From positions 1 to 64,000 of the forward strand of contig NZ_JASISZ010000004.1 in assembly GCF_030063355.1 (NCBI RefSeq): a stretch of DNA of 64,000 nt. The letters are read 5' to 3'. Shown one piece after another: positions 1-64,000 of the stretch (position 1 is its first letter; each line of letters begins with the position of its first letter). The notes below the pieces were generated by a model. That model worked only from the letters and a program-made list of their open reading frames with translations. It was not told where the DNA came from and did no database searches. Origin of the DNA: Streptomyces sp. PH10-H1 (GTDB lineage Bacteria > Actinomycetota > Actinomycetes > Streptomycetales > Streptomycetaceae). A program made the translations under genes and the position numbers.

Positions 1-69
1 ATCCGCAGGCACGTTCCGACTACTCGCCAACACCCGTAACTCAGCGACCTGTTCCACGGAGAGCTCCAT
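1..69 (-). CDS. IS630-family transposase, N-terminus, cut by window edge
   Basis: Only the first 23 codons are in the window. The protein begins MELSVEQVAELRVLASSRN, which resembles the helix-turn-helix start of IS630-family DDE transposases common in Streptomyces. The ATG is at 69-67 and the gene runs off the left edge. The family inserts at TA dinucleotides and encodes one transposase. The assignment rests on a short stretch, so the family name is inference. The gene points away from the broken integrase next door, as expected if the element landed inside that integrase. Confidence 0.6.
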   Translation of the reverse strand, partial: MELSVEQVAELRVLASSRNVPAD

Positions 70-126
70 GCCAGTACCAACGAGACACACGAGATTAAGT
101 AACGCCAACGGGATCACGAGACACTA
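1..126. mobile_element. End of an IS630-like insertion sequence
   Basis: Between the transposase start at 69 and the last integrase-like codons near 127 lie about 57 non-coding bases. They contain CGAGACAC twice, near 90-97 and 117-124, and a TA at 125-126 where integrase homology stops. IS630 elements duplicate a TA target, so 125-126 is the likely insertion site. The other end lies outside the window, so inverted repeats cannot be compared. Confidence 0.45.
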
Positions 127-786
127 GTGCTTGGCTGACGCGGGCCTCCTCCACGGTCAGCGGCTCGAAGCGGCGCGGCCTGGGGGTGCCCATGCGGACG
201 TTGCGGGCGACGTTGCGCGGTATCTCCTCTTCCCGGACGGCGTGCTCCAGGGCGGACTTGAGCACGGAGTGGACGTAGGCCATGGTTAGCGGTGAGAGGC
301 GCTTGCGGCAGCAGGTGCCGGCGGCGCAGCACTGGGGTTGGGCGCCGGCGGTGTCGAGGCCGCGTGTGCAGCACTGGCAGTGGTGCGGAGTTGGTCGAGC
401 CAGGTGCGGACGTCCTTGGCGGTGAGCTTGGCGAGCTTCTTCTTGCCCAGGCCGGGGATGACGTAGAGGCGCACGCAGGCGGTGTAGCGGGTGTGGGTGT
501 TCTCGCGCAGCCGGTGAACGACGACGCTCTCCAGCCAGTAGGTCAGGAACACGCCGACGCTGCCCTGCGCATTGGGGGCCGGGACGCCGCGGTTGCTGGT
601 GGCGATCTTCTCGGTGAGCTTGGCCAGGGCCTCCTTGCACGTTGCCCCGTAGACGCGGACGCGCCTGCGGGTGCCGCCTGCCGCGAGGACGTATCCGGCG
701 GCTTCCCAGCCGCCGTCCTTGCGCTGGTAGACGGTGCCGTCTCCGTTGGCGCGGGCGCGGCGGGAGCTGGGGTTCGGGGTGGTCAT
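127..786 (-). pseudogene. int: Tyrosine integrase (pSAM2-type), frameshifted and truncated
   Basis: The start MTTPNPSSRRARANGDGTVY leads into an arm-binding domain (YQRKDGGWEAAGYV) and the SAM-like core-binding domain (YVIPGLGKKKLAKLTAKDV, then TWLDQLRTT), the N-terminal half of an actinobacterial tyrosine recombinase. Near 381-384 one base is missing. The protein continues in another frame with CQCCTRGLDTAGAQ, SVLKSALEHAVREEEIPRN and EPLTVEEA. Homology ends near 127 at the IS630-like element, so the catalytic domain with its Arg and Tyr residues is absent here. The gene overlaps the upstream excisionase stop as TGATG, the usual xis-int coupling. It should be non-functional unless frameshift and insertion are both bypassed. 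Confidence 0.8.
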
Positions 787-967
787 CAGCTGGCCTCTTC
801 AAGGTGGTGGTGGACAAGGGCGTTCAGGGCGTGGGCGGGGATGCGGCGGGAGCGGCCGATGGTGATGGAGGCGAGTTGCCGGGTGCGGATGAGGTCGTAG
901 ACGGTGGAGCGGCCGACCTTAACCGGGCCATGACCCCGGGGACGGTGAGGAGCTCGTCGGCAGCCAC
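786..967 (-). pseudogene. xis: Excisionase-like HTH gene, frameshifted
   Basis: A GTG at 967-965 opens AADELLTVPGVMARL, then one base is missing near 919-922. The next frame reads KVGRSTVYDLIRTRQLAS and ITIGRSRRIPAHALNALV, and ends HHHLEEAS. Together these form the short MerR/excisionase helix-turn-helix protein found between repSA and int in pSAM2-like elements. It would direct excision with the integrase. In the current reading frame the C-terminal half is fused to the end of the broken replication gene. The order rep-xis-int and the TGATG overlap with int support the assignment. Confidence 0.7.
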
Positions 968-969
968 GC

Positions 970-2026
970 GCCGCCCCCGAGGTCCCTTGGTTACCTGGTG
1001 GTGGGGCCAGGGCGGAGTCGAGGCGGGCGAGTTCGGGGGTGAGTCCGATGCCGGAGAAGGCCCAGTGGGCGAGGATCAGTGTCGAGTCCTGGTCCGGTCC
1101 CGTCGTCGGCGTGCTGGCCTGGGCGCGTTGCCAGGCGGCGCGGGCGTCTCGTAGGACGGCCAGGGTGGTGGAGTACTGGCGGGTCTTGGTGGAGAAGTGG
1201 CCTCGGAAGCCGAGCATGTGTGCCCAGGTCCGTAGCTTGAGGTTGGCTAGTTCGGGGCGGGCTCCCAGGTTCCAGGCGGTGCGGACCATGCGTTCGGCGT
1301 GCGGGGGTATGTCGAACGCGTGGAGTTCGCCGATAGGGCGGAGTCGCCGGTCCAGGGTGCGGTCGACCCTTCGGCTCGCTTGGTGGCGTACTTGGCGATG
1401 TAGGCGGCCACGGCGCGTTCGGTGACGGGGGTTCCGGCTTCGAAGTCGCCGCCGCGGATGGGGCGGACGTCGAGCTGGGTGCCGAAGGCGAAGGCGGTCT
1501 GCTGGCCGTCGAGTGTCGGCCTGTCGATGCGGGTGCGGGTGGCGGCGGCGTGGATGGCGTCGGTCAGCATGCTGGTGCTGGCCCAGGCGGGTGGCGGGGT
1601 GCGGTGGCCGTCGGGTCCGTCAAGGCGGATGACGGCGTGGAAGTGGACCAGGCCGCGCCGCTGGTACTCGGCGACCTTGGCGTAGGAGACCTTGACGGCG
1701 GCGGACGTGTGCCGCTGGGTGAGTCCGGCCGCCTTGGCGATCTCGCGGCGCAGGTGGAGCATGAAGCGGGACCACAGGGCCGGGGCATGGGCGTTCCACA
1801 GGACCGATACCGGGTAGTCGTAGCGGTCGGGCGCCAGGGGTGAGCCGAGTTGCGGGTCGTCCTGGTCGTGGGTGCGTCCGCAGCGGCACCGGCCAGTCTG
1901 CTTGGCATCGGCGGTGGGTCGGTTGTGGACGGGGCCGAAGGAGGGGGCGGTGAAGGTCGCGAAGACGCGGGGGTGTGCGGTGATGGTGTCGGGGACGGTT
2001 TTGCCGCCGCGCAGTCCGGCGGCGCT
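970..2026 (-). pseudogene. repSA: RepSA-type replication initiator, N-terminus lost and frameshifted
   Basis: From about 2026 downwards the minus strand encodes a RepSA-like rolling-circle initiator: GLRGGKTVPDTITAHPRVFA, a zinc-binding CRCGRTH, then LHLRREIAKAAGLTQRHTSA, VSYAKVAEYQRRGLVHFHAV and VAAYIAKYATKRAEG. The HFHAV segment matches the HUH-type metal-binding histidine pair of such enzymes. One base is missing in a G run near 1368-1370; the rest continues in the other frame as VDRTLDRRLRP, HAERMVRTAWNLG and AHMLGFRGHFSTKTRQYSTT. The N-terminal part is replaced at 2026 by transposase sequence. The original stop is uncertain, so the 3' limit is approximate. Actinomycete integrative elements use this protein to replicate after excision. 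Confidence 0.8.
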
Positions 2027-2321
2027 CTCTACAAGGCAGCAGGGCAGAAGCTTCTGACGCTCACTGACATGGGCTACATCGGTGCCGGCATTGGCATCCG
2101 CACCCCGGTCAAGCGCCGCCCCGGCAACCAACTCGTCGAGCAACATCTCTCGTATCAACGCCGTCCAGACCGCCCTGCGAGCGATCGGTGAACGTGGAAA
2201 CTCCCTGCTCAAGACCACTTTCAAGGCTCTGCGCCACGTCAGCCTGGACCCCAGCCGCATCGGCGACATCACGGCAGCAGCCCTCGTCATCCTGCACCTC
2301 AAAGATAACCGGACCACCTGA
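2027..2321 (+). pseudogene. IS5-family transposase, C-terminal remnant
   Basis: Starting exactly where replication-gene homology stops, the plus strand encodes LYKAAGQKLLTLTDMGYIGA and GIRTPVKRRPG, then after a frameshift near 2150 RINAVQTALRAIGERGNSL, LKTTFKALRHVSLDP and SRIGDITAAALVILHL. This matches the C-terminal third of IS5-group DDE transposases, including the conserved GERG segment. The stop is at 2319-2321. The N-terminal two thirds are missing, so this is a scar. Upstream sequence belongs to the replication gene on the other strand, so the junction near 2026 is a deletion or insertion end. Confidence 0.7.
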
Positions 2322-2588
2322 ACCAATACCGTACGTAATCTCTGGTTACCGAGAAGGGCTCAGTAGGGCCGCCCTCGGCCAGTACGTCGATCCTTCCTCG
2401 ACGAGATCCGCACTCACCGGATCCCCCTCGGCCGGCTTCAGCAGCCACAAGTTCCACCGATGGGTGGAGATTGGTGTTCCTCCTCATGCTGTGCATCCCA
2501 GCGTGCGACGCACAGCTCAACAAGGAAACCCCTATATCTCCAGCTCAACCGGTGAAACTACTGCAGTCGTGTTGACGGGCGCCGCCGC
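2322..2588. other. Intergenic stretch beside the decayed element
   Basis: No gene is convincing here. The first 40 bases may hold the outer end of the IS5-like remnant; GAGAAGGGCTCAG near 2350-2362 is a plausible terminal repeat but has no partner to compare with. No tRNA gene or tRNA 3' end that could act as an attachment site is visible. The next gene, msrB, ends at 2589 on the minus strand. Confidence 0.4.
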
Positions 2589-2996
2589 TCAGCTTTCGTC
2601 GGGGGCGAGGCGCAGGGAGATGCTGTTGATGCAGTAGCGCTGGTCGGTGGGGGTGCCGTAACCCTCGCCCTTGAAGAGGTGGCCGAGGTGAGAACCGCAA
2701 GTGGCGCAGCGGACCTCGGTGCGGGTCGTGCCCATGGAATGGTCTTCCAGAAGTTCTACGGCGTCTGAGTTGCGTGCATCCCAGAAGCTAGGCCAGCCGC
2801 AGTGGGACTCGAACTTCGTGTCCGAGCGGAAGAGCTCGGCGTCGCAGGCGCGGCAGGAGTAGACACCGGTGGTCTTGGTGTCGGTGTACTCGCCGACGAA
2901 GGGACGCTCGGTGCCGGCCTCGCGCAGGACGGCGTACTCCTGGGGGGACAGCTCCTCGCGCCACTGCTCGTCGGGCTTCTCGACTTCGTACGGCAT
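2589..2996 (-). CDS. msrB: Peptide-methionine (R)-S-oxide reductase
   Basis: This 135-residue protein reduces the R-epimer of methionine sulfoxide in oxidised proteins, using thioredoxin in the cytosol. It has the two zinc-binding pairs CRAC (about residues 48-51) and CATC (about 97-100), the fold signature HCGWPSF, and the catalytic cysteine in RYCINS near the C-terminus. Length and domain are complete for the family. It lies 11 bases after murC on the same strand and is probably co-transcribed with it. The ATG is preceded by GAGGAGCAACGGC-like sequence, so the start is well supported. Confidence 0.95.
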   Translation of the reverse strand: MPYEVEKPDEQWREELSPQEYAVLREAGTERPFVGEYTDTKTTGVYSCRACDAELFRSDTKFESHCGWPSFWDARNSDAVELLEDHSMGTTRTEVRCATCGSHLGHLFKGEGYGTPTDQRYCINSISLRLAPDES

Positions 2997-3007
2997 GCCG
3001 TTGCTCC

Positions 3008-4408
3008 TCAGTTCTGGCTCTCCAGGCGGGACAGGATGAGCGGACCGAGGTCGGTCACGTCGCCCGCGCCCATAGTGAGAACAAGGTCCCCCGGCTTGGC
3101 CATTCCTGCGATCACGTCCGGGATCGCGTCCTTGTCGTGCTCGGCCGTCACATCGGCGCCCGCCGTGGTGGCCGCGTCGATGATCAGGGTGCTGGTGATG
3201 CCCGGGATCGGGTCCTCGCGGGCGGGGTAGATGTCGAGGACCACGGAGGCGTCGGCCAGGGCCAGCGCCTGCCCCATCTCCACGCCGAGCTCGCGGGTGC
3301 GGCTGAACAGGTGCGGCTGGAAGACCACCAGCACGCGGGCGGCACCGGCGGCGCCCCGGATGGCCTCCAGATCGGCGGTCATCTCGGTGGGGTGGTGGGC
3401 GTAGGAGTCGATCACCTGCACCCCGGCCGCCTCGCCCTTGAGCTGCAGGCGGCGCCGGACACCGGTGTACTTGGCGAGCGCCGAGGCGAGATTGCGCGCG
3501 GGCGTGCCGAGCGCGATGCCGGCGGCGAGCGCGGCCACCGCGTTGTGCGCGTAGTGGCGGCCGGGGACGGACACGGCGAAGGTGAGCATCCGCCCTTCGA
3601 GGACGACGGTGACCTCGCTGGTCAGACCCCGCTGGTTGATCTTGGTGATGCGCAGGTCGGCACCCTCGGACTCGCCGACGGTGACGATGTTCAGCTCGCC
3701 GATGTCACGGACCCGCGAGGTCAGCTCGCGGGCGCCCGCCTGGTCGGCGGAGACGATGAGCGTGCCGCCGGGACGGACCCGGCCGACGAACGTCTCGAAG
3801 GAGTCGTAGATCTCGTCCATCGAGGCGTAGTTCGCGTGATGGTCCAGCTCGACGTTGAGGATGATCGCGACTTCGGGGGCGTACTTGTGGAAGCTGCGGT
3901 CGCTTTCATCCGCCTCCGCTACGAAGATCTCGCCGCCGCCGTGGTGGGCGTTGGAGCCGGGCGCGTCGAGGTCGCCGCCGATGGCGTACGAGGGGTCGAG
4001 GCCGAGCGCGGTGAGGCTGACCGCGAGCATCGAGGTGGTGGTGGTCTTGCCGTGGGTGCCGGCCACCGCGATCGGGCGCTTGCCGTCCATGAGCGCGGCG
4101 AGCGCGTCGGAGCGGTGCACGACCGGGAGGCCGCGCTCGGCGGCGGCCACCAGCTCGGGGTTCTCCGCGCGGATGGCGCTGGAGACGACCACGCAGGTGG
4201 CGTCGGAGGCCAGGTGCCGGGCGTCATGGCCGATGCGCACCGCGACCCCGAGGGCGCGCAGCGCCTCGGCCGTCTCGGAGTCCTTCGCGTCGCTGCCCGC
4301 GACTTTGGCGCCGCGCTGCGCGAGGATCTTGGCGATCCCCGACATTCCGGCTCCGCCGATGCCGATGAAGTGCGGTCGGTCCATCGTGGAGGGAATGGTG
4401 GGGCTCAT
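3008..4408 (-). CDS. murC: UDP-N-acetylmuramate--L-alanine ligase
   Basis: MurC adds L-alanine to UDP-N-acetylmuramic acid with ATP, the first step of the peptidoglycan stem peptide. The 466-residue product has the N-terminal Rossmann motif HFIGIGGAGMSGIAKILA, the ATP loop AVAGTHGKTTTTSML, the EADESD segment and YAHHPTE further on, all typical of Mur ligases. The ATG at 4408 follows a GGGAGA-type binding site and fits the family length. Upstream in-frame codons to 4510 are arginine-rich, unlike the family, so the longer start was not used. It is followed closely by msrB rather than by the usual cell-wall cluster. Confidence 0.94.
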   Translation of the reverse strand: MSPTIPSTMDRPHFIGIGGAGMSGIAKILAQRGAKVAGSDAKDSETAEALRALGVAVRIGHDARHLASDATCVVVSSAIRAENPELVAAAERGLPVVHRSDALAALMDGKRPIAVAGTHGKTTTTSMLAVSLTALGLDPSYAIGGDLDAPGSNAHHGGGEIFVAEADESDRSFHKYAPEVAIILNVELDHHANYASMDEIYDSFETFVGRVRPGGTLIVSADQAGARELTSRVRDIGELNIVTVGESEGADLRITKINQRGLTSEVTVVLEGRMLTFAVSVPGRHYAHNAVAALAAGIALGTPARNLASALAKYTGVRRRLQLKGEAAGVQVIDSYAHHPTEMTADLEAIRGAAGAARVLVVFQPHLFSRTRELGVEMGQALALADASVVLDIYPAREDPIPGITSTLIIDAATTAGADVTAEHDKDAIPDVIAGMAKPGDLVLTMGAGDVTDLGPLILSRLESQN

Positions 4409-4539
4409 ACGCGGGTCTCCCGGACGTCTCGAACGGTTTGCCTGACGGCTCCGATTCTCGCACCTTCCCGTAGACGTCCTGCGCCGCGCTGTCTGCCCGC
4501 GCAAGCGCACTTTTTTGGATCATGGTCGGTGCGCGGCCC

Positions 4540-5175
4540 TCACGAGGACCGGATCAGGCCGCTGCTGAGGCCCGCCGCGATGGCGCCCGTCCGGCTGTCC
4601 ACGTCGAGCTTGCCGTAGATGTGCACGAGGTGGGTCTTGACGGTCGCCTCGCTGATGAACAGCCGTCGGGAGATCTGCTTGTTGGCGAGTCCCTCGGCGA
4701 GGAGCCGCAGGATCTCGGCCTCGCGCGGCGACAGGGTGGGCCGCCCGGACCTGACCCGTCCCAGCAGCCGGGCGGCGACCGGCGGGGCCAGTACGGTCTC
4801 GCCGCGCGCGGCGGCGCGGACGGCGGCGGCGACCTCCTCCGGAGGCGCGTCCTTGAGCAGATAGCCGGTGGCTCCGGCCTCGACGGCGGCCAGGATGTCG
4901 GCGTCGGTGCTGTAGGTGGTGAGGATGAGGACGGCGGGCGGGTCGGGCAGTGCGGTGATCCGCCGGGTCGCCTCGACACCGTGCATGCCGTCACCCATCT
5001 GGAGGTCCATGAGGATCACTTCGGGACGGGCCACGGTCCCGTCGGCCAGCAGGCGCAAGGCCTCGGCGCCGTCGGCGGCCTCGCCGACGGCTTCCAGTTC
5101 CGGCAGGTCGTCGACCATGGCGCGCAGGCCGCGCCGTACGACGGGGTGGTCGTCGACGATCAGGATCCGGATCAC
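4540..5175 (-). CDS. NarL/FixJ-type response regulator
   Basis: The 211-residue protein starts with GTG and reads IRILIVDDHPVVRRG. It has a receiver domain (about residues 3-118) with the phospho-acceptor Asp in ILMDLQM near residue 57 and Lys in YLLKDAP. A LuxR-type helix-turn-helix follows (about 145-205): LSPREAEILRLLAEGLANKQ and ATVKTHLVHIYGKL. It overlaps the kinase gene by four bases (GTGA), so the pair is translationally coupled. The likely target is the divergent ABC transporter operon starting at 6727, but no operator is obvious. Confidence 0.92.
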   Translation of the reverse strand: MIRILIVDDHPVVRRGLRAMVDDLPELEAVGEAADGAEALRLLADGTVARPEVILMDLQMGDGMHGVEATRRITALPDPPAVLILTTYSTDADILAAVEAGATGYLLKDAPPEEVAAAVRAAARGETVLAPPVAARLLGRVRSGRPTLSPREAEILRLLAEGLANKQISRRLFISEATVKTHLVHIYGKLDVDSRTGAIAAGLSSGLIRSS

Positions 5176-6569
5176 CGCTCCACGCTGACCACGGGCGTCG
5201 CGGCTGCTGCCGCTTCCGGCCGCCCCTGGCGCGGCACCGGCACCACCGCACGCACAGGCACGGGCTCGGACACCGGCTCGGGCAGCGGCGCCGACACCGG
5301 CCCCGACACCGGCCCCGACAGCGGCACCGGCAGCGCCGCCGCGACCGCCGTGCCCTCGCCCGGGGCGGACTCGACCGTCAGGGTGCCGCCGAGTTCGGCG
5401 ATGCGCTCGCGCATGCCGTGCAGGCCGAAGGTGGCGCGCTCGCCGGCCGCGAGCGGGGCCTGCGGTGCCTTCGGGTCCTGCGGGGTGAAGCCGACCCCGT
5501 CGTCGTAGACGTCCAGCGTCACCTGTCCGTCGAGGAAGACGAGCGTCACGGCGGCGTTGCGGGCCCGCGCGTGCCGGGCGACGTTGGCCAGCGCCTCCTG
5601 GGTGAGCCGCAGCAGCGCGACCTCGGCCTCGATGGGCAGCGGGTAGGGGTCGCCGTCCAGGCGGAAGGCGACCTTCGGAGCGGTGTACGGGGCGGTCTGC
5701 GGGCCGGAGCCGAAACCGGCCGTGACGCGGCGCAGCGCCTCCGGCAGCGCGGCGTCCTCCAGGGCGGACGGGGTGAGGTCCTGTACGAAGCGGCGGGCCT
5801 CGGCGAGGTTCTCGGACGCGGTGCGCCCGGCTTCCTGGATCCGGGCCCTGGCCGTTTCGGTGCCCGCGCCTGCGGCCGGCAGTGCGCTGTCGGCGGCACG
5901 GGTCAGCAGCACGATGCTGGACAGTCCCTGGGCCAGGGTGTCGTGGATCTCCCGGGCGAGCCGCTGCCGCTCGGCGAGCCGGCCCGCCTCGCGCTGGGCC
6001 GCCGCCAGCTCGTCGCGCGTCGTCACCAGGTCGTCGATGAGCCGCCGGCGCTGCCGGCTCTCGCGGTACAGCGCCGCGTACCCGTAGGCGGTGAGTACGG
6101 CGACGGCCGCGCCGGCGGTCGGGCCGATGACCTTCGCGGCGGTGAACCCGTCGGGACCGTGGGACTGCACGACGACGATCAGCGCGGTCGCGGCGCCGAC
6201 GGACGGCAGCGACCAGCGCGGCGGCAGTACGTGCAGATGGAGGAAGAACAGCGGGAAGACGACGTAGCTGAAGTCCCGGTCGGCGAGCAGCAGTCCGACC
6301 CACAGCGCGGTGACGACGGCCAGCCAGCCCCGGACCCAGGCCTGCGACGGCTCCCGGCGTTCGCGCAGCGCTCCGGCACCGTAGACCAGCCCGAGCGCGA
6401 TGCCCGGCACGAGCAGCAACGCGGACTCGGTGCCGACCGCTGCGGGGCCGAGCGCCACCGCGAGCAGCACGAAGAACGTGCCGTGCAGGGCGGCGCGCAT
6501 CAAGCGCAGTGCGGGGGTGTCCTCGGGTGTGCGACGGCCCGTAGGCAGGGATATGCCGGAGTTGCTCAC
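5172..6569 (-). CDS. Sensor histidine kinase, DesK/NarL type
   Basis: The protein (about 465 residues) has several hydrophobic segments in its first 190 residues, then the dimerisation and phosphorylation motif REIHDTLAQGLSSIV with His near residue 206. A GHKL ATPase domain follows with DDGVGF and GLHGMRERIAELGG. The C-terminal tail is a degenerate Gly-Pro-Val-Ser repeat encoded by a short repetitive stretch at about 5260-5330. The GTG at 6569 has a purine-rich sequence very close by; an ATG at 6500 is the alternative start and would trim 23 residues. It pairs with the overlapping response regulator. The signal sensed is unknown. Confidence 0.88.
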   Translation of the reverse strand: MSNSGISLPTGRRTPEDTPALRLMRAALHGTFFVLLAVALGPAAVGTESALLLVPGIALGLVYGAGALRERREPSQAWVRGWLAVVTALWVGLLLADRDFSYVVFPLFFLHLHVLPPRWSLPSVGAATALIVVVQSHGPDGFTAAKVIGPTAGAAVAVLTAYGYAALYRESRQRRRLIDDLVTTRDELAAAQREAGRLAERQRLAREIHDTLAQGLSSIVLLTRAADSALPAAGAGTETARARIQEAGRTASENLAEARRFVQDLTPSALEDAALPEALRRVTAGFGSGPQTAPYTAPKVAFRLDGDPYPLPIEAEVALLRLTQEALANVARHARARNAAVTLVFLDGQVTLDVYDDGVGFTPQDPKAPQAPLAAGERATFGLHGMRERIAELGGTLTVESAPGEGTAVAAALPVPLSGPVSGPVSAPLPEPVSEPVPVRAVVPVPRQGRPEAAAAATPVVSVER

Positions 6570-6726
6570 CTCTCCGAGGGTACGGGGGCGGGGCAGCCGC
6601 GATGGGGCCGTGCCATCAACCTTTCGATGGATTCCGGTACCGCTCCTCTCCCTGATGGCAGCGGCGGCCGGGCCGGACAGCCTTGAGGGACAGCTGGAGA
6701 ATGTCCGACCCAGGAGGGTCCAGAAG

Positions 6727-7797
6727 GTGTTCGTCGCACTCCGTGACATCAGATTCGCCAAGGGGCGGTTCGCCCTGATGGGCGCGGTCGTCACGCTCAT
6801 CACCACGCTCGTCGTGTTCCTGTACGGCCTGACGGGCGGGCTCGGACGCGACGCCTCGTCGGCCATCGCCGAGCTGCCCGCGAACGACATCGTGTTCGGC
6901 GCCCCGGCCGGCGCCTCCGCCGGGGTGTCGTTCAGCAACAGCACCATCAGCGACCGCCAGGCCGCGGCCTGGGCCGCCACCGCCGGGGTGACCTCCGCCG
7001 AGCCGCTGGGGGTTGCGATGACCCGAGCCACCGGCGCCGCGGCCGCGGGCTCGGTGAGCCTGTTCGGCGGCTCCGCGAAGCTGCTGCCGCCGCTGGTCTC
7101 CGGCAGCGCGCCGAAGGACGGCCAGGTGGCCGTGAGCCAGTCCGTCGCGGACACGTACCAGCTGGTCCCGGGCAGCACGCTCGGGCTCGGTACCGAGCGG
7201 GTGACCGTGTCGGGGATCACCGCCACCCGCTCGTACGGGCACGCCGCGAGCGTGTGGACCACGCTGTCCACCTGGCAGCGGATCAGCGGGCAGCGGCAGG
7301 CCACCGCGCTCGCCGTCGGCCAGTCGGGGGCCGACCTCGGGGCGGCCGACGCCACGCAGGGCACCAGGGCCGTCGCGCGCGGCGACGCGCTCGCGGGGAT
7401 CGACGGTTACCAGGCCGAGCACCTGAGCCTGCAGATGATCCAGGTGTTCCTGTTCGCGGTGAGCGCCCTGGTGACCGGCGCGTTCTTCACGGTGTGGACG
7501 GTGCAGCGCAAGCCGGACGTGGCGGTGCTCAAGGCCGTCGGCGCGAGCAGCGGCTACCTGGTGCGTGACGCGCTCGCGCAGGCGCTGGCCGTACTCGCCG
7601 GGGGAGCGCTGCTCGGCGGTGCGATCGGGGCCGGGGGAGGCGCGATCGCCTCGTCGGTGGTGCCGTTCGCGGTAGGCCCGGCCACCGTCGCCGTGCCGGT
7701 CGCCGTCATGGTGCTGCTCGGCCTGGCGGGTTCGGCCTTCGCGATCGCCCGCATCACCTCCGTCGACCCGCTGACCGCGCTGGGAGCCAACCGATGA
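6727..7797 (+). CDS. ABC transporter permease, FtsX/MacB-like
   Basis: This 356-residue inner-membrane protein has one N-terminal transmembrane segment (AVVTLITTLVVFLYGL), a large extracytoplasmic domain, and three C-terminal segments around 240-350, the MacB/FtsX permease layout. Such permeases work as mechanotransmitters for export or stress rather than as import channels. The GTG start at 6727 has an ideal AGGAGGG at 6712-6718. The stop overlaps the ATPase start as ATGA. It is divergent from the two-component system, a common pairing in which the regulator controls the transporter. The substrate cannot be read from sequence. Confidence 0.9.
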   Translation: MFVALRDIRFAKGRFALMGAVVTLITTLVVFLYGLTGGLGRDASSAIAELPANDIVFGAPAGASAGVSFSNSTISDRQAAAWAATAGVTSAEPLGVAMTRATGAAAAGSVSLFGGSAKLLPPLVSGSAPKDGQVAVSQSVADTYQLVPGSTLGLGTERVTVSGITATRSYGHAASVWTTLSTWQRISGQRQATALAVGQSGADLGAADATQGTRAVARGDALAGIDGYQAEHLSLQMIQVFLFAVSALVTGAFFTVWTVQRKPDVAVLKAVGASSGYLVRDALAQALAVLAGGALLGGAIGAGGGAIASSVVPFAVGPATVAVPVAVMVLLGLAGSAFAIARITSVDPLTALGANR

Positions 7798-8510
7798 CCG
7801 CCCTGTCCCTTGCTTCCGTCCGTCTCACCTATCCGGACGGGGACGGCCGGCTCACCGCCCTCGACGACATCTCCCTGGAGGTCGGGGCAGGTGAGCTGCT
7901 GGCGGTGGCCGGGCCGTCGGGCTCCGGCAAGTCCAGCCTGCTGGCGGTGGCCGCGACACTGCTGCGGCCCGACGCCGGAAAGGTCGTCGTGGCCGGTCAG
8001 GACACCACCCGGCTGCGCGACAAGGAGCGCACCGCGCTGCGCCGCGAGCACATCGGCATCGTCTTCCAGCAGCCGAATCTGCTCGCCGCGCTGACCGCGG
8101 TGGAGCAGCTGCTCGCCGTCGAGCACCTGCGCGGCGGAAAGGTGCGCGCGGCTCGGGAGCGGGCCGAGGAACTGCTCGACTCGGTCGGTCTCGACGCCGC
8201 CCAGCGCGCCCGCCGTCCGCACCAGCTGTCCGGCGGGGAGCGCCAGCGGGTGAACATCGCCCGCGCGCTCTTCGGCCGCCCGGCCGTCCTGCTCGTCGAT
8301 GAACCGACGTCCGCACTCGACCACGACCGCGGCGCGCGGATCGTGGAACTGCTGGCCCGCGTGACCCGCGAGCACGGCACGGCGACGGTCATGGTCACCC
8401 ACGACCGCGGCCTCATGGACCACGCCGACCGCCTCCTGGAGATGACCGACGGTCGGCTGGATGGAGCTCCGACGGCAGCCGCCCTCCCATTGCCGGACCA
8501 GGCGGGTTGA
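7794..8510 (+). CDS. ABC transporter ATP-binding protein, MacB/LolD-like
   Basis: The 238-residue ATPase has Walker A GPSGSGKSS, the Q-loop VFQQPN, the signature LSGGERQR, Walker B VLLVDEP and the switch His in MVTHD. It belongs with the permease encoded just upstream, with which it overlaps by four bases. The pair makes a two-gene exporter-like unit. A very long hairpin follows at 8531-8610. Confidence 0.94.
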   Translation: MTALSLASVRLTYPDGDGRLTALDDISLEVGAGELLAVAGPSGSGKSSLLAVAATLLRPDAGKVVVAGQDTTRLRDKERTALRREHIGIVFQQPNLLAALTAVEQLLAVEHLRGGKVRAARERAEELLDSVGLDAAQRARRPHQLSGGERQRVNIARALFGRPAVLLVDEPTSALDHDRGARIVELLARVTREHGTATVMVTHDRGLMDHADRLLEMTDGRLDGAPTAAALPLPDQAG

Positions 8511-8530
8511 ACGGAAGGGGGACGGGGCCG

Positions 8531-8610
8531 CAGGGGTAGGGGTCCGAAATGCTGCCGTGTATTTGTGGGCCGCCAGGCCCGTACATATACGATTTCGGAC
8601 CCCTGCCCTG
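8531..8610. terminator. 80-nt two-part hairpin between convergent genes
   Basis: The outer arms are 8531-8550 and 8592-8610, sharing GGGGTCCGAAAT perfectly plus most of the rest. Inside, 8556-8571 pairs with 8576-8591 through GU pairs and one mismatch, closing on a GCCA tetraloop. A 5-nt bulge (8551-8555) is on the left side only. The element lies between the end of the plus-strand ATPase (8510) and the minus-strand gene ending at 8644, so a bidirectional terminator is the simplest reading. It is longer and more elaborate than a normal intrinsic terminator. Confidence 0.7.
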
Positions 8611-8643
8611 GAGGCCCCGGCCCCCGACTCCCAGCGGACAGGC

Positions 8644-9111
8644 TCAGTCGTGCTGCGCGAAGAGCTTGAGCACTGGAACGCCGACCCTGTGGCGGGCGCG
8701 TGACGTCCAGTCGCGGTGGAAGAACTCCTCCACGAAGTGCGGAGCGGTCAGCACGATCACCTCGTCGGCATGGGTCTGCTCAACCACCGACTTGAGCAGG
8801 TCGAGCGGATGGTCCTCGACCACTTCGCCGACCGCTTCGGCGCCGGTGGCGCGCAGCGAGGCGAGTGAGTGGCTCAGGGCTCGTTCGGCCGGAAGAGTGG
8901 CCTCCTGGCCTTCGGGTTCCGCGCGCTCGTGGGCGGCGTCGTCCAGATAGCCGAGGGCCACGTCGTCCACGGCCCGCAGTAGCCGGTCCTGGTCGCCGCG
9001 TGGCTGCATGAGTACGACGAAGGAGACGGGCTCGTCGCCGTGCAGTGTGGTGACGAGCTCCACATCGGCGGGGGCGAGCGGCTTCTCGATCATGAGTACG
9101 GTCGTGAACAC
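8644..9111 (-). CDS. Small universal-stress-like protein of unknown function
   Basis: The 155-residue protein starts at GTG 9111 with AAGGA seven bases upstream. It begins VFTTVLMIEKPLAPADVELV and ends VPVLKLFAQHD. Features such as FVVLMQPRG, a central helix-rich part, and HADEVIVLTAPHFVEEFF near the C-terminus resemble a Rossmann-like USP fold with the family's C-terminal strand. No catalytic motif is visible. Related proteins are sometimes labelled indole-3-glycerol phosphate synthase, but no TIM-barrel signature supports that. It sits beside the RibD-like reductase on the same strand, 127 bases apart. Confidence 0.75.
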   Translation of the reverse strand: MFTTVLMIEKPLAPADVELVTTLHGDEPVSFVVLMQPRGDQDRLLRAVDDVALGYLDDAAHERAEPEGQEATLPAERALSHSLASLRATGAEAVGEVVEDHPLDLLKSVVEQTHADEVIVLTAPHFVEEFFHRDWTSRARHRVGVPVLKLFAQHD

Positions 9112-9238
9112 GGACGCGTCCTTCTTTCTCGTGGGCCACCGGGCCGGCACAGAATCCATCCTGCCCCGACTCCGTACAGGGCACGCGGTGTAAGTGTTCC
9201 CTCGCGGAGGCAAACGGAACGACATATTCCGCAGATTG

Positions 9239-10057
9239 TCAGCCGCGGGAGTAACGGGTGAACAGGAAGCCGTCCTCCTCCAGGATCGAGGTCGGGGAGA
9301 ATCGTTTCGGCACGGCGATTCCGGGACCGTTCATGATCCGCGAGGCATCCCCCGCGGTGATCAGTGGAGCGATGGTCAGGCACAGTTCATCCACTACCCC
9401 GGCAACGGCGAACTGCGCCAGGACCTTCGGGCCGCCCTCGTGCAGCAGTCGCGTCAGCCCGAGGTCCGCCAGTGCGCGGACGGTCCGGGCCGGGTCGGCG
9501 CCGGCTCCGTCGCCCGCCACCACGACCCGCGCTCCGGCCTTCGTGGCGGCCGCCACCCGGTCGGCGGGCGCGGTCGCGCCGGTCACCACCAGCGTCTGCG
9601 TCACCGGCTCGGTGAACAGCGGCAGGGAGAAGTCCAGGTCAAGGCTTGCGCTGAGTACGGCGATCACCGGCGCGGGCGGCTGGCCGGCGGCCGCCCGCCG
9701 GTCGGCGAACGCCTCGCGCGCCTTCGCCGGCCGGTAACCCTCCTGACGAACCGTTTCCGCACCGACGACCACCACGTCCGCCAGTGCCCGCAGCACTCCG
9801 AACACCCGCAGATCGGCGGCCGACGACAACCCCTGCGACCGCCCCTCATGCCGGGCGGCCCCGTCCAGGGACGCGACCATGTTCGCCCGCAGCCACGGTC
9901 CGCGGGCCCGGTCCGGATACGCGTACGCGTCCGCCAGCCCGTCGAGGGAGTCCAGGGAGCCGGCGGATCCCGGGGAGTCGAGGGGATGCGCGGAACCGGC
10001 GGAATCGAACGCGGCGGCGGTCTCATCGGCACTGGGCACGGGATACAGGCGGCGCAT
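9239..10057 (-). CDS. RibD C-terminal-like pyrimidine/dihydrofolate reductase
   Basis: The 272-residue protein has the RibD C-terminal domain: an NADPH-binding fold with LRANMVASLDGAA, LADVVVVGAETVRQEGY and LLHEGGPKVLAQF. These proteins reduce a pyrimidine or pterin using NADPH. It stands alone, away from other riboflavin genes, so the substrate is uncertain and it need not be the riboflavin enzyme. The ATG at 10057 was chosen because the family starts near RRLYPVP; upstream in-frame sequence is low in conserved residues. Residues 15-45 are a Ser/Gly/Asp-rich insert. Confidence 0.85.
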   Translation of the reverse strand: MRRLYPVPSADETAAAFDSAGSAHPLDSPGSAGSLDSLDGLADAYAYPDRARGPWLRANMVASLDGAARHEGRSQGLSSAADLRVFGVLRALADVVVVGAETVRQEGYRPAKAREAFADRRAAAGQPPAPVIAVLSASLDLDFSLPLFTEPVTQTLVVTGATAPADRVAAATKAGARVVVAGDGAGADPARTVRALADLGLTRLLHEGGPKVLAQFAVAGVVDELCLTIAPLITAGDASRIMNGPGIAVPKRFSPTSILEEDGFLFTRYSRG

Positions 10058-10123
10058 GCCTCGCAGTCTGGCATGCGCCCCCTCTTCCGGGCGACGATCA
10101 GCGCGCCCGGTGTTCGACGTCCG

Positions 10124-10165
10124 GAGCCCGGCCCGCACCCCGCACGAGCCCGGCCCGCACCCCGC
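10124..10165. repeat. Two-copy direct repeat in a promoter region
   Basis: A 20-bp sequence starting GAGCCCGGCCCG occurs at 10124-10143 and again at 10146-10165, period 22. It lies in the 175-bp gap between the divergent reductase gene and zapE. A two-turn spacing could suit a dimeric regulator on each half, but such GC-rich doublets also arise by slippage. Confidence 0.5.
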
Positions 10166-10232
10166 TCAAGGGCCGGGCGGAGTGGGGTCCACCACACTCC
10201 CGCGGCACTCCGTGCCGGAGGGACTAGGCTGA

Positions 10233-11351
10233 ATGGTCGTGTCAACCCCTGTCTCCTCCCTCGCCCAGGCCACCGGTTCCCGCCCCACCGCCGGGGGTCC
10301 CGCGGCCCTCTGCGGCCGAATGCCGCAGGTGCCCGCCGACCGGCTGGTCGCCGAGATGGTGCCGCCGCCGCGCTTCGACACCGTGCGGTTCGACACCTAC
10401 CTCCCGGACCCCGATGAGGCCAGCCAGACCGACGCGGTGAAGGCGCTCAGCGGCTTCGCGTCGACCCTGGGCGGGGCGACGGCGGTCAACGGCGGCCGGA
10501 AGCGCTGGTTCCGGCGCGAGCCCCAGGCCCCCGCGGGACCCGGCGGGGTCTACCTCGACGGCGGCTACGGCGTCGGCAAGACCCATCTGCTCGCCTCGCT
10601 GTGGCACGCGGTTCCGGCGCCGCGCGAACAGAAGGCGTTCGGCACCTTCGTGGAGCTGACCAACCTCGTCGGGGCGCTCGGATTCCAGCAGGCGGTCCAG
10701 GCCCTGAGCGGCCACCGGCTGGTCTGCATCGATGAGTTCGAGCTGGACGACCCGGGCGACACGGTGCTGGTGTCCTCGCTGCTCGGCAAGCTCGCCGACG
10801 CGGGCGTGAAGCTCGCCGCCACGTCGAACACGCTGCCCGGCAAGCTCGGCGAGGGCCGGTTCGCCGCCTCCGACTTCATGCGGGAGATCCAGGGGCTGTC
10901 CGCGCGTTTCCTGCCGCTGCGCATCGACGGCCAGGACTACCGGCACCGCGGACTGCCCGAGGCCCCGGCGCCGTACACCGACCGGCAGGTCAGCGAGACC
11001 GCGGAGCGCACGCAGGGAGCTTCGCTCGACGACTTCGGCCCGCTGCTGGACCATCTGGCGCGGGTCCACCCCAGCCGGTACGGCGCGCTGTGCGACGGCG
11101 TCGACGCCGTCTTCCTGCAGGACGTATGGCCGGTGACCGATCAGGCCACAGCGCTGCGGCTGGTGGTACTCGCCGACCGGCTGTACGACCGCGAGGTGCC
11201 GGTGATGGCCTCGGGCACACCGTTCGACCAGATATTCAGCGCGGAGATGCTCGCCGGTGGATACCGCAAGAAGTACTTCCGGGCCATCTCGAGGCTGACG
11301 GCGCTCGCGCGTGACGCCGAGCGGCTCCCGGGAGCTGGCGCCTCCGCCTGA
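10233..11351 (+). CDS. zapE: Cell division protein ZapE (AFG1-like ATPase)
   Basis: The 372-residue protein is an AFG1/ZapE AAA+-like ATPase. It shows Walker A DGGYGVGKTHLLA, Walker B RLVCIDEFELDD, and the sensor region LAATSNTLPGKLGEGRF, all conserved in the family. ZapE associates with the Z-ring and needs ATPase activity in Proteobacteria; the actinobacterial role is less known. The ATG at 10233 follows GGAGGG at 10217-10222; a GTG six bases later is the alternative. It is complete and stands alone, followed 19 bases later by ppk2. Confidence 0.9.
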   Translation: MVVSTPVSSLAQATGSRPTAGGPAALCGRMPQVPADRLVAEMVPPPRFDTVRFDTYLPDPDEASQTDAVKALSGFASTLGGATAVNGGRKRWFRREPQAPAGPGGVYLDGGYGVGKTHLLASLWHAVPAPREQKAFGTFVELTNLVGALGFQQAVQALSGHRLVCIDEFELDDPGDTVLVSSLLGKLADAGVKLAATSNTLPGKLGEGRFAASDFMREIQGLSARFLPLRIDGQDYRHRGLPEAPAPYTDRQVSETAERTQGASLDDFGPLLDHLARVHPSRYGALCDGVDAVFLQDVWPVTDQATALRLVVLADRLYDREVPVMASGTPFDQIFSAEMLAGGYRKKYFRAISRLTALARDAERLPGAGASA

Positions 11352-11370
11352 TCCGTCGCAGGATCGGGGC

Positions 11371-12303
11371 ATGGCGAAGGACGACAAGAGCGGGAAGAAC
11401 GACCAGAGCGACACGAGTGGGAAGAAGCAGGGCGGCGGGAAGAGCGGCGAGGACGAGTCGGCCGCCGACGTACGCACCCTGCTGCGCGTTCCGCCGGGCG
11501 GCGGTCCGGTCAAGCTCAAGACGTACGACACCTCCGGCACCCCCGGCGGCCCGCAGGACAAGAAGCGGGCACTCGCCGAGACCGCCGCGATGGGCCTGCG
11601 GCTCGCCGAGCTCCAGGAGAAGCTCTTCGCGCAGAGCAGCGCGGGCGACCCGCGCGCGATGCTGTTCGTGCTGCAGGGCATGGACACCTCCGGTAAGGGC
11701 GGCACCGTCAAACACGTGGTCGGGCAGTTCAACCCGGCCGGGCTGCGGATGCGCGCCTTCAAGGCGCCGACGGACGAGGAGAAGCAGAACCCGTTCCTGT
11801 GGCGGATCCGCAAGGCGCTGCCGGAGCCCGGCGAGATCGGCATCTTCGACCGCTCGCACTATGAGGACGTGCTGATCGTCCGGGTCAGGAACCTGGTGCC
11901 GCGCGCCACCTGGTCCAAGCGGTACAGCGTCATCAACCGGTTCGAGCAGTCGCTCGCGGACGACGGCGTCAGCATCGTCAAGGTCTTCCTGCACGTCGGC
12001 TACGACGAGCAGCGCGACCGGCTGCTCGCACGGCTCGACAACCCGGACAAGCACTGGAAGTTCAATGCCGGCGATATCGCGGAGCGGGCCCTGTGGCCCG
12101 CCTACCAGGAGGCCTACGAGGCTGCTCTGGAGCGCTGCTCGACCGACGCCGCGCCCTGGTACCTCGTCCCCGCCGACCGCAAGTGGTACCGCAACTGGGC
12201 GATCAGCAAGCTGCTGCTGGAACACCTGGAGCTGATGGACCCGGCCTATCCGAAGGGCGACTTCGACGTGGAGGAGAGCCGGGCGCAGCTGCTCAAGACC
12301 TGA
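11371..12303 (+). CDS. ppk2: Polyphosphate kinase 2 family protein
   Basis: PPK2 enzymes transfer phosphate between polyphosphate and nucleoside mono- or diphosphates. The 310-residue protein has the P-loop FVLQGMDTSGKGG, the lid region DRSHYEDVLIVRV, and DNPDKHWKFNAGDIAER, all typical of the single-domain class I/III enzymes. Residues 1-35 are a charged, probably disordered tail (KSGKNDQSDTSGKKQGGGKS). The start at 11371 is chosen because AGGATCGGGGC precedes it and conserved sequence begins near residue 40. Whether it makes ADP/ATP from AMP or GTP from GDP cannot be read here. Confidence 0.9.
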   Translation: MAKDDKSGKNDQSDTSGKKQGGGKSGEDESAADVRTLLRVPPGGGPVKLKTYDTSGTPGGPQDKKRALAETAAMGLRLAELQEKLFAQSSAGDPRAMLFVLQGMDTSGKGGTVKHVVGQFNPAGLRMRAFKAPTDEEKQNPFLWRIRKALPEPGEIGIFDRSHYEDVLIVRVRNLVPRATWSKRYSVINRFEQSLADDGVSIVKVFLHVGYDEQRDRLLARLDNPDKHWKFNAGDIAERALWPAYQEAYEAALERCSTDAAPWYLVPADRKWYRNWAISKLLLEHLELMDPAYPKGDFDVEESRAQLLKT

Positions 12304-12345
12304 GCGGCCTCAAGACCTGACCGGCCTCACATCTTCTGATGAGCG

Positions 12346-12543
12346 CTAACCCGAGCAGGCCGTGCGCTGCGCTTCCTGCCATTCGCAGACAGGGCACATG
12401 GTCAGGCCTGGCTGCGTGGCCGGGTATTCGGTGGGCTTGCCGCACAGCACGCAGTCGGCGCGCGGCTCGCCCGCCGCCAGGGGCGCGGAGGGAGCGGCGG
12501 GGGCCGGCTCGGGATCGCCGGGGTCGGCGTAGCACTCGGTCAC
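12346..12543 (-). CDS. Small zinc-ribbon protein
   Basis: A 65-residue product from GTG 12543, overlapping the end of treZ as GTGA. After a Pro/Ala-rich stretch it has CVLCGKP and CPVCEW, two CxxC knuckles that should bind one zinc, and ends QEAQRTACSG. No known family name is certain. Tight coupling to treZ suggests co-translation, but no role in trehalose synthesis follows from sequence alone. Confidence 0.7.
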   Translation of the reverse strand: MTECYADPGDPEPAPAAPSAPLAAGEPRADCVLCGKPTEYPATQPGLTMCPVCEWQEAQRTACSG

Positions 12544-14285
12544 CCGTCCACCGTACTGCGCAGGATCGCGGCCGAGCGCGCGGGCAGGTGCAGCACGCCG
12601 GCCGGACCCGGCGGCTCGCAGGGGAGCCAGGCCGCGGCGATCTCGGCGCGCGCAGCGTACCCGCGATCGAGCGGGACGGCGGCCGGCGCGTCGGAGAAGT
12701 TCACGGCGGTGAGGAATCGGCCCCGGCGGACGGTGAGCAGGGTCCCGGTGGCGGTGACGCCGGGCGCCGCCGGGCCGCCGCCGGACAGCTCCGGCTCGGC
12801 GTGCCGCAGGGCGATCAGTTCGCGGTACCAGCTGAGCAGCCGAGCGTGCGGGTCGCGGAAGGACTCGTCCCAGTCGAGGCAGGAACGCAGCCGGGTGGCG
12901 GGGTCCTGGGGGTCGGGGATGTCCTCGGCGGCCCAGCCGTGTCCGGCGAACTCCCGGCGGCGGCCCCGGGTGATGGCCGCGGCGAGTTCCGGGTCTTCGT
13001 GGTCGGTGAAGAACTGCCAGGGCGTGCCCGCGCCCCACTCCTCGCCCATGAACAGCATGGGGGTGAACGGCGAGGTGAGGACGATCGCGGCGGCGAGGGC
13101 GAGCTGCCCGGGGGCGAGCCGGTCGCCGGTGGCGCGGTTGCCGATCTGGTCGTGGGTCTGGGAGTAGCCGAGGAAGCGGTGCGCCGGGGTCGTCGCGCGG
13201 TCCACCGGCCGGCCGTGGCGGCGACCGCGGAAGGACGAGTAGGTGCCGTCGTGGAAGAAGACGCGGGTCAGCGTCTTGGCGAGCGCGCCGAGCGGTTCCC
13301 GGGCGAAGTCGGCGTAGTAGCCCTGTGATTCACCGGTCAGTGCGGTGTGCAGGGCGTGGTGGAGGTCGTCGTTCCACTGGGCGGTCAGGCCCAGGCCGCC
13401 GGCCTCGCGCGGGGTGGTGGTGCGAGGGTCGTTGAGGTCGGACTCGGCGATCAGGAAGAGCGGGCGGCCGAGCGAGGCCGCCAGCGTGTCGACCGCCGCC
13501 GACAGCTCCTCCAGGAATTGCAGCGCTCGGGTGTCGACGAGCGCGTGGACGGCGTCCAGCCGCAGCCCGTCGAGGCGGTAGTCGCGCAGCCAGGCCAGCG
13601 CGCTGCCGATCAGATACGCGCGCACCTCGTCGGAGCCGGGGGCGTCCAGATTGACGGCGTCGCCCCACGGCGTGTGGTGCCGGTCGGTGAAGTACGGGCC
13701 GAACGCCGGGAGGTGGTTGCCGGACGGCCCGAGGTGGTTGTGGACCACGTCCAGGACGACGCCGAGGCCGTGCGCGTGAGCCGCGTCCACGAAACGTTTG
13801 AGGCCGTCGGGACCCCCGTAGGGCTCGTGAACGGCCCACAGGGACACGCCCTCGTAGCCCCAGCCGTGGGTGCCGGGGAACGGGCAGACCGGCATCAGCT
13901 CCACATGGGTGACGCCCAGTCCGGCTAGATGGGGGAGACGGCCGATCGCGGCCTCGAAGGTGCCCTCGCGGGTGAACGTGCCGATGTGCAGCTCGTAGAG
14001 CACCGCGCCCGGCAGCGGACGGCCGTTCCAGGGCCGCGTCCAGTCGAAGGCGGCGTGGTCGAGTACGGCGCTCGCTCCGTCGGGGCCGTCCGGCTGGCAG
14101 CGCGAACGCGGGTCGGGGAGCGGCGGTCCGCCGTCGAGTACGTAGGCGTACCGGGCACCGGGTGCGGCCGGGGCCTCGGCGCGCCACCAGCCCTCGCGGT
14201 CCGGATCCGGCTCCAGGGGATGGGTACGGCCTTCGGTCACGACCTCGGCGCGCGCCGCGTCCGGCGCCCACACCTCGAACTGCAC
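12540..14285 (-). CDS. treZ: Malto-oligosyltrehalose trehalohydrolase
   Basis: TreZ releases trehalose from maltooligosyl-trehalose made by TreY, the last step of the glycogen-to-trehalose route. The 581-residue GH13 enzyme begins VQFEVWAPDAARAEVV (a carbohydrate-binding module-like domain), then a catalytic barrel with DVVHNHLGPSGNHL, the nucleophile in LDGLRLDAVHALVD, the acid/base Glu in PLFLIAESDLND, and the third acidic residue in FLGYSQTHDQIGN. The GTG start follows GAGGAG with seven-base spacing. It ends overlapping a zinc-ribbon gene. Its partners treY and treX lie 4.9 kb away on the same strand, separated by unrelated genes. Confidence 0.95.
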   Translation of the reverse strand: MQFEVWAPDAARAEVVTEGRTHPLEPDPDREGWWRAEAPAAPGARYAYVLDGGPPLPDPRSRCQPDGPDGASAVLDHAAFDWTRPWNGRPLPGAVLYELHIGTFTREGTFEAAIGRLPHLAGLGVTHVELMPVCPFPGTHGWGYEGVSLWAVHEPYGGPDGLKRFVDAAHAHGLGVVLDVVHNHLGPSGNHLPAFGPYFTDRHHTPWGDAVNLDAPGSDEVRAYLIGSALAWLRDYRLDGLRLDAVHALVDTRALQFLEELSAAVDTLAASLGRPLFLIAESDLNDPRTTTPREAGGLGLTAQWNDDLHHALHTALTGESQGYYADFAREPLGALAKTLTRVFFHDGTYSSFRGRRHGRPVDRATTPAHRFLGYSQTHDQIGNRATGDRLAPGQLALAAAIVLTSPFTPMLFMGEEWGAGTPWQFFTDHEDPELAAAITRGRRREFAGHGWAAEDIPDPQDPATRLRSCLDWDESFRDPHARLLSWYRELIALRHAEPELSGGGPAAPGVTATGTLLTVRRGRFLTAVNFSDAPAAVPLDRGYAARAEIAAAWLPCEPPGPAGVLHLPARSAAILRSTVDG

Positions 14286-14385
14286 TGGCGGCTCCTCTGA
14301 GCGGTCCGGCACGGACGTGTCCCGGCCTTCGCAGGCCTTCGCGGACCTTCCGCACCCTAGCGCCGGGACCGCACGGCTCACCGGG

Positions 14386-14447
14386 TTACGCGTCCTTCGG
14401 CCGCGCTGTCCTCGTCCTCACCTGCCGGGCGGGCTGAATTTCAGCCC
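14386..14447. repeat. Dispersed palindromic element with 5' extension
   Basis: The centre is the palindrome GGGCTGAA/TTCAGCCC at 14431-14447. The 28 bases at 14386-14413 match 14-of-15-type blocks at 26157-26184: both read ACGCGTCCT, CGGCCGCGC and GTCCTC. The same GGGCTGA core recurs at 15.4, 26.2 and 61.6 kb. Here the element overlaps the end of a broken acetyltransferase gene. Confidence 0.6.
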
Positions 14448-14639
14448 ACCAGGCGGCGCGGGCGACGACGATGCCGTCCCGCAGGGCGATCCAGGTCCAT
14501 TCGGGCCGGTACTCGCCGCCGTCGGCGACCATGGTGTATGTGCCGCCGCTGATGGCGCGGCCGACGAGGCCGGAGTCGGCGAGGGAGTTGAAGAGAGGTG
14601 TTTCGCCGCGACGAGCGGACGGATGACCAGGTCAGTCAT
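14430..14639 (-). pseudogene. GNAT acetyltransferase, frameshifted N-terminal fragment
   Basis: The ATG at 14639 follows GAAGGATC. The protein begins MTDLVIRPLVAA, typical of a GNAT N-terminus. One base is missing near 14603-14606, after which another frame reads ETPLFNSLADSGLVGRAISG, GTYTMVADGGEYRPEWTWIA and LRDGIVVARAAWW. Homology then stops in the dispersed palindrome at 14431-14447. The acetyl-CoA-binding loop is not present, so only the first third remains. It is preceded by a short leader ORF at 14672-14728. Confidence 0.7.
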
Positions 14640-14671
14640 GAAGATCCTTCGGGAGAGTGACGCGCTCCCGG

Positions 14672-14728
14672 TCAGATCTGGGACGCCCGGTGGACAGGAC
14701 GGGAGCGCGGACGGTTCGTTGTGAACAT
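14672..14728 (-). CDS. 18-residue leader ORF with strong RBS
   Basis: The ORF encodes MFTTNRPRSRPVHRASQI. GGAAGGAGG lies about eight bases before its ATG. CGCGCTCCCG at 14661-14670, just after the stop, is a perfect inverted copy of CGGGAGCGCG at 14700-14709 inside the ORF, so ribosome position could change folding ahead of the acetyltransferase start at 14639. Such leaders control translation or antitermination of downstream genes in some resistance loci. Here the downstream gene is broken. Real translation is inferred only from the binding site. Confidence 0.5.
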   Translation of the reverse strand: MFTTNRPRSRPVHRASQI

Positions 14729-14803
14729 CGCGCTCGCCTCCTTCCATGTTGATCAAGGGCGTTCGAACACCGTAGCCGGGTCTCGACGCGCCTGTCCAGG
14801 CAC

Positions 14804-14809
14804 TATTTT
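14804..14809 (+). promoter_or_regulatory. Probable -10 of a leaderless promoter
   Basis: TATTTT ends six bases before the ATG at 14816, and no ribosome binding site precedes that ATG. This spacing would start transcription at the first codon, as in leaderless actinobacterial genes. Confidence 0.5.
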
Positions 14810-14815
14810 GGCGGC

Positions 14816-15301
14816 ATGATCCACAGCCAGGAAGTACCCGTCGTCCGGCATGCGACCCGGTCCGACCTGCCGCGCGTCGCGGAACTCGCCATCGCCCATG
14901 CCGCCTACGAGCAGGCCGACCCGCCGGCCGCCGGCTTCGCCGAGCGGCTCGCCGACGCGCTCTTCGACCGCGCCGAGCCCCGGCTGATCTGCCTCGTGGC
15001 GCAGCTGCCGGGCGGCGACCTGGCCGGATACGCCACCTGCACACCCGAGTTCGCGACCTGGTCCGGGCATGAGTATCTGCACATGGACTGTCTGTTCCTC
15101 GACGGCGAGCACCGCGGCCTGGGCCTGGGCCGGATGCTGATCGACGCGGTCGCGGCCGAGGCGGTGGCCCTCGGTCTGGAGGAGGTCCAGTGGAACACCC
15201 CGGTCTGGAACAAGGGCGCCATCCGCTTCTACGACCGCCTCGGCGCCACCTCGCGCGAGAAGCGGCGCTACGCCTGGCGGGTGCCGGGCGCCTGCGGCTA
15301 G
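14816..15301 (+). CDS. GNAT-family N-acetyltransferase
   Basis: The 161-residue protein has a complete GNAT fold: N-terminal VRHATRSDLPRVAELA, strand 4 with MDCLFLDGEHRGLGLGRML (the R/Q-x-x-G-x-G/A acetyl-CoA loop is RGLGLG), and C-terminal NKGAIRFYDRLGATSREK. The substrate cannot be told; the C-terminal part resembles spermidine and related small-molecule acetyltransferases. It is convergent with the efflux pump gene, with a perfect 22-bp hairpin between them. Confidence 0.85.
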   Translation: MIHSQEVPVVRHATRSDLPRVAELAIAHAAYEQADPPAAGFAERLADALFDRAEPRLICLVAQLPGGDLAGYATCTPEFATWSGHEYLHMDCLFLDGEHRGLGLGRMLIDAVAAEAVALGLEEVQWNTPVWNKGAIRFYDRLGATSREKRRYAWRVPGACG

Positions 15302-15356
15302 AGCCTGTCCGGGGTGACCGCATGGGTTCGCCGGGTCCGCCCGGCAGCCGGTTCGT

Positions 15357-15402
15357 CCTCAATCGCCGGACGGGCTGACTTCAGCCCGTCCGGCGATTGA
15401 GG
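15357..15402. terminator. Perfect 22-bp palindrome, bidirectional terminator
   Basis: Arms of 22 bases (15357-15378 and 15381-15402) flank a 2-base centre, with outer CCTCAATCG and inner CGGGCTGA. It lies between a plus-strand acetyltransferase ending at 15301 and a minus-strand pump gene ending at 15411. The same design recurs at 26179-26228 and, with split arms, at 46895-47036. Confidence 0.75.
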
Positions 15403-15410
15403 CGTGCCGG

Positions 15411-16853
15411 TTACCGCACGCGGCGGCGCAGTCCGGCGAGGACCAGGGCCGAGCCGGCCAGGACGATCACCGCGTCGAGGAGGAGGGCGGTGTGGACGCC
15501 GCTCAGGACGGAGCCGGTGGCGGCGGTGCTGGCGGTGGCGACGGCGCTGAGGACCGGGATGCCCATCGTGACGCCGACCTGCTGGGTCATCGAGGCGAGT
15601 CCGGTGGCCAGACCCTGTTCGTCGTCGGGGAGGCCCGAGGTCGCGGTGACCATGTAGCCGACGATCGCCGAGATATGGCCGAAGGCGCCCGCCGCGGAGG
15701 CGGCGATGAGCAGAGTGAGGGCGCTGCCGCCGCCGGTGCCCAGCCAGAAGAAGGCGGCGGTGGACAGGGCCTGGACGAGCAGGCCGCCGGACAGGACCGT
15801 ACGGGTGCCGTAGCGGCCGATGAGACGCGGGGCGGCCAGCCCTCCGGCGAAGGCGGCGAGGCCGATCCCGCAGAAGGCCAGGCCGGTCTGGAGCGGCGAG
15901 TAGTCGAGCACCTGCTGCATATAGAGGGTCAGCAGGAAGATGACCGAGCTCTCCATGGTGAAGGTGATCAGGCCGCCGAAGTTGCCCCACTTGACGGTGG
16001 GCCGGGTCAGCACTCCCAGCGGGGCGAGCGGTGCCTCGGCGCGCAGCTCGATGCGCCAGAAGGCGAGGAGCAGCAGAGCGGCGGCGGCGAGGCAGCCGAG
16101 CGCGGTGGGGTCGGTCCAGCCGTGCTGGCCGGCCATGGTGACGCCGTAGACGAGGGTGAGCAGCCCGCCGGTGACGGTGATCGCGCCGGGGATGTCGAGC
16201 TTGGAGCGGGCGCCGCGGCTCTCCTCGATCACGGCGGGGGCGGCGCAGAGGATGAACAGCGCGACGGGCACGTTGAGGAAGAAGGCCCAGCGCCAGCTCA
16301 GCAGGTCGGTGAGGACACCGCCGAAGATCGCGCCGATGGTGAATCCGGCCGACAGGAGGGTGCCGTTGAGGCCCAGCGCCTTGTCCCGCAGCGGCCCTTC
16401 GGGCAGCGAGGTGGTGAGCAGCGAGAGCGCGGCGGGGGTTGCCAGCGCGGATGCCAGGCCCTGGGCGACGCGGGCGCAGAGCAGCATCTCGGGGCTGGTC
16501 GCCAGACCGCCGGCCAGTGAGCCGGCGGCGAGCAGGCCCATGCCGGTCAGCAGCATCCGGCGGCGTCCCGCGAGGTCGGCGAGCCGGCCGAAGAGCAGGG
16601 TGAATCCGGCGGCCGGCAGCATCATCGCGGTGGCGATCCACTGCAGATTCGCCATCGAGAATCCGAGGCCGTGGCCGATGTCGGGAAGTGCAACGTTGAG
16701 GATGGAGAAGTCGACGGCGAGCATGAACTGCGAGCCGAGCAGGAGCAGGAGGACGAGGCGCTGGCGGGAGGTCATCCGGGAGGCACCGGCGTCACCGGCC
16801 GGGCCGGCGAAGGCCCCGTCCTCGGTGGCGGGCGACTGCGTGAGGGTGGTCAT
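15411..16853 (-). CDS. MFS efflux transporter, DHA2 (EmrB/QacA) type
   Basis: The protein (about 480 residues) has around 14 hydrophobic segments and DHA2 signatures: ILNVALPDIGHGL in the first helix region, FGRLADLAGRRRML (motif A), and SWRWAFFLNVPVAL (motif C area). Such proteins export drugs using the proton gradient. It follows the quinone-reductase-like gene with the junction TAGTGATG; GTG 16856 or ATG 16853 can be the start, and ATG was chosen. The two genes form an operon downstream of a palindrome at 17885-17901. Confidence 0.9.
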   Translation of the reverse strand: MTTLTQSPATEDGAFAGPAGDAGASRMTSRQRLVLLLLLGSQFMLAVDFSILNVALPDIGHGLGFSMANLQWIATAMMLPAAGFTLLFGRLADLAGRRRMLLTGMGLLAAGSLAGGLATSPEMLLCARVAQGLASALATPAALSLLTTSLPEGPLRDKALGLNGTLLSAGFTIGAIFGGVLTDLLSWRWAFFLNVPVALFILCAAPAVIEESRGARSKLDIPGAITVTGGLLTLVYGVTMAGQHGWTDPTALGCLAAAALLLLAFWRIELRAEAPLAPLGVLTRPTVKWGNFGGLITFTMESSVIFLLTLYMQQVLDYSPLQTGLAFCGIGLAAFAGGLAAPRLIGRYGTRTVLSGGLLVQALSTAAFFWLGTGGGSALTLLIAASAAGAFGHISAIVGYMVTATSGLPDDEQGLATGLASMTQQVGVTMGIPVLSAVATASTAATGSVLSGVHTALLLDAVIVLAGSALVLAGLRRRVR

Positions 16854-16855
16854 CA

Positions 16856-17788
16856 CTACTGTCCGATCGTGAGTACGGCGTTACCGGTGATCCGCCGGTC
16901 GCGGAGGTCGTTGAGGGTTGCGGCGGTGTCCTGCCAGCCGCACAGGCGCCCGATCTCGGGGTGCAGCCGGTCGTTGGCCACCAGCCGGACGAGGGCGGCC
17001 AGGTCGGGGGCGAACGCCTCGTCGAAGTGCTCGTAGTGGAAGTGCCGGACGGTGCCGGAGCGGGGGCCCTTGAAGAACTCGAAGAAGCTGAGTTCAGCGG
17101 GTTCGCGGGACGCCTGGCCGAACCAGATCAGCGTGCCGCGCGGCCGCAGGAGCGACAGCGCCCGCGCCGTGGACGCGCCGCCCACCGACTCCAGCACCGT
17201 GTGGAACGGCCCGCGGGCGTCGGCCAGGTCGTGGACGACGGTCGCTCCGAACTCGGCGAGCCGCTTGCCGCGTTCGGGCGTCGCGGTGACGGCGGTGACC
17301 TCGGCGCCCGCCCCGATGGCCAGTTCGGTGAGGTAGTGGCCGACGCCGCCGGACGCGCCGGTCAGCAGCAGCGGATGCCCGGACACACAGCCGGTGGTGC
17401 GCAGCAGCCGCAGCGCCGTCAGCCCGGCCAGCGGCAGGGCGGCGGCCCGGATCGAGGAGACCCCGTCCGGCAGGACGGCGAGCGCGTCGGTGCCCACGGC
17501 CGCGTATTCGGCCCAGCCGCCGCCCGGCGGATGGCCGACGACCCGCTGCCCGGCCCGCGGTCCCGAGCCGTCCGCGGCAGCCTGGACGACCAGGCCCGCG
17601 ATGTCCTTGCCGGGCCGCCAGTCGGGCCGCGGCCCGGGCTGTGGGCTGTACAGCCGGAAGACCTCGCCCCGGTTGACGGAGAACGCCTCGACCTTGACGA
17701 GCGCCTCGTCGGACGCGGGCCGGGGTTCCTCCGTGTCGCCCAGGACGACCATGTCGTCGGGACGCCCGGTGGGCAGCAGTGCCTTCAC
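16856..17788 (-). CDS. NADPH-dependent quinone reductase-like dehydrogenase
   Basis: The 310-residue member of the medium-chain dehydrogenase superfamily has no zinc ligands. It has an N-terminal GroES-like part (FSVNRGEVFRLYSPQPGPRP, then PGKDIAGLV) and a Rossmann part with LLTGASGGVGHYLTELA. These proteins reduce quinones or enones with NADPH. The GTG at 17788 follows GAGGAACTGAC. It precedes the MFS pump gene with no gap, suggesting detoxification by reduction and export. The LysR regulator lies divergently beyond a 400-bp region. Confidence 0.87.
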   Translation of the reverse strand: MKALLPTGRPDDMVVLGDTEEPRPASDEALVKVEAFSVNRGEVFRLYSPQPGPRPDWRPGKDIAGLVVQAAADGSGPRAGQRVVGHPPGGGWAEYAAVGTDALAVLPDGVSSIRAAALPLAGLTALRLLRTTGCVSGHPLLLTGASGGVGHYLTELAIGAGAEVTAVTATPERGKRLAEFGATVVHDLADARGPFHTVLESVGGASTARALSLLRPRGTLIWFGQASREPAELSFFEFFKGPRSGTVRHFHYEHFDEAFAPDLAALVRLVANDRLHPEIGRLCGWQDTAATLNDLRDRRITGNAVLTIGQ

Positions 17789-17884
17789 GTCAGTTCCTCG
17801 ATCCGGTCCGGTGCGGGTGTGCCGCGCTGGGATCAAGGAAAGCCGCAGGTCAGAGGGTGCGTCCAACAGCCTTTTGGAGGGGTC

Positions 17885-17901
17885 GACAACCGGTGGTTGT
17901 C
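17885..17901. promoter_or_regulatory. 17-bp palindromic operator candidate
   Basis: GACAACC (17885-17891) and GGTTGTC (17895-17901) are perfect inverted arms around GGT. It lies about 97 bases upstream of the quinone-reductase gene start, in the divergent region with the LysR gene. Such a symmetric site suits a LysR or MarR-type dimer. The link to the regulator at 18192 is inferred from position. Confidence 0.45.
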
Positions 17902-18040
17902 AGCGCACTACAGGGGGCCGGACAGCGGCCCGCTCGATGGTCCAGCTGGTGAGCAGAGCCAGCCGTTCGGCCGTCGCGGAGCCCGGGACCGCGGCGCAGG
18001 CGACCAGGATCTGGTCCGGATCGCCGGGCAGCTCGGGGGT

Positions 18041-18163
18041 ATGTACAAGGCGATCGGCACGCTGTCGGCCGATGAGATCGCCGACATCATCGGCTTTGTC
18101 GCCAGCCGGCCCGCGCACGTTAGTCTGCGCCAGGTGATCGTGCTGCCGACTCGGCAGGCATGA
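18041..18163 (+). pseudogene. C-terminal fragment of a short-chain dehydrogenase
   Basis: The 40 codons read MYKAIGTLSADEIADIIGFV and ASRPAHVSLRQVIVLPTRQA, matching the C-terminus of YdfG-like short-chain dehydrogenases, where PAHV and PTRQ are typical. The Rossmann fold and catalytic Tyr-Lys are absent, so the fragment cannot be active. Its stop lies about 28 bases before the LysR start. Confidence 0.6.
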
Positions 18164-18191
18164 CCCGGAGGTGAGCGGGGGAACGGCAGCG

Positions 18192-19136
18192 GTGGATCTC
18201 GATCTCGCACCGGTGCGGGCCTTCGTCGTCACGGCGCAGCGGTTGCACTTCGGCCGGGCCGCCGCCGAACTGTTCCTCAGCCAGCAGGCGCTGTCCAAGC
18301 GCATCGCCCGCCTCGAGGACGCGCTCGGCGTACGGCTCTTCGACCGCACCGGACACAGCGTCGGCCTCACCCCGGCGGGGCAGCGCTTCCTCGGGCCCGC
18401 CCAGGACGTCGTACGGGCCGGGGAGGCGGCGGTGGCGGCCGCCCGGCACAGCGAACGCCCGCTGCGGGTGAGCGTCTGGGGCCATATGTTCATCCCGCTG
18501 CGGACGATCCGGACGGTCGTCGAGCAGGAGCCCGGCCTGGACATCGAGCTGAGCCTGCGGCCCGGTTTCCTGGCGGCGCTGTCGGGACTGCGGGGCGAAG
18601 AGATCGACTTCGCCCTCGGCCGCACCCACGGCCTCGACGAACCGTGGCCGGCGACCCTCACCCGCCGGCTGGTGTGCCTGGACCCGGTCAAGGCCGTCCT
18701 GAGCGAGAAGAGCCCGCTCGCCGGAGCTTCCGCGCTGCGCCCGGACGACCTGCGGACGAGCCGGCTGTGGTTCCCGGCCGCGATGGAGAAGCTCGAATTC
18801 CTCCGGAGCTTCGTGGAACGCTTCGGCATACCGGGGGACTTCGGCGGGATCAACCTCGGCCTCGAACCCTTCCTCGACCACCTCCGCGGCCGTCCTGAGC
18901 ACTTCTCCCTGCTGCCCACCGATGTCGAGATCCCCCCGGGCACGGGCCTGGTGGAGCTCCCCGTGGTCGACCCCACGCCCCTCTACGCCTGGCATGTCGT
19001 CTGGCGCGCCGGTGAACGCCACCAGGCGCTCGGCCCCCTCCTCGACGCCTTCGCCCGCGCCGCGAGCACCCACGACTGGCTGGCCTACGACCCCGCCAGA
19101 CACTGGCTCCCGGACACCGACCGGGGCGTCCTCTGA
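18192..19136 (+). CDS. LysR-family transcriptional regulator
   Basis: The 314-residue protein has an N-terminal winged helix (about 1-60): LAPVRAFVVTAQRLHFGRAA, LFLSQQALSKRIARLEDALG, VRLFDRT. A periplasmic-binding-like effector domain follows. The GTG at 18192 has GGGGGA about nine bases upstream; a GTG at 18171 sits directly on a GGAG and is less likely. It is divergent from the quinone reductase and efflux pump operon, the usual LysR arrangement, so that operon is the probable target. Confidence 0.88.
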   Translation: MDLDLAPVRAFVVTAQRLHFGRAAAELFLSQQALSKRIARLEDALGVRLFDRTGHSVGLTPAGQRFLGPAQDVVRAGEAAVAAARHSERPLRVSVWGHMFIPLRTIRTVVEQEPGLDIELSLRPGFLAALSGLRGEEIDFALGRTHGLDEPWPATLTRRLVCLDPVKAVLSEKSPLAGASALRPDDLRTSRLWFPAAMEKLEFLRSFVERFGIPGDFGGINLGLEPFLDHLRGRPEHFSLLPTDVEIPPGTGLVELPVVDPTPLYAWHVVWRAGERHQALGPLLDAFARAASTHDWLAYDPARHWLPDTDRGVL

Positions 19137-19182
19137 CGGCGTCCGGTGGCCGGGGAGCCCGCTGACCGCTCATGCCTGATCG

Positions 19183-21531
19183 CTACGACGTGAGCAGCGC
19201 CACCGGGTGCGCCGCGAAGAGGTCCGCGACGGCCACGGTGCCGCGGTGGTGCACGCCGGTCAGCCGGTCGGCCCAGTCGCCCGGCGGCAGGGTGAGCTCG
19301 GTGCCGCGCCAGCCGCCCGCCTGCTCCAGCCCGTGCGGGAGACGGGTGACGGCGGTGAGCGACCGGCCGGTGCGGATGAAGGCGACGCAGTGCCCGGAGG
19401 CCGGGCCGGCCGCGTACAGGGGCTCGTACGTGGCGTCGGCTCCGAACCAGCCTGGGTGCTCGCGGCGCAGCCGCAGCGCCGTGGTGGTCACCAGCTCCTT
19501 CGGACCGTCCAGCCGGCCGGCGGGCCGATAGGGGCGGCGGTTGTCGGGATCGACGAGGAGCAGCTGGGGGTGCTCGTCGCCCTGGTAGACATCGGGCACG
19601 CCGGGCATGGTGAGGTGCAGCAGGGTGGCGCCGAGCCGGTTGACCAGCGACGGGCTCTCGATCGCGCGGGCGATGTCGGCGGTCGCGTAGTAGGTGGGGC
19701 CGGTGATCAGCTCACGGGTGAAGGTGTCGAGCCGCTTCTCGTAAGCCGGGTCCTGTTCCGTCCAGCTGGTGCGCAGGCCCGCCTCGCGCTCGGACTTGAG
19801 CATGGTGGCGGCGACCACGTCCTCGGCGCCGTAGCTGCAGTAGACCACCGCGTACTGCCAGGCCAGGTACTCGGTGTGTCGGTCGACGAGCGGAATGCCG
19901 GCGCGGGTGAAGTACGCGCGCAGGTGGTCCGATTCGCGGCGCAGCCAGGCGCGCCACAGGGCCGGCTGCTCCGAGACCGCGGCGAGCCGGGCCCGGACGT
20001 CTGCGCTGCGCTTGGTGTCGTGGGTGGACAGGGCGGTGCCGGTGGTGGGCCAGTCGCGCTGGAGGCGGGTGCAGAAGGCGTGGAACGCGTCCGGAGCGGT
20101 GGTGGGGTGGCCGGGGTCGCGGCCGACCTCGTTGAGCGGCAGCAGCGGGTACCAGCGGTAGAAGGCGGTGTCCTCGACGGACTTGGCGTGCAGCGCGGAG
20201 GCGACCTGGGCGAAGCGGACCGCGAAGCCGGCGTCCGCGCCCAGCGCGAGATCGCGGATCTCCTCCGCGCCCGGGACCGCCGCCTCACGGGCCGCGGTCC
20301 CCAGCATGGCGACGGCCTCGGCGGGCGCGCTCTCGCCGGGGACGACGTAGGGGCGGTAGACCGGCAGCCGGACCAGCAGTTCGCGGATGGCCTGGCGCAG
20401 CACGGCCGGATCGTGGCCGGGGAGCGCGCGGGCGGCGGTGCGCCCGAGCCGGCTCACCTCGGCGGCCAGGTCCTGCGTCACGATCTTGTACGAGGCGCGG
20501 CGGGCGGTCGGCGCCCACGCGCCGCCCCGGTCGGCGTCCTGGCCGGTGAAGTCGGCGTAGCAGGCGGTGATCCGCTCCACCCCGCCCGGATCGGTGAACA
20601 GCCCGTCGACGCGGTCCAGGGCGTCGTATCCGGTGGTGCCCGCGCAGGCCCAGCCGGCGGGCAGCTGCTCGTCGTGACCGAGGATCTTCTCCACGACGGT
20701 CCAGCGGCCGCCGGTCGCGGCGGCGAGCCGGCGCAGATATCCGGCGGGGTCGGCGAGGCCGTCGGGATGGTCGATGCGCAAGCCGTCCGCGACCCCGTCG
20801 CGCAGCAGCTCCAGGAGCTTGGCGTGGGTGGCGTCGAACACCTCCGGGTCCTCGACCCGGATCGCGATCAGGTCGGAAATGGTGAAGAAGCGCCGGTAGT
20901 TGAGGTCGGTGCGCGCTTCGCGCCAGTGGGCGAGCCGGTACCACTGGGCGTCGAGCAGTTCGCGCAGCGGGAGCGACTCGGTGCCGGGGCGCAGCGGGAA
21001 GGCGTGATCGTAGTAGCGCAGTACCGGTTCGCCGAGCGTCTTGTCGTCCTCGACGCGCAGCTCGCCGAGCACCTCACCGAGCGGGCCGCCCAGGACCGGC
21101 ATGAGGAGCTTCCCGTCCAGCGCCTGCCAGTCGATGTCGAACCAGCGGGCGTAGCGGGAGCCGGTCCCTTCGCGGAGCACGGACCACAGCGGTCGGCTGA
21201 GGTGTTCGGGGGCGGGTACCGCCATGTGGTTGGGCACGGTGTCGAGTACGAGGCCGAGTCCGTGCGCGCGAGCGGTGCGGGACAGGGCCCTCAGCCCCGC
21301 CTCGCCGCCGAGTTCCTCGCTGATCCGGGTGTGGTCGACCACGTCGTACCCGTGGGTGGAGCCGGGGGCGGCTTGGAGCACCGGGGACAGGTGCAGATGG
21401 GAGACACCGAGCGCGGCGAGGTGCGGCACCACACCCTCGGCGTCGGCGAAGGTGAAGTCCGGTTGCAGCTGCAGCCGGTAGGTGGCTGTCGGCACAAGGG
21501 CTGTCGGCACGGCGGCCGTCGGCGGGGTCAT
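19183..21531 (-). CDS. treY: Maltooligosyl trehalose synthase
   Basis: TreY converts the reducing end of glycogen-derived maltodextrins to a trehalose linkage by intramolecular transglycosylation. The 782-residue GH13 enzyme starts VPTATYRLQLQPDFTFADAE, then LGVSHLHLSPVLQAAPGSTH, VLDTVPNHMA, the nucleophile region DGLRIDHPDGLADP, the acid/base Glu in WTVVEKILGHDE and a third acidic site at ALSTHDTKRS. Length and order are normal for the family. It lies 51 bases after treX on the same strand. The ATG at 21531 is consistent with conserved sequence near residue 15. Confidence 0.95.
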   Translation of the reverse strand: MTPPTAAVPTALVPTATYRLQLQPDFTFADAEGVVPHLAALGVSHLHLSPVLQAAPGSTHGYDVVDHTRISEELGGEAGLRALSRTARAHGLGLVLDTVPNHMAVPAPEHLSRPLWSVLREGTGSRYARWFDIDWQALDGKLLMPVLGGPLGEVLGELRVEDDKTLGEPVLRYYDHAFPLRPGTESLPLRELLDAQWYRLAHWREARTDLNYRRFFTISDLIAIRVEDPEVFDATHAKLLELLRDGVADGLRIDHPDGLADPAGYLRRLAAATGGRWTVVEKILGHDEQLPAGWACAGTTGYDALDRVDGLFTDPGGVERITACYADFTGQDADRGGAWAPTARRASYKIVTQDLAAEVSRLGRTAARALPGHDPAVLRQAIRELLVRLPVYRPYVVPGESAPAEAVAMLGTAAREAAVPGAEEIRDLALGADAGFAVRFAQVASALHAKSVEDTAFYRWYPLLPLNEVGRDPGHPTTAPDAFHAFCTRLQRDWPTTGTALSTHDTKRSADVRARLAAVSEQPALWRAWLRRESDHLRAYFTRAGIPLVDRHTEYLAWQYAVVYCSYGAEDVVAATMLKSEREAGLRTSWTEQDPAYEKRLDTFTRELITGPTYYATADIARAIESPSLVNRLGATLLHLTMPGVPDVYQGDEHPQLLLVDPDNRRPYRPAGRLDGPKELVTTTALRLRREHPGWFGADATYEPLYAAGPASGHCVAFIRTGRSLTAVTRLPHGLEQAGGWRGTELTLPPGDWADRLTGVHHRGTVAVADLFAAHPVALLTS

Positions 21532-21582
21532 GCAGGAGTGCGTACCCCGCCGCGCGGTCCTACCATCACATCGGCCCGGTGA

Positions 21583-23703
21583 TTACGCCGGGCGTTGCAG
21601 CACCGTCAGGCTCCGGTCGGCGAGCCGGAGCCGGTCACCGGCCCTGACCTTCTGCCCGCTGCCCGGCTCCACCCCCTCGGGCCGGCCGGTGTCCACCACC
21701 AGCTGCCACTCCTTGCCGTGGTTGACCGGCACCACGAACTCCAGCTCCTCGGCCTGCGCGTTGAACATCAGCAGGAAGGAGTCGTCGGAGACGCGCTCGC
21801 CGCGCGCGCCCGGCTCGGAGATCGCGCTGCCGTTGAGGAAGACCACCAGCGACTTGGCGTTCGCGGCCTGCCAGTCCCGCTGGGCCATCTCCTCGCCCTC
21901 AGGGGTGAACCAGGCGATGTCGGAGAGCTCGTCATGGGTGCCTTCCACGGGCCGGCCGTGGAAGAAGCGCCGGCGGCGGAAGACCGGATGGTCGCGGCGC
22001 AGCCAGACCATGGTGCGGATGAACTCGTGCAGCTGCTGCGCCCCGGGCTCGTCCTCCTTCGGCCAGCGCACCCAGGCCAGCTCGTTGTCCTGGCAGTACG
22101 CGTTGTTGTTGCCGCGCTGGGTGCGGCCGAACTCGTCGCCGTGGGAGAGCATCGGCACGCCCTGGGAGAGCATCAGGGTGGCGATGAAGTTGCGCACCTG
22201 GCGGCCGCGCAGAGCCAGGATGTCCGGATCGTCGGTCGGGCCCTCCTCACCGCAGTTCCACGAGCGGTTGTGGCTCTCGCCGTCGCGGTTGTCCTCGCCG
22301 TTGGCCTCGTTGTGCTTGTCGTTGTACGAGACCAGGTCGTTGAGGGTGAAGCCGTCGTGGCAGGTCACAAAGTTGATGGAGGCCAGCGGGCGGCGGCCGT
22401 CGTCCTGGTAGAGGTCGGAGGAGCCGGTGAGCCGGGAGGCGAACTCCGCGAGGGTGGCGTTCTCACCGCGCCACAGATCCCGGACGGTGTCGCGGAACTT
22501 GCCGTTCCATTCGGCCCACAGCGGCGGGAAGTTGCCGACCTGGTAGCCGCCCTCGCCGACGTCCCACGGCTCGGCGATCAGCTTGACCTGGCTGACCACC
22601 GGGTCCTGCTGCACCAGGTCGAAGAAGGACGACAGCCGGTCCACCTCGTGGAACTGCCGGGCCAGCGTCGCCGCGAGGTCGAAGCGGAACCCGTCCACGT
22701 GCATCTCGGTGACCCAGTAGCGCAGCGAGTCCATAATCATTTGAAGGACGTGCGGGCTGCGCATCAGCAGCGAATTGCCGGTGCCGGTGGTGTCCGTGTA
22801 GTAGCGCTGGTCGTCGCCCAGCCGGTAGTACGAGGCGTTGTCGAGGCCGCGGAAGGACAGCGTCGGCCCCAGATGGCTGCCCTCGGCGGTGTGGTTGTAG
22901 ACCACGTCCAGGATCACCTCGATGCCGGCCGCGTGCAGCGCGCGCACCGCCGTCTTGAACTCCAGGACCTGCTGCCCCCGGTCGCCCAGCGAGGAGTACG
23001 TGTTGTGCGGGGCGAAGAAGCCGATCGTGTTGTAGCCCCAGTAGTTGTTGAGCCCCGCGTCCGCCAGCCGGTGGTCCAGCACGAACTGGTGCACCGGCAT
23101 CAGTTCCAGCGTGGTGACGCCCAGCTCCACCAGATGGCCGATGACCGCCGGGTGGGCGAGCGCCGCGTAGGTGCCGCGGATCTCCTCGGGCAGCTCGGGG
23201 TGGAGCATCGTCAGGCCCTTGACATGGGCCTCGTAGATCACCATGCGGTGGTAGTCGATCCGTGGCGGCCGGTCGTTGGACCAGTCGAAGTACGGGTTCA
23301 CCACCACCGAGGTCATGGTGTGCGGCGCCGAGTCCAGATCATTGCGGGACTCCGGCTGGCCGAAGCGGTAGCCGTACACCGCCTCGTCCCAGTCGATCGA
23401 CCCGCTCACCGCCTTCGCGTACGGGTCCATCAGCAGCTTCGACGAGTTGCAGCGGTGGCCGCGGTTCGGCTCGTACGGGCCGTGGACCCGGAAGCCGTAC
23501 CGCTGGCCCGGCATCACACCCGGCAGATACGCGTGCCGGACGAAGGCGTCGGCCTCCCGCAGCTCCACGGCCGTCTCGGAACCGTCGTCGTGCAGCAGGC
23601 ACAATTCGATCCGTTCGGCGACTTCGGAGAACAGTGCGAAGTTGGTGCCCGCGCCGTCGTACGTGGCGCCGAGGGGATATGCCGAACCCGGCCAGACTTG
23701 CAT
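21583..23703 (-). CDS. treX: Glycogen debranching enzyme
   Basis: TreX/GlgX hydrolyses alpha-1,6 branches of glycogen, feeding linear maltodextrin to TreY. The 706-residue GH13 enzyme begins VWPGSAYPLGATYDGAGTNF (a CBM48-like domain). The barrel shows DVVYNHTAEGSHLGP, the nucleophile in VDGFRFDLAATLAR, the acid/base Glu in VKLIAEPWDVGEGGYQVG and the third acidic residue in FVTCHDGFTLNDLV. The ATG at 23703 has GGAAGAG upstream and matches the family start; an in-frame extension to 23880 lacks homology. It is the first gene of a treX-treY unit, with treZ 4.9 kb downstream. Confidence 0.94.
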   Translation of the reverse strand: MQVWPGSAYPLGATYDGAGTNFALFSEVAERIELCLLHDDGSETAVELREADAFVRHAYLPGVMPGQRYGFRVHGPYEPNRGHRCNSSKLLMDPYAKAVSGSIDWDEAVYGYRFGQPESRNDLDSAPHTMTSVVVNPYFDWSNDRPPRIDYHRMVIYEAHVKGLTMLHPELPEEIRGTYAALAHPAVIGHLVELGVTTLELMPVHQFVLDHRLADAGLNNYWGYNTIGFFAPHNTYSSLGDRGQQVLEFKTAVRALHAAGIEVILDVVYNHTAEGSHLGPTLSFRGLDNASYYRLGDDQRYYTDTTGTGNSLLMRSPHVLQMIMDSLRYWVTEMHVDGFRFDLAATLARQFHEVDRLSSFFDLVQQDPVVSQVKLIAEPWDVGEGGYQVGNFPPLWAEWNGKFRDTVRDLWRGENATLAEFASRLTGSSDLYQDDGRRPLASINFVTCHDGFTLNDLVSYNDKHNEANGEDNRDGESHNRSWNCGEEGPTDDPDILALRGRQVRNFIATLMLSQGVPMLSHGDEFGRTQRGNNNAYCQDNELAWVRWPKEDEPGAQQLHEFIRTMVWLRRDHPVFRRRRFFHGRPVEGTHDELSDIAWFTPEGEEMAQRDWQAANAKSLVVFLNGSAISEPGARGERVSDDSFLLMFNAQAEELEFVVPVNHGKEWQLVVDTGRPEGVEPGSGQKVRAGDRLRLADRSLTVLQRPA

Positions 23704-23993
23704 GTGGTGACTCTTCCACTCCGGGACCGGATGACGGTAGGTCGCTCGCCCGGTCACATCGTTGTCAAGAGTGCATCCTCGCGTAGATGTGTGGGCAAAA
23801 GTGCCAATTGCGAAGATCTTCCCCCGGGAAAGGTGCGGTACGTCACCCCGGAAGTCACCCCGCGTCCCAACGTCCGGCAACCGTAAGGGTGATGACGCGG
23901 TGAGGTTGTAGTCAAGTAGGGTCGATAGGGCTGCGGTGCCACCCGGTGGGCAGTAGCCTTCCTTGATCGTGGACGGGGGAGGGAGGCGGTGGC

Positions 23994-25238
23994 GTGGTGA
24001 CGTCGGGAGGCCTGGTGCTCCCCAATGGCGGTGATCAGGGCGACCAGAGCGGCGCCACTGCCGATGGGACGCCTGGTGCGGTCACCCTCGCGCAGCCGCT
24101 GGAGATCGGAGCGGAACTGGACTGGGGCGCCGACGCCTGGGCCGAGGTGCGCACCCGCGCCAGCCGCGCCGGGCGGGCATACGTCTGGCTCAACCTCGTC
24201 GAGCAGCGTCTGCGCGCCGTCGTGAACGCCGTGCTGCGCCCGATCTACGAGCCCGTGCACGGCGAGGAGTGGGTGGTCGCCGCAGCGGGGCCGGCCGGCC
24301 ATGAGTGGGTGCAGCGCGCCGCCGCCGTCCGCGAGGTCAGCCGTCGCAAGGGCTTCCTGCTCGACCCCGCCGACGACAACATCCTCAGCTTCCTCACCCT
24401 CCCGCAGCTGCGGGAACTCGTCGTCCAGCACTGGCCCTGCTTCGAGCCCTACTTCGACGAGCGCCGCGACCTGGAACTCGCCCTCGACGAGCTCGAGGTC
24501 GCCCGGCACGTCGTCTCCCGCAACCGCGCGCTGTCCCGCACCGTCCTCGCCCAGGCCGAGCGGGCCGCCGCCCGGCTGCTGGACATACTCGGCTCAGGAT
24601 CCGGCTACGCCGCCGCCGACCGGCTCCCGGTCGACGTCGTCGAGGAGCTGGTCGCCGACCGGTACGCCGATGTCGTCGGCGTGTACTCCGACCGGGTCCG
24701 CCTCCAGCGCCAGCTGCCCGCCGAGGACCTCTTCGGGGCCGCGCACCGGCTGGACGCGATAGGCATCGGTCTGAACCTCCTCGTGCAGAACTACTCGGGC
24801 CGCCGGCTGATGCGCCTCGCGGAGTCCGGCTGCCGCATCCGGCTGCTCTTCCTCAACCCCGCCAGCAGCGCGGTCCGGCGGCGCGAACGCGAGCTGGGGC
24901 TCGGGCGCGGCGAGCTGAGCCGCTCCGTCGAGATGAACATCATGCACATGCGCCGGGTCCGGGCCCGGCTCCGCGACCCCGCCGCCTTCGAGATCCGGGT
25001 CTTCGACGAGACCCCGCGCTTCACCGCGTACCTCGTCGACGGCGACAGCGCCGACGGCCTCGCGGTCGTCCAGTCCTATCTGCGCAAGGCCCGCGGTATG
25101 GAGGTCCCGGTGATGGTGCTGCGCGGTCCCTCGCGCCGGGTCGTCAAGGACGACCGGCGCGGCGACCACAGCGGGCTCTTCGACGTCTACCGCGAGGAGT
25201 TCGAAGGCGTCTGGGCCGACTCCCGCCCGGTCTCCTGA
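23994..25238 (+). CDS. SAV2148-family HEPN-domain protein
   Basis: The 414-residue protein resembles a streptomycete family named after SAV2148. Residues about 40-200 form the HEPN-like helical region, with AGRAYVWLNLVEQRLRAVV and ARHVVSRNRALSRTVLAQAE. HEPN proteins often cleave RNA through an R-x4-6-H motif. Here an Arg-Asn pair is visible but no His at the usual distance; RPIYEPVH near residue 82 is another candidate. The C-terminal part (about 230-400) resembles a phospholipase-D-like fold without an HKD motif. The GTG start follows GGGGGAGGGAGG. It stands alone. Activity is unknown; nuclease or regulatory roles are inferences. Confidence 0.75.
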   Translation: MVTSGGLVLPNGGDQGDQSGATADGTPGAVTLAQPLEIGAELDWGADAWAEVRTRASRAGRAYVWLNLVEQRLRAVVNAVLRPIYEPVHGEEWVVAAAGPAGHEWVQRAAAVREVSRRKGFLLDPADDNILSFLTLPQLRELVVQHWPCFEPYFDERRDLELALDELEVARHVVSRNRALSRTVLAQAERAAARLLDILGSGSGYAAADRLPVDVVEELVADRYADVVGVYSDRVRLQRQLPAEDLFGAAHRLDAIGIGLNLLVQNYSGRRLMRLAESGCRIRLLFLNPASSAVRRRERELGLGRGELSRSVEMNIMHMRRVRARLRDPAAFEIRVFDETPRFTAYLVDGDSADGLAVVQSYLRKARGMEVPVMVLRGPSRRVVKDDRRGDHSGLFDVYREEFEGVWADSRPVS

Positions 25239-25273
25239 CGTTCCGCCCGGCACCCCCGCCCCACTGCTGACCG

Positions 25274-25318
25274 GCCCGCGTCCGGCCCGCGTCCGGTCCG
25301 CGTCCGGTCCGCGTCCGG
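25274..25318. repeat. 11-bp tandem repeat, four copies
   Basis: The unit CCGCGTCCGGT, with C or T at the end, repeats four times between the HEPN gene and the exonuclease gene. The region is otherwise a short GC-rich spacer. Slipped-strand expansion is likely; no site function is visible. Confidence 0.6.
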
Positions 25319-25405
25319 GTCCGTGCGCCCGGACCCGGGGGGCCCACTGTCAGTGGTGCACGAGAGGATGGCAGGGCACACGGGGGACCAGTGGGAGGTA
25401 GGCGC

Positions 25406-26140
25406 ATGGCATGGCATGGGGAGCTGCTGGTCGGCTTCGACCTGGAGACGACGGGGACGGACCCGCACGAGGCGCGGATCGTCACGGCCGCTGTCACCGA
25501 GGTCAAGGGCGGTGAGCCGGTACGGCACCGGGAGTGGCTCGTCGATCCCGGCATGCCCATTCCCGAGGGCGCGACCGCGATCCACGGCATAACGACCGAA
25601 CGGGCCGTGGCCGAGGGCCGCCCCGCCCGGGCGGCCGTCGCCGAGATCGCCCGCGCGCTGCGTGAGTACTGGGCGGCCGGCGTGCCGGTCGTCGTCTACA
25701 ACGCCCCCTTCGACCTGAGCCTGCTCGCCGCCGAACTGCTGCGCCATGAGCTGCCCGTCCTGGGCGCAGCCCCCGGCCCGGCCGTGGGACCGGTCCTTGA
25801 CCCGCTGGTCATGGACCGGGCGCTGGACAAGTACCGCAAGGGCAAGCGCAATCTGGAGGCCGCCTGCGCGGTGTACGGAGTCGTGCTCGACGACGCGCAC
25901 GAGGCGGGAGCCGACGCCCTGGCCGCCGTCCGGGTCGCCTGTGCGCTGGGCGCGCGGTACGCCGAGGCGGGTGAAGCCGACCTCTGGGATCTGCACCGCT
26001 CACAGATCCGCTGGTACACCGACTGGGCCACCGGCTACCAGAAGTGGCTCCGCCGCGACCGCGACCCGGCGGCCGTCGTGGACGCGTCGTGGCCGCTGCG
26101 GCTGGACGGACTGCTCCCCCGTCAGCGCAGTGCGCCGTGA
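25406..26140 (+). CDS. DnaQ-like 3'-5' exonuclease
   Basis: The 244-residue protein has the DEDD exonuclease fold: Exo I VGFDLETTGTDP, Exo II VVVYNAPFDLSLLAAEL, and Exo III DDAHEAGADALAAVRV with the terminal HxAGxD-like Asp. It is like the epsilon proofreading family but lacks other polymerase domains. The ATG at 25406 follows GGGAGG by seven bases. The next feature is a perfect palindrome convergent with the phosphotransferase gene. The substrate (single-stranded DNA or RNA) is unknown. Confidence 0.88.
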   Translation: MAWHGELLVGFDLETTGTDPHEARIVTAAVTEVKGGEPVRHREWLVDPGMPIPEGATAIHGITTERAVAEGRPARAAVAEIARALREYWAAGVPVVVYNAPFDLSLLAAELLRHELPVLGAAPGPAVGPVLDPLVMDRALDKYRKGKRNLEAACAVYGVVLDDAHEAGADALAAVRVACALGARYAEAGEADLWDLHRSQIRWYTDWATGYQKWLRRDRDPAAVVDASWPLRLDGLLPRQRSAP

Positions 26141-26178
26141 CCGGCGGTTCACGGGGGTACGCGTCCTCCGGCCGCGCC

Positions 26179-26228
26179 GTCCTCAAGCGCTGGACGGGCT
26201 GAAATCAGCCCGTCCAGCGCTTGAGGAC
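26179..26228. terminator. Perfect 24-bp palindrome, bidirectional terminator
   Basis: Arms of 24 bases flank a 2-base AA centre. It lies between the exonuclease gene (plus, ends 26140) and the phosphotransferase gene (minus, ends 26254). The inner half GACGGGCTGA matches the hairpin at 15357-15402 and the left flank at 26157-26184 matches 14386-14413. Confidence 0.75.
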
Positions 26229-26253
26229 AACGCGCCGCCGGGGGCGCCGCCGC

Positions 26254-27159
26254 TCAGAACGGGTACCAGCGCACCGTTGGATCGCCGTCCCGCAGGGACG
26301 CCACGCGGCGGCGGAACTCCGCGAGGGCCGCCGGGTTCGCGGGCGCGTGCTGGGCGACCCAGGCGCAGCTCGCCGTCTCCCGCGCGCCGCGCAGCACGGC
26401 GCAGCCGTCCCACTCGCGGACGTCCCAGCCGTACGCCGCCGTGAAGGCGTCATAGGCGGCCGGGTCGGGCCCGTAGCGGTCCCGGCTGAGCGCCATCACC
26501 ACCAGGTCGTGCTCGCGCAGATCGGTGGAGAAGGTCTCCAGGTCCACCAGCACCGGTCCGTCCGGACCGACCTGGACATTGCGGGGCAGCGCGTCGCCGT
26601 GGATCGGACCGCGCGGCAGCCGCGGCGTCAGCTCGGCCGCGGCCGAGGCGAAGCCGTCCCGCCGGCCGCGCAGATACGCGGCGTCCGCCGGATCGATCGC
26701 CCCGCCCGCCAGCCGCAGCCAGCGCTCCACCCCGCCCAGCAGGTCGCGCGGCGGCAGCGTAAAATCCGGCGGCTCCGGCAGGGCGTGCACGAGCCGCAGC
26801 AGTGCGGCGAGGTCGGCGGGCCCGGCGGGGCGTACCGGCTCGGGCAGTTGATCCCAGTACGTGACGGGATGTCCGTCGACCAGCCGCGCCCGCGGCTCGG
26901 CCGCCCGGACGGCCGGCACACCGTGCTCCGCCAGCCAGCCGGCGATCAGCACCTCGAGCCCGGCGCGCTCCAGCAGTTCGGCACTGCGGCCGATCTTGAC
27001 GACCAGGCCGCCCACGGCGAACACCGCGTTCTCGCCCAGCGCCAGCAACCGCGCCCCGCCGGCGGCGTCCGTGGCCGCCGCGAGGATCGTGCGTGCCCGC
27101 TCCTCCGTGAACGCCGCGCCGACCGCACCCGCCGTACCGGCCGTGCCTGAGTTCCCCAC
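26254..27159 (-). CDS. Aminoglycoside phosphotransferase-like kinase
   Basis: The 301-residue protein has the kinase-like fold of the APH family: LGENAVFAVGGLVVKIGR with the ATP Lys, the catalytic loop PIHGDALPRNVQV (HGD-x4-N), and the metal site VLVDLETF. The family phosphorylates aminoglycosides, choline, homoserine, fructosamine and others. Nothing ties this one to resistance, so a small-molecule kinase is the safe call. The GTG start at 27159 follows GGAGGG by six bases. Confidence 0.85.
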   Translation of the reverse strand: MGNSGTAGTAGAVGAAFTEERARTILAAATDAAGGARLLALGENAVFAVGGLVVKIGRSAELLERAGLEVLIAGWLAEHGVPAVRAAEPRARLVDGHPVTYWDQLPEPVRPAGPADLAALLRLVHALPEPPDFTLPPRDLLGGVERWLRLAGGAIDPADAAYLRGRRDGFASAAAELTPRLPRGPIHGDALPRNVQVGPDGPVLVDLETFSTDLREHDLVVMALSRDRYGPDPAAYDAFTAAYGWDVREWDGCAVLRGARETASCAWVAQHAPANPAALAEFRRRVASLRDGDPTVRWYPF

Positions 27160-27224
27160 GACTGCCCTCCGCCGTTCCCCGTTCGAGTGATCACCGACAG
27201 TCTCCCACCTGCCCGGAAACGGTC

Positions 27225-27360
27225 TCGTCGGCGTTGCGGTCGGTGCGGGGGCTGAGCGGGGACAACGCGGTTCAGGACTGGGCGGGTCTGGCGGGGGACG
27301 CGTACCGGGAGCAGTTCGGTGATCTGCCCAATGAACTGAGCAAGTTGGAGAAGTCCTACC
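27225..27360 (+). pseudogene. Fragment of a polymorphic-toxin N-terminal domain
   Basis: The codons read NAVQDWAGLAGDAYREQFGD and LPNELSKLEKSYRLA. This resembles the WXG-like helical N-terminal domain of large streptomycete polymorphic toxins thought to be exported by a type VII-like system. Only about 45 residues remain, with no toxin C-terminus and no obvious start. Confidence 0.55.
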
Positions 27361-27389
27361 GGCTGGCCCCGGGGGCCAGGAGACAAACA

Positions 27390-27670
27390 ATGGACCTGAC
27401 GTCCACGGTGTCCGCGCTCCCGGGCGCCACCCCGATCGAAGGGCTCCCGGACGCCTGGCACTGGTCGCGAGCGGTCTCAACGACGACATGAGCTGCCTGA
27501 TCGAGTACCGCGAGGGCGGGCCGCACGCCCACTTCCAGGCCCGGGTACCTGCCCCGTTCGCGATGTACGGCCACGACCTCGCGGCCGAGGTCGTCAAGAG
27601 CTGGGCCCGAGAGGACGGCTACTGGTGCGATGCCCTGCCGTGGACACCGTATCCACCCGGCAAGGCGTAA
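27390..27670 (+). pseudogene. Small immunity-like gene, frameshifted
   Basis: From ATG 27390 the protein reads LPGATPIEGLPDAWHWSR and is then out of frame near 27470. The second frame continues GLNDDMSCLIEYREGGPHAH, FQARVPAPFAMYGHDLAAEV and ends CDALPWTPYPPGKA. The two parts together make about 90 residues, a size common for toxin immunity proteins. No family is recognised. The immunity idea comes from its position right after a toxin fragment. An alternative is a 60-residue protein from ATG 27488. Confidence 0.4.
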
Positions 27671-28322
27671 TGCGGCGGCGCCCCGTCGTGGATCTGTCGC
27701 AGGCCAGTCTGACGGCGGGTCTGACGCGGAACGTCCCCGAACTGTTGCGGAGCAAGCTTTCGGCCCATCGCGCCGATGTCCGGCACGGTGACCGGTTCCT
27801 GCCCGGCGGCGGTGTGCAGTTCGCCTTCCTCGGCGGGAACAGCCTGGGGACATCACCGATCTGAGGGAGCACCAGGCGTTCATCGCGTCGCTGGCGGCGG
27901 CCCTGGCCCCCGGCGGTGTGCTGGTCTTCGACTACGTCGGCGACCGCTACCTCAGGGGCGCGGACGATGCCCCCACCGAGTGGCCGGAGATCTACCACGC
28001 CGATGACGGGGACATCTCGGTGATCGACTGGAGAACCCAGAGGGACAGTCCCGTACCCGGCACCGAGATGTCGGTCCTCCGGTTCACCGCGGAGGTGTGC
28101 GACGCGCGAACCGGCGAGGTGGTCGTCGAGGCCCACGCCTACAGCAAGCTGATCGTGCCCGACGCGCTCCGGGTCCAGCAGTTCGCCGACGCCGGGCTGG
28201 AGCTCACCAATGTCGGCAGCGCGGCCGACCTCTCGCCCTACCACCGGTCCAGGATCGCCGAGAGAGGCGATCTGGGGATGCTGGGCGAGCCCGACTGCTT
28301 CTACCGAGCCGTCAAAGGGTGA
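27671..28322 (+). pseudogene. SAM-dependent methyltransferase, truncated and frameshifted
   Basis: The first frame contains VRHGDRFLPGGGVQFAFLGG and NSLG, then a missing G near 27850 shifts to a frame reading DITDLREHQAFIASLAAALA, PGGVLVFDYVGDRYL and so on to SPYHRSRIAERGDLG and CFYRAVKG. The ALAPGGVLVFD strand is typical of class I methyltransferases. The SAM-binding D-x-GxGxG region is missing, replaced by VVDLSQAS, so the gene is broken at both ends. Confidence 0.65.
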
Positions 28323-28561
28323 GCCCGACCGGCTCTGCCTTCCGTGTCCTGGACGAACGGTCTCCCATGGACGGAGCAGCCGCGATCGCCCTGGGCTACG
28401 GCAGCCTGTACAACCACTCCGCCCTGCCCCGGGCGCGGTACCACAAGAACTTCCCCGCGGGCGTCGTCGAATTCGTCGCCGCCCACGACATCGCAGCAGG
28501 GTGCGAGATCACCGTCGACTACACCGACGGCGGCACGAACGAGCTGTGGTTCCCGCAGTGA
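28323..28561 (+). pseudogene. SET-domain methyltransferase fragment
   Basis: The codons ALGYGSLYNHSALPRARYHK, EFVAAHDIAAGCEITVDYTD and GGTNELWFPQ match the C-terminal core of small bacterial SET proteins: NHS, then EITVDY as the substrate-binding region. The N-terminal half with the SAM site is absent. It starts right after the methyltransferase stop. An ATG at 28367 would give 64 residues, but a catalytically complete SET needs more. Confidence 0.6.
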
Positions 28562-28657
28562 CAGCCCCGGACTCCACTCCCGACCCGCGCCGACCGCGCC
28601 GCCGGGGCAACTCCGACGGATCACGCGGCTGCCTCACGATGATCCGCCGGACCGGCC

Positions 28658-28954
28658 CTAGCGGGTCACCACGTTGAACACCGGGTAGATCTTCGGCGTC
28701 ACGTCCGCGACGCCGATCTCTCGCAGGATCGGAATGATGATCTCGCCGAACTTCTGGAATGCCTCCTCGGACTCCCAGACGTCGGCGACGAACCAGCCGT
28801 TGGGAGTGGGGGCGGACGTGTGCGAGATGAGACCGGGCACCGGCCAGTCGGCGAGGCTCTTGGCCGGGCCACGCCCGCCGGTCACCTTGTCCGCGGACTG
28901 CTCGTACTGGGCCTGGGTCATCCCCGGCATTTCGAAAATCGCGACGATCGCCAT
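28658..28954 (-). CDS. Small protein, possible dimeric alpha-beta barrel
   Basis: The 98-residue protein reads AIVAIFEMPGMTQAQYEQSA, GLISHTSAPTPNGWFVADVW and ESEEAFQKFGE. This pattern resembles the antibiotic-biosynthesis monooxygenase or dimeric ferredoxin-like families, where a conserved Trp or His lies near the middle. AAAGGAG six bases before the ATG marks a well-expressed gene. Function unknown. Confidence 0.65.
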   Translation of the reverse strand: MAIVAIFEMPGMTQAQYEQSADKVTGGRGPAKSLADWPVPGLISHTSAPTPNGWFVADVWESEEAFQKFGEIIIPILREIGVADVTPKIYPVFNVVTR

Positions 28955-29051
28955 GCTGAGCTCCTTTGCAGGAAGGTACAGGGTCCGGCCCAGTCGACCA
29001 TCGTGGAGGGCCGTCCGCGCGGTGGCCTGAGCCGGTGGGGTGACGGCATGC

Positions 29052-29088
29052 GTCGGCCCGGTCTCCCCCCGTGAGAGACCGGGCCGAC
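29052..29088 (-). terminator. 14-bp stem-loop terminator of the MMPL gene
   Basis: GTCGGCCCGGTCTC at 29052-29065 pairs perfectly with 29075-29088, with a 9-base loop. It lies 16-53 bases after the stop of the minus-strand exporter gene (29105). No U-run follows, as usual in this GC range. Confidence 0.65.
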
Positions 29089-29104
29089 TGCTGGTGGGAG
29101 CCGG

Positions 29105-31387
29105 TCAGACGCGGGCCGCGTCCGACGCCTCGGCGGGGCGGGTGGCCTCGACGGGTGCCGCGGGCGGGGCCAGTACGGCCTCGTCGTGGGTCATGTCCGG
29201 GAGCCAGCCGAGCCACTTGGGCAGGTACCAGTTGCGCTCGCCGAGCAGTGCCATGACGGCGGGGAGCAGTACCCCACGGATGACGGTCGCGTCGATGAGG
29301 ACGGCCACCGCCAGGCCGACGCCCATCTGCTTCATGCTCTGCATGGAGAGCGTTCCGAAGATGGCGAACACCGCGACCATGATGACTGCCGCGCTGGTGA
29401 CGACGCCTGCCGTGGTGGTGATGCCCTGCTGGATGGCGTTCTGGGTGCTGAGGCCGCGCATCTTGGCCTCACGGATCCGGGAGACCACGAACACGTGGTA
29501 GTCCATGCTCAGCCCGAAGAGGATCACGAAGAGGAAGAGCGGCAGCCAGGCGACGACCGCGCCGGTGCCCGTCGCCCCCACCAGTCCCGCGCCCCAGCCG
29601 TGCTGGAAGACGGCGGAGAGGACACCGTAGGCCGCGCCCACCGACAGCAGGTTGAGGACGATGGAGGTGGCCGCGATGGTGAGGGAGCGGAAGGAGAGCA
29701 GCATCAGGACGAAGGCGAAGACGATCACGAAGGCGAAGACCGGCGGGACGCTGCTCGTGATCTTGTTGGTGAAGTCCATCGAGCCGGCCGTCTGACCGGT
29801 GATCGGCGCTTCGAGCCCTTCGACCTTGCCGAGCGTGTCGGGGCGTACCTCGTCACGCAGTTGGACGAGCCCGGCTTCGGCCTTGGCCTTGTCCGTGCCG
29901 CCCGCCAGCGGGACGTTGATCTGCGCGATGTTCTCCTTGGCGTGGACGGTCACGGTGACCGGTCCCTTGCTGGCGCCCTTGGCGACGGCCTCGGCGCGGA
30001 AGTCCTCGATCGCCTGCTTGACGGGCGCGGCGTTGATGTCGGCGGCCTTGACGACCACATGGGCCGGGTCGGGGCCGCCGGGGAACGCCTCGTTGATGCG
30101 GTCGTAGGTCTGGATGATCGGCAGACCGTTGCCGAGCTCCTGGTTCATGGTGAGGTTCGCGGTGTGCATCCCGAGCGCCGGGGAGGCGATGAGGACGAGC
30201 GCGCCGCCCGCGATGATGGTTGCGGTCTTCGGGTTGCGCAGCACCGGGGTGAGGACGGTGGTCCAGAAGCGGCTGTCGCTGTTGCCGCCGCGCTTGGCGG
30301 TGTTCTTCGCGGCCCGGTTGAGGAAGGGTATACGGCCCTTCTCGACACGGTGGCCGAGCAGCGAGAGCAGGGCGGGAAGGACGGTCACCGAGCCGAACAT
30401 GGCGACCGCGACGACCATCATGGTGGCCACGCCCATCGCCTTGAAGTCCGCGATGCCGGTGAAGAGCATGCCGGCCATGGCGACGATCACGGTGATGCCG
30501 GAGATCAGGATCGCGCGGCCGGACGTCGCCGAGGCGATCTTGATGGCGGTCTGCGCGTCGTGTCCCGCCGCCCGCTCCTCACGCTCGCGGCGCAGGTAGA
30601 ACAGGCAGTAGTCGACGCCGACGGCCAGACCGACCAGCAGCATGACCGAGTTGGCGGTGTCGCTCATGGGCACCAGGTGGCTGATGACGGCGACCAGGCC
30701 GGTGGTCGCCACGAAGGCGGTCACGGCGAGGAGGACCGGCAGCAGGGCCGCGACCAGCGCGCCGAAGGCGATCAGCAGGATGCCGAGGGCGACCGGGACC
30801 GCGGAGAGCTCGGCGGTCTTGAAGTCGTTGCCGAAGGCGTCACCGAGGACCTTCTGGGAGCTCGCGTCGCCGAACTCCTCGATCCGCAGGTCCTGGTGCT
30901 TGGACTGGATTCCCGACACCGCGTCGGTGACGGGCGTGACACGGTCCTTGGCGGTCTTGATGTCACCGGTCATCTCGAACCGCACCAGCGCCGAACGCTG
31001 GTCGGGGGAGATCGCCTTGGTGTCGTAGGGCGACATGATGTTCTGGGTCTGGCCGCTGCCCTTGACCGCCGCTATGACGTTGTCCACGGCGGTGTGGAAC
31101 GCGGGGTCCGCGACCGTGCCGCCCGGGGTCTTGACCTGGATGAGCACCATCTCGCCCGCGGCGCCCTTGAGGCCCGCGTCGTCGATGATCCCCGCTGCCT
31201 GGCTAACCTCGCCCGGGAGCCCCTGCTCCTGGGTGGAGTCCACGCGCCCGGCCATCTGTCCGACGGCCAGCGCGAGGACGACGAACACCAGCCAGCCGAT
31301 CACCGCCGTCCATCGGTGACGGGCGCTCCAGCCCCCCATTGCCGCAGCGATTCCCATCTTGCTGCCGTGTGCGCGTACGCGACTCAC
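29105..31387 (-). CDS. MMPL-family RND transporter
   Basis: The 760-residue protein begins AAAMGGWSARHRWTAVIGWL and has two blocks of six transmembrane helices, each preceded by a large exported domain, with the conserved inner-membrane motifs VGVDYCLFYLRREREE and LFVILFGLSMDYHVFVVSRI. MMPL proteins export lipids, siderophores or drugs, driven by the proton gradient. The GTG start follows GAGGGGGAACC. It stands alone: no adjacent TetR gene or acyltransferase gives a clue to its substrate. Confidence 0.9.
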   Translation of the reverse strand: MSRVRAHGSKMGIAAAMGGWSARHRWTAVIGWLVFVVLALAVGQMAGRVDSTQEQGLPGEVSQAAGIIDDAGLKGAAGEMVLIQVKTPGGTVADPAFHTAVDNVIAAVKGSGQTQNIMSPYDTKAISPDQRSALVRFEMTGDIKTAKDRVTPVTDAVSGIQSKHQDLRIEEFGDASSQKVLGDAFGNDFKTAELSAVPVALGILLIAFGALVAALLPVLLAVTAFVATTGLVAVISHLVPMSDTANSVMLLVGLAVGVDYCLFYLRREREERAAGHDAQTAIKIASATSGRAILISGITVIVAMAGMLFTGIADFKAMGVATMMVVAVAMFGSVTVLPALLSLLGHRVEKGRIPFLNRAAKNTAKRGGNSDSRFWTTVLTPVLRNPKTATIIAGGALVLIASPALGMHTANLTMNQELGNGLPIIQTYDRINEAFPGGPDPAHVVVKAADINAAPVKQAIEDFRAEAVAKGASKGPVTVTVHAKENIAQINVPLAGGTDKAKAEAGLVQLRDEVRPDTLGKVEGLEAPITGQTAGSMDFTNKITSSVPPVFAFVIVFAFVLMLLSFRSLTIAATSIVLNLLSVGAAYGVLSAVFQHGWGAGLVGATGTGAVVAWLPLFLFVILFGLSMDYHVFVVSRIREAKMRGLSTQNAIQQGITTTAGVVTSAAVIMVAVFAIFGTLSMQSMKQMGVGLAVAVLIDATVIRGVLLPAVMALLGERNWYLPKWLGWLPDMTHDEAVLAPPAAPVEATRPAEASDAARV

Positions 31388-31580
31388 GGTTCCCCCTCGT
31401 CATTGCAGCGGTACGGCACCGCTTGCTTCGCCTATGACGCTATGGGTCGCGGGCACGTCAACCCATCAGGCTTCCAGGTGACTTGATGGTGGGGGCTCTC
31501 CCCCCTTGGGGTGAGGCCAGCCCCACCCCCGGAGGATTCCGGTCCCTTACACGTATAAAGATCGCCTAAGGAAACGATCT

Positions 31581-31671
31581 GCCAGTGGTCCGATGAATCA
31601 GCCGATTTTGGCGCGCCGGGGCGCCGTTTCCGGGGAATTCCTTGACCGTGTCATGCCAGTGGTCGTATGTT
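31581..31671 (+). promoter_or_regulatory. Promoter with a repeated 11-bp operator candidate
   Basis: TTGACC (31642-31647) and TATGTT (31666-31671) are separated by 18 bases, 36 bases before the ATG at 31708. TGCCAGTGGTC lies inside the spacer at 31654-31664 and again at 31581-31591, 73 bp upstream. Seven helical turns is about 73 bp, so two bound proteins could face each other and loop. Repression by a GntR- or LacI-type protein is an inference. Confidence 0.5.
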
Positions 31672-31707
31672 TCCGGCACCTACGAGGCTGATCCCACGGG
31701 AGGGAAC

Positions 31708-34386
31708 ATGCCCGCACCCCTGAGGCCCGTCCGCCGCCGAGCCGCGGCCGTACTCGCCGTACTGGCCGCGACCGCGACCGCTCTCACCACCACCGGCATT
31801 CCGGCGGCAGGAGCCGCCGGAGCCACCGGATTATTCGGAGCCGAACACCGTGCCGCGTCGAGCGCCGCGTCCAGTGCCGCCGATGTCTATCTCTCCCCGG
31901 ATGGTGACGACCACGCCTCCGGCACCGCCGAGCAACCGGTCCGCACCCTTGAACACGCCCGCGACCTCGTCCGCGCCCGGACGGGACACCTCACCGCCGA
32001 CCTCACCGTCCATCTGGCCCCCGGCACCTACCGGCAGTCCGAGCCCCTCGTGCTCGACGCCCGCGACTCCGGCGGCAACGGTCACCGGGTCGTCTGGGAC
32101 GGCGCCGGCTCCGCCGTCGTCAGCGGCGGCCGTCAGGTGACCGGCTGGCAGCAGGTCGCCGCCCGCCCCGGCCTGTGGGCCGCGCCCGCGCCCAGTGGGC
32201 TGGCCGACACCCGGCAGCTGTACGTCGACGGGGTGCGCGCGCAGCGTGCCCGCGGCGAGGTTCCGGTGGATCTCACCGTCACCTCCACCGGATACACGGC
32301 CTCCGCGGGCACCCTCGCCACCTGGCGGAACATCGGCGACGCCGAGTTCGTCTACACCAGCGGCGAGACGCTGTGGAACATCGCCCGCAACGGCCTCGGC
32401 CAGTGGACCGAGCCGCGTTGCCCCATCGCCTCCGCCACCGGCACCACGATCACCATGGCCCAGCCCTGCAGGGACAATTCCAACAAGCGGGTGGAATTCC
32501 CCGACATCCCCGGCCGTACCGTCAGCATGGTCGGCCCGGGCAAGCTCACCAACAGCGGGCACGCCTCCTATGTCGAGAACGCCTACGAACTGCTCGACCA
32601 GCCCGGCGAGTGGTATTTCGACCGGTCCGCCCACACCGTCTACTACCTGCCGCGCCCGGGTGAGGACCTGCGGAACGCCGACGTCGAGGCGCCGGTCGCG
32701 CAGAAGCTCATCGACGGCGGCGGCACGGCCGCCGCGCCGCTGCACGATGTCACCTTCCGCGGCCTGCAGTTCAGCTACGCGACCTGGCTGACCCCCTCGT
32801 CACCCGGGGGCTTCTCCGAGATCCAGGCCGGTTACACCATCACCGGGCCGACCGGCTGGGCCACCCAGGGCCTGTGCCACTTCGTCGCGGGCGGCACCTG
32901 CCCGTTCGCCAGCTGGACGAAGATGCCGGGCAACGTCTCGCTCGCGCACAGCCGGAGCATCGACTTCACCAGCGACGTCTTCGCGCATCTCGGCGCCGCC
33001 GGACTGGAGTTGGGCACCGGTACGAAGGACGCCCGGGTCAGCGGCGGCATCTTCACCGACATCTCCGGCAACGGCATGGAGATCGGCGGCGTCGACGGCA
33101 CCGAGCCGGCCAGTGGCGTACAGGTCACCGACAACCATCTCTACGCGCTGCCCCGCGAATTCCACGGCGGCGTCGCCATCGTCAACGGCTACACCCAGCA
33201 CAACACGATCGCCCACAACCAGATCGACCACGTCGGCTACTCCGCGATCTCGATGGGCTGGGGCGGCTGGCCCGACAAGATCGGCTCGCCCGCGACGCCC
33301 AACCCCAGCCACGACAACGCCGTACGCGACAACCTCATCTTCGACTACATGCAGATGCTGGACGACGGCGGCGGCATCTACACCCAGGGCCTGACCGGCA
33401 CGTCGATGGCCGACGGCGAGAAGGTCACCGGCAACGTCATCCACGGGCAGTGGGGCCTCGGCAAGAGCGTCTACACCGACAACGGCTGCACCTACGAGAC
33501 CGTCCAGGGCAACGTCCTGTACGGCGCCGCCTACGCCAATGTCGCCAGCCGCCACACCGACTACCGCGATGCGCTCGGCAACAGCGACCCCACCCTCGTC
33601 AAGGACAACTGGTGGGAGGAGGGCAGCGGCGACAGCGACAACAAGGGCCTCGTCACCACCGGCAACCACATCATCGCCGCCCCGTCCGACGCGCCCGCGG
33701 CGATCCTCGGCAACGCGGGCCTCGAACCCGCCTACCGCGGGCTGCTGGACCGGCGGATCGGTGCGCTCGCCGTCCCCGAGGCGCCGTCACGCGTCGGCAC
33801 CGCCACGGCCGGCGCCGGGGCGCTCCAGGTCACCTTCAACCCGACGTTCGCGGACGGCGGTTCGCCGCTGCTGTCCTACACCGCCCATGTCCTCGACGCG
33901 GCCGGGCACCAGGTCACGACCGCGGACATCTCCGCCGCGGACTTCACCGACCGCGCCCATCTGCGGATCGCGGGACTGGACGCCGGCCAGGCGTACACGG
34001 TGACCGTCACGGCCACCAACGCGCAGGGCGCCGGCGCGCCGTCCCTCACCTCCGCACCAGTGAAGCCCGGGCCCGCCACCGTCCTGCCCGCCGCCCCCAG
34101 CGGCGCCAAACTCCGTACCAGTGCCCACGCGGCCACCGTCGCCTGGACCCCGCCCACGGCCATCGGCGACTCCGCCGTCGTCGGTTACCGGATCACCGTC
34201 TCCGACGGCCGCACGATCGACGTCACCGGCCGGGACGCTCTGGTCACCCAGCCGTCCGGCAAGGGCATGTTCCGCGTCATCGGCGGTCTCGCACCGGGCA
34301 CCGCCTACACCGTCACCATCGCGGCCGTCACCGGCGCCGGCACCGGCCCGGAGGTGAAGGTCACCGCCACCACGCCGGCGGCCTGA
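31708..34386 (+). CDS. Secreted right-handed beta-helix protein with Fn3 domains
   Basis: The 892-residue protein has a signal peptide (RRRAAAVLAVLAATATALTT, cut near AAGA), then the pectate-lyase-like start DVYLSPDGDDHASGTAEQPV and RTLEHARDLVRARTGHL. The middle (about 100-660) is parallel-helix-type with repeated short strands such as GGIFTDISGNGMEIGG and VTDNHLYALPREFHGG. The last 220 residues hold two fibronectin type III domains. This layout fits polysaccharide lyases or GH141-like hydrolases; the exact activity is unknown. The ATG at 31708 has GGGAGGGAAC before it. It is controlled by its own promoter and followed by a terminator hairpin. Confidence 0.8.
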   Translation: MPAPLRPVRRRAAAVLAVLAATATALTTTGIPAAGAAGATGLFGAEHRAASSAASSAADVYLSPDGDDHASGTAEQPVRTLEHARDLVRARTGHLTADLTVHLAPGTYRQSEPLVLDARDSGGNGHRVVWDGAGSAVVSGGRQVTGWQQVAARPGLWAAPAPSGLADTRQLYVDGVRAQRARGEVPVDLTVTSTGYTASAGTLATWRNIGDAEFVYTSGETLWNIARNGLGQWTEPRCPIASATGTTITMAQPCRDNSNKRVEFPDIPGRTVSMVGPGKLTNSGHASYVENAYELLDQPGEWYFDRSAHTVYYLPRPGEDLRNADVEAPVAQKLIDGGGTAAAPLHDVTFRGLQFSYATWLTPSSPGGFSEIQAGYTITGPTGWATQGLCHFVAGGTCPFASWTKMPGNVSLAHSRSIDFTSDVFAHLGAAGLELGTGTKDARVSGGIFTDISGNGMEIGGVDGTEPASGVQVTDNHLYALPREFHGGVAIVNGYTQHNTIAHNQIDHVGYSAISMGWGGWPDKIGSPATPNPSHDNAVRDNLIFDYMQMLDDGGGIYTQGLTGTSMADGEKVTGNVIHGQWGLGKSVYTDNGCTYETVQGNVLYGAAYANVASRHTDYRDALGNSDPTLVKDNWWEEGSGDSDNKGLVTTGNHIIAAPSDAPAAILGNAGLEPAYRGLLDRRIGALAVPEAPSRVGTATAGAGALQVTFNPTFADGGSPLLSYTAHVLDAAGHQVTTADISAADFTDRAHLRIAGLDAGQAYTVTVTATNAQGAGAPSLTSAPVKPGPATVLPAAPSGAKLRTSAHAATVAWTPPTAIGDSAVVGYRITVSDGRTIDVTGRDALVTQPSGKGMFRVIGGLAPGTAYTVTIAAVTGAGTGPEVKVTATTPAA

Positions 34387-34400
34387 GCCCCATGAACGAC

Positions 34401-34433
34401 CACCGGCCTGTGCCTCGGAGGCACAGGCCGGTG
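34401..34433. terminator. 14-bp stem-loop between convergent genes
   Basis: CACCGGCCTGTGCC at 34401-34414 pairs perfectly with 34420-34433, with a 5-base loop. It lies 15 bases after the beta-helix gene and 27 before the stop of the minus-strand chelatase gene, so it can end both transcripts. Confidence 0.75.
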
Positions 34434-34459
34434 CGCACGACGTGAGTCCGTCGGCACGG

Positions 34460-35209
34460 TCAGGCCGAGAGCAGTGCCCCGCGGGGGACCAGTGCCCCGG
34501 CGTAGCGCTCCAGCAGCAGCTGGACGAGCTCCGGGGCCGCGCCCAGCACCGGGGCCAGCACGTCGGCGCCCGCCTCGCGGGCGCCGCGGGCGATGCGGTC
34601 CGGGAGGAAGCCGGGCGCGATGACGTACGGGGCGACGGCGATACGCCGCACGCCCTCGGCGCGGAGCTGCCGGACGGCGTCCTCGGTCCGGGGAAGGGAT
34701 GCGGAGGCGAACGCAGGCCGCACGGCGCACCAACCGGTGTACCGCCACTCCCGCGCGATTTCAGCGATCACTGCGATCGCCTCCGGGTCGGTGGAGCCCG
34801 CCGAGGCCAGTACGACCCCGGTCGAGCGGTCGCCGGGCGTGACCCCGGCCTCGTACAGCCGCCGCTCCAGGGCGGCGGTCAGCAGCGGCGAAGGGCCGAG
34901 GACATCGGCCACCGCGACCCTCAGCCGGGGGTGCGCGGCCGTCGACTCGCGCAGCACGGCGGGGATGTCGGCCTTCGCGTGGAAGGCGCGGGTGAGGAGC
35001 AGCGGAAGGGCGACGATCTCGCGGACGCCCTCCGCCGCGAGACGGTCGACGACCTGCGCCACGGTCGGCGCGCAGAAGTCGAGAAATCCGGTGACGACGC
35101 GGAGCCCCGGCCGGGCGGCCCGTACCTGCTCGGTCAGCGCATGGACGGTCGCGGCATGGCGCTGATCGCGGCTGCCGTGGGCGATGACGAGAAGGACCGG
35201 GCCGGTCAT
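34460..35209 (-). CDS. CbiX/SirB-type chelatase
   Basis: The 249-residue protein belongs to the class II chelatases that put iron or cobalt in sirohydrochlorin. It has the metal-binding LLVIAHGSRDQRH and LPLLLTRAFHAKADIPAVL, and a second half with RIAVAPYVIAPGFLPD, so it is a two-domain form. Because it ends the sulfur operon, siroheme for the sulfite reductase is the likely product; a cobalt role is possible. Its ATG overlaps the permease stop by one base (TGATG). Confidence 0.85.
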   Translation of the reverse strand: MTGPVLLVIAHGSRDQRHAATVHALTEQVRAARPGLRVVTGFLDFCAPTVAQVVDRLAAEGVREIVALPLLLTRAFHAKADIPAVLRESTAAHPRLRVAVADVLGPSPLLTAALERRLYEAGVTPGDRSTGVVLASAGSTDPEAIAVIAEIAREWRYTGWCAVRPAFASASLPRTEDAVRQLRAEGVRRIAVAPYVIAPGFLPDRIARGAREAGADVLAPVLGAAPELVQLLLERYAGALVPRGALLSA

Positions 35210-36126
35210 CACTGGCTCCGGGACGACAGGCCGCGGCTGCGCAGCACGCGGCGCTCCAGCGGGCTGAAGATCAGCAGGTCGATGGCGATACCGACGACGA
35301 GGATGAGGATGATGCCGAGGAAGATGCCCGGCATGTCGGAACCCTCGCGCATGTTCTCCAGGTAACGCCCCAGGCCGGTACCGAGATCGGGGGAGGAGGC
35401 GATGAGTTCTGCGGCCATCAGGGAGCGCCAGGAGAAGGCCCAGCCCTGCTTGAGACCTGAGAGGTAGCCGGGCAGGGCGGCCGGCAGCAGGATGTGCCGG
35501 GCGCCGCGCAGACCGGTGGCGCCGAGCGTACGGCCGGCGCGCAGATAGAGCGGCGGGACCTGGTCGATACCGGAGATCAGGCCGTTCGCGATGGAGGGCA
35601 CCGCGCCGAGCAGGATGACGGCGTACATCGCCGAGTCGGTGATGCCCAGCCAGATGACCGCGGCCGGCACCCAGGCCACCGACGGCAGCGACTGCAGACC
35701 CGACAGGATCGGCCCGAGGGCGGCACGGACGAACGGGACGCGCGCGACGACCAGCCCGACCGGGGTGCCGATGGCGACCGCGGCGACGAAGCCCAGCAGA
35801 CCGCGCGAGACGCTCGTCCAGACGATGTCGAAGAGCTGGCCCTCGTTCCACAGGGTCATGAAGCTGCTGCCCACCGCCCGGGGGCCGGGCAGCTTGGTCT
35901 CGGGGGCGAGCCCGGCCCAGACGGCGAGCTGCCACACGACGAGCACCAGGGCGACCGCCGCGACCGGCGGCAGCACCTTCTTGAGCAGGACCTGGGTGAC
36001 CGGGGTACGCCGGATCTGGACCGCGTCCAGGGCGTCGAGCCCGGCCTCCAGGCCCTCGAGGTCCTGAGAGACGGTGCTGCCCGCCTTGCCCGCCCGGCCG
36101 GCGGGAACGGTGTCAGTGCTGGCCAT
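35209..36126 (-). CDS. ssuC: Sulfonate-type ABC permease
   Basis: The 305-residue inner-membrane protein has six hydrophobic segments and the binding-protein-dependent transport fold, with LKKVLPPVAAVALVLVVWQL near residue 50 and the EAA loop TLGATGLRGARHILLPAALP. Together with SsuB and SsuA it imports alkanesulfonates or similar organosulfur compounds. The ATG at 36126 has GGGGAG and overlaps the ATPase stop by 14 bases. A preceding GTG at 36144 is possible but less well placed. Confidence 0.87.
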   Translation of the reverse strand: MASTDTVPAGRAGKAGSTVSQDLEGLEAGLDALDAVQIRRTPVTQVLLKKVLPPVAAVALVLVVWQLAVWAGLAPETKLPGPRAVGSSFMTLWNEGQLFDIVWTSVSRGLLGFVAAVAIGTPVGLVVARVPFVRAALGPILSGLQSLPSVAWVPAAVIWLGITDSAMYAVILLGAVPSIANGLISGIDQVPPLYLRAGRTLGATGLRGARHILLPAALPGYLSGLKQGWAFSWRSLMAAELIASSPDLGTGLGRYLENMREGSDMPGIFLGIILILVVGIAIDLLIFSPLERRVLRSRGLSSRSQ

Positions 36127-36919
36127 GTCGGCGGATCTCCCCACGCAGTTCTTCGGTGATCTCGATGGACAGCTCGGCGACGGCGGCGTCCTCGATGCGG
36201 CGCGGCTGCGGGATGTCCACGGACCACTCGCGGGCGACCCGGCCCGGCCGGGACGTCAGCAGCACCACGCGCTCGGCGAGCCGGACGGCCTCCCGGACGT
36301 TGTGGGTGACGAAGACGACGGAGACGCCCGTCTCGGCCCAGATACGGGTGAGCTCGCCGTGCAGGACGTCGCGGGTGATGGCGTCCAGCGCCGCGAACGG
36401 CTCGTCCATCAGCAGCACGTCGGAGTCCTGGGCGAGCGCGCGGGCCAGCGCGACGCGCTGCCGCATGCCGCCGGACAGCTCGTGGACGCGCTTGCCGTAG
36501 GAGCCGTCCAGCCGCACCAGGCTGAGCAGCCGCTCGGCCTCGGGGCGTCGCTCGGCGCGCGGAACACCGCGCAGCCGCAGTGCCAGTTCGATGTTCCGGC
36601 CGGCGGTGAGCCAGGGGAAGAGCGCGTGCTCCTGGAACATCAGCGCCGGGCGGCCGCCCGGCACGGTGATGGTGCCGGCGGTCGGCTGGTCGAGGCCCGC
36701 GACCAGGTTGAGCAGGGTCGACTTGCCGCAGCCCGAGGCCCCCAGGAGGCAGACGAATTCACCCGGACGGACATCGAGGGTGATGTCGTCGAGCACGGCC
36801 TGGGCCGAGCCCGGACGGCCGAAGACCTTGTGGACGTGGTCGATCCGTACGGCGGGCGCGCCGTCTGCGACGGCGGTGGCCGCGCTGTGCTGCTCGGTGG
36901 TCGTCAGTGCCGTGGCCAT
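36113..36919 (-). CDS. ssuB: Sulfonate-type ABC ATPase
   Basis: The 268-residue ATPase has Walker A LLGASGCGKSTLL, the Q-loop FQEHALFPWLT, signature LSGGMRQR, Walker B LLMDEPFAALD and the switch His FVTHNV. The pattern of NitT/TauT family transporters is clear. GGAGGTGACC precedes the ATG by five bases. It follows ssuA after a 106-base gap holding a hairpin at 36965-37000. Confidence 0.9.
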   Translation of the reverse strand: MATALTTTEQHSAATAVADGAPAVRIDHVHKVFGRPGSAQAVLDDITLDVRPGEFVCLLGASGCGKSTLLNLVAGLDQPTAGTITVPGGRPALMFQEHALFPWLTAGRNIELALRLRGVPRAERRPEAERLLSLVRLDGSYGKRVHELSGGMRQRVALARALAQDSDVLLMDEPFAALDAITRDVLHGELTRIWAETGVSVVFVTHNVREAVRLAERVVLLTSRPGRVAREWSVDIPQPRRIEDAAVAELSIEITEELRGEIRRHGQH

Positions 36920-36964
36920 CCGGTCACCTCCTGGTACGTGGGCGGGCGGTGCGTGCTGTGGGCC

Positions 36965-37000
36965 GCCGGTGTCCGGCCCGCTGGGGGGCCCGACACCGGC
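36965..37000 (-). terminator. Intercistronic hairpin between ssuA and ssuB
   Basis: GCCGGTGTC (36965-36973) pairs perfectly with GACACCGGC (36992-37000); the loop can fold further through GGCCC and GGGCC. In importer operons such hairpins lower transport gene mRNA relative to the binding protein. Partial termination or a processing site is inferred. Confidence 0.5.
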
Positions 37001-37025
37001 TTCGTGCTGCCGTATCGTGGTCCGG

Positions 37026-38162
37026 CTACTGCTTGCCGAGCCCCGCCGCGGCCGCCGCGGGCTTGCCCGCGGCCTTGAGGACCTTGTTGAGCAGCGTCAG
37101 GTCGAAGATCCCGGCGAGGTCGGGCTTCTTCAGCAGACCGGCCTTGACGGCGTGGTCGGCCTCGGACGACAGCGACGCGGCGAGCGGGTCGTCGAGGACC
37201 TGGATGCCCGCCCACGCCGGGTCGAGCACATTGGCCGGCAGCGCCTTCTGGGTGTCCTTCTTGAGCTGGTCGTTGGCGGCGGCCTTCGCCTTGTCCGGGT
37301 TCGCCGTGATCCAGGCGTTGGTGTTCACCGAACCGCGCAGCACCGCTTCGACGACATCCGGGTGCGCCGCGAGGAACTTCTGCGACACGATCACATTGGT
37401 GATCACGAACTTCTTGTCCGGCCACAGGTCCTTCTCGTCGAGCAGCACCTTGGCGCCCTCGGCGACGAGCTTGGACGCGGTCGGCTCCGGCACCCACGCG
37501 CCGTCGATCGAACCGGACTTGTAGGCGTCGGGCGTGACCTTGTTGTCGGTGCGGAAGACGGAGACATCGCCCTTGCCGCTCTGCGCGTCGACCGTCCAGC
37601 CCTTTTCGGCGATCCAGTTGAGGAAGGCCACGTCCTGGGTGTTGCCCAGCTGCGGGGTCGCGATCCTCTTGCCCTTGACGTCGTCCAGGGTCTTGATCTT
37701 CGCGGGGTTGACGACCAGCTTCACGCCGCCCGAGGCGGAGCCGGAGATGATCCGCAGGCTGGTGCTCTTGGACTTGGTGTAGCCGTTGATCGACGGCGAG
37801 GGGCCGATCCAGCCGATGTCGATGGAGCCGGCGTTCAGCGCCTCGATCTCGGACGGGCCCGCGTTGAAGGTCTGGGTCTTGACGGTGGTGCCGCCCAGCT
37901 CCTTCGCGAACAGGCCCTGGTTGAGGCCCACGAGCGCGGTGGCGTGGGTGAGGTTCGGGAAGTAGCCGATCTTCACCTCGTCGGCGGAGAGCTTCTTCGC
38001 TCCCGCCGCGGCGGGAGCGGGATCGCTGTTCTTGGCGGCCTTCGAGCCGTATCCGCACGCGGCCAGGGCGCCGAAGAGCAGCGGGAGTGTTACGGCAGCC
38101 GCCAGGACGCGCCGGCGGCGGGGAACGGCTGGGCTCCGTACGGCGTGGTGCTCGGCAGACAC
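37026..38162 (-). CDS. ssuA: Organosulfur-binding lipoprotein of an ABC importer
   Basis: The 378-residue protein starts with GTG and a twin-arginine-like or basic N-terminus (RRRRVLAAAVTLPLLFGALA) ending in the lipobox LAAC. The mature part begins DEVKIGYFPNLTHATALVGL, the NitT/TauT-type binding fold. It is the extracytoplasmic receptor of the importer. Its placement directly after the sulfate reduction genes suggests sulfonates, but taurine or other sulfur sources fit equally well. A 276-base gap separates it from cysN. Confidence 0.85.
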   Translation of the reverse strand: MSAEHHAVRSPAVPRRRRVLAAAVTLPLLFGALAACGYGSKAAKNSDPAPAAAGAKKLSADEVKIGYFPNLTHATALVGLNQGLFAKELGGTTVKTQTFNAGPSEIEALNAGSIDIGWIGPSPSINGYTKSKSTSLRIISGSASGGVKLVVNPAKIKTLDDVKGKRIATPQLGNTQDVAFLNWIAEKGWTVDAQSGKGDVSVFRTDNKVTPDAYKSGSIDGAWVPEPTASKLVAEGAKVLLDEKDLWPDKKFVITNVIVSQKFLAAHPDVVEAVLRGSVNTNAWITANPDKAKAAANDQLKKDTQKALPANVLDPAWAGIQVLDDPLAASLSSEADHAVKAGLLKKPDLAGIFDLTLLNKVLKAAGKPAAAAAGLGKQ

Positions 38163-38438
38163 GGGAGGTGTCCTCTCGTAGGCCCGGCCGTGGGCGCCTC
38201 TTAGGGCGCGGCCGGGAAAGCGGCAGGTCTTCGGTGGTGGTGATACGGCGTGCGCGAGGCACTGCGGCGGCGGCCCAAGGCCCGCGGAGCGGGCCACTGA
38301 GGGCGCCAACCGCGGAATCGCGCCGTAGGCGGAGGCGTCAGCGCACACATCGCGCCACCCCGCCCGTACCCGCACCGAGGAGGCCGCTGCCGACGCGGCC
38401 GCCCTCCTTCGCGAAGCCCGAGTAGGCCTCAGTGACCA

Positions 38439-39806
38439 TCAGAAGTCCCACCCCTCTGGTTCGTTGCCCGTGCCGGACGTGCCGGACGTGCCGGGCGCGG
38501 ACGGTGCGGCGGGTTCGGCGAACGCCTCGCCCGCCATGCCGGCGGTCAGCGTCGTGCCGTCCGCCGGGTCGATCAGCAGGAAGGAGCCGGTCAGCCGCGA
38601 GTCCGCGTAGGCGTCCAGCGGCAGCGGCTCGGCGGTGCGCAGCACGACGGAGCCGATGTCGTTGACGTCCAGCTGCGACGGCCCGGACTCGTGCGCGAGC
38701 CCCGCCGTGAGGTCGATGCGGTACGGGAGCGCCTTGACGACGGCCTTCACCGTGCGCGTCGCGTGCTTGAGGAGCACCCGGGAGCCGACCTTGAGCGGCC
38801 GCTCGTGCAGATGGCAGACGGTCGCCTCGACGTCCTGCGTGGTCGCCGGCGCCGAGCGGGTCGGCGCTATCAGATCGCCGCGCGAGACGTCCAGGTCGTC
38901 GGCGAGCAGCACGGTCACGGACTGCGGCGCCCAGGCCACGTCCACCGTCTCCCCGAGCGCGTCGATACCGGTGATGGTGCTGGTCGCGCCGGACGGCAGA
39001 ACCGTCACCTCGTCGCCGACCCGCAGTACGCCGGAGGCGATCTGTCCCGCGTAGCCCCGGTAGTCGGGGTGCTCGGCGGTCTGCGGCCGGATCACGTACT
39101 GGACCGGGAAGCGGGCCGGGGCGTCCGTCTGGTCGGTGCCGACCGGCACCGTCTCCAGGTGTTCCAGGACGGTGGGGCCGCCGTACCAGTCCATGTTGGC
39201 TGACGCGGTCACGACGTTGTCCCCGGCGAGCGCAGAGATCGGGATCGCGGTGATGTCCGGGACGCCGAGCGACGCCGCGTACGCCGTGAACTCCTTGGCG
39301 ATGGCGGCGAAGACGGGCTCCGCGTAGTCCACCAGGTCCATCTTGTTGACGGCCAGCACCACATGCGGGACGCGCAGCAGCGCGGCCACCGCGGCATGGC
39401 GCCGGGTCTGCTCCACGACACCGTTGCGGGCGTCGACGAGCACCACGGCCAGCTCGGCGGTCGAGGCGCCGGTGACCATGTTGCGGGTGTACTGCACATG
39501 GCCGGGCGTGTCGGCGAGGATGAACCGGCGCCGTGTGGTGGCGAAGTACCGGTACGCCACGTCGATCGTGATGCCCTGCTCGCGTTCGGCCCGCAGGCCG
39601 TCGGTGAGCAGCGCCAGGTCCGGGGCCTCCTGGCCGCGGCGGCGCGAGGCGTGCTCGACGGCCTCCAGCTGGTCGGTCAGTACCGACTTCGAGTCGTGCA
39701 GCAGCCGCCCGACGAGGGTGGACTTGCCGTCGTCGACGGAGCCGGCGGTGGCGAAGCGCAGCTGCGAGGTGGCCGCGATCTGCTCTGCGGTGGCGATGCT
39801 GGTCAT
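38439..39806 (-). CDS. cysN: Sulfate adenylyltransferase, GTPase subunit
   Basis: CysN is the GTPase partner of CysD in making adenylylsulfate (APS) from sulfate and ATP. The 455-residue protein has GSVDDGKSTL (G1), ILADTPGH (G3), NKMD (G4), and the C-terminal EF-Tu-like barrels. It starts directly after the cysD stop, TAAATG, on the minus strand. The C-terminus has a disordered GTSGTSGTGNEPEGWDF tail. Confidence 0.95.
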   Translation of the reverse strand: MTSIATAEQIAATSQLRFATAGSVDDGKSTLVGRLLHDSKSVLTDQLEAVEHASRRRGQEAPDLALLTDGLRAEREQGITIDVAYRYFATTRRRFILADTPGHVQYTRNMVTGASTAELAVVLVDARNGVVEQTRRHAAVAALLRVPHVVLAVNKMDLVDYAEPVFAAIAKEFTAYAASLGVPDITAIPISALAGDNVVTASANMDWYGGPTVLEHLETVPVGTDQTDAPARFPVQYVIRPQTAEHPDYRGYAGQIASGVLRVGDEVTVLPSGATSTITGIDALGETVDVAWAPQSVTVLLADDLDVSRGDLIAPTRSAPATTQDVEATVCHLHERPLKVGSRVLLKHATRTVKAVVKALPYRIDLTAGLAHESGPSQLDVNDIGSVVLRTAEPLPLDAYADSRLTGSFLLIDPADGTTLTAGMAGEAFAEPAAPSAPGTSGTSGTGNEPEGWDF

Positions 39807-40742
39807 TTAGAAGTACCCCTCGCGCTTACGGTCTTCCATCGCGGCCTCGGACATCTTGTCGTCGGCGCGGGTCGCGCCCCGCTCGGTGAGACGGGACGCG
39901 GCGATCTCCACGATGACCTGCTCGATCGTGGCGGCGTCCGAGTCCACGGCGCCGGTGCAGGACATGTCACCGACCGTGCGGTAGCGGATGAGCCGCTTCT
40001 CGACGGTCTCCCCGGACTTCGGGCCGCCCCACTCGCCCGCCGTCAGCCACATGCCGCTGCGGGAGAACACATCCCGCTCGTGCGCGTAGTAGATCTCGGG
40101 CAGGTCGATGCCCTCGCGGGCGATGTACTGCCACACGTCCAGCTCGGTCCAGTTGGACAGCGGGAACACCCGGACATGCTCGCCGGCCGCGTGCTTGCCG
40201 TTGTAGAGCTGCCACAGCTCGGGGCGCTGACGGCGCGGGTCCCAGGCGCCGAACTCGTCGCGCAGCGAGAAGACCCGCTCCTTGGCGCGGGCCTTCTCCT
40301 CGTCGCGGCGGCCGCCGCCGAAGACCGCGTCGTACTTGCCCTCGGCGATCCCGTCGAGCAGCGGCACCGTCTGCAGCGGATTGCGGGTGCCGTCGGGGCG
40401 CTCGCGCAGCCGGCCGTCGTCGATGTAGTCCTGCACATGCGCCACCTGCAGGCGCAGGCCGTGCTCGGCCACCGTACGGTCCCGGTACTCCAGTACCTCG
40501 GGGAAGTTGTGCCCGGTGTCCACATGCAGCAGCGAGAACGGCACCGCGGCGGGCGCGAACGCCTTCAGCGCCAGGTGCAGCATGACGATCGAGTCCTTGC
40601 CGCCGGAGAAGAGGATCACCGGCCGTTCGAACTCACCCGCCACCTCGCGGAAGATGTGCACGGCCTCGGACTCGAGCGCGTCCAAGTGGCTGAGCGCGTA
40701 CGGGTTCTCGATGGAATCAGTGGGTGCGGCGACGGTGGTCAT
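39807..40742 (-). CDS. cysD: Sulfate adenylyltransferase, small subunit
   Basis: The 311-residue protein of the PP-loop ATP pyrophosphatase family carries SGGKDSIVMLHL, the family core motif, and FGGGRRDEEKARAKER and SNWTELDVWQYI. With CysN it forms ATP sulfurylase. Its start overlaps the end of cysC as ATGA, a coupled arrangement. Confidence 0.95.
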   Translation of the reverse strand: MTTVAAPTDSIENPYALSHLDALESEAVHIFREVAGEFERPVILFSGGKDSIVMLHLALKAFAPAAVPFSLLHVDTGHNFPEVLEYRDRTVAEHGLRLQVAHVQDYIDDGRLRERPDGTRNPLQTVPLLDGIAEGKYDAVFGGGRRDEEKARAKERVFSLRDEFGAWDPRRQRPELWQLYNGKHAAGEHVRVFPLSNWTELDVWQYIAREGIDLPEIYYAHERDVFSRSGMWLTAGEWGGPKSGETVEKRLIRYRTVGDMSCTGAVDSDAATIEQVIVEIAASRLTERGATRADDKMSEAAMEDRKREGYF

Positions 40743-41287
40743 GCGGCCAGTCCCCTCTCGACGAGCAGCGCGCGGAGCGCCACGGCGGAGTCCTCGACGG
40801 TGCGCCCTTGCGTCTCGATGCGCAGATCGGGTGCCATGGGCGCCTCGTACGGGTCGTCGACCCCGGTGAGACCGGTAATCTCGCCCGCGGCCTGCTTGGC
40901 GTACAGCCCCTTCACATCGCGCTCGGAGCACACCTCGACCGGAGTCGCCACGTGCACCTCCAAGTACGCGGTGCCCTGCTTCTGGTGGCGCCCGCGGACC
41001 GCCTCGCGGCTGTCCGCGTAGGGAGCGATGACGGGGACGAGGACCTTGACGCCGTTGGAGGCGAGCAGCTCGGCCACGAAGCCGATGCGCTGCACGTTGG
41101 TGTGCCGGTCCTCGCGGGTGAAGCCCAGCCCCGCGGAGAGGAACTCGCGGATCTCGTCGCCGTCCAGCACCTCCACCTGGTGGCCGTCGGCGCGCAGCCG
41201 GTCCGCCAGCGCGAAGGCGATCGTGGTCTTGCCCGCGCTCGGCAGACCGGTGAGCCACACCGTGGCGCCCGTGTCCGTCCCGCTCAT
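40739..41287 (-). CDS. cysC: Adenylylsulfate kinase
   Basis: CysC phosphorylates APS to PAPS. The 182-residue protein has the P-loop WLTGLPSAGKTT, LDGDEIREFL with the substrate Asp-Arg, and GFTREDRHTNVQRIGF. CAGGAGCG precedes the ATG by six bases. CysH lies immediately upstream and its C-terminal CC/CxxC motif suggests it can reduce APS directly, so the kinase may supply other PAPS-dependent reactions. Confidence 0.93.
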   Translation of the reverse strand: MSGTDTGATVWLTGLPSAGKTTIAFALADRLRADGHQVEVLDGDEIREFLSAGLGFTREDRHTNVQRIGFVAELLASNGVKVLVPVIAPYADSREAVRGRHQKQGTAYLEVHVATPVEVCSERDVKGLYAKQAAGEITGLTGVDDPYEAPMAPDLRIETQGRTVEDSAVALRALLVERGLAA

Positions 41288-41343
41288 CGCTCGCTCCTGG
41301 GGTACCTGGGACAGCTGGTCTGCCCGGCATATCTGAGTGGTCA

Positions 41344-42048
41344 TCAGCCGTGCAGCCCGCACTCGGTCTTGCCACGGCCCGCCCAGCGGCCGGCGCGGGC
41401 GTCCTCGCCCTCCAGCACCCGGCGGGTGCACGGCGCGCAGCCGACCGACGCGTAGCCGTCCATCAGCAGCGGGTTGGCCAGCACCCCGTGCTCGGTGATG
41501 TACGCGTCCACGTCCTCCTGCGTCCAGCGGGCGATCGGGGAGACCTTGACCTTGCGCCGCTTCTCGTCCCATCCGACGACGGGCGTGTTGGCGCGGGTCG
41601 GGGACTCGTCGCGGCGCAGACCGGTGGCCCAGGCGTCGTAGCCGGTCAGACCGTCCTCCAACGGCTTGACCTTGCGGAGCGCGCAGCACAGGTCCGGGTC
41701 GCGGTCGTGCAGTTTCGGCCCGTACTCGGCGTCCTGCTCGGCCACCGTCTGGCGCGGGGTGAGCGTGATGACGTTCACGTCCATCACGGCCTCGACCGCG
41801 TCGCGGGTGCCGATGGTCTCGGGGAAGTGGTAGCCGGTGTCGAGGAAGACCACGTCCACGCCGGGGAAGGCGCGGGACGCGAGATGCGCCACGACGGCGT
41901 CCTCCATCGAGGAGGTGACGCAGAAGCGCGGGCCGAACGTCTCGGCGGCCCAGCGCAGGATCTCGAGCGGCGCGGCCTCTTCGAGGTCACGGCCCGCTTG
42001 CTCTGCCAGGTGCCGCAAGTCCTCGGCGGTGTGCTGTGCGGTGGTCAC
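41344..42048 (-). CDS. cysH: APS/PAPS reductase
   Basis: The 234-residue enzyme reduces adenylylsulfate to sulfite. It has the PP-loop-like SSMEDAVVAHL and the paired cysteines DLCCALRKV and GCAPCTRRV plus ECGLHG, the [4Fe-4S]-binding pattern of APS-type reductases. PAPS-only enzymes lack this pair. Its GTG overlaps the zinc-ribbon stop as GTGA and has GGAGGC in front. Confidence 0.93.
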   Translation of the reverse strand: MTTAQHTAEDLRHLAEQAGRDLEEAAPLEILRWAAETFGPRFCVTSSMEDAVVAHLASRAFPGVDVVFLDTGYHFPETIGTRDAVEAVMDVNVITLTPRQTVAEQDAEYGPKLHDRDPDLCCALRKVKPLEDGLTGYDAWATGLRRDESPTRANTPVVGWDEKRRKVKVSPIARWTQEDVDAYITEHGVLANPLLMDGYASVGCAPCTRRVLEGEDARAGRWAGRGKTECGLHG

Positions 42049-42239
42049 GACTCGCCTCCAGTCGGGGAGCTGTTCTCAAGTCCCTTGGCCAGCAGACCGA
42101 GGAACTTCAACTGGAAGGCCCGGTTGCATGCCCGGCATTCCCAGGCGGCGCCCGATCCGTGGGGGACCTTCTCCTCGGAAGGGCGCAGATCCTCGTCCCC
42201 GCAGTACGGGCAGTAGAACGGTGCGGCGCGCTCGGTCAT
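42045..42239 (-). CDS. Small zinc-ribbon protein of the sulfur operon
   Basis: The 64-residue protein has YCPYCGDE and WECRACNR, two CxxC pairs that suggest a zinc ribbon. It sits between the sulfite reductase and cysH, overlapping both (4 bases with each), a placement also known from other Streptomyces sulfur clusters. A chaperone or electron-transfer-related role is possible but unproven. Confidence 0.8.
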   Translation of the reverse strand: MTERAAPFYCPYCGDEDLRPSEEKVPHGSGAAWECRACNRAFQLKFLGLLAKGLENSSPTGGES

Positions 42240-43933
42240 GACAGCGCCTCCTCGGAGGCGCGGGCGGCCCAGGTGGCGAAGCGCTCGTCACCCTCGCGCT
42301 CGGCCTCGAAGCGCCGCAGCACCCGCTCGACGTAGTCGGGCAGCCCGGCGGAGGTCACCTTCAGACCGCGTACCTTGCGGCCGAAGCCGGGCTCCAGGCC
42401 GAGGCTGCCGCCCAGGTGCACCTGGAAGCCCTCGACCTGCTCGCCGTTCTCGTCGGTGACCAGCTGGCCCTTGAGACCGATGTCCGCCACCTGGATACGG
42501 GCGCAGGAGTTCGGGCAGCCGTTGACGTTGATGGTCAGGGGCTGGTCGAACTCCGGCAGCCGGCGCTCCAGCTCGTCGATGAGGGAGGCGCCGCGCGCCT
42601 TGGTCTCGACGATGGCGAGCTTGCAGAACTCGATGCCGGTGCAGGCCATGGTGCCGCGCCGGAACGGGGAGGGCTTCACCTGGAAGCCCAGCGCCTCGAG
42701 ACCGGCCACCAGCGACTCGACCCGGGACTCCTCGATGTCGAGCACGATCATCTTCTGCTCGACGGTGGTGCGCAGCCGGCCCGAGCCGTGCTCGGCGGCC
42801 AGTTCGGCGATCTTCGTGAGTGTCGAGCCGTCGATCCGGCCGACGCGCGGCGCGAAGCCGACGTAGAAGCGGCCGTCCTGCTGGCGGTGCACACCGACGT
42901 GGTCGCGCCACTGCTGCACGGGGTACTCGGGGGCGGGACCGTCGATGAGCTTGCGGTGGAGGTACTCGTCCTCCAGGATCTGCCGGAACTTCTCGCTGCC
43001 CCAGTCGGCGATCAGGAACTTCAGCCGGGCGCGGGTACGCAGCCGCCGGTAGCCGTAGTCGCGGAAGATGCCGATGACGCCGGCCCACACGTCGGAGACC
43101 TCGTCCAGCGGGACCCAGGCGCCGAGCCGCACCCCGAGCTTGGGGTTGGTGGACAGTCCGCCGCCGACCCACAGGTCGAAGCCGGGACCGTGCTCGGGGT
43201 GGCGCACGCCGACGAACGCGATGTCGTTGATCTCGTGCGCCACGTCCAGCAGCGGGGATCCGGAGATCGCCGTCTTGAACTTGCGCGGGAGGTTGGAGAA
43301 CTCCTTGGTGCCGATGAAGCGGTCGTGGATCTCGTCGATCGCGGAGCTGCCGTCGATGATCTCGTCGGCCGCGATACCCGCCACCGGCGAGCCGAGGATG
43401 GTACGCGGGGTGTCGCCGCATGCCTCGGTGGTGGACAGGCCCACGGCCTCCAGCCGACGCCAGATCTCCGGGACGTCCTCGATCCGGATCCAGTGGTACT
43501 GGACGTTCTGCCGGTCGGTCAGGTCGGCGGTGCCGCGCGCGAACTCCTGCGAGACCTCGCCGATCACCCGGAGCTGGTCGGTGGTGAGCCGGCCGCCGTC
43601 GATGCGGACCCGCAGCATGAAGTACTCGTCGTCGAGCTCGTGCGGCTCCAGGATCGCGGTCTTGCCGCCGTCGATCCCGGGCCGGCGCTGGGTGTAGAGC
43701 CCCCACCAGCGCATGCGGCCGCGCAGATCATTGGGGTCGATCGAGTCGAAACCGCGCTTGGAGTAGATCGTCTCAATGCGTGTCCGCACGTTGAGACCGT
43801 CGTCGTCCTTCTTCGTCTGCTCGTTGCCGTTGAGCGGAGTGAAGTGGCCCATGGCCCACTGGCCCTCACCACGGTGACGCCCGGCCTTGCGGCGGGCCGT
43901 GGTGGCGGCTGGCTGGTCAGGTGTGGGGGCCAT
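42236..43933 (-). CDS. sir: Ferredoxin-dependent sulfite reductase
   Basis: The 565-residue siroheme protein reduces sulfite to sulfide with ferredoxin. It contains two ferrodoxin-like repeats and, near the C-terminus, the [4Fe-4S]/siroheme cysteines in CTGIEFCKLA and NVNGCPNSCARIQV. Nitrite reductases share the fold; the sulfur cluster decides for sulfite. It is the first structural gene of the operon, downstream of a leader peptide. The ATG at 43933 has GAAGGACGCATCGCC-type sequence before it. Confidence 0.93.
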   Translation of the reverse strand: MAPTPDQPAATTARRKAGRHRGEGQWAMGHFTPLNGNEQTKKDDDGLNVRTRIETIYSKRGFDSIDPNDLRGRMRWWGLYTQRRPGIDGGKTAILEPHELDDEYFMLRVRIDGGRLTTDQLRVIGEVSQEFARGTADLTDRQNVQYHWIRIEDVPEIWRRLEAVGLSTTEACGDTPRTILGSPVAGIAADEIIDGSSAIDEIHDRFIGTKEFSNLPRKFKTAISGSPLLDVAHEINDIAFVGVRHPEHGPGFDLWVGGGLSTNPKLGVRLGAWVPLDEVSDVWAGVIGIFRDYGYRRLRTRARLKFLIADWGSEKFRQILEDEYLHRKLIDGPAPEYPVQQWRDHVGVHRQQDGRFYVGFAPRVGRIDGSTLTKIAELAAEHGSGRLRTTVEQKMIVLDIEESRVESLVAGLEALGFQVKPSPFRRGTMACTGIEFCKLAIVETKARGASLIDELERRLPEFDQPLTINVNGCPNSCARIQVADIGLKGQLVTDENGEQVEGFQVHLGGSLGLEPGFGRKVRGLKVTSAGLPDYVERVLRRFEAEREGDERFATWAARASEEALS

Positions 43934-44100
43934 GGCGATGCGTCCTTCGGGCAGGGGCGAATACGTCGGTGGTAGCGCGGGTGCACCTTATGGCCTGCGG
44001 AAACCTGAAAATGATCAGGGCAGTCGGCCTCGGCGGGGTGCGTGCGCATCCACGGCACAAGAGGTCGGCGGGAGTGCCGGTACCAACCGGCGCGGCGCGG

Positions 44101-44184
44101 TCAGCTCGCCGGACAGATGGCGCTGGACACGCGGCAGAAGTCGACGTGCGGCCGACCTACCAAGGCGATTCCAGTGCGGGACAT
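44101..44184 (-). CDS. Putative leader peptide of the sulfur operon
   Basis: The 27 codons read MSRTGIALVGRPHVDFCRVS and SAICPAS. The GIALV, HVD and cysteine-containing RVSSAIC parts match the short leader peptides found ahead of sulfur genes in many actinobacteria. With two Cys codons late in the ORF, ribosome stalling under cysteine shortage could switch expression of the operon. No strong Shine-Dalgarno precedes the ATG, so it may start leaderless. It lies 167 bases before the sulfite reductase ATG. Confidence 0.7.
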   Translation of the reverse strand: MSRTGIALVGRPHVDFCRVSSAICPAS

Positions 44185-44215
44185 GTCGGAAGCGTGGCAT
44201 GGGGGTCTTGGAGGA

Positions 44216-44240
44216 GTCCACCGTAGTCCACCATGTGGAC
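44216..44240. promoter_or_regulatory. Operator candidate: GTCCAC palindrome with extra half-site
   Basis: GTCCAC (44226-44231) and GTGGAC (44235-44240) form a perfect inverted repeat around CAT. A third GTCCACC starts exactly 10 bp upstream at 44216. The cluster lies 30-60 bases before the leader peptide, where a promoter must be. A dimeric repressor that senses sulfur status is the natural guess; none is named. Confidence 0.55.
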
Positions 44241-44276
44241 CAGATAATCCCATCTAGCGAGACGATGTGTTCTGCG

Positions 44277-44849
44277 TCACCGCTCAGCGGGCCACGGGCC
44301 CGCCGGGACGGCCTGGTCCGCTTCCTCTTCCGTCCTGGTGTCGAAGAGCCGGAACCCGCGCCGCTCGTAGTTCGCCATCGCATGCGGCCCGTCCAGGCTG
44401 CAGGTGTGCACCCACACCCGCTTCGTCGCGTCCCGCCCCCGCCACCGGCCGGCCAGGTCCCAGGCGCGGGCGGTCCCGTACGAGAGCAGATGCCCGCCGA
44501 TCCCGCGGCCACGGAAGGCCGGCAGCAGCCCGAAGTAGATGATCTCCACGACTCCGTCGTCCTGCGGGTCGAGCTCGACGAATCCGGCCGGGGTGCCGTG
44601 GTCGTACGCGACCCAGGTCTCGGAGCCCGGCCGGTCCAGGTGCGCCTGCCACTGCCCGTACGTCCACCCCAGCCGGTCCGTCCACCGGCAGTCCGCGCCG
44701 ACCGACGCGTACAGGAAGCGGCTGAAGTCGGGCGACGGCACCTCGGCGGCCACGATCCGGATCCCCGCGTCCGGGGCGGGGGCGCCGGAGGCCCGCAGAT
44801 CGGCCGGGGAGGTCTGTTCGAGGGACCAGGTGGTCACGCTGATGCTCAT
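44277..44849 (-). CDS. GNAT-family N-acetyltransferase
   Basis: The 190-residue protein has GNAT signatures: ETWVAYDHGTPAGFVELDPQ, GLLPAFRGRGIGGHLLSYGT with the acetyl-CoA loop RGRGIG, and MANYERRGFRLFDTRTE. Substrate unknown. The ATG is not preceded by a strong binding site. It lies between the sulfur operon and the sortase gene and is convergent with neither. Confidence 0.87.
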   Translation of the reverse strand: MSISVTTWSLEQTSPADLRASGAPAPDAGIRIVAAEVPSPDFSRFLYASVGADCRWTDRLGWTYGQWQAHLDRPGSETWVAYDHGTPAGFVELDPQDDGVVEIIYFGLLPAFRGRGIGGHLLSYGTARAWDLAGRWRGRDATKRVWVHTCSLDGPHAMANYERRGFRLFDTRTEEEADQAVPAGPWPAER

Positions 44850-44946
44850 GCCGCCACCTTACGATCGGCGCCGGATGCCTGGGGCGGGAGGCTCGGGGCT
44901 CTGCGCTCGGGGCTTGGCGCTCTGCGCTCGGGGCTGCGCACGGCGC

Positions 44947-45786
44947 TCAGCGCCGCCCGGTTCCGCGCACCGCGCTCAGCCGGGCGAAGACGACCACGTT
45001 CCCGCTGTACCCGGACTCCTGCGTGTAGCCGCCGCCGCAGGTGATGATCCGCAGCTCGGGCCCGCCCATGTCGCCGTACACGCGCTTCGCAGGGAAGGCC
45101 TTCTTGTCGAAGACCTCGATGCCGTAGACGTCGAAGACCGCGGTATGGCCGTCCCGGCGGGTCACCTCGATGCGGCCGCCCTTCTTCAGGGCGCCGAGGT
45201 TGTAGAAGACGGCGGGACCCGCCATGTTGTCCACGTGCCCGTCGATGACCGAGGTGCCCTCGGCGCCCGGGGCGGGGGAGTCCTGGAACCAGCCGGCCAG
45301 ATTCTTGTTCGCCGGCGGCGGCGAGCCCACCCAGCCGCCCGCGTCGAGGCCGACATTCATCAGTGGGGCGTCCACGCCGATCGACGGGATCATGACCCGG
45401 ACCGGCGGCGAGGCTTGCAGCGGCTCGGGCGGCGCGGCCTGCCGGGCCTTGGTGGGCAGGGCGGCGGGAAGCAGGTCGACGGCGGCGGCCGGGGCGGGCT
45501 GCGGGGGGAGGGTCCGCTCCTCGGATCCGCTGCGTATCAGGCTCACCCCGAGGACCGAGGTCACGGCTATGACGACCGGGAGCGCGAGGCTCCGGAGCCC
45601 GGGCCGCAAGGTGTTGAGGCCGGGCCGCAGGCTCTTGAGCCCGGGCCGCAGGTTCTTGAAGCTCGTCCGCGCCCGCGTCCGCTCCTGCTCGCGCGTCCGC
45701 TCCTGCTCCTGCCCCACCTCCCGCTCCCGCATCCGCGCCTGCTGCCGGGCCCGCTGCCGCGCTCGCTGCTGCTGCCTCGTGGCCAT
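44947..45786 (-). CDS. Class F sortase
   Basis: The 279-residue transpeptidase is anchored by an N-terminal helix (LALPVVIAVTSVLGVSLI) after a very basic, Arg/Gln-rich start. The catalytic domain (about 120-275) has the His in VIDGHVDNM, the Cys in LRIITCGGGY and the Arg in VVVFARL. A seven-residue unit LRPGLxx repeats three times before the helix, from a tandem DNA repeat. Sortases attach LPxTG proteins to peptidoglycan; no such substrate is encoded next to it. Confidence 0.87.
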   Translation of the reverse strand: MATRQQQRARQRARQQARMREREVGQEQERTREQERTRARTSFKNLRPGLKSLRPGLNTLRPGLRSLALPVVIAVTSVLGVSLIRSGSEERTLPPQPAPAAAVDLLPAALPTKARQAAPPEPLQASPPVRVMIPSIGVDAPLMNVGLDAGGWVGSPPPANKNLAGWFQDSPAPGAEGTSVIDGHVDNMAGPAVFYNLGALKKGGRIEVTRRDGHTAVFDVYGIEVFDKKAFPAKRVYGDMGGPELRIITCGGGYTQESGYSGNVVVFARLSAVRGTGRR

Positions 45787-45923
45787 CGCCGTCCTCCCGC
45801 TCGAGCCGTCCCCCGAAACGCTAGGTGCGGGGCGGGCGGGCGGCGACAGCTGACCGGCGATCGGGTGGCCGGGGCGCCGGGGGCGGTTTCCGTACGCCCT
45901 GCCGCCCTGCCGCCCCGCCCTCG

Positions 45924-45929
45924 TACGCT
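45924..45929 (+). promoter_or_regulatory. Probable -10 of a leaderless promoter
   Basis: TACGCT ends seven bases before the ATG at 45937 and no ribosome binding site lies between. A transcript would begin at or next to the start codon. Confidence 0.45.
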
Positions 45930-45936
45930 GTGGCGC

Positions 45937-46893
45937 ATGAGTCCGACCCGCCCCGTCATCGTCCTCGGCGAATGTGTCGCCGACGCCTTCGCCGTCCCCC
46001 GGTCAGGGGACGCGGCCGCCGGGCTCGAACTGAACGTCGTACCGGGCGGCGGCCCGGCCAACACGGCGGTCGCGCTGGCCCGCCTCGGTACTCCCGCGCG
46101 GTTCCTCGGGCGGCTGTCGGGCGATGTCTTCGGCAGGCTCTTCCGTGAGCATCTCGCCGGCTCCGGCGTCGACCTGTCCGGCTGCCCCGACGCCGCCGAG
46201 TCCAGCACGCTCGCCGTCGCGGACCTCGACGCGGCCGGCCGCGCCTCCTACAGCTTCCACGCCGAAGGCACCGCCGACTGGCAGTGGACGGCGGCCGAAC
46301 TCACGGCCGGGCTGCCCGCCGACCCCGGCTGTCTGCACACCGGATCGCTCGCCCTCGTGCGCGACCCGGGAGCCGACCGCGTCGAGGAACTCCTCGACGA
46401 CCTCCGCCCCCGCGCCACCATCAGCATCGACCCCAACGTCCGGCCGCGGCTCGTGCACCCCGACCGGTACCGCGAGCGGCTGCCACGCTGGTGCGCGGCC
46501 GCCGACATCCTCCGTCTCAGCGACGACGACCTCGCCCTCCTCCACCCCGGCACCCCGCCGGAACGGGCGTGCGACGACTGGCACGCGCTCGGCGTCCCGC
46601 TCGTCGTGATCACGCTGGGCCCCAAGGGAGCCCTCGCCTCCCTCAACGGCGAACGCGTCCAGGTACCGGCCCAGCCGTCCCACGTCGTCGACACCGTCGG
46701 CGCCGGCGATGCCTTCATGGCCGGCCTCCTCCATCACCTCCACTCCACCGGTCAGCTCGGCGCCCGCCTCACCGCCCTCACCCCCACCGACGTCCACGCC
46801 GCCCTCACCCTCGCCACCACGGTGGCCGCCGCCACGTGCGCTGCCCGCGGCGCCAACCCGCCGTGGGCGGACCAGCTCCCGGCCTTCCGATAG
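45937..46893 (+). CDS. PfkB-family carbohydrate kinase
   Basis: The 318-residue protein has the family signatures: GGGPANTAVALARLGTPARF near the start and VDTVGAGDAFMAGLLHH with the catalytic Asp near residue 254. It phosphorylates a sugar with ATP, fructose or a similar hexose being the usual choice. The ATG is 45937. It ends three bases from the left arm of a split palindrome. Confidence 0.87.
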   Translation: MSPTRPVIVLGECVADAFAVPRSGDAAAGLELNVVPGGGPANTAVALARLGTPARFLGRLSGDVFGRLFREHLAGSGVDLSGCPDAAESSTLAVADLDAAGRASYSFHAEGTADWQWTAAELTAGLPADPGCLHTGSLALVRDPGADRVEELLDDLRPRATISIDPNVRPRLVHPDRYRERLPRWCAAADILRLSDDDLALLHPGTPPERACDDWHALGVPLVVITLGPKGALASLNGERVQVPAQPSHVVDTVGAGDAFMAGLLHHLHSTGQLGARLTALTPTDVHAALTLATTVAAATCAARGANPPWADQLPAFR

Positions 46894-46894
46894 C

Positions 46895-47036
46895 CCTCAA
46901 ACACCGGGCGGGCTGGAAGCTTGCCGCTTCGGTTGCGGGGGGTGTGGGGCCGTACCGCGGCCCGTCCGGTGCGTGAGGCCGCGCTTCGGCCGGCCCAGAG
47001 GGTGCACGCCGCTCTCAGCCCGGCCGGCGTTTGAGG
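46895..47036. repeat. Split-arm member of the dispersed palindrome family
   Basis: CCTCAAACACCGGGCGGGCTG (first 20 bases of the left arm at 46895-46915 begin CCTCAAACACCGGG) is nearly inverted in the right arm 47016-47036. The arms enclose 100 bases. The other copies have no such loop. It lies between the kinase gene and the convergent GAF-regulator gene ending at 47096. Confidence 0.65.
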
Positions 47037-47095
47037 CCATCGGGTGCACGAGCCGATGGCTGGGATCAAGACGGCAGCCACCCCCGGGGAGCGGT

Positions 47096-48388
47096 TCAGG
47101 CGCGGGCCGCCCGGACGGCTGGGGCCTGGGAGTGGGGGAGGAGGTCGGCGGGGTGGTGGGGGCGGATGAGTTCGACGTCGACGCCGTCGGCGAAGCGGTA
47201 GGGCCGGTGGGCGAGGACGCCCGCGAGGTTGCGGCGGAGCCGCGAGAGCTCGGCGCGGACCGTCACCGTGCGGCCGGCGTCACCGAACAGGTCGTGGGCC
47301 AGCTCGGCGGCGCTGCGGCCGCCGCGGTGCACGGCGAGGACGAAGAGCAGCTCGGCATGGCGCGGGCTGAGCTGCTGGGCCCAGCAGCCGGCCGCACCGG
47401 AGACCGTGACGGCCCAGGCGCGCGGCAGGCTGACGTCGAGGACGACGCGGCTCGCGGCCGACGGCCGCTGCCGGTCGCCGACCCGGATCAGCCAGCCGCC
47501 GGGCAGCGGTTCCAGGGAGCACATGCCGAGGCTGGGCAGCCACACCTCGCCGGACCGCACGGACAGCGGCAGGGCCACCCGGTCCGGCGGCGCCATGGCG
47601 GTGACCGCGGCGGTCCAGCCGTTGCGGTCCACGGCCACGGCCTTGCCCTCGATACGCGCCAGCAGGGGCGCGGCGATCGCTCGCAACCGTTCGATGGAGG
47701 CCCAGTGCCGGAGCCGCAGCTCGCCCTCGGCGACCCGGGTCACGGCGGTCACCAGGGACAGCGTCGCCGGGTGGAGGGTGGCCGCGGGGCCGCTGATGTC
47801 CACGACGCCCAGCAGCCGCCCGTCGCGCGGGTCGTGCAGCGGGGCGGCGGCGCAGGTCCATGCGTGGTGGGTGCGTACGAAGTGCTCGGCGGAGTGCACC
47901 TGCACGGGCGCGCGGGTCACCAGCGCGGTGCCGATCGCGTTGGTGCCGACCACGTCCTCGGCCCAGGACGCGCCCTCGGCGAAACCGAGCCGGTCCGCGC
48001 TCTTGCGCACCGCGAGGCTGCCGTCCCGCCACAGCACCCGGCCGTCGGCGTCCGTGACCACCATGATGTGCGAGGCGATGTCGGCCACCGACACCAGTCC
48101 CTCGCGCAGCAGCGGCATGACGTCGCCCAGGGGCGAGGACTGCCGGCGGTGTTCGATCTCCTCGGTGGACAGCAGGGTGGAGTGCCGGCCGATGTCCGGA
48201 TCCACACCGTGGTTGAGCACCCTGAGCCAGGATTCGCCGATGACCGTCCGCAGCGCCGCGGGCGGGGCGTCACCGGCCAGTGCGGCCTCGCGCACACTGG
48301 CGAGCAGCCGCGCCGAATCGCGGACGCCCATCGGCCCGAGGCGGCCGGGACCGGTCGGTGGGTGTGTCACTTCGCCACTGGATCGCAT
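47096..48388 (-). CDS. GAF-domain transcriptional regulator (AcoR-like, no ATPase)
   Basis: The 430-residue protein has a GAF sensor (about 100-270) with DVVGTNAIGTALVTRAPVQV and CAAAPLHDPRDGRLLGVVDI, and a C-terminal winged-helix-like domain that includes LSPRHAELLFVLAVHRGG and DAGRTVTVRAELSRLRRNL. The AcoR-type sigma-54 ATPase part is absent. Such regulators usually act on an adjacent dehydrogenase gene. None exists here. ATG 48388 is chosen as start; another at 48331 is possible. Confidence 0.8.
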   Translation of the reverse strand: MRSSGEVTHPPTGPGRLGPMGVRDSARLLASVREAALAGDAPPAALRTVIGESWLRVLNHGVDPDIGRHSTLLSTEEIEHRRQSSPLGDVMPLLREGLVSVADIASHIMVVTDADGRVLWRDGSLAVRKSADRLGFAEGASWAEDVVGTNAIGTALVTRAPVQVHSAEHFVRTHHAWTCAAAPLHDPRDGRLLGVVDISGPAATLHPATLSLVTAVTRVAEGELRLRHWASIERLRAIAAPLLARIEGKAVAVDRNGWTAAVTAMAPPDRVALPLSVRSGEVWLPSLGMCSLEPLPGGWLIRVGDRQRPSAASRVVLDVSLPRAWAVTVSGAAGCWAQQLSPRHAELLFVLAVHRGGRSAAELAHDLFGDAGRTVTVRAELSRLRRNLAGVLAHRPYRFADGVDVELIRPHHPADLLPHSQAPAVRAARA

Positions 48389-48457
48389 GCTTCTCAATGC
48401 TGCACTCCATGGTGCCGCCGCGGGATGCGTCATGCGGCGGCAACCGGCATATCCAGT

Positions 48458-48477
48458 GCAACGGCTGCAACCGTTGC
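48458..48477. promoter_or_regulatory. Inverted-repeat operator candidate ahead of the GAF regulator
   Basis: GCAACGG (48458-48464) and CCGTTGC (48471-48477) are perfect arms separated by six bases. It lies about 70 bases upstream of the regulator start. AcoR-type regulators bind similar inverted repeats with 5-6 base spacers. Confidence 0.45.
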
Positions 48478-48579
48478 GAGTGCCCGGCGGCCGGGCGGAC
48501 AGTGACGCGGCATCACCGCAAGTGCGGTCGCCGGCACATACTCCGTCGTCCGACCGCACCACAAGGGGGGAATTCCGCC

Positions 48580-48660
48580 ATGTCGCGCACCTCCCCCGGT
48601 GGTCGCAGGACCGGGGGTGGTGCCGAGTCGGCGCGGCGCCACCCTCTGCCGGCGCGGTAG
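48580..48660 (+). CDS. Small ORF of 26 residues with strong binding site
   Basis: The codons read MSRTSPGGRRTGGGAESARR and HPLPAR. AAGGGGGGAATTCCGCC precedes the ATG by a good distance. It is divergent from the GAF regulator, on the far side of its operator candidate, where a target gene would be expected. The protein resembles nothing recognised. Confidence 0.35.
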   Translation: MSRTSPGGRRTGGGAESARRHPLPAR

Positions 48661-48720
48661 CGGACCGTTCCTCTCCGATACCCCTCGGAGGGTGCGGGCC
48701 CGCTACCGCGCCCACCTCCT

Positions 48721-48786
48721 CGTCGACCGAGTCCTCGACCGAGTCCTCGGCCGGCGTCCTCGGCCGGCGTCCTCAGTCGGCGTCCG
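48721..48786. repeat. Imperfect 12-13 bp tandem repeat
   Basis: Units such as GTCCTCGACCGA and GTCCTCGGCCGGC recur five times. The array covers the stop of the acyl-CoA dehydrogenase gene (48773) and adjoining intergenic DNA. It looks like a small expansion by slippage. Confidence 0.5.
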
Positions 48787-50410
48787 GCCGGGCGCGGTCC
48801 ACGATCGAGGCCAGGTCGAGGGTGTGCGGCAGGGTGCCGAAGGTGGCTCCCCAGTCGCCGCCGAGCCGCGAGGCGCAGAACGCGTCGGCCACGGAGGAGG
48901 GCGCGAAGCGCACGAGCAGCGAGCCCTGGAGGATCAGGGCCATGCGTTCGACGATGCGGCGGGCCCTGGCCTCCACACCGTCCAGGTCGGCGAGTTCGGT
49001 GAGCAGCCCCTTGATGGCGCCGTCGAGTCGGTGGTCCGCGCCACGGGCCAGGCCGATCTCGCTGAGGAAGGCGTTCAGGGCCGGAGGATCACGGCGCAGT
49101 ACCCGCAGGACATCCAGCGCCTGGACGTTGCCCGAGCCCTCCCAGACCGAGTTCAGCGGGGACTCCCGGAACAGCCGGGGCATGCCCGACTCCTCCACGT
49201 ATCCGTTGCCGCCGAGGCATTCCAGGGCCTCCACCGCGACCGCCGGGCAGCGCTTCGTCACCCAGTACTTGGTGACGGCCACCGCCAGCCGCCGGAAATG
49301 CCGCTCCTGCTCGCCGCCGGAATCGTAGGAGGCGGCCAGCCGCAGCGCGGTGGTGGTGGCGGCCTCGGACTCCAGGGCGAGGTCCGCCAGCACGTTGCGC
49401 ATCAGCGGCTTGTCGATCAGCGGGCCCCCGAATGCGCTGCGGTGCGCGGCATGGTGCACCGCCTGAGCGACCGACTGCCGCATGATCGCCGCGGAACCGA
49501 CGGCGCAGTCCAGCCGGGTCGCTGCGACCATCTCGATGATGGTCGCGACCCCGCGGCCCTCCTCGCCGACCCGGCGCGCCCACGTCCCGTCGAACTCCAC
49601 CTCCGACGAGGCGTTGGAACGATTGCCGAGCTTGTCCTTCAGCCGCTGGATCGCGAAGACGTTACGTGTCCCGTCCGGCAGCACCCGCGGCAGCAGAAAG
49701 CAGCTGAGCCCGTCCGGAGCCTGCGCCAGCACCAGGAAGCCGTCCGACATCGGCGCGGAGCAGAACCACTTGTGGCCGGTCAGGGCGTACGTGCCGTCCT
49801 CGGCGAGCGGCTGGGCGCGGGTGGTGTTGGCCCGTACGTCCGATCCGCCCTGCTTCTCCGTCATTCCCATTCCGAACAGCGCGCCCGGCTTCCGGTCCGC
49901 CGGGGCGAGCTTCGGATCGTAGATCCGCGAGCGGAGTCGCGGCTCCCATTCGGCGGCCAGCGCCGGATCGGCACGCAGGGCGGGCACCGCCGCGTGGGTC
50001 ATCGACACCGGGCAGCCGTGCCCGGCCTCGGCCTGCGACCACACCAGGAACCCGGCCGCACGGCGCAGATGGCCGTCGGGACGGGACCAGGCGTCGGTCA
50101 GGCCGGCCGACACCGCGCGGCCCAGCAGCCGGTGCCAGGACGGGTGGAACTCGACTTCGTCGATCCGGGTGCCGTATCTGTCGTGCGTACGCAGCACCGG
50201 GGGATGGGTGTTCGCCTGGTCCCCCCAGCGCTGTACCTGCGCCGAGCCCGCCGCCCGGCCCAGCTCGCCCAGTTCGGAGTGGATCTCCGCCAGCCGTTCC
50301 GGAGCGGCATGGCGTTCCACGGCCTCGACGAGCGCGGCGTCGGAGGCGTAGACGTCATGGCCGACCAGCGGCGGAGGCTGGTTGGTCACCATATGCGTAG
50401 GGGGACTCAT
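48773..50410 (-). CDS. Acyl-CoA dehydrogenase, AidB-like
   Basis: The 545-residue flavoprotein has acyl-CoA dehydrogenase signatures: GMTEKQGGSDVRANTT (FAD-binding), ALTGHKWFCSAPMSDGFLVL and LNSVWEGSGNVQALDVLR. The long form with RYGTRIDEVEFHPSW near residue 85 is typical of AidB. AidB proteins bind DNA and are tied to alkylation stress; other members oxidise branched acyl-CoA. The ATG at 50410 overlaps the region of the divergent BrkB gene by no bases but is close to its promoter. Confidence 0.85.
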   Translation of the reverse strand: MSPPTHMVTNQPPPLVGHDVYASDAALVEAVERHAAPERLAEIHSELGELGRAAGSAQVQRWGDQANTHPPVLRTHDRYGTRIDEVEFHPSWHRLLGRAVSAGLTDAWSRPDGHLRRAAGFLVWSQAEAGHGCPVSMTHAAVPALRADPALAAEWEPRLRSRIYDPKLAPADRKPGALFGMGMTEKQGGSDVRANTTRAQPLAEDGTYALTGHKWFCSAPMSDGFLVLAQAPDGLSCFLLPRVLPDGTRNVFAIQRLKDKLGNRSNASSEVEFDGTWARRVGEEGRGVATIIEMVAATRLDCAVGSAAIMRQSVAQAVHHAAHRSAFGGPLIDKPLMRNVLADLALESEAATTTALRLAASYDSGGEQERHFRRLAVAVTKYWVTKRCPAVAVEALECLGGNGYVEESGMPRLFRESPLNSVWEGSGNVQALDVLRVLRRDPPALNAFLSEIGLARGADHRLDGAIKGLLTELADLDGVEARARRIVERMALILQGSLLVRFAPSSVADAFCASRLGGDWGATFGTLPHTLDLASIVDRARPDAD

Positions 50411-50519
50411 GGCAGCAACCGTAGGCGCCCGCGCACACCGGGCGGAAGGAGCCGCCCCGCCGCCGCGGGTCGCGGACCGGTGGCCCGAAGGGAGTGGGAC
50501 CGGCTCTGCCCGGGGCGGC

Positions 50520-50525
50520 TACCGT
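50520..50525 (+). promoter_or_regulatory. Probable -10 of a leaderless promoter
   Basis: TACCGT ends six bases before the GTG at 50532. No ribosome binding site lies between them, so transcription likely begins at the start codon. Confidence 0.5.
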
Positions 50526-50531
50526 AGGCGG

Positions 50532-51668
50532 GTGCACGCAGCGGATGGAAGAAGAGAGCGGTCCCCCGGCCGCTGGGGCAGAGCTCGGGTCCTGTACCGG
50601 AATGTGTCGAAGCGCAGGGTCGGCTGGCTGCTGCTGAAGGACACCGTCAACTCCTCCATCGAGTACCGGGTCACCGGACTCGCCGCGGAGGCCGCCTTCT
50701 TCGTCCTGCTGTCCCTGCCGCCGCTGCTGCTCGGTCTCGTCGGCGCGCTCGGCTACGTGGACTCGGTCATCCGCACCGACACCATCGCCCACCTCCGCGA
50801 GAACATCCTCACCGCGTCTGCGACCGTCCTGTCGGACAAGGGCGTGAACCAGCTGGTGCGGCCGCTGGTCGACAGCGTCTTCCACGGGCGGCGGCCCGAT
50901 CTCATCTCGCTCGGCTTCGTGATCGCGCTCTGGTCGGGTTCCCGCGCCCTCAATGTCTTCGTCGACACCATCACGATCATGTACGGCCTGGAAGGGCACC
51001 GCGGGATCGTCAGGACCCGGCTGCTCGCCCTTGTGCTGTACATCGTCGCGCTCATCGTGGGCGCGGTCGTGCTGCCCCTCATGGTGGCCGGGCCCGACGC
51101 GTTCGTCTCGCTGCTGCCGCGCAGCCAGGGCACGATCCACATCCTCTACTGGCCGGTCGTCCTGCTGGTGTCGATCGCCTTCCTCACCACGCTCTATCAC
51201 GTGTCCGTGCCGGTGCGGTCGCCCTGGTACGAGGACGTGCCGGGGGCGCTCATCGCCCTGATGATGTGGGTCCTGGGCAGCTTCCTCCTGCGGATCTACC
51301 TGACGCACACCGTCGAGGGCCCGACGATCTACGGGTCGCTGGCCGCGCCCGTCGCGGTGCTGCTGTGGATCGGCATCTCCGCCTTCGCGGTCCTGGTCGG
51401 CGCAGCCGTCAACGCGGCCGTGGACCGCATTTGGCCGTCCCTCGCGACCGCCGCCGCCCGTGAGGAGAACGCCCGCGCCCTCGAGGCCGTGGCCGTCCGG
51501 GTGGTCGCCGACGCCGCCAAACGACGTGCGGAGCACGCCGCCGAGGACGGCCGCGACGACGATGACGGCGACCCCGGCCCCGACGACCCTCCCGCCGAAT
51601 TCCCCGAGCGCTGGGCGGGCTTCCTCCCCCCGGCGGACGTCCGCTCCCGCCTCCGCCGCCGCGACTGA
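50532..51668 (+). CDS. YihY/BrkB-family inner-membrane protein
   Basis: The 378-residue protein has the family's six hydrophobic helices: ITGLAAEAAFFVLLSLPPLL-type start, LISLGFVIALWSGSRALNVF, LLALVLYIVALIVGAVVLPL and AVLLWIGISAFAVLVGAAVN. The C-terminal tail (about 310-378) is acidic and disordered. The function of YihY/BrkB proteins is unclear; RNase BN annotation is a known error. The GTG start is backed by the -10 element, which rejects a longer in-frame start. Confidence 0.85.
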   Translation: MHAADGRRERSPGRWGRARVLYRNVSKRRVGWLLLKDTVNSSIEYRVTGLAAEAAFFVLLSLPPLLLGLVGALGYVDSVIRTDTIAHLRENILTASATVLSDKGVNQLVRPLVDSVFHGRRPDLISLGFVIALWSGSRALNVFVDTITIMYGLEGHRGIVRTRLLALVLYIVALIVGAVVLPLMVAGPDAFVSLLPRSQGTIHILYWPVVLLVSIAFLTTLYHVSVPVRSPWYEDVPGALIALMMWVLGSFLLRIYLTHTVEGPTIYGSLAAPVAVLLWIGISAFAVLVGAAVNAAVDRIWPSLATAAAREENARALEAVAVRVVADAAKRRAEHAAEDGRDDDDGDPGPDDPPAEFPERWAGFLPPADVRSRLRRRD

Positions 51669-51758
51669 ACCGGGACCCGAGTCCGCGACCTGGAGTCCGG
51701 GACCTGGAGTCCGGTCGCCGGGCGCCGGAACCCGGGCCCCGCGGGGCACAATGGGGGT

Positions 51759-52478
51759 GTGTACCGGGAGAGGTCGTCGCGGGTCGCGGGCGCGGTGCTC
51801 TGGACCAGGACCGTCGGGGCCGGGGACGGCGGCCCCTACCGGGTGCTGCCCGACGGGTGCATGGACGTGATCTGGTCGGACGGGCAACTGATCGTCACCG
51901 GTCCCGACACCCGCGCCCATGTCGCGGAGACTCCCGCCGGCGCGCGCTTCGCCGGACTGCGGTTCGCGCCCGGCACGGGGCCGGGGGTGCTGGGCGTCCC
52001 GGCGTACGAACTGCGGGACCTGCGCGTCCCGCTGGACGCGCTGTGGCCGGGCGGCACCGCGCGGCGGATCGCGGAGCGGATCGATGACGCCGCAGACCCG
52101 GGGACCGCGCTGGAGGAGGCGGTGGCCGGGAACGGGCTCGGGTACGGGTACGGGTACGGGCAGGGCCGCGAGGCCGGGACCGCGGATCCGCTGCCGGCCG
52201 CGACGGCGGCGCGGCTGGCCTCCGGCGGGAGCGTGGCATCCGTCGCGAAAGCCGCCGGGCTGGGCGAACGGCAGCTGCACCGGCGCTGCCTGGCGGCGTT
52301 CGGCTACGGCCCGAAGATGCTGGCGCGGGTACTGCGGCTGCAGCGGGCACTGGAACTGGCCCGGCGCGGCACCCCGTTCGCCGAGGTCGCGGTGGTCGCG
52401 GGCTACGCCGACCAGGCTCACCTCGCGCGCGAGGTGAAGGCGCTGGCCGGGGTGCCGCTGGGCGAGCTCATTCGCTAG
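51759..52478 (+). CDS. AraC-family transcriptional regulator
   Basis: The 239-residue protein has an N-terminal DUF6597-like sensor domain (RVLPDGCMDVIWSDGQLIVT) and a C-terminal AraC helix-turn-helix with SVASVAKAAGLGERQLHRR and FAEVAVVAGYADQAHLAREV. It contains a GYGYGYGQG repeat between the domains. A -10-like CACAAT six bases before GTG 51759 suggests leaderless start. It converges with the VOC gene, whose end it overlaps by 11 bases. Confidence 0.85.
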   Translation: MYRERSSRVAGAVLWTRTVGAGDGGPYRVLPDGCMDVIWSDGQLIVTGPDTRAHVAETPAGARFAGLRFAPGTGPGVLGVPAYELRDLRVPLDALWPGGTARRIAERIDDAADPGTALEEAVAGNGLGYGYGYGQGREAGTADPLPAATAARLASGGSVASVAKAAGLGERQLHRRCLAAFGYGPKMLARVLRLQRALELARRGTPFAEVAVVAGYADQAHLAREVKALAGVPLGELIR

Positions 52479-52869
52479 CGGGCAGCACCGCCAGCAGGTC
52501 GACGTGGTTGCCGTCGGCGTCCAGGACGGTGGCGTAACGCTGCCCCCAGAAGGCGTCGAACGGCGCGAGGTGTCCCGTGTACCCGGCGTCCACGAGGCCG
52601 GCGTAGACCTTGTCCACCTCGGCGGGGCCGTCACAGGCGAAGGCCAGTCCGACCCGCCCGGAGCCCTGCGGGGGCTGCCATCCCGGGGTGAAGGAGCGGA
52701 TGACCTCCTCGGTGTCCCATACGAGGAGCGGGCCGCCGGGAAGGGCGGCCTCGACGTGCGGCTGGGCGTCGGCCTCCGCCGGGATGTCCAGACCGAGCCG
52801 GCGGTAGAAGGCGAGCGACGCGGCCATGTCGGAGGCGACCAGACCGATGAACGAGAAACGAGGAGTCAT
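52468..52869 (-). CDS. VOC-superfamily protein (glyoxalase-like)
   Basis: The 133-residue protein has the paired betaalphabetabetabeta fold of glyoxalase and bleomycin-resistance proteins: FSFIGLVASDMAASLAFYRR, LGLDIPAEADAQPHVEAALP and FWGQRYATVLDADGNHVDLL. Metal ligands typical of glyoxalase I are not all present, so a resistance or binding role is possible. The ATG at 52869 is weakly marked. Upstream lies a tandem-repeat array. Confidence 0.8.
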   Translation of the reverse strand: MTPRFSFIGLVASDMAASLAFYRRLGLDIPAEADAQPHVEAALPGGPLLVWDTEEVIRSFTPGWQPPQGSGRVGLAFACDGPAEVDKVYAGLVDAGYTGHLAPFDAFWGQRYATVLDADGNHVDLLAVLPASE

Positions 52870-52920
52870 ACGGCTCACGTTAGGCGGGCCCGGACTCCGG
52901 AGTCTTGAACGAATCGGACA

Positions 52921-52998
52921 TCGGAACCGGCACTGGCATCGGCACTGGCATCGGCACTGGCATCGGAACCGGCATCGGAACCGGCATCGGAACCGGAC
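52921..52998. repeat. 12-bp minisatellite upstream of the VOC gene
   Basis: Six and a half copies of GGCATCGGAACC/GGCATCGGCACT follow one another. The array lies 52-130 bases upstream of the VOC start and 40 from no other gene, so it sits within its promoter region. Changes in copy number would alter promoter spacing. Confidence 0.8.
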
Positions 52999-53121
52999 AT
53001 CAGGAGAGGTCGGCGGGCCGCGCAAAAAGGGGTGGACAGCGATCTGAGCCGTGTCGTAACTTCCTCAGGAGCGCAGCGGTGGAAGACCGCGGCCCGCACA
53101 CATACGTGGAGGTGTTTTTCG

Positions 53122-53193
53122 ATGACTGTCATTGCGCAGGGCTCTGCCCGCATTCCGATGCACGTCCTCCTCACCTCCGCGGTCGCCGGCTGA
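53122..53193 (+). CDS. 23-residue leader ORF ahead of rsgA
   Basis: The codons read MTVIAQGSARIPMHVLLTSA and VAG. GGAGGTG precedes the ATG by nine bases. It lies 50 bases before the start of rsgA, with which it does not overlap. A regulatory uORF for this ribosome-linked GTPase is an inference from the strong site. Confidence 0.4.
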   Translation: MTVIAQGSARIPMHVLLTSAVAG

Positions 53194-53242
53194 CCTCTTC
53201 CGAACCCTCAGCTCCGGGACCGCCCTTTCGAAGGGCATTCCG

Positions 53243-54340
53243 TTGATCAACGGATCTGCTTCCCACCCGCTCACCTCGTACGGCTGGGACTCCATTCTCG
53301 ACACCGAATTCACCCCGTACGCCGCGCAGGGCCTGTTGCCCGGCCGGATCGTGCGGGTCGACCGCGGGCTGTGCGACGTCGTCACCCCTGATGGCACGCT
53401 GCGCGCGGACACCACCCCGGTCCATTCCTCCGACCCCATGAAGATGGCCTGCACCGGCGACTGGGTGGCCGTCGACCCGGTCGCCGCGACCGGTCCCGCC
53501 GTCCGCGCGGTGCTGCCACGCCGTACCGCCTTCGTCCGCTCGACCTCGTCCACCCGGTCCGAGGGCCAGGTGCTGGCGGCCAACATCGATCACGCCGTGA
53601 TCGCGGTGTCGCTCGCCGCCGAACTCGACCTGGGCCGCCTGGAGCGGTTCCTGTCGCTGGCCTGGGAGAGCGGCGCGCAGCCGCTCGTCGTCCTCACCAA
53701 GGCGGATCTGGCGGGCGACACGACCCATCTGCTCGCCGACGCCGAGAGCGCTGCTCCCGGCGTCCAGGTGCTGGTGGTGAGCGCCACGACCGGGGAAGGC
53801 ATCGATGTGCTCGGGGCGGTGCTGGCGGGCACCACCTCGGTGCTGCTCGGCCAGTCCGGCGCGGGCAAGTCCACGCTGACCAACGCCCTGTTGGGCCGGG
53901 AGGTGCAGGAGGTGCAGGCCATCCGTGACGCCGACGGCAAGGGCCGGCACACCACCACCACGCGTGACCTGCTGCCGCTGCCGTCCGGCGGGGTGCTCAT
54001 CGACACCCCCGGGCTGCGGGGTGTCGGGCTGTGGGACGCCGAGTCCGGTCTCTCGCAGGCCTTCTCGGAGATCGATGCGCTCTCCGCCGACTGCCGGTTC
54101 CACGACTGCTCGCATGTCGCGGAGCCCGGCTGCGCGGTGCTCGCCGCCCTGGAGGACGGCTCGCTGCCGCACCGCCGGCTGGAGAGCTACCGCAAGCTGC
54201 TGCGGGAGAACGCGTGGATCGCCTCCCGCACCGACCAGCGGCTCCGCGCCGAGATGCGCCGTGACTGGAAGATGAAGTCGGCGGCGGGGCGGGCGATGTA
54301 CGAGGCGAAGCGCGGTGGCGGCCACCGCAGGGAGGCCTGA
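53243..54340 (+). CDS. rsgA: Ribosome small-subunit GTPase
   Basis: RsgA is a circularly permuted GTPase that helps 30S ribosome maturation. The 365-residue protein has an OB-like domain (FTPYAAQGLLPGRIVRVDRG), the permuted motifs LVVLTKADLAGD (G4), LLGQSGAGKSTLTNALLG (G1) and VLIDTPGLRGVGL (G3), and the zinc-binding end CRFHDCSHVAEPGCAVL. The start is a rare TTG at 53243 with GAAGGG seven bases before it; an upstream in-frame ATG at 53132 would add a poor, Ser/Arg-rich stretch. Confidence 0.85.
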   Translation: MINGSASHPLTSYGWDSILDTEFTPYAAQGLLPGRIVRVDRGLCDVVTPDGTLRADTTPVHSSDPMKMACTGDWVAVDPVAATGPAVRAVLPRRTAFVRSTSSTRSEGQVLAANIDHAVIAVSLAAELDLGRLERFLSLAWESGAQPLVVLTKADLAGDTTHLLADAESAAPGVQVLVVSATTGEGIDVLGAVLAGTTSVLLGQSGAGKSTLTNALLGREVQEVQAIRDADGKGRHTTTTRDLLPLPSGGVLIDTPGLRGVGLWDAESGLSQAFSEIDALSADCRFHDCSHVAEPGCAVLAALEDGSLPHRRLESYRKLLRENAWIASRTDQRLRAEMRRDWKMKSAAGRAMYEAKRGGGHRREA

Positions 54341-54407
54341 GGCGGCCCCCGCGTCCGGGGCCGGACCCTCCGGCGAGGCCGCCAACGAGGCGGCCGCGCC
54401 GGTGGGT

Positions 54408-54536
54408 TCAGCCGGCGCCGTTGTGACGGTGACGGCGCCGGACCGCGATCGGACTTCCCTCGCTCCAGAAGGTGGCCACGACGCTCGCGATGCCGAGGGC
54501 CACAATCACAATGCCGAGGATGATCGTGTAGACCAT
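54408..54536 (-). CDS. Small single-pass membrane protein of 42 residues
   Basis: AGGAGG precedes the ATG by six bases. The protein reads VYTIILGIVIVALGIASVVA and TFWSEGSPIAVRRRHRHNGA, a hydrophobic helix and a basic tail. It looks like a small membrane peptide encoded between rsgA and the LacI gene. No family is recognised. The strong binding site and clear helix favour a real gene. Confidence 0.6.
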   Translation of the reverse strand: MVYTIILGIVIVALGIASVVATFWSEGSPIAVRRRHRHNGAG

Positions 54537-54679
54537 GAGCGTCCTCCTGTTGGCGGGGGTGCGCACCATCACCGCACCTTCACAATCGCTGTCAGTCCGT
54601 GACCTTCCCGTTGCCTTCCGTTCCCAACCGTCCCGGACCCCCCGGACCTTGGCGCCCGGGGCGGCCGGCTGTCACGGCG

Positions 54680-55702
54680 TCAGGCGGAGCGCCGCCTGAC
54701 CAGGTGGGTGGGGGTGATCACCGAGGACAGCGGCAGGGCGCCGGGAACGTCCCGCCTCGGGTCGAGGCCGCTCAGCAGCAGCCGGGCCATCAGCCGGACC
54801 GTCGTCAGCGGGGGATCGGTCCACTGCGCGACCTGGACCATGTCGTCGAAGCCGACCACCGCGACATCGTCGGGCACGCGCAGCCCGCGCTGCCGCAGCA
54901 CGCGCAGCGCCCCCGACGCCATCAGGTCGGAGGCGGCGAAGACCGCGTCGAGGTCCGGGCAGCGGTCCAGCAGCCGGGCCATCGCGCGCTCGCCGCCGTC
55001 CGGTGTGAAGTCGCCTTCGGCGATCAGCATCGGGTCGCAGTCCGGCAGAACGTCGCGGAATCCGTCCAGCCGGTCGACGGACGCGGTCTGGTCGAGCGGT
55101 CCGCTGATGTGCGCGATACGGCGGCGCCCGAGGCTCGTCAGCAGGCGTACGGCCGTACGCGCCCCGCCGCGGTTGTCGCAGTCCACGTACAGCGCGCTGC
55201 GGTCCCGCTCGGTCTCCGCCCAGCCGGGACGTCCGCCGAAGACCGTGGGAACGCCCGCCTTGCGGGCGAGTTCGGGCAGCGGGTCGTGGGCGTGCAGGGA
55301 GAAGATCAGCGCGCCGTCGACATGGCCACCCGCGAGGTAACGGCCGACCCGGTCGTAGTCGGCCGTGCCCTCGACCAGCAGCAGCACCAGCTGGTTGTCG
55401 TGCGCGGTCAGTTCCTTGCTGATGCCGCGCACCTGCTGGGCGAAGAACGGGTCGGAGAAGAACCGGGTCTCCGGCTCGGCGACCACCACGGCCACCGCGT
55501 CGTTGCGGCGGGTGACCAGGGTCCTGGCCGCCTGGTTCGGTACGTAGCCGAGTTCGTCGACCGCCTGCCGCACCCGGTCGGCCAGCGGCGCGCGCACCCC
55601 CGCCCCGCCGTTGACCACGCGCGACGCGGTGGCCCGCGACACCCCGGCCCGCTCGGCGACGGCCTCCAGGGTGGGGCGGGACGGGAAGGTCTGCTCGGAC
55701 AC
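54680..55702 (-). CDS. LacI-family transcriptional regulator
   Basis: The 340-residue protein has the LacI helix-turn-helix (TLEAVAERAGVSRATASRVV, NGGAGV) and hinge helix, then a ligand-binding core starting AVAVVVAEPETRFFSDPFFA. The GTG at 55702 follows GAGGAG. The perfect operator at 55755-55772 lies in its promoter region, so autoregulation is likely. No sugar-transport operon is next to it; the divergent gene is ada-alkA. The inducer is unknown. Confidence 0.9.
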   Translation of the reverse strand: MSEQTFPSRPTLEAVAERAGVSRATASRVVNGGAGVRAPLADRVRQAVDELGYVPNQAARTLVTRRNDAVAVVVAEPETRFFSDPFFAQQVRGISKELTAHDNQLVLLLVEGTADYDRVGRYLAGGHVDGALIFSLHAHDPLPELARKAGVPTVFGGRPGWAETERDRSALYVDCDNRGGARTAVRLLTSLGRRRIAHISGPLDQTASVDRLDGFRDVLPDCDPMLIAEGDFTPDGGERAMARLLDRCPDLDAVFAASDLMASGALRVLRQRGLRVPDDVAVVGFDDMVQVAQWTDPPLTTVRLMARLLLSGLDPRRDVPGALPLSSVITPTHLVRRRSA

Positions 55703-55754
55703 TGAACGCTCCTCTGCGAGCTGGATGCGGACAGGGTATCTCCTGGCAAGACGC

Positions 55755-55772
55755 TGTGAGAGCGCTCTCACA
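55755..55772. promoter_or_regulatory. Perfect 18-bp LacI-type operator
   Basis: TGTGAGAGCGCTCTCACA is a perfect palindrome with the GAGCGCTC centre of LacI/CcpA-type sites. It lies 53-70 bases upstream of the LacI gene start and 76 bases before the ada-alkA start, so it may affect both promoters. Confidence 0.75.
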
Positions 55773-55847
55773 AGCTGCGCCGCCCCGCTGATCGCCATGT
55801 CTGATTTCCGCCAGTCGATTCCCGCCCGATGCCGCAGACTGGAGAAC

Positions 55848-57323
55848 ATGATTGACGAAGAGACCGGATATGCGGCGGTACGCGGCCGCGATGCCCGTTT
55901 CGACGGCGTCTTCTTCTTCGCCGTCGCGACGACAGGCATCTACTGCCGCCCCAGCTGCCCAGCCGTGACGCCTAAACAGCGGAACGTGCGCTACTATCCC
56001 ACGGCCGCCGCCGCCCAGAGCGGCGGCTTCCGCGCCTGCCGGCGCTGCCGCCCCGATGCCGTCCCCGGCTCCCCGGAGTGGAACATCCGTGCCGACGTCG
56101 TCGGCCGCGCCATGCGGCTGATCGGCGACGGCGTGGTCGACCGCGAGGGCGTCGCGGGCCTCGCCGACCGGCTCGGCTACAGCTCCCGCCAGGTCCACCG
56201 GCAGCTCACCGCCGAAGTCGGCGCAGGGCCCGTGGCGCTGGCCCGCGCTCAGCGCGCCCTGGCCGCACGGGTCCTGCTGCAGACCACCACGCTGTCCGTG
56301 ACCGACACGGCGTTCGCGGCCGGTTTCGCCAGCGTCCGCCAGTTCAACGACACGATTCGCGAGGTCTACGCCCGCACCCCGAGCGAACTGCGCGCCGCCG
56401 CGCGCGCCACCAAGACCGGCAGTGCCACCAAGACCGGCAACGCCACCAAGGAAGGCAGTGCCACCAAGGCCGGCAGTGCCGCCGCCCGTGCGGCGGAGCC
56501 CGGCGGCCTGGCGCCCGGTTCGGCCCCGGGTTCCGGCGTGCCCCTGCGGCTCGCCTACCGGGGCCCGTACGACGCGGCAGGAGTCTTCGACTTCCTGCGC
56601 GCGGACCTGGTGCCCGGGATCGAGGAGATCACCGGTCAGCCCGGCCGGCGCACCTACCGGCGGACCCTGCGGCTGCCGCACGGCCCCGGCGTGGCCGAGG
56701 TCGACGAGCGAGGCCGATCCGGCTGGCTCGACTGCCGGCTCCGCCTCGCCGACCTGCGGGACCTGACGACCGCCGTACAGCGGGTGCGCCGGCTGTTCGA
56801 CCTGGACGCCGACCCGTACGCCATCGCGGACTCGCTGCGCGGCGATCCCCTCCTCGGCCCGCTGGTCGCCGCCCGCCCCGGGCTCCGCTCACCGGGCGCG
56901 GCCGATCCCGACGAGCTGGCGGTCCGCGCCGTACTCGGCGGCCCGGCCGCCGCCGGGGCGCTCGTCACGGCGTACGGCGAGCCGCTCCCCGTCGCCGACG
57001 GCGGGCTCACCCACCTCTTCCCCGAACCCGCCCGTATCGGTGATCCCGCCCTGCGTCCGCTGACCGCCGCGCTGGCCGACGGAACCCTGCGGCTCGACCC
57101 CGGCGCCGACCGGGACGAAGCGGGCCGCGTACTCCTCACCTTGTCCGGCATCGACCCGTGGACGGCCGGTTACATCCGGCTCCGCGCCCTCGGCGACCCC
57201 GACGTCGCCCTGCCCAACGAACCACCGCTCAGTGACGCGTGGCGCCCCTGGCGCAGCTACGCCCTCCACCACCTCTGGGCCGCGGGCCACCGCGCCCGCC
57301 CCCGACTGGAGTTGACGACCTGA
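55848..57323 (+). CDS. alkA: Ada-AlkA fusion protein, glycosylase region altered
   Basis: The 491-residue protein joins an Ada methyl-acceptor domain (FFFAVATTGIYCRPSCP, then FRACRRCRPDA, four zinc Cys), an AraC helix-turn-helix, and an AlkA glycosylase domain starting near residue 215. A four-copy 18-bp repeat at 56406-56477 encodes the linker ATKTGS. The AlkA hairpin reads LSGIDPWTAGYIRLRALGDP, but the segment after it (LPNEPPLSDAWRPWRSYALH) lacks the usual catalytic Asp pair and about 13 residues. In E. coli AlkA the pair is DD in LPDDYLIKQRF. Glycosylase activity is therefore doubtful, while Ada sensing looks intact. It is followed by ogt with a one-base overlap. Confidence 0.83.
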   Translation: MIDEETGYAAVRGRDARFDGVFFFAVATTGIYCRPSCPAVTPKQRNVRYYPTAAAAQSGGFRACRRCRPDAVPGSPEWNIRADVVGRAMRLIGDGVVDREGVAGLADRLGYSSRQVHRQLTAEVGAGPVALARAQRALAARVLLQTTTLSVTDTAFAAGFASVRQFNDTIREVYARTPSELRAAARATKTGSATKTGNATKEGSATKAGSAAARAAEPGGLAPGSAPGSGVPLRLAYRGPYDAAGVFDFLRADLVPGIEEITGQPGRRTYRRTLRLPHGPGVAEVDERGRSGWLDCRLRLADLRDLTTAVQRVRRLFDLDADPYAIADSLRGDPLLGPLVAARPGLRSPGAADPDELAVRAVLGGPAAAGALVTAYGEPLPVADGGLTHLFPEPARIGDPALRPLTAALADGTLRLDPGADRDEAGRVLLTLSGIDPWTAGYIRLRALGDPDVALPNEPPLSDAWRPWRSYALHHLWAAGHRARPRLELTT

Positions 57324-57820
57324 TGACCAGCCCCGTGACCACTCCCGTGACCCTGTACACCACCTTCGACAGCCCCCTCGGCGAGCTCCTCCTCACCAGC
57401 GACGGCACCGCCCTCACCTCGCTCTCCGTCCCCGGCCAGCGCGGCGGCGCCACGATCCTGCCTGGCTGGCGCCACGAGCCGACCGCCTTCACTGAGGCCG
57501 AACGCCAGCTCAAGGAGTACTTCGCGGGCGACCGCCGGGAGTTCGACCTCCCCCTCGCCCCCACCGGCACCGACTTCCGCCGCAGGGTCTGGAACGCCCT
57601 CGACGCCGTCCCCTACGGCGCGACCGTCACCTATCGCGACCTCGCGGCAGCCGCCGGATCCCCCGGCGCGGTGCGCGCCATCGGCGGCGCGGTCGGCGGG
57701 AACCCGCTGCTCGTCCTCCGCCCCTGCCACCGCGTGATCGGCGCCGACGGCAGCCTCACCGGCTACTCCGGCGGCCTTGACCGCAAGCGCACTCTGCTCG
57801 CCCTAGAGGGCGTCCTCTGA
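57323..57820 (+). CDS. ogt: Methylated-DNA-protein-cysteine methyltransferase
   Basis: The 165-residue protein transfers the methyl group of O6-methylguanine to its own Cys. It has the fold signature FRRRVWNALDAVPYGATVTY and the active site LVLRPCHRVIGADGSLTG. It overlaps the ada-alkA stop as TGATG, forming an alkylation-repair operon. It also overlaps the 3' end of the convergent PPOX gene by 18 bases. Confidence 0.94.
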   Translation: MTSPVTTPVTLYTTFDSPLGELLLTSDGTALTSLSVPGQRGGATILPGWRHEPTAFTEAERQLKEYFAGDRREFDLPLAPTGTDFRRRVWNALDAVPYGATVTYRDLAAAAGSPGAVRAIGGAVGGNPLLVLRPCHRVIGADGSLTGYSGGLDRKRTLLALEGVL

Positions 57821-58216
57821 CACCGTGCGCCCGCGCATCCCGGACTCCCCGCCCTCGATCCCCCAGCTGATGATCCGGCGGGGCCGGATCCGGATCACCT
57901 CAGGACTGAGATGCGCCCCCAGATCGTGGGCCCCGGTCACCTGCTCCGCCTCACCCCGGATCTCGATCCCGCGCACCATCCACGGCTGATGGCTGACGAT
58001 GTCATCGACGATCAGCGAGACCAGCGGATTCCCCGCGATGTTCCGCCACTTCTTCGTGGTCCCCATCGCATACCCGCCGATATCGATCGCACCGTCCTCG
58101 CGTACCACGAACCCCACCGGATTCGCCTGCGGCTGGCCCTTTCCGTCGACCGTCGCCAGCCGGCCCAGCTTCTGCCCGTCCAAATACGCCCGCTCGCCCG
58201 CACTGAAAGTCGCCAT
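57803..58216 (-). CDS. PPOX-class F420/FMN-dependent oxidoreductase
   Basis: The 137-residue protein has the split-barrel flavin fold: FSAGERAYLDGQKLGRLATV, DGKGQPQANPVGFVVREDGA and KWRNIAGNPLVSLIVDDIVS. These proteins bind FMN or F420 and reduce small substrates. The cofactor cannot be fixed by sequence here, but actinobacterial members often use F420. Its stop lies within ogt on the other strand. Confidence 0.8.
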   Translation of the reverse strand: MATFSAGERAYLDGQKLGRLATVDGKGQPQANPVGFVVREDGAIDIGGYAMGTTKKWRNIAGNPLVSLIVDDIVSHQPWMVRGIEIRGEAEQVTGAHDLGAHLSPEVIRIRPRRIISWGIEGGESGMRGRTVSEDAL

Positions 58217-58371
58217 ACAGCCAGCCTCACACCCGCCGTCCCCCCTGGCATCGGGCGCTGGGCCTAGGACCTGTCCGGCCGCTGGTCGCAGCGGTGCCGC
58301 GGTCTGTGGCGGCACGGGCTCCGGCGGCGCGTCGGGACGGGCCGGGCCGGTCGAGCCGCGTCAGGCCGCGT

Positions 58372-58854
58372 TCAGGCGAAGAGCACGGCGCCGAGCCAGG
58401 CGCCGGCCACGAGCAGGCAGGAGAACAGCTCGGCGAGGACGGAGCGGCCGATGGCGCGCATCGCGGTGCGGGTGGCGGTCCAGGCGGCGCCGTGCGTGCC
58501 GAGGCGGACGCGTTCCACGGCGTAGATGTAGGTGACGAAGCCGATGGGGGCGCCGATCACCGGGAGGACGACGAAACCGGCGATGGCGGCGGAACCGGCG
58601 GCGAACAGATTGCGCCAGCTGAGTCCCGAGTCGCGGATGCGGCGGGCGGGGAGCAGCCATTGGATCACCTGGTTGAGGGCGAGCAGTCCGGTGGCGGTGG
58701 CCAGGACCGCCCAGGTGAGCGTGGTGTGCAGATTGGTGGCCCACCACAGCACCGCGCTCCAGCACAGCAGCGACCCCGGTACGCCGGGCACCAGCACGCC
58801 GAGCAGGCCGAGCAGCATCACGGCGCCGATCAGCAACAGCTGTGGGGTCCCCAT
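58372..58854 (-). CDS. DUF456-family membrane protein
   Basis: The 160-residue membrane protein matches DUF456: LLLIGAVMLLGLLGVLVPGV then PGSLLCWSAVLWW, and later NLFAAGSAAIAGFVVLPVIG and APIGFVTYIYAVERVRLG. No function is known for the family. It is monocistronic by position, between the PPOX gene and the regulator. Confidence 0.8.
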   Translation of the reverse strand: MGTPQLLLIGAVMLLGLLGVLVPGVPGSLLCWSAVLWWATNLHTTLTWAVLATATGLLALNQVIQWLLPARRIRDSGLSWRNLFAAGSAAIAGFVVLPVIGAPIGFVTYIYAVERVRLGTHGAAWTATRTAMRAIGRSVLAELFSCLLVAGAWLGAVLFA

Positions 58855-58962
58855 GCGCTCACCCTGCCGGAAAGCCGCGGTGGCCGCCCCCGGATATCGT
58901 CCGGGTGGCCGGTGGCCGGTGGGCGGCCATCGGGTGGCCGGAGTCCGGCCGAGGTGGGCCGG

Positions 58963-59946
58963 TCAGCCGTGGCGGGCGACCCAGTCGCGTTCGTAGGTGT
59001 GCCAGCCGAGCTGGAGCCGGGTGGTGACCCCGGCCATCTCCATGAGGTGTTTGACCCTGCGCTGCACGGTGCGCAGCCCGAGGTCGAGCTGTTTCGCGAC
59101 GCTGGCATCGGTGAGTCCGGCGAGCAGCAGCGACAGGATCTGCAGGTCCAGGCCGTCGGGTTCGTGCAGAGGCTGCTCGTCGATCACGACGCCCTTCAGC
59201 CGCAGCGGCATGGCCTGGCGCCATACGCCCTCGAAGAGGCCCATCAGGGACTCGAGCAGGCCGCTGGCGTGCACCACCAGCGCGGCGGGCTGTCCCGCAC
59301 GGCGGGTCAGCGGAACCATGGCGAGCGTGCCGTCGGCGAGGACCAGTTTCGTCGGAACCCGGTCGATCACCCGTATCTGTTCGTCGCGGCTCATCGCGGC
59401 GGACAGTTCCGTGATGCCGTTCGGGCTGGTGAGGATCTCACGTTCGATCACCACGCGGTAGGCGACGCCGCGTTCCGCGGCCTGCTCCTCGGCGCTGTTG
59501 TCCATGCCGCTCACGACGACCGGGTGGCCGGTGACCAGGGCGCAGACCTCCTTCTCCGCACCGAGTTGCAGTTGTAGGAAGCGCTGGGCTACGGCGTTCG
59601 CGCCGGTCACCACTTCCACCAGGTCGTGGACGGCGGGCTCGGTGGCCTCGGCCCGGAACTCCGAGGCGAGCACGGCGGCCGCCAGCTCCGCCTGTTCGAG
59701 TTCGTACCGCTGCTGGGTGAGGAGCGCGGCCAGGGCCACGCCCGGGGGAGCGGCCACCCAGCGGCCGGGCCGGGCCGAGGACTGGGCGACGAGTCCACGG
59801 CCCTCCAGCCGACGCAAGGTGCGTGCGGCGTCGTCCTCGGACGTGCTGAGGCGGTGCGCCAGATCGGATATTTCGGCGGCGCCCAGAGCGATCAACGCGC
59901 GGTAAGCCGACTCCTGTACGTCGTCGAGTCCTATGGCACCGAGCAC
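58963..59946 (-). CDS. TrmB/LuxR-like transcriptional regulator
   Basis: The 327-residue protein has a winged-helix domain at the N-terminus (LDDVQESAYRALIALGAAEI, HRLSTSEDDAARTLRRLEGR) like TrmB, a central sensor domain, and a LuxR-type C-terminus (LDLQILSLLLAGLTDASVAK, LDLGLRTVQRRVKHLMEMAG). Two DNA-binding domains at opposite ends are characteristic of a Streptomyces regulator group. The GTG start at 59946 follows GGGGAGGGGG. No target is indicated by its neighbours. Confidence 0.82.
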   Translation of the reverse strand: MLGAIGLDDVQESAYRALIALGAAEISDLAHRLSTSEDDAARTLRRLEGRGLVAQSSARPGRWVAAPPGVALAALLTQQRYELEQAELAAAVLASEFRAEATEPAVHDLVEVVTGANAVAQRFLQLQLGAEKEVCALVTGHPVVVSGMDNSAEEQAAERGVAYRVVIEREILTSPNGITELSAAMSRDEQIRVIDRVPTKLVLADGTLAMVPLTRRAGQPAALVVHASGLLESLMGLFEGVWRQAMPLRLKGVVIDEQPLHEPDGLDLQILSLLLAGLTDASVAKQLDLGLRTVQRRVKHLMEMAGVTTRLQLGWHTYERDWVARHG

Positions 59947-60187
59947 GGCGCCCCCTCCCCAAGATGGCGGAAATGAGCCACGGCGGGTTCCCGCCGCGGA
60001 CATCTTCGCTGCTCACCCGCCTGTTCTGCCAGTGTGGCGGCACTGCGGGAGTGACTTGACACCACTTGGGTCGTTTCGCTGAGGCGCCGTCGGCCGACCC
60101 CACCGTGGGGGGAGGGCCGGCCGACGGGCCGGGGTTCGGTCACGCATCCGCCGTTTCCGAAGGCCCTTCGCGGTGGACAATAAGGGC

Positions 60188-61621
60188 ATGAGCCAGCAGG
60201 GGGAGACGCACCCTCGTCAAGAGGACGAGTGGTGGCGCGAGTTGTACGGGAGCCCGGAACCGGGCGTTCCCCAAGAGTCGGCCGACACCGTCGACGACCA
60301 CTACGCCTCGGCCCTGTCAGCCGTGAGCACCCCGGAAGAACCACCCGTTCAGGACGAGCCACCCGTTCGGGACGATCCGTCAGCCCTCGACGATCCCGGC
60401 CCGCCGGACACCCTCCGCCTCCGCCGGACCGCACCGCCCACGGCCCCGCAAGCCGAACCGCCCGCCGCCCCGCCCGTCGTCCCGTCCCCGCAGCGGTCGC
60501 CCGAGGAGCTGCCACCGCGCGGCGGAGTGATCCCCGCGGCCGGGGAGGCATGGGGACCGCACCAGACGTACCAGCCGCAGCAGCCGCCCCAGCGGCAGGA
60601 ACCGGAGCAGCCGCGGCAGCCGCAGGAGCCGGAGCAACCGCGGGAACCGGAGTGGCGCGGGACACGGGACGCGACCTCGTTCGGCGAAGGACCGGTGACC
60701 TGGAGCGATCCGGACCCCGGCCCCGCGCCGGATCTGCCGCCGGGGTGGGCCGCGGCGGAGCCGCTCGTCGAAGAGGCGGCACCGTTCGTGGGCGACGGGC
60801 CTCCGACGTACGCGGCGGAGCCGACGGCCTGGCCCGTGACGCACCCGGACGAACTCGACAACCTCGTACCCGACACCGTGCTGGACGGGGCGCACTACGG
60901 CGTCCTGACGCTGCGGACCGTGTCCGTGCGCGGGGACTCCGCCCGGTACCGGGGCCAGCCCCGCCGTGACGCGCTGCTGACGGCGCGCTTCGGGGCGGGG
61001 GACGACGGCCTGCTGCTGCTGGCGGTCGCCAGCGGGGCGCGGGCGGCCGATGACGCGCACCGGGCGGCGCAGGACGCCTGCCGGTGGATCGCGGGCGCGG
61101 TCGGCCGGAGCCAACTGCGGCTGTCGGAGGACATCCGCTCCGCCCGCCGGGGCTCGCTCAAATCGGGGCTGCACCGGCTCACCGACCGCTGCTACGGGCG
61201 GCTGCGGGCCCGGGGCGAGGATCTCGGGCTGGAGGAGGGCGAATACACGGCCTCCTTGCGGTGCCTGCTGCTGCCGGTCGACCCGTCCTGCCGCATCCGG
61301 CTGTTCTTCGGGGTCGGGGACGGCGGTCTGTTCCGGATCCGCGACGGAAGCTGGCAGGACCTGGACCCGCTGCGGAAGCCGTCCGAGCCAGAGGAACGGT
61401 TCCGCTTCCGCGCCTCGGTCGCGCACCCCGGCGACGCGCTGCTGCTGTGCAGCGCCGGCTTCGCGGAACCGCTCCGCGGCGAGCCGGCGCTCGCCGCGCG
61501 GCTGGCCCACCGGTGGGGGAGCGGCGAGCCGCCGGGCCTCACCGCGTTCCTGGCCGAGTCGCAGACCCGCGTCAAGGGCTACGCCGACGACCGCACGGCT
61601 GTCGGCGTCTGGGACGCCTAG
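60188..61621 (+). CDS. PP2C-like protein, metal site altered
   Basis: The 477-residue protein has a disordered N-terminal half (about 1-230, rich in Pro, Gln and Glu) and a C-terminal PP2C-like domain. The C-terminal part reads RYRGQPRRDALLTARFGAGD and LLLAVASGARAADDAHRAAQ, then ends YADDRTAVGVWD. Active phosphatases have a metal-binding DGxGG in the position of ASGARA, which is missing here, while the final DD is kept. A scaffold or sensor role is possible. A GACAAT six bases before ATG 60188 suggests a leaderless start. Confidence 0.72.
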   Translation: MSQQGETHPRQEDEWWRELYGSPEPGVPQESADTVDDHYASALSAVSTPEEPPVQDEPPVRDDPSALDDPGPPDTLRLRRTAPPTAPQAEPPAAPPVVPSPQRSPEELPPRGGVIPAAGEAWGPHQTYQPQQPPQRQEPEQPRQPQEPEQPREPEWRGTRDATSFGEGPVTWSDPDPGPAPDLPPGWAAAEPLVEEAAPFVGDGPPTYAAEPTAWPVTHPDELDNLVPDTVLDGAHYGVLTLRTVSVRGDSARYRGQPRRDALLTARFGAGDDGLLLLAVASGARAADDAHRAAQDACRWIAGAVGRSQLRLSEDIRSARRGSLKSGLHRLTDRCYGRLRARGEDLGLEEGEYTASLRCLLLPVDPSCRIRLFFGVGDGGLFRIRDGSWQDLDPLRKPSEPEERFRFRASVAHPGDALLLCSAGFAEPLRGEPALAARLAHRWGSGEPPGLTAFLAESQTRVKGYADDRTAVGVWDA

Positions 61622-61623
61622 GG

Positions 61624-61651
61624 CCGGGCGGGCTGAATTCAGCCCGCCCGG
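61624..61651. terminator. Perfect palindrome after the PP2C-like gene
   Basis: A 28-base palindrome with no loop bases, centred on GAATTC and sharing CGGGCTGA with the dispersed family. It follows the PP2C stop (61621) by two bases and ends before the poxB pseudogene (start 61724) on the same strand. Confidence 0.6.
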
Positions 61652-61723
61652 GGGTCCGGGTGGCGGACCCGTGCGCGTCATGCGGAGATGGAGTCAAGTC
61701 CCGCGACGAGCGATTGGCGCCCG

Positions 61724-62992
61724 ATGGCGAAGCAGACCGTGGCCGAGCAGTTCGTCGATGTCCTGGTGCGTGCCGGGGTGGAGCGCATGTACGGCGTGGT
61801 CGGCGACAGCCTGAATCCGATCGTCGACGCGATCCGGCGCACCGGTGGACGACGCCGACAAGGTCACGCTGTTCTGCGGCAGCGGCACGGCCGGCGCTCA
61901 CGACGAGGTGATGGCCTTCGCCGAGCGTGTGAAGGCGCCGGTGGGCCACGCCCTGCGCGGCAAGGAGTGGATCCAGTTCGACAACCCGTACGACGTGGGC
62001 ATGAGCGGCCTGCTCGGCTACGGCGCCGCGTACGAGGCGATGCACGAGTGCGATCTGCTGATCCTGCTCGGCACGGACTTCCCGTACAACGCCTTCCTGC
62101 CCGACGACGTGAAGATCGTGCAGGTGGACGTCCGCCCGGAGCACCTCGGCCGCCGCTCCAAGCTGGATCTGGCCGTGTGGGGCGACGTACGCGAGACGCT
62201 GCGCTCCCTGACGCCCAAGGTGCGGGCCAGGTCGCAGCGCACGTTCCTCGACCGGATGCTGAAGAAGCACAGCGACGCCCTCGAGGGCATCGTGAAGGCG
62301 TACACCCGCAAGGTCGAGAAGCACGTCCCGGTCCATCCCGAGTACGTGGCGTCGGTCCTGGACGAGGAGGCCGCAGACGACGCGATCTTCACCGTCGACA
62401 CCGGCATGTGCAATGTCTGGGCGGCGCGCTATCTGACCCCGAACGGCAAGCGCCGGGTGATCGGCTCGTTCACCCATGGGTCGATGGCGAACGCGATGCC
62501 GCAGGCGATCGGCGCGCAGTTCCTGGACCGCCGCCGGCAGGTCGTCTCGATGTCGGGCGACGGCGGTTTCTCGATGCTCATGGGCGACTTCCTGACCCTG
62601 GTGCAGCACGACCTGCCGGTCAAGATCGTCCTGTTCAACAACTCCTCGCTCGGCATGGTCGAGTTGGAGATGCTGGTGGCGGGCCTGCCCGCCTCCGGCA
62701 CGACGAACCACAACCCGGACTTCGCGGCGGTCGCGCGGGCGTGCGGGGCCTACGGGGTCCGGGTGGAGAAGCCGAAGGAGCTGCGGGACGCGCTGCGCGG
62801 CGCGTTCCGGCACAAGGGTCCTGCGCTGGTGGACGTGGTCACCGATCCGAACGCGCTGTCCATCCCGCCGAAGATCACAGGTGAGCAGATCGGCGGCTTC
62901 GCGCTCTCGATGAGCAAGACCGTGCTCGACGGGGGCGTCGGCAAGATGCTGCAGATGCGCGCTCGAACCTGCGGAACGTACCGCGGCGGTGA
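61724..62992 (+). pseudogene. poxB: Pyruvate oxidase/ThDP-dependent enzyme, internally deleted
   Basis: From ATG 61724 the first 42 codons read KQTVAEQFVDVLVRAGVERM, YGVVGDSLNPIVDAIRR, a normal ThDP-enzyme N-terminus. The sequence then jumps near 61840-61845 to another frame starting DDADKVTLFCGSGTAGAHDE. About 150 residues, including the pyrimidine-binding Glu region, are missing. The rest is good as far as SFTHGSMANAMPQAIGAQFL, SMSGDGGFSMLMGDFLTL (the ThDP-binding GDG...) and LFNNSSLGMVELEMLV. A missing G near 62958 breaks the last frame; restoring it gives a stop at 62992. At least two lesions show decay. Confidence 0.82.
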
Positions 62993-63011
62993 GGAGCGGC
63001 GCACCGCCGTC

Positions 63012-64000
63012 CTAAGGACGCCCCGGCCCCGGCCGCAGCCGCAGCGTCAGGATCTGGAACGGCCGCAGCTCCAGCGCGACGCCCCCGCCGGCCGTCCGCT
63101 CCGCCGCCCGCAGCGGGCGTTCCAGCAGGTCCGTCACCTGGGCGTCCGCGACAGGGAACCCCGTCGAGAGGGTGCCGGCGGCTCGGCCGCCCCGCGACTC
63201 GTACAGCCGCACCATCACATCGCCCGAGCGGTCGTCGGCGAGCTTCACCGCCTCGACCGTGATCCCGGGATGATCCGCCGACACCAGTGACGGAGAGGCC
63301 GGCGCCTCGGCGATCAGCAGCGGCAGATTCAGCGCGAGCCCCTCGGCGACCGCGTCACCGGTCCCGGCGCCCGGCAGCAGCGCGTAGGTGAAGCGGTGGG
63401 TGCCCTGGTCGGTCTCCGGGTCCGGGCTGTGCGGGGCGCGCAGCAGGGTGAGCCGGACGGTGGTGGCCGCGCGTCCGGAGTGGACGGTGCGGTTCACATC
63501 GTGGCCGTACGTCGAGTCGTTGAGCACCGCGACGCCGTAGCCGGGCTCGGCGACGCGCACCCAGCGGTGCGCGCAGATCTCGAAACGGGCCGCGTCCCAG
63601 CTGGTGTTGGTGTGGGTCGGGCGGAAGACATGCCCGAACTGGATCTCGGACGCGCTGCGGTCGGCGTGCACATCGACGGGGAAGGCGGCCTTGAGCACCT
63701 TCTCGGACTCGTGCCAGTCCACCTCCGTGACGAAGTCGAGCCGCTTGCTGCCCGCGCGCAGCCGGATGTCCTGCCGCACCCGGGAAGCGCCGAACGCCCG
63801 GACGGTGCGCACGACCGCGAGCAGCGGTCCCGAGGCGGTCGCCCCGACCGATTCGGCGGCGGTCAGGTCGGTGCGCCGGCGCCGGTAGTGCCGGTCGATG
63901 TCCCAGGCGTCCCACTTGTTGGGGTGGTCGGGGTGCAGCTGCAGCAGATTCCCCCGGGTGCCGGGCGGCAGGACCTCACGCCCCGCCGGGCCCGCCGTCA
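63012..64000 (-). CDS. Alpha-mannosidase (GH38) C-terminal part, cut by edge
   Basis: The gene continues beyond 64000. The visible 329 codons include LLQLHPDHPNKWDAWDIDRH, DFVTEVDWHESEKVLKAAFP, FGHVFRPTHTNTSWDAARFE and CAHRWVRVAEPGYGVAVLND, the C-terminal beta domains of GH38 enzymes. GH38 hydrolyses alpha-mannosides; the metal and nucleophile sites are in the missing N-terminal part. It converges with the poxB pseudogene, 19 bases apart, with no hairpin. Confidence 0.85.
   Translation of the reverse strand, partial: TAGPAGREVLPPGTRGNLLQLHPDHPNKWDAWDIDRHYRRRRTDLTAAESVGATASGPLLAVVRTVRAFGASRVRQDIRLRAGSKRLDFVTEVDWHESEKVLKAAFPVDVHADRSASEIQFGHVFRPTHTNTSWDAARFEICAHRWVRVAEPGYGVAVLNDSTYGHDVNRTVHSGRAATTVRLTLLRAPHSPDPETDQGTHRFTYALLPGAGTGDAVAEGLALNLPLLIAEAPASPSLVSADHPGITVEAVKLADDRSGDVMVRLYESRGGRAAGTLSTGFPVADAQVTDLLERPLRAAERTAGGGVALELRPFQILTLRLRPGPGRP

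Follow-up and report, generated by a model that had tools for sequence, protein, structure and literature searches.

What could be the role of a methylation sensor fused to a DNA glycosylase when the catalytic loop of the latter is missing? The question is raised by a gene at 55848..57323 of the window (the whole 64,000-nt stretch of Streptomyces sp. PH10-H1 DNA analyzed here), which encodes a 491-aa Ada-AlkA fusion with a degenerate glycosylase domain and lies on the + strand, as do ogt and all the domains, motifs and promoter elements described below. It is followed by ogt (57323..57820; O6-methylguanine methyltransferase, PCHRV motif intact), whose ATG overlaps the ada-alkA stop codon, i.e., the locus has the actinobacterial adaA-alkA / ogt operon layout. 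As an RsgA-like gene (a name read off the sequence) is found upstream in 58 of the 110 ortholog loci sampled, the position of ada-alkA looks like an old chromosomal place. Between a divergent LacI-type regulator gene and the Ada box discussed further below, there is a perfect 18-nt palindrome, TGTGAGAGCGCTCTCACA (55755-55772), which looks like the operator of that regulator, whose class was likewise read off the sequence.

Damage to the AlkA half of the protein

The first three domains are in good order: an Ada zinc/methyl-acceptor domain (residues 8-70, 55869..56057; Pfam Ada_Zn_binding, E 1e-27, and alignment) with C33, C37, C64 and C67 intact, an AraC-type DNA-binding domain (residues 105-183, 56160..56396; Pfam HTH_18, E 1.5e-18) and an intact AlkA_N domain (residues 233-353, 56544..56906; Pfam). 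The linker from the HTH to AlkA_N contains repeated (A)TK-x-G-(S/N)-A units (about 56405-56490), and it shows the highest dN/dS of the gene (0.83, limits 0.35-2.14, 17 codons).

The segment around the lost loop reads GDPDV-ALPNEPPLSDA-WRPWRSY, in which LPNEPPLSDA (residues 455-464, 57210..57239) replaces the catalytic Asp loop together with the two helices following it, leaving 10 residues where most intact orthologs have 23 and locus L045 has 29. The start of the next helix is kept as WRPWRSY (residues 465-471, 57240..57260), whose W468 and Y471 are invariant in all 135 rows of the alignment described below. LPNE aligns opposite LPDD of E. coli AlkA, which puts Glu458 at the position of the catalytic Asp (D238 in the E. 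coli numbering). The helix-hairpin-helix GIG is replaced by GID (residues 434-436, 57147..57155), while the pocket aromatics W438 and Y442, equivalent to AlkA W218 and Y222, are present in the window protein (one member of its clade has Arg at W438). Sequencing error or a frameshift can be ruled out as the source of the loop, since four other genomes of the 135-row set carry the identical LPNEPPLSDA.

A search with Pfam HhH-GPD at E 0.01 returned no match in the window protein or in any of the six degenerate relatives scanned, whereas all four intact relatives scanned matched, albeit weakly, with the curated cut-off reached by L045 alone. The first-pass annotation of this DNA, which had described an Ada-AlkA fusion lacking the catalytic-Asp loop and about 13 residues, with a GID hairpin and an intact Ada sensor, thus proved accurate in all these respects. 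The damage goes further than it had described, with the DNA-wedge segment GQ[QL]VS replaced, by alignment, by GGPA (residues 364-367, 56937..56948), and with the MP-x-x-R loop absent altogether.

Despite these deletions, the AlphaFold2 model of the window protein (mean pLDDT 85.3; predicted as a whole) retains an AlkA-like fold with the hairpin helices kept, and superposes on E. coli AlkA 1mpg with a Z of 28.4 (rmsd 2.2 A, 240 residues). Of the helices in the intact L045 model, three (375-380, 453-461 and 468-476) are missing from it, so the structure prediction proposed along with the first-pass annotation yields an AlkA-like scaffold lacking three helices.

Loss of the Asp loop among related genes

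The loci compared comprise the best 80 of 391 matches of one genome scan and the best 30 at most from each of two whole-genome searches, from which a 135-row alignment was made of sequences scoring at least 340 BLAST bits, with duplicates removed (110 orthologs and 25 outgroup or paralog rows; the cut locus L142, L141 and the C212 copy, both below 340 bits, and repeat loci were left out). “Intact” here means an Asp at the respective column within a loop 20 or more residues long, and L042, L064 and L107, which have an Asp letter inside a short loop, were scored as lost. By this definition the Asp loop is lost in 83 and kept in 27 of the 110 sampled orthologs, a ratio that, as the loci were chosen by similarity to the window protein, describes the sample and is not a frequency in nature; all 25 outgroup or paralog rows keep it. 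The alignment revealed no Asp elsewhere that would stand in for the lost one, and although most of the sampled orthologs share the loss, none of them is known to be an active enzyme, so neither of the two findings named as refuting the first-pass annotation applies.

At the Asp column, the 83 degenerate rows have Glu (18), Ala (15), Thr (11), Arg (8) and many other letters, with Glu in all five rows of the window clade. The wedge segment is absent from every degenerate row and present in 26 of the 27 intact ones, whereas the MP-loop and the Trp equivalent to AlkA W218 have each been lost in 72 of the 83, although the latter is kept in the window. Having retained Glu at the Asp column and, in the window protein itself, W438 and Y442, the window clade is less eroded than the others.

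Loss of the Asp loop occurred several times in related species. On a tree for which the Ada, HTH and AlkA_N columns were used (trait columns excluded), parsimony requires 7 changes (6 if L042 is recoded as intact, 8 if L042, L064 and L107 all are), and a mixture-model tree, likewise without the trait columns, that covers 59 of the 135 rows, namely 30 of the 83 degenerate, 25 of the 27 intact and 4 outgroup, also gives 7. A single ancestral loss was rejected on these 59 rows, as forcing the 30 degenerate ones to be monophyletic lowers the log-likelihood by 158 units (p-AU 2.9e-84); a joint origin of the window clade and the big Streptomyces clade was rejected weakly (AU p 0.022). Whether the Asp loop and the wedge are lost together was assessed by independent pairs (4 vs. 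0 with 1 tie, p 0.125), the events being too few for significance.

The nearest intact relative by tree path is L045, from Wenjunlia vitaminophila, with the loop LPTDAGVRHG. Several lineages keep the Asp in an altered setting (e.g., LESDVAVRAG and LTGDAAVRAG), and these look like half-way stages of the loss.

The genome under study also has an intact Ada-AlkA on contig C66, about 51% identical to the window protein, an Aag-type glycosylase and five genes with an MGMT domain. A third and distant Ada-AlkA (L008, on G000:C212; 35% identity) has an Asp in its loop (FPASDPYVR) and no match to the box discussed below within 3 mismatches. The Asp and the wedge are present in all 16 C66-type paralogs inspected, C66 included. 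Such a paralog (called at 75% identity or more to the C66 protein, with copies reading in two pieces accepted) is found in 81 of 83 degenerate as opposed to 13 of 27 intact genomes sampled, and was not found in two degenerate draft genomes, L085 and L115. In some genomes it reads in two pieces, among them the L016 genome of the window clade (G021:C1:3221264-3222773), where it may be broken or misassembled. Tempting as it is to regard the paralog as the cause of the loss, the association is significant when genomes are simply counted (Fisher p 1e-8) and non-significant on the tree, where about two informative pairs give a median p of 0.5, and loss after redundancy therefore remains a suggestion.

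The conserved sensor and its candidate regulon

The other half of the protein tells a different tale. C33, C37, C64 and C67 are found in all 135 rows. When the DNA-contact positions of E. coli Ada (as given in PMC3788762) are transferred onto the family through alignment with that protein, R66, R114 and R118 are found in 135 of 135 rows and Q115 in 131, with all four in each of the 83 degenerate rows, while the fifth position (E. coli Ada R45) is V40 in the window protein and V, I, T or M among degenerate rows. The reading frame is open in all of the latter.

In three degenerate clades, the Ada domain has a pooled dN/dS of 0.04, 0.04 and 0.11 and the HTH one of 0.03-0.05, and in the damaged half it amounts to 0.205 (0.117-0.341), 0.259 (0.190-0.359) and 0.339 (0.229-0.499), as compared with C-terminal values of 0.118-0.130 for the same-genome paralogs and 0.205 for the intact ortholog group. 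The damaged half is thus constrained, less so than that of the paralog, and, since the window clade (four of its five rows, L016 left out) has the very same 0.205 as the intact orthologs, relaxation there is seen against the paralogs only. Taken together, the invariant cysteines, the four of five invariant contacts, a dN/dS of 0.20-0.34 and the confidently predicted fold indicate that the gene is no pseudogene.

About 50 nt upstream of ada-alkA lies a conserved box, TGTCTGATTTCCGCCAG (55798..55814), which conservation and genome scans point to as a candidate actinobacterial Ada operator and which differs from the ada box of E. coli. It is accompanied by CAGACT (55835..55840), a candidate -10 element judging by its conservation; CA-ACT is common at the same spacing from the box, most clearly in degenerate rows, and as CAGACT is 8 nt ahead of the start codon, the mRNA would be leaderless or nearly so. 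A relaxed form of the box precedes 131 of the 135 family genes (81 of the 83 degenerate, all 27 intact and 23 of the 25 others) and none of 270 control windows inside genes. In a degenerate sub-clade (L046, L067, L103, L108, L129 and others), the usual ATTTCC box form at about -50 is replaced by CGTCCGAAA[AG]CCGCGAG.

The exact form, YGTCNGATTTCCGCYAG, occurs three times in the whole 8.5 Mb genome: at 55798-55814 ahead of the window gene, at G000:C66:86250-86266 ahead of the intact ada-alkA-ogt operon and at G000:C153:8627-8643 ahead of ogt and an Oxygenase-NA gene (PF09859). Across 35 genomes of the genus, there are 25 exact sites in 18 genomes (16 before ada-alkA, 8 before ogt and 1 before neither), as opposed to no site for the reversed pattern, and the AAA-type box variants seen at many genes of the wider set may explain the 17 genomes without an exact site. 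As a genome-wide scan allowing up to 3 mismatches gave 89 matches vs. 83 for the control, near-exact matches alone were used. One of these, a one-mismatch site on C122, has an invariant G broken and a 3 kb locus without an ada, ogt or oxygenase match, and was taken as chance.

Some of the individual sites deserve mention in their own right. At L171 (107-1433, - strand, on G000:C153), the order is box, ogt and then Oxygenase-NA, while at L199, L202, L211 and L219 of the same genus the box precedes ogt and no oxygenase match is present within the 3 kb locus. The one exact box next to neither ada-alkA nor ogt is in L204, where some 33 nt separate it from an unrelated-looking gene that resembles a flavin reductase (1468-746, - strand; class read off the sequence). 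No description of the box, or of its candidate Ada regulon, was found in the literature searches.

A probable sensor without an active enzyme, and its known relatives

Given the shared box and the shared DNA-reading residues, one regulon would seem to be read by both Ada-AlkA proteins, and the window protein itself is best explained, with a probability of roughly three in four, as a sensor of the Ada type that activates transcription and performs no base excision, its AlkA half being kept as a folded scaffold. Methyl-phosphotriesters in DNA would methylate a cysteine of the Ada domain (C33 by alignment), whereupon the protein would bind the upstream box via its Ada and AraC-type domains and activate the Ada regulon, which would here comprise the window gene together with the ogt behind it, the intact ada-alkA-ogt operon and the ogt/DNA-oxygenase pair. 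Excision of 3-methyladenine would then fall to the intact paralog and the Aag-type enzyme, and the AlkA remnant would be a scaffold attached to the regulator. Of the two roles the first-pass annotation had considered, that of a methyl-sensing regulator gains support from the invariant sensor, most of the DNA-reading residues, the repeated loss of the glycosylase and the family-wide promoter box. The other, with Glu as an alternative catalytic acid, fares poorly: as Glu occupies the Asp column in a mere 18 of the 83 degenerate rows and the wedge is gone from all of them, Glu is unlikely to act as a substitute catalyst, and the AlkA half has most likely lost catalysis altogether.

The retained scaffold could, though the odds are against it, offer Ogt a surface to dock on: Ada-AlkA and Ogt of M. 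smegmatis co-elute as a complex (PMC7432924), and ogt overlaps the window gene. Among the sampled loci, ogt stands behind ada-alkA in 35 of the 83 degenerate ones, 18 of the 27 intact ones and 22 of the 25 others. Against docking, 37 of the 72 degenerate loci with a resolved downstream side (more than 1 kb of downstream DNA) have no ogt there and keep the domain nevertheless (all 37 keep the relaxed box, too), even if Ogt copies encoded elsewhere could still be partners.

A bolder and rather doubtful idea is that parallel and repeated changes have made a fused repair enzyme into a regulatory domain without catalysis. This domain, corresponding in AlkA to the inactive ATL proteins, would read alkylated DNA or, working against the full-length paralog under the same operator, tune the Ada regulon that both share. 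ATL proteins bind lesions and belong to the Ogt family. As a precedent, they show that a repair fold can exist without repair activity (PMC10779285), and the AlkA half, too, could be a non-excising reader of lesions that signals alkylated DNA to the regulator or passes it on to other repair. The purifying selection on the scaffold, the intact AlkA_N and the pocket aromatics of the window protein would agree with such a reader, but the universal deletion of the wedge and the frequent loss of the W218 equivalent in degenerate rows make it unlikely that the family in general flips bases, and the lesion reader is improbable.

The gene could also be decaying, with no function beyond that of the intact paralog; such a paralog of the same architecture is indeed present in nearly all degenerate genomes, and here stands under the same box, but the dN/dS of 0.03-0.11 for the Ada domain and HTH in three clades, as well as frames still open in all 83 degenerate rows and boxes retained in 81 of them although the loop was lost several times separately, render decay quite improbable. 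That the glycosylase is still active with Glu458 of LPNE in place of Asp238 is very unlikely, for although this Glu aligns with the catalytic Asp throughout the window clade and the pocket aromatics are kept in the window protein, the rarity of Glu in other degenerate rows, the lost wedge and the absence of the two helices after the loop from the predicted model all speak against it.

Returning to the sensor and activator devoid of excision, the broader picture is that of a sensor-enzyme fusion that repeatedly sheds its enzyme and keeps its sensor, with intact and degenerate copies found here under the same candidate operator, and it thereby offers a natural experiment for telling sensing and repair apart within the Ada response. 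From the box, for its part, one obtains for Streptomyces and its relatives a candidate Ada regulon that is short and testable. A word of caution is also in order: in many Streptomyces genomes, an Ada-AlkA gene that would be listed as a DNA-3-methyladenine glycosylase may not encode one.

As for the known systems, the N-terminal domain of E. coli Ada has the zinc and methyl-acceptor cysteines, the AraC-type HTH and the equivalents of R71 and R118 in common with the window protein, whereas its R45, F114 and H115 correspond to V40, R114 and Q115, and the window protein is fused to an AlkA remnant rather than to Ogt. Comparable zinc/methyl-acceptor cysteines and an AraC-type HTH are also found in the Bacillus-type AdaA sensor. 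With E. coli AlkA (1mpg, 1diz and 3ogd), the window protein shares AlkA_N and, going by the predicted model, the overall fold, but not the Asp238 loop, the helices following it, the wedge or the MP-loop.

Also close in kind is the AdaA-AlkA of M. tuberculosis, which reportedly (Yang et al. 2011, DNA Repair 10:595) has no glycosylase activity and was proposed to be a regulator. In the Streptomyces set the Asp loop has been physically deleted, repeatedly and mostly beside a second Ada-AlkA; no report of such an Asp loss in Streptomyces Ada-AlkA was found in the literature searches. M. tuberculosis has the same AdaA-AlkA fusion with a separate ogt (adaB) (PMC5751216), and the two genes that MNNG induces there are alkA and ogt (PMC5057432). 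What is known, then, is the fusion in mycobacteria and, for M. tuberculosis, the notion of a regulator, and what seems to be new is the repeated physical loss of its active site in Streptomyces, together with the box.
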